A DNA stretch of 5,477 bases, from the NCBI GenBank assembly GCA_946408305.1, contig CAMJRQ010000093.1, forward strand, positions 1 to 5,477, given 5' to 3'. Position 1 is the first letter of the stretch. Every line of letters begins with the position of its first letter. Source of the DNA: an uncultured Prevotellaceae bacterium. GTDB lineage: Bacteria > Bacteroidota > Bacteroidia > Bacteroidales > Bacteroidaceae. Below the pieces are notes generated by a model, which was not told the DNA's origin, made no database searches, and saw only the letters and a list, made by a program, of their open reading frames with translations. A program made the translations under genes and the position numbers. Positions 1-5,477 of the stretch are shown piece by piece.

Positions 1-1211
1 GGCCCATGAGCAGCATGGACGAGAACCGCTTCCTGCGCGGCGCAGCCCTCACCGTGGCGCTGGGACAGGAGGTGGAACTCTCGGCCTTCGTCTCGCACCG
101 AAAGGTGGACGCCACGCTCAACGACGAGGGCCAGGTGCAGACACTGCTCGCCACGGGCTACCACCGCACCGCCTCGGAAATCGGCAGCCGCCGCAGCGTG
201 GCCTCCACCCAGGCCGGCGGCAACCTGACCTGGCGACACGGCGGATGGCATGCCGGAGCCACGGGCTACTGGCAGCACTTCTCGCGTCCGCTCAACCCAG
301 GCGAGGCAACCTATCGGCGCATCTATCCGCAGGGCTCCACGTTCGGCACGATGGGCCTCCACTATGGCTACACGCGCTACCGCCTCACGCTGGCTGGCGA
401 GACGGCCATGAGCACCCCCCGACGAGGGCTGGGCACGCTCCACCGCCTCTCCTGGGCCGTGAACCACCGCTACACGCTCAGCCTCCTGCAGCGCTACTAT
501 GGCTGCCACTACTATTCCTTCCTCGGAACAGCCTTTGCCGAGAACGCGCGGGCTCAGAACGAGAACGGCCTCCTGCTCCACCTGCGGGCCGAGCCGTGGG
601 ACCGCTGGCAGGCCACGGCCTATCTGGATTTCTTCCACAACGCCTGGCCGCGCTACCGCATGACGCACAGCAGCTCGGGGCAGGAACTGATGGCGCAGCT
701 GGCCTACCAGCCCGACGGCGTGAACACCGTCTCCGTAAGGTATCAGTTGAAACGCAAGGAACAGGCCGACCGCATGGAGCCTCACCACCGCCTGAAGGTG
801 CAGTGGAGTTGCGAGCCAAACGAGAAACTGAGGCTACAAACCACCGCCGTGCTCCACCGCGTGCTGGGACAGACGGGACGTGGCCTCCAGGAAACCGTCC
901 GCTTCAGTCCGCTGCCCGAGCGGTTGGCACTGAGCCTGACGGGGGCCTACTTCCACACGAGCGACTTCCTGAGCCGCATCTATTTCTACGTGCCGGCGCT
1001 CTACAGCTCGATGGTGCCGGGCACCTTCTTCGGGCAGGGGCTGCACGGAGCCGTGACGGCACGCCTAACGAGCCGCAACGGCCGATGGATGGCCGAGGGG
1101 CGCTATGCACTCCTGCGCTATCTCGACCGCGACGAGCAGTCGAGCGGGCTGCAAGCGATTTCCAGCCCGTGGCGCAATGACCTCTCCTTCCAGGTGAGGC
1201 TGCGTTTCTGA
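1..1211 (+). CDS. Outer-membrane beta-barrel protein, C-terminal part (5' end outside window)
   Basis: The reading frame is open from the left edge and ends at TGA 1209-1211, so the gene starts upstream. The ATG at 6 is an internal methionine, because the protein there is already in mid-barrel sequence. About 401 residues are visible. They alternate polar and aromatic residues in the manner of antiparallel beta strands (for example stretches around HYGYTRYRLTLAGE and RWQATAYLDFF) and end in ...SFQVRLRF. A terminal Phe after alternating residues is the usual outer-membrane insertion signature. The visible strands resemble, from memory, the C-terminal barrel of Bacteroidales proteins that carry an N-terminal helix-hairpin-helix domain, but that N-terminus is outside the window, so this subfamily call is tentative. 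The gene converges on msrA with only 24 bp between the stop codons, and I see no hairpin terminator there. I am confident it is a barrel; its function is unknown. Confidence 0.75.
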   Translation, partial: PMSSMDENRFLRGAALTVALGQEVELSAFVSHRKVDATLNDEGQVQTLLATGYHRTASEIGSRRSVASTQAGGNLTWRHGGWHAGATGYWQHFSRPLNPGEATYRRIYPQGSTFGTMGLHYGYTRYRLTLAGETAMSTPRRGLGTLHRLSWAVNHRYTLSLLQRYYGCHYYSFLGTAFAENARAQNENGLLLHLRAEPWDRWQATAYLDFFHNAWPRYRMTHSSSGQELMAQLAYQPDGVNTVSVRYQLKRKEQADRMEPHHRLKVQWSCEPNEKLRLQTTAVLHRVLGQTGRGLQETVRFSPLPERLALSLTGAYFHTSDFLSRIYFYVPALYSSMVPGTFFGQGLHGAVTARLTSRNGRWMAEGRYALLRYLDRDEQSSGLQAISSPWRNDLSFQVRLRF

Positions 1212-1235
1212 TAAGATAAGAGAGTGAGAGCGGGG

Positions 1236-1754
1236 TCAGTCGGTCTCGGGCTTGGCCTCGCGAGCCTGGCGGAAGAGGTCGAGCGGCAGGTGGCAATAGC
1301 CCTCGGGGTTCTTGTCGAGATAGTCCTGATGATACTCCTCGGCTCCGTAGAAATTCCGAAGCGGCTCGCGCTCCACGACCAGCGGACGGTCGTATCGGGC
1401 TTGCTCGCAGGCAAAGACCTCGTCGATGAGCGGGCGGTCGGCGGCGTCGGTGTAGTAGATGCCCGTGCGATACTGCGTGCCCTCGTCGTGGCCCTGGCGG
1501 TTCAGGCTGAGCGGGTCGATGGCGCGGAAGTACATCTGCAGCAGGAAGCGGAGCCCCACGCGCTGCGGGTCGTAGACGATGCGCACGGTCTCGGCAAAGC
1601 CCGTCTGGTCCGTGCAGACGTCTTTATACGTGGGCCGTTCGGTGTGCCCGTTGGCATAGCCCACCTCGGTCTCCACCACTCCGCCGATTTGCTTGAAATA
1701 GTGCTCCGTGCCCCAGAAGCATCCGCCGGCCAGAAAGATTTCCTTCGTCTGCAT
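1236..1754 (-). CDS. msrA: Peptide-methionine (S)-S-oxide reductase MsrA
   Basis: MsrA reduces the S epimer of methionine sulfoxide in free or protein-bound methionine, repairing oxidative damage. The 172-aa protein opens with the family signature GGCFWGTEHYF; Cys12 is the catalytic cysteine. Other expected residues are Tyr43 and Glu55 in the PTYKDVCTDQTGFAE stretch, then Asp90 and Tyr95 in LNRQGHDEGTQYRTGIYY. Near the C-terminus is AEEYHQDYLDKNPEGYCHLPL, where Cys154 could act as a resolving cysteine. The usual His of the GHAE motif is Phe here (GFAE). No signal peptide is visible, so it is probably cytoplasmic, and there is no fused MsrB domain although MsrA-MsrB fusions are common in related bacteria. 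The ATG at 1754 lies 5 bp after the TAG stop of the peroxidase-nitroreductase gene and has no promoter of its own that I can see, so the two are probably co-transcribed from the promoter near 2929. Confidence 0.96.
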   Translation of the reverse strand: MQTKEIFLAGGCFWGTEHYFKQIGGVVETEVGYANGHTERPTYKDVCTDQTGFAETVRIVYDPQRVGLRFLLQMYFRAIDPLSLNRQGHDEGTQYRTGIYYTDAADRPLIDEVFACEQARYDRPLVVEREPLRNFYGAEEYHQDYLDKNPEGYCHLPLDLFRQAREAKPETD

Positions 1755-1759
1755 GGCGG

Positions 1760-2896
1760 CTACTTTATGAATTTCACCTTAGCCTCGTCGCGCGGTCGTG
1801 CCTCAGGCTGCTCGTCGGGATAGCCCACGGCAATGACGAGCGTGAGCTGGTAGCCCTCGGGGATGTCGAGGCGGTCGAGGAAGAACTTCGCCTCGGGGTG
1901 CGTGTTCAGGAAACGGACGGGGCCTCCCAGGCAGCATGTGCCCAGGCCCATCGACTGTGCGGCCAGGAGGATGTTCTCCGTGAGCAGACCGGCATCGAGC
2001 TGTCCGGCTCCGTCGGCCGGCGAGCAGACGCAGATGATGTTCGGCGCATTGCGGAACATGTTCTTGAAGTTGGGGTCGCGCTTCACCTGCTCGGGGTTGG
2101 CCTTCTTGTAGACGTCGTTAATCTGGCTGATGAGGGCGGTGTCCTCCACCACGCGCAGGGCCCAGGGCTGGCGGTTGAGTCCGCTGGGCGCATTGATGCC
2201 GCAGCGAGTCAGCAACTCCAGCTTGGCGTGCTCCACGGGCTGGTCCTTGTATTGACGGATGGAGCGGCGCTGCATGATGGAGCTCAGCACGGGGTTGAGC
2301 TCGGCCTGGATGTCGGCCTCGATGGTGCTGATGGGCACGGTGGGCTCGTAGCGCTTCAGGACGCGGCCGTCGCGGCTGACGAGAAACTTGGTGAAGTTCC
2401 ATTTGATGTCGGGCTTCTTGTCGTATTCGGGGTCCTGCTTGCGCAGCATCTCGTCGAGCAGCTTGCCCATGCGGTCGGCGGTGTCGAAGCCCTCGAAGCC
2501 TTTCTGCTGCTTCAGATAGGCAAAGAGCGGGTGCTCGCCCGGGCCGTTGACCTCTATCTTGTCGAACTGGGGGAAGTGGATGTCGAACTTCGAGGTGCAG
2601 AACTGGTGTATCTCCTCGATGGAGCCCGGTGCCTGCTCGCCGAACTGGTTGCAGGGGAAGTCGAGAATCTCGAGTCCCTGGTCGTGGTATCTCCCGTAGA
2701 GCGCCTCGAGTTCCTCATACTGGGGCGTGAAGCCGCAGCGCGTGGCGGTGTTGACGATGAGCAGCACCTTCTCGCGATACTGGTCGAGGGCTACTTCCTC
2801 GCCGGCATCGTTCTTCACTTTGAAATCATAGATGCTCTGGGCCCCGGGCGCCACAGCACAGGCTGCCATGAGGCAGCAAAGAAGCAAATGTTTCAT
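1760..2896 (-). CDS. Exported glutathione peroxidase-nitroreductase fusion protein
   Basis: One uninterrupted 378-aa frame carries two enzymes. Residues 1-20 look like a signal peptide (MKH, a hydrophobic core, then PGAQS); Cys13 in LMAAC is a weak lipobox, so it could be a lipoprotein. Residues about 22-200 are a glutathione peroxidase-family domain. Peroxidatic Cys54 is in TATRCGFTPQYE (codon TGC, not selenocysteine), FPCNQFGEQ contains Gln88, and Trp166-Asn167 in KWNFTKFLV complete the catalytic tetrad. Cys100 sits where thioredoxin-dependent members keep the resolving cysteine, so thioredoxin rather than glutathione is the likely reductant. Residues about 205-378 are an FMN nitroreductase-family domain: RRSIRQY (phosphate-binding arginines), NAPSGLNRQPW and GLGTCCLGG. 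An in-frame ATG at 2275 (Met208) begins the nitroreductase part, so a separate short product is possible. The start at 2896 is preceded by AGGAG (2899-2903) only 2 bp away, and the promoter box at 2929-2936 fits it. A start at Met10 (2869) would remove much of the signal peptide. Confidence 0.9.
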   Translation of the reverse strand: MKHLLLCCLMAACAVAPGAQSIYDFKVKNDAGEEVALDQYREKVLLIVNTATRCGFTPQYEELEALYGRYHDQGLEILDFPCNQFGEQAPGSIEEIHQFCTSKFDIHFPQFDKIEVNGPGEHPLFAYLKQQKGFEGFDTADRMGKLLDEMLRKQDPEYDKKPDIKWNFTKFLVSRDGRVLKRYEPTVPISTIEADIQAELNPVLSSIMQRRSIRQYKDQPVEHAKLELLTRCGINAPSGLNRQPWALRVVEDTALISQINDVYKKANPEQVKRDPNFKNMFRNAPNIICVCSPADGAGQLDAGLLTENILLAAQSMGLGTCCLGGPVRFLNTHPEAKFFLDRLDIPEGYQLTLVIAVGYPDEQPEARPRDEAKVKFIK

Positions 2897-2928
2897 ATCT
2901 CCTGACTTTTTTTACCTCGTTATCGCCG

Positions 2929-2936
2929 CAAAGGTA
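2929..2936 (-). promoter_or_regulatory. Bacteroidetes -7 box for the peroxidase-nitroreductase/msrA unit
   Basis: On the - strand this reads TACCTTTG, a full match to the Bacteroidetes consensus TAnnTTTG. It implies a start of transcription near 2922 and a leader of about 26 nt before the ATG at 2896. The leader is A-rich. No good -33 TTTG element is visible about 20 bp upstream, where the bases overlap the opposing promoter, which suggests a weak or activator-dependent promoter. Confidence 0.65.
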
Positions 2937-2957
2937 CGATTATTTATCAATTCTTTG

Positions 2958-2965
2958 TAACTTTG
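2958..2965 (+). promoter_or_regulatory. Bacteroidetes -7 box for the hemerythrin-LuxR regulator
   Basis: TAACTTTG matches TAnnTTTG and lies 20 bp before the ATG at 2986, giving a short leader of roughly 14 nt if transcription begins near 2972. No clear -33 TTTG is present; the expected place (around 2935) falls on the opposing -7 box. The short leader leaves open that translation begins at Met11 (3016) instead. Confidence 0.6.
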
Positions 2966-2985
2966 TGTCGTAAAAACTCCACCAC

Positions 2986-3957
2986 ATGACTGAGAAATAT
3001 CACAAGAACGACCCCATGAGCGATGTCATCAGCGATGACTACCGTATGTTACAGATGCTCAACCGCTTCGGCATCACGCTGGGCTTCGGCGACAAGAGCG
3101 TGGCCGAGACGTGTCGCTCGGCCGGGGTGGACGTGCCGACGTTCCTGGCCGTGGTGAACTATGTGAAGGACCGCACGTATTCCCACATCTCCGAACTGGC
3201 CGACGAGGTGAACCTGCCCTCGATGGTGCGCTATCTGCGCAACAGCCACCAATACTTCGTCGATTACCGCCTGCCCTACATCCGCCGGCAGCTCATCGAG
3301 GCCATCGACGTCTCGGCCGGCAACCGCATCGCGCTGCTCATCCTGCGCTTCTACGACGAGTTTGCCAACGAGGTGAGCCGCCACATGGAATACGAGAACC
3401 AGCATGTGCACCCCTACGTCGACAGCCTCCTGCAGGGCCGCCTGCCTGGCGAATCGTTTGCCCAGCTGGCCAACCGCCACGAGGACAACCACGCCTGCAT
3501 CGAGAAGAGCATCGCCGAGCTGAAGAACATCATCATCAAATACCTGCCCAGCAACAGCAACGCACAGCTGCTGAACGACGTCCTCATGGACATCTACATG
3601 ACCGAGGAGGACCTGCAGATGCACTGCCGGCTCGAGGACACGCTCTTTGCCGAGTGTGTGCGCCGGCTCGAGGAGGAGGTGCGCGAGCGGGGAGCCGACA
3701 CAGCCACACAGGCTGCCGACGAGACGAGCCCTGCCAACGAGGGAGCCGACCTGAGCGAGCGCGAGAAGGAGATTATCGTGCAGGTGGTGCGCGGGCTGAG
3801 CAACAAGGCCATTGCCGACGAGCTCTGCATCAGCGTGAACACCGTCATGACGCACCGCCGCAACATAAGCCGCAAGCTGCAGATTCACAGCCCCGCCGGC
3901 CTCACCATCTATGCCATCGTCAACGGCCTGGTAAACCTGGACGACGTGACGCTCTGA
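2986..3957 (+). CDS. Hemerythrin/RIC-like di-iron domain fused to LuxR-type HTH regulator
   Basis: This 323-aa protein has three parts. Residues about 19-60 resemble the ScdA_N/DUF542 leader of iron-sulfur repair (RIC) proteins, but the usual CCGG is replaced (RFGITLGFGDKSV), so the cysteine pair is missing. Residues about 80-232 form a hemerythrin-like four-helix bundle. His88, His133, Glu137, His165, His213 and Glu217 match the six iron ligands of E. coli YtfE (His84, His129, Glu133, His160, His204, Glu208) in order and nearly in spacing, so a bound di-iron centre is likely. After an acidic, Ala/Thr-rich linker, residues about 255-320 are a LuxR/GerE helix-turn-helix (LSEREKEIIVQVVRGLSNKAIA, then ISVNTVMTHRRNISRKL). 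There is no receiver domain or membrane segment. I infer a cytoplasmic transcription factor that senses oxygen, nitric oxide, peroxide or iron through the di-iron site. It is divergent from the peroxidase/msrA unit, a plausible target. Start at 2986 or 3016. Confidence 0.88.
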   Translation: MTEKYHKNDPMSDVISDDYRMLQMLNRFGITLGFGDKSVAETCRSAGVDVPTFLAVVNYVKDRTYSHISELADEVNLPSMVRYLRNSHQYFVDYRLPYIRRQLIEAIDVSAGNRIALLILRFYDEFANEVSRHMEYENQHVHPYVDSLLQGRLPGESFAQLANRHEDNHACIEKSIAELKNIIIKYLPSNSNAQLLNDVLMDIYMTEEDLQMHCRLEDTLFAECVRRLEEEVRERGADTATQAADETSPANEGADLSEREKEIIVQVVRGLSNKAIADELCISVNTVMTHRRNISRKLQIHSPAGLTIYAIVNGLVNLDDVTL

Positions 3958-3974
3958 CGGGTTTTATTCGCCGC

Positions 3975-4913
3975 TCAATACGCTCGTCCGATGCTTTGGC
4001 CGAACTCGCGGCTGATGTAGTTCTCGGTGGTGCGGCAGGCCTCGCCGGCGAAGCGGCAGGCCACGTCGATGAGCCGCTTCCAGGCGCCTTGTCCCAGCCG
4101 GGGCAGGGCGCTTTGCGTTATCCCCTCCCATATCAGGGCGCAGGAGAAGCCCGCGTTGAAGTTGTCGCCGGCCCCCACCGTGCTCTTCACGTCGGCCACG
4201 GGCGGCACGGCGAAGTCGAACGTCCCCTGGGGCGTGCACACCGTCACGCCTCCGGCCCCGGCGGTGCAGATGAAGACCGGGCAGTGGCGGCTGATGTGTT
4301 CCTTATATATATGGCGCGCGTCGCGCGAGCCATACATCACCTCGAAGTCGTCGGCACTGCCGCGCACCACCGAGCTCAGGCCGAAGTTCTCCACGATGGT
4401 GGGCATGAGAGCCTCGAGCTCGTGGCGATGACTCTGGCGGAAGTTCAGGTCGTAATAGACGATTGCCCCGGCCGAGCGGGCCCGCTGCAGCATCTCGGCC
4501 ACGAGCGGGCGCATGCCCTTGCACGAGGCGTAGTAGGAACCGAAGAGCAGCACGTCATCGGCCTCGAGCGGGGGCAGCGTCCATCCCTCGCCAGCCTGTG
4601 GCGGGTCCTTGTAGAAGACGTAGCTGGCGTCGCCCCGCTCGTCGAGGAAAGCCAGGCTCAGGGCGCTCCGCTCGTCGTCTCGCACGCGGAAGTAGCGGGT
4701 GTCCACGCCGTTCTCCTGCAGGAAACCGACGGTCTGCTCGCCCACGCGGTCGGCCCCCACGGAGCCCACGAACGAGCAGGCCACGCCGGCCCGCCCCACG
4801 CTGATGATGCTGTTGAAACTGCTGCCGCCCGGCACGGCAGCCACGGGCTGGTTGCCCCGGAAGAGGATGTCGAGGATGGTCTCGCCCATCCCCACTACTT
4901 TGCGTTCGCTCAT
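3975..4913 (-). CDS. PfkB/ribokinase-family sugar kinase
   Basis: The 312-aa product is a typical length for the family that phosphorylates sugars or nucleosides with ATP. Visible marks are VVGMGETILDILF at the N-terminus, the first PfkB signature GGSSFNSIISVGRAGV (29-44) followed by FVGSVGADRVGEQ, YYDLNFR (153-159), and the second signature VKSTVGAGDNFNAGF (242-256), in which Asp250 is the catalytic base and GAGD forms the anion hole. Substrate cannot be read from the sequence; fructokinase-like or ribokinase-like activity is the best guess. I chose ATG 4913 over the upstream in-frame TTG at 4940, because that TTG lies inside the -7 promoter box and so could hardly be within the message. The gene converges on the hemerythrin-LuxR gene with 17 bp between stops and no obvious terminator. 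It appears to be a single-gene transcript, unrelated to the stress genes. Confidence 0.92.
   Translation of the reverse strand: MSERKVVGMGETILDILFRGNQPVAAVPGGSSFNSIISVGRAGVACSFVGSVGADRVGEQTVGFLQENGVDTRYFRVRDDERSALSLAFLDERGDASYVFYKDPPQAGEGWTLPPLEADDVLLFGSYYASCKGMRPLVAEMLQRARSAGAIVYYDLNFRQSHRHELEALMPTIVENFGLSSVVRGSADDFEVMYGSRDARHIYKEHISRHCPVFICTAGAGGVTVCTPQGTFDFAVPPVADVKSTVGAGDNFNAGFSCALIWEGITQSALPRLGQGAWKRLIDVACRFAGEACRTTENYISREFGQSIGRAY
4310..4334. repeat. Intragenic near-perfect palindrome in the sugar kinase gene
   Basis: Bases 4310-4320 pair with 4324-4334 in 10 of 11 positions (one G/A mismatch, 4316 with 4328) around a 3-base TCG centre. The arms are very GC-rich (GGCGCGCG against CGCGCGAGCC). 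It encodes residues about 194-202 of the kinase, between the two PfkB signatures. It may simply reflect Arg/Ala codons in GC-rich DNA, but it would form a stable hairpin in the mRNA. Confidence 0.6.
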
Positions 4914-4937
4914 CGTTCTTGTCTGTTTTGCGTGCTG

Positions 4938-4969
4938 CAAAGATAGGATAAATTCTCAAGAAAAGGAAA
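4938..4969 (-). promoter_or_regulatory. Promoter of the sugar kinase gene
   Basis: On the - strand TATCTTTG (4945-4938) matches the Bacteroidetes -7 consensus, and TTTC (4969-4966) sits 20 bp further upstream as a three-out-of-four match to the -33 TTTG. Transcription should begin near 4931, leaving an A-rich leader of about 17 nt before the ATG at 4913. This is the most complete promoter in the window. Confidence 0.7.
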
Positions 4970-5002
4970 CATGCGGGGGGATTATGCAGGGAGGAGTCTG
5001 TG

Positions 5003-5041
5003 CCCCAATTAAAATTGTCCTAATTGTCTTAATTGTCGTTC
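5003..5041. repeat. AATTGTC nonamer repeat block A (three units)
   Basis: AATTGTC occurs at 5013, 5022 and 5031, an exact 9-bp period (AATTGTCNT). The block is preceded by CCCC and by a small inverted repeat, CAATT (5006-5010) against AATTG (5013-5017), and ends in GTCGTTC. Block B at 5129-5160 has the same plan with one unit fewer. Confidence 0.8.
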
Positions 5042-5068
5042 ACGATTTATTAGCAATCCTGATGCTTA

Positions 5069-5104
5069 CCCCACCCCTGCCCCTCCCCTCAAAAGGGAGG
5101 GGAG
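5069..5104. other. Potential G-quadruplex (minus strand) overlapping a GC hairpin
   Basis: On the + strand four C4 tracts lie at 5069-5072, 5074-5077, 5080-5083 and 5085-5088, separated by 1, 2 and 1 bases. The - strand is therefore four G4 tracts with very short loops, an ideal quadruplex pattern. Immediately after comes GGGAGGGG (5095-5102), which pairs with CCCCTCCC (5080-5087); a second register pairs 5083-5090 with 5097-5104. There is no adjacent T run, so it is a poor intrinsic terminator. It lies about 155 bp upstream of the kinase start codon. Confidence 0.7.
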
Positions 5105-5128
5105 CCCAATAGTCCCTTTCCCCCTCAA

Positions 5129-5160
5129 CCCAATTTTTTTAATTGTCCTAATTGTCGTTC
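5129..5160. repeat. AATTGTC nonamer repeat block B (two units)
   Basis: AATTGTC occurs at 5141 and 5150. The first 16 bases (5141-5156) are identical to 5013-5028 of block A, and the last 12 (5149-5160) are identical to 5030-5041. It begins, like block A, with CCCAATT and a spacer before AATTG; here the spacer is a run of T. The two blocks flank the C4-tract/G-tract hairpin. Confidence 0.8.
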
Positions 5161-5225
5161 CCAAAACCATAAACATTTCTTACCATTCCTAAAAAAATCC
5201 CCGGCAACTTACCCCTCGAAAATCG

Positions 5226-5265
5226 ACGTGAGGAACGGTGAGAAACGGTGCGGCGCGGTGCGGCG
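5226..5265. repeat. Decamer repeat with CGGTG ends
   Basis: Successive 10-base units end in ACGTG (5226-5230), ACGGTG (5235-5240), ACGGTG (5245-5250) and GCGGTG (5255-5260), followed by CGGCG repeated at 5251 and 5261. The units are degenerate but stay in 10-bp phase for about four turns. Confidence 0.6.
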
Positions 5266-5269
5266 CAAT

Positions 5270-5297
5270 TCAAAATTCAAAAATCAAAAATCAAAAC
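5270..5297. repeat. Heptamer TCAAAAN tandem repeat (four units)
   Basis: TCAAAA begins at 5270, 5277, 5284 and 5291, an exact 7-bp period with only the seventh base varying (T, A, A, C). It follows directly on the GC-rich decamer repeat, so base composition changes abruptly at about 5267. Confidence 0.75.
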
Positions 5298-5324
5298 CTC
5301 TTGATAATCAATGCTCCCAAAATT

Positions 5325-5354
5325 CGGTTTTTCCCGATGAAACCGGGGATTTTT
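5325..5354 (+). terminator. Weak hairpin followed by five T
   Basis: CGGTTT (5325-5330) pairs with AAACCG (5340-5345) around a 9-base loop, and TTTTT follows at 5350-5354 after a 4-base GGGA gap. The shape resembles an intrinsic terminator on the + strand, but the stem is only 6 bp, the T run is not adjacent, and no + strand gene ends here. Confidence 0.25.
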
Positions 5355-5377
5355 GCGACGGAGCGTGTTCCAGGGGC

Positions 5378-5419
5378 AAACGCAACGTGTTGCGATGGTC
5401 GGAAGAACACGTTGCGTTT
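5378..5419. repeat. Perfect 14-bp inverted repeat with 14-base loop
   Basis: Bases 5378-5391 (AAACGCAACGTGTT) are the exact reverse complement of 5406-5419. The left arm also overlaps a local dyad, CGCAAC (5381-5386) with GTTGCG (5389-5394), and CGTGTTC at 5364-5370 can pair with GAACACG at 5405-5411. Several mutually exclusive folds are therefore possible. It could be a bidirectional terminator for a gene entering from the right, or a copy of an interspersed palindromic element. Confidence 0.75.
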
Positions 5420-5477
5420 TCTAAAACTCTTGAGCGTTTCGGGTTGGGCGGAACTTTCCGCGAATCTGGAAGGGCTG

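What the first reader, a model, noticed from the sequence alone, without database searches (positions are those of the whole stretch)
2986..3957. Di-iron (RIC/YtfE-like) sensor domain wired to a LuxR DNA-binding domain
The six expected di-iron ligands are all present with near YtfE spacing: His88, His133, Glu137, His165, His213 and Glu217. A LuxR HTH follows directly and there is no receiver domain. RIC proteins repair iron-sulfur clusters; attaching this fold to a DNA-binding domain would turn a repair or NO-reactive centre into a transcriptional switch. The ligand set is read from the sequence; the sensing role is inference.
Basis: partly seen in the sequence, partly recalled or inferred. 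Interest (0 to 1): 0.72.

Follow-up and report, generated by a model that had tools for sequence, protein, structure and literature searches.

The report
Di-iron RIC-type domain fused to LuxR regulator
This bacterial protein joins an iron-binding fold related to an iron-sulfur repair protein to a DNA-binding domain, and many of its relatives sit beside iron-uptake-type genes, so it is probably a switch that lets the cell sense iron or its redox state directly.

Summary
ORF 2986-3957 (+) encodes 323 aa: a RIC-like module (ScdA_N-like part without its cysteine pair, plus a hemerythrin-type bundle), a linker and a LuxR/GerE domain, with no receiver. One of the six named ligands is wrong: the helix-C ligand is His169 (YtfE His160), not His165. 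His165 lies one turn earlier; there the non-fused relatives have Phe and this protein's clade has nearly always His or Tyr, so it may be a fifth ligand. The protein is a fused form of the two-gene hemerythrin-CdhR regulators of Bacteroidales; a fused form was noted in print for Prevotella intermedia in 2023. In 20 of 20 fetched split loci the RIC-like gene abuts a gene for a degenerate receiver plus LuxR domain; in the fusions the RIC-like domain replaces that receiver, with at least two changes of state on the tree. Of 59 fused loci with more than 3 kb upstream, 41 hold at least one gene and 30 all three of a porin-imelysin-di-haem-oxidoreductase (iron-uptake type) operon. Best reading: a one-component iron/redox-responsive regulator of iron acquisition rather than an NO-repair switch. 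Metal binding, signal and targets are untested.

The parts
2986..3957 (+). CDS, 323 aa: RIC-like di-iron module fused to LuxR/GerE DNA-binding domain (CdhR-type fused regulator)
   Evidence: ORF; Pfam and NCBIfam; homologues over full length
3001..3171 (+). ScdA_N-like N-terminal part (about residues 6-62); GFG where RIC proteins have Cys-Cys; conserved Cys43
   Evidence: phmmer alignment to ScdA 9j47/9r7j; TIGR03652 match from residue 13; motif and column counts
3223..3651 (+). Hemerythrin (HHE) four-helix bundle, residues 80-222, of RIC type
3247..3249 (+). His88, predicted ligand (YtfE His84)
   Evidence: 96 of 96 fused and 17 of 17 split rows; spacing
3382..3384 (+). His133, predicted ligand (YtfE His129)
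   Evidence: 96 of 96 and 17 of 17; aligned
3394..3396 (+). Glu137, predicted bridging ligand (YtfE Glu133)
   Evidence: 96 of 96 and 17 of 17; aligned
3478..3480 (+).
3490..3492 (+). His169, predicted helix-C ligand (YtfE His160)
   Evidence: 120 of 120 close homologues; 92 of 96 fused and 17 of 17 split rows; profile alignment to YtfE
3622..3624 (+). His213, predicted ligand (YtfE His204); Cys214 next to it
   Evidence: 96 of 96 and 17 of 17
3634..3636 (+). Glu217, predicted bridging ligand (YtfE Glu208)
   Evidence: 96 of 96 and 17 of 17
3637..3750 (+). Extension of helix D beyond the ligands (helix modelled to residue 245) and low-confidence linker
   Evidence: AlphaFold2 model 2, helix 193-245, pLDDT under 50 at 242-253; model 1 ends this helix at 234
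3751..3915 (+). LuxR/GerE helix-turn-helix domain, residues 256-310
   Evidence: PF00196; structural matches VraR/LiaR/NarL
2958..2965 (+). TAnnTTTG promoter-like element of the regulator gene (the Bacteroidales -7 consensus is recalled, not from a call)
   Evidence: pattern match; same element recovered upstream of relatives
2929..2936 (-). TAnnTTTG promoter-like element facing the divergent GPx-nitroreductase gene
   Evidence: pattern match

Best explanation
The gene encodes a one-component transcription regulator of the hemerythrin-CdhR type. Its input is a RIC-type di-iron site (His88, His133, Glu137, His169, His213, Glu217, possibly also His165) and its output is a LuxR-type DNA-binding domain carried after the extended fourth helix. 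In related genomes the input is a separate RIC-like protein encoded with, and probably docking on, a LuxR protein with a degenerate receiver; here the input domain takes the receiver's place. Occupancy or redox state of the two-iron site most likely changes dimerisation or release of the LuxR domain and so sets transcription of iron-acquisition genes (probably active when the site is empty or altered under iron limitation). Shown here: domains, fold, ligand conservation, adjacency, more than one change between split and fused, receiver replacement, recurrent neighbourhood with an iron-uptake-type operon. Inferred: that iron is bound, the signal and its sign, dimerisation, and the targets.
For: Fold and ligands. 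Homologues are abundant: 7,536 of the 8,000 scored candidates had E <= 0.001, and the 120 listed cover 97-100% of the query, 118 of them with both Pfam domains precomputed. Split form: RIC-like and LuxR genes are neighbours on one strand in 20 of 20 fetched loci, in 14 with overlapping frames (mechanical first-ATG starts). The LuxR partner aligns with VraR along its length, but its phospho-Asp column is Asn in 18 of 20 (Asp in L118 and L120) and the second acidic residue of the pair is lost in 20 of 20. The tree needs 3 label changes, at least 2 on strongly supported branches. Iron context, 59 fused loci with more than 3 kb upstream: porin in 37 (34 immediately divergent), imelysin in 37, di-haem oxidoreductase in 36, all three in 30, at least one in 41; 3 of 20 split loci hold the operon or its visible part, two of them near-copies; FeoAB in 7 of 80. 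Imelysin-DUF1111 operons are described as iron uptake (PMC3143127, passages). Published: the split operon is induced by iron depletion, 16-20-fold in B. thetaiotaomicron and about 7-fold in P. gingivalis, and CdhR regulates hmuYR (PMC10434189, passages). Precedent: plant BRUTUS hemerythrin domains bind iron dynamically and are redox-active (PMC12022348, abstract).
Against: The window's own neighbours are not iron-uptake genes: the divergent gene is a glutathione peroxidase-nitroreductase, followed by msrA, which points as much to peroxide stress. 18 of the 59 loci hold none of porin, imelysin or di-haem oxidoreductase. The loci are from related genomes and are not independent; cluster names rest on one Pfam-tested member each, and the first porin of split locus L116 had no Pfam match. 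[quoted passage not shown] Two of the 20 partner receivers keep an Asp. No operator was found; motif search returned the promoter element. Induction by iron depletion shows that the gene is regulated by iron, not that its protein senses iron.
Confidence: 0.5

Rival explanations
1. Reactive-species sensor: the di-iron site reacts with NO, O2 or H2O2, and the change of state drives the LuxR domain to control peroxide/NO defence, such as the divergent GPx-nitroreductase and MsrA genes in the window.
For: RIC fold and ligands; the divergent genes in the window are GPx-nitroreductase and MsrA and the closest genome locus L001 also has MsrA divergent; YtfE binds NO (PMC9268430, passages); cdhR rose 5- to 7-fold in a P. 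gingivalis PG_0686 mutant and is said to fall under microaerophilic conditions (PMC10101095, passages).
Against: Only 1 of 80 genome loci (L001) keeps the MsrA neighbour and none showed GPx or nitroreductase, within loci that are often cut short; the recurrent neighbours are iron-uptake type; the ScdA_N cysteine pair is missing.
Confidence: 0.27
2. Bifunctional or moonlighting repair protein: the module still donates iron or repairs Fe-S clusters, and the LuxR domain only localises or autoregulates it.
For: No match over the RIC cut-off was found in any of 14 genomes tested, so this is a main RIC-like protein there; TIGR03652 matches 16 of 16 split RIC-like members.
Against: All TIGR03652 scores lie far under the cut-off (maximum 55.9 of 204.7 bits); the N-terminal cysteine pair is replaced; steady coupling to a LuxR domain in both split and fused forms is not expected of a repair enzyme.
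Confidence: 0.13
3. Structural, metal-free module: the bundle only dimerises the LuxR domain, and regulation is by expression level.
For: PMC10434189 states CdhR has not been shown to bind iron; I saw no report of metal binding for any member in the passages read.
Against: Five ligands are invariant in 96 of 96 fused and 17 of 17 split rows and His169 is kept in 92 of 96 and 17 of 17, while the bundle half falls to 33-62% identity in the 45 least similar fused rows; a scaffold would hardly hold all of them.
Confidence: 0.1

Closest known systems
Split hemerythrin-CdhR operon of Bacteroidales (PG1236-PG1237; BT0519-BT0520) and the fused P. intermedia PIN17_RS10465 (PMC10434189, passages)
   Same: Hemerythrin-type protein plus LuxR-type regulator; fused form described there for P. 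intermedia; iron-depletion-induced in P. gingivalis and B. thetaiotaomicron
   Different: In the fusion the degenerate receiver is gone, and this protein's clade has nearly always His/Tyr four residues before the helix-C ligand where split relatives have Phe.
RIC proteins YtfE / ScdA / DnrN (TIGR03652)
   Same: Two-part layout (ScdA_N-like plus bundle), RIC structures as the best fold matches, 4 His + 2 Glu ligands by alignment
   Different: No Cys-Cys in the N-terminal part (GFG type instead), 5 residues more between Glu137 and the helix-C ligand, extra helix-C His/Tyr, C-terminal LuxR domain, scores far below the family cut-off
Plant BRUTUS/BTSL iron-sensing hemerythrin domains (PMC12022348, abstract); animal FBXL5 is recalled
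   Same: Hemerythrin-type di-iron sites proposed as iron sensors controlling iron uptake
   Different: Output is an E3 ubiquitin ligase, not DNA binding; not homologous systems
Vibrio cholerae Bhr-DGC (as cited in PMC10101095)
   Same: Hemerythrin domain as input of a bacterial signalling protein
   Different: Bacterial hemerythrin with diguanylate cyclase output
Mycobacterium kansasii HLP (PMC8913304, passages)
   Same: 4 His, 2 Glu and a Tyr ligand; the Tyr165 members here might resemble this
   Different: NO peroxidase, monomer with a five-helix core, no DNA-binding domain mentioned in the passages seen; Tyr ligation here is unproven

Membership tests
RIC (FeS_repair_RIC, TIGR03652) | Score over the curated cut-off of 204.7 bits | tested here: not met
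   42.4 bits, E 6.5e-11, residues 13-220
RIC (FeS_repair_RIC, TIGR03652) | RIC-type four-helix bundle fold | tested here: met
RIC (FeS_repair_RIC, TIGR03652) | Ligands equivalent to YtfE H84, H129, E133, H160, H204, E208 | tested here: met
   His88, His133, Glu137, His169, His213, Glu217 by alignment, spacing and conservation; geometry not measured
RIC (FeS_repair_RIC, TIGR03652) | ScdA_N domain with Cys-Cys (YtfE C30 C31) | tested here: not met
   GFG-type motif instead; CC within the first 60 residues in 1 of 109 fused and split relatives; wild-type ScdA 9r7j has CC at the aligned place
RIC (FeS_repair_RIC, TIGR03652) | Fe-S repair / NO reactivity | not testable with these tools
   needs purified protein
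Hemerythrin-like superfamily (PF01814) | Score over Pfam gathering cut-off | tested here: met
   38.9 bits against 25.3
Hemerythrin-like superfamily (PF01814) | Classical 5-His set with HxxxH on helix C and O2 binding | tested here: inconclusive
   His165-xxx-His169 gives HxxxH in one modelled helix 158-186 (broken before 166), but position 165 is Tyr in 73 of 120 homologues; ligation and O2 binding untested
LuxR/GerE DNA-binding regulators (PF00196) | GerE domain over cut-off | tested here: met
   59.8 bits against 23.5; fold match to VraR/LiaR/NarL domains
Two-component response regulator | Receiver domain with phospho-acceptor Asp | tested here: not met
   No receiver in the window protein; 18 of 20 split partners have Asn at the phospho-Asp column, 2 have Asp
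Hemerythrin-CdhR regulators of Bacteroidales | RIC-like hemerythrin plus CdhR-type LuxR domain, split or fused | tested here: met
   Both halves align to split pairs: 37-49% identity for the RIC half, 57-73% for the LuxR half
Hemerythrin-CdhR regulators of Bacteroidales | Direct sequence match to PG1236-37, BT0519-20 or PIN17_RS10465 | not tested
   Those named proteins were not retrieved; a flavodoxin gene next to the split pair in L113 resembles the order BT0515-BT0520 given in PMC10434189
Hemerythrin-CdhR regulators of Bacteroidales | Control of heme/iron uptake genes | not testable with these tools
   Only neighbourhood evidence

The most novel reading that the evidence does not exclude
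A bacterial one-component iron/redox sensor in which a di-iron centre sits in the DNA-binding protein itself: a RIC-type repair domain without the cysteine pair has displaced a degenerate receiver domain and, in this clade, gained a fifth helix-C ligand (His165, or Tyr in relatives), turning an open 4-His repair site into a sensor-tuned 5-His or 4-His/1-Tyr site that directly gates iron-uptake transcription.
Probability: 0.25. Interest if true: 0.78.

Novelty: new member of a known kind. Interest (0 to 1): 0.5.

Why it matters
How Bacteroidales couple iron status to heme and iron uptake is open; the 2023 comparison (PMC10434189) says the mechanism of CdhR is unclear and that it has not been shown to bind iron. 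The fused form puts the suspected sensor and the DNA-binding domain on one 323-residue chain, which makes the question directly testable. The His/Tyr/Phe series at residue 165 is a natural experiment on how a di-iron repair site could become a sensor.

Tried and rejected
Operator search: enriched 8-mers in 72 upstream regions and Gibbs sampling on 70 returned the TAnnTTTG promoter element. A TTTTGATGATTTT element near -99 appears in 19 of 73 regions with up to 2 mismatches (shuffle mean 1.4), but the 9 exact copies sit in close relatives and the window has none; not claimed as an operator.

Conserved partnership with GPx-nitroreductase or MsrA: not general; MsrA recurs in 1 of 80 loci, GPx and nitroreductase in none (many loci are shorter than 6 kb on a side).

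His165 as the RIC helix-C ligand: rejected. The first AlphaFold2 model broke helix C just before residue 166; the second, with diverse sequences and higher pLDDT, has one helix 158-186, so the setting of His165 depends on the model.

Direct distance check of the residues: not possible, no coordinates were supplied. Foldseek alone gave no match with E <= 0.001; the structural claim rests on VIA-align Z and sequence profiles. Paper searches for hemerythrin, LuxR and Porphyromonas (0 papers), hemerythrin, LuxR family and Prevotella (0 papers), and broader ones; these cover open-licence PMC only. The CdhR paper of Chawla et al. 2010 was not held and is known only through citing papers.

Rows dropped or miscounted: the tree used 60 rows (window, 39 of the 95 fused loci, 20 split); L081-L083 repeat L001, L059 and L060 and were left out there but are counted. 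The target was called in 75 of 80 loci. The counts of the residue four before the helix-C His were partly mis-anchored (and favoured a His by construction); I repeated them with a strict anchor and use those. There P0111, L069 and L100 gave no anchor, and 4 more of the 12 distant fusions (L084, L085, L089, L093) gave no His at the expected place, so the helix-C ligand is unsure in those.

Full report
OBSERVATION. The window carries one clear regulator gene at 2986-3957 (+), 323 aa. Pfam finds Hemerythrin at 80-222 and GerE at 256-310, both above cut-off, and lists no receiver. NCBIfam's RIC model matches 13-220 at 42.4 bits, far below its 204.7-bit cut-off. Relatives are common: 7,536 of 8,000 scored candidate proteins match with E <= 0.001; the 120 listed cover 97-100% of the query, and 118 of them carry both Pfam domains. 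This is a real, selected architecture, not chance.

THE LIGANDS. In YtfE, His84 and His204 bind Fe1, His129 and His160 bind Fe2, and Glu133 and Glu208 bridge (PMC9268430, passages). The profile of 16 split relatives aligns their helix-C histidine with YtfE His160 (the residue before it is the Glu159 that is Leu in 7bhb), and the 50-sequence alignment puts window His169 in that column. Spacing from this His to the next is 44 in both proteins. Conservation agrees: in 96 fused rows (window plus 95 loci, 3 of them repeats) and 17 split rows, His88, His133, Glu137, His213 and Glu217 are invariant; His169 is His in 92 of 96 (Arg 3, Asp 1) and 17 of 17; column 165 is His 68, Tyr 14, gap 11, Gln 2, other 1 of 96 and a gap in 17 of 17. 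Among 120 close proteins (window included), 165 is Tyr in 73 and His in 47, while 169 is His in 120. Counted without an alignment, the residue four before the helix-C His is Phe in 17 of 17 split proteins and 6 of the 7 distant fusions that could be anchored (of 12), but His 63, Tyr 14, Gln 2 in 79 of the 80 genome loci of this clade, and Tyr 73, His 46 in 119 of the 120 listed proteins. So His165 is a clade-specific addition on the ligand-bearing helix, probably near the metal, but not the RIC ligand. PMC8913304 says Tyr ligation is seen only in mycobacterial hemerythrin-like proteins (passages), so Tyr165 members would be of interest if that Tyr binds iron; this is not shown.

WHAT DIFFERS FROM RIC. 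The N-terminal part aligns with ScdA_N, but the Cys-Cys of RIC proteins is replaced by a Gly-Phe-Gly-type motif (LGFG in 76 of 92 fused loci and 17 of 17 split; CC within the first 60 residues in 1 of 109). Cys43 is kept in 96 of 96 and 17 of 17 rows.

SPLIT AND FUSED FORMS. In 295 Bacteroidales genomes, 13 of the listed matches span both domains, while many genomes match as separate RIC-like (about 4-240) and LuxR (about 242-322) pieces; the list was cut, so these are lower bounds. In 296 Bacteroidota genomes 2 listed matches span both domains (list also cut). I fetched 20 split loci, chosen from the better-scoring RIC-only rows and not all of them: the two genes are neighbours on one strand in 20 of 20, with overlapping frames in 14 by mechanical starts, and in reversed order in one (L132). 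The LuxR partner's first 130 residues are not recognised by Pfam as a receiver in 3 of 3 tested but the partner aligns with VraR along its length. Its phospho-Asp column is Asn in 18 of 20 and Asp in 2 (L118, L120); of the acidic pair the first is Glu/Asp in 20 of 20 and the second is lost in 20 of 20. The fused proteins lack this domain, so the RIC-like domain stands in its place. In a 60-row tree the fused state needs 3 changes, at least 2 on strongly supported branches, with a fused trio (L087, L091, L092) nested among split proteins. Fusion or fission therefore happened more than once, the usual sign of proteins that work together.

NEIGHBOURS. In the window the divergent gene is a glutathione peroxidase-nitroreductase, then msrA; pfkB converges from the other side. 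That is not general: MsrA recurs in 1 of 80 loci. The general upstream partner is an operon of porin, imelysin (PF09375), di-haem oxidoreductase (PF06537) and a second porin (PF07396), named from one Pfam-tested member per cluster. Of 59 loci with the target called and more than 3 kb upstream, 37 have the first porin (34 as the immediate divergent gene), 37 the imelysin, 36 the oxidoreductase, 30 all three; 41 have at least one and 18 none. FeoAB lies near in 7 of 80. Among the 20 split loci, L116 has the operon divergently, and L124 and L125 (near-copies) have it or its visible part upstream on the same strand. Imelysin-DUF1111 operons are described as iron uptake (PMC3143127, passages). L113 has a divergent flavodoxin gene.

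LITERATURE. PMC10434189 (passages only) reports the operon PG1236-PG1237 (CdhR) and BT0519-BT0520, its fusion in P. intermedia, induction under iron depletion (6.9-7.3-fold for the P. gingivalis pair, 16-20-fold for the B. [quoted passage not shown] The present protein is another fused member. PMC5329018 (passages) cites CdhR as suppressing mfa1 and luxS; PMC10101095 (passages) reports cdhR up in a PG_0686 mutant and cites its fall under microaerophilic conditions.

MECHANISM. The most likely reading is a one-component iron/redox-responsive regulator of iron acquisition (0.5). A reactive-species sensor is the main rival (0.27), favoured by the window's own GPx/MsrA neighbours. A repair protein with DNA tethering (0.13) and a metal-free scaffold (0.1) are less likely. 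In 0 of 14 genomes tested did any match exceed the RIC cut-off, so a residual repair role is not excluded. Iron binding, the signal, its sign and the targets remain untested.

VERDICT. Real, well read in outline, one ligand wrong, function better linked to iron than to NO. The kind is known in outline, but its biochemistry is not.

Recounting changed the overlap count (14, not 13), the residue-165 counts (one search replaces part) and the description of the partner receiver (2 of 20 keep Asp). None of these required a change of odds.

Noticed in passing
1760-2896 (-): A single 378-aa ORF joins a glutathione peroxidase domain (22-129) to a nitroreductase domain (207-359), with a signal-like N-terminus (impression); divergent from the regulator across 89 bp.
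   Followed up: partly
1236-1754 (-): MsrA (methionine sulfoxide reductase) directly downstream of the GPx-nitroreductase gene on the same strand.
   Followed up: partly
3975-4940 (-): pfkB-family sugar kinase converging on the regulator; its cluster is found near the regulator in 25 of 80 genome loci.
   Followed up: partly
6-1211 (+): 401-aa ORF ending in Phe with no Pfam or NCBIfam match up to E 1; looks like the C-terminal part of an outer-membrane barrel (impression from sequence).
   Followed up: no
3112-3114 and 3625-3627 (+): Cys43 is kept in all 113 rows and Cys214, next to ligand His213, in 88 of 96 fused and 8 of 17 split rows; possible redox thiols.
   Followed up: partly
L013-L025, about -99 from the regulator start: TTTTGATGATTTT element, with a related inverted copy about 40 bp downstream in some loci; absent from the window.
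   Followed up: partly
L132 (G136): Split pair in reversed order (LuxR gene first), on a long branch of the tree.
   Followed up: no
L118 and L120: Two split CdhR-type partners keep an Asp at the phospho-acceptor column while 18 of 20 have Asn.
   Followed up: no
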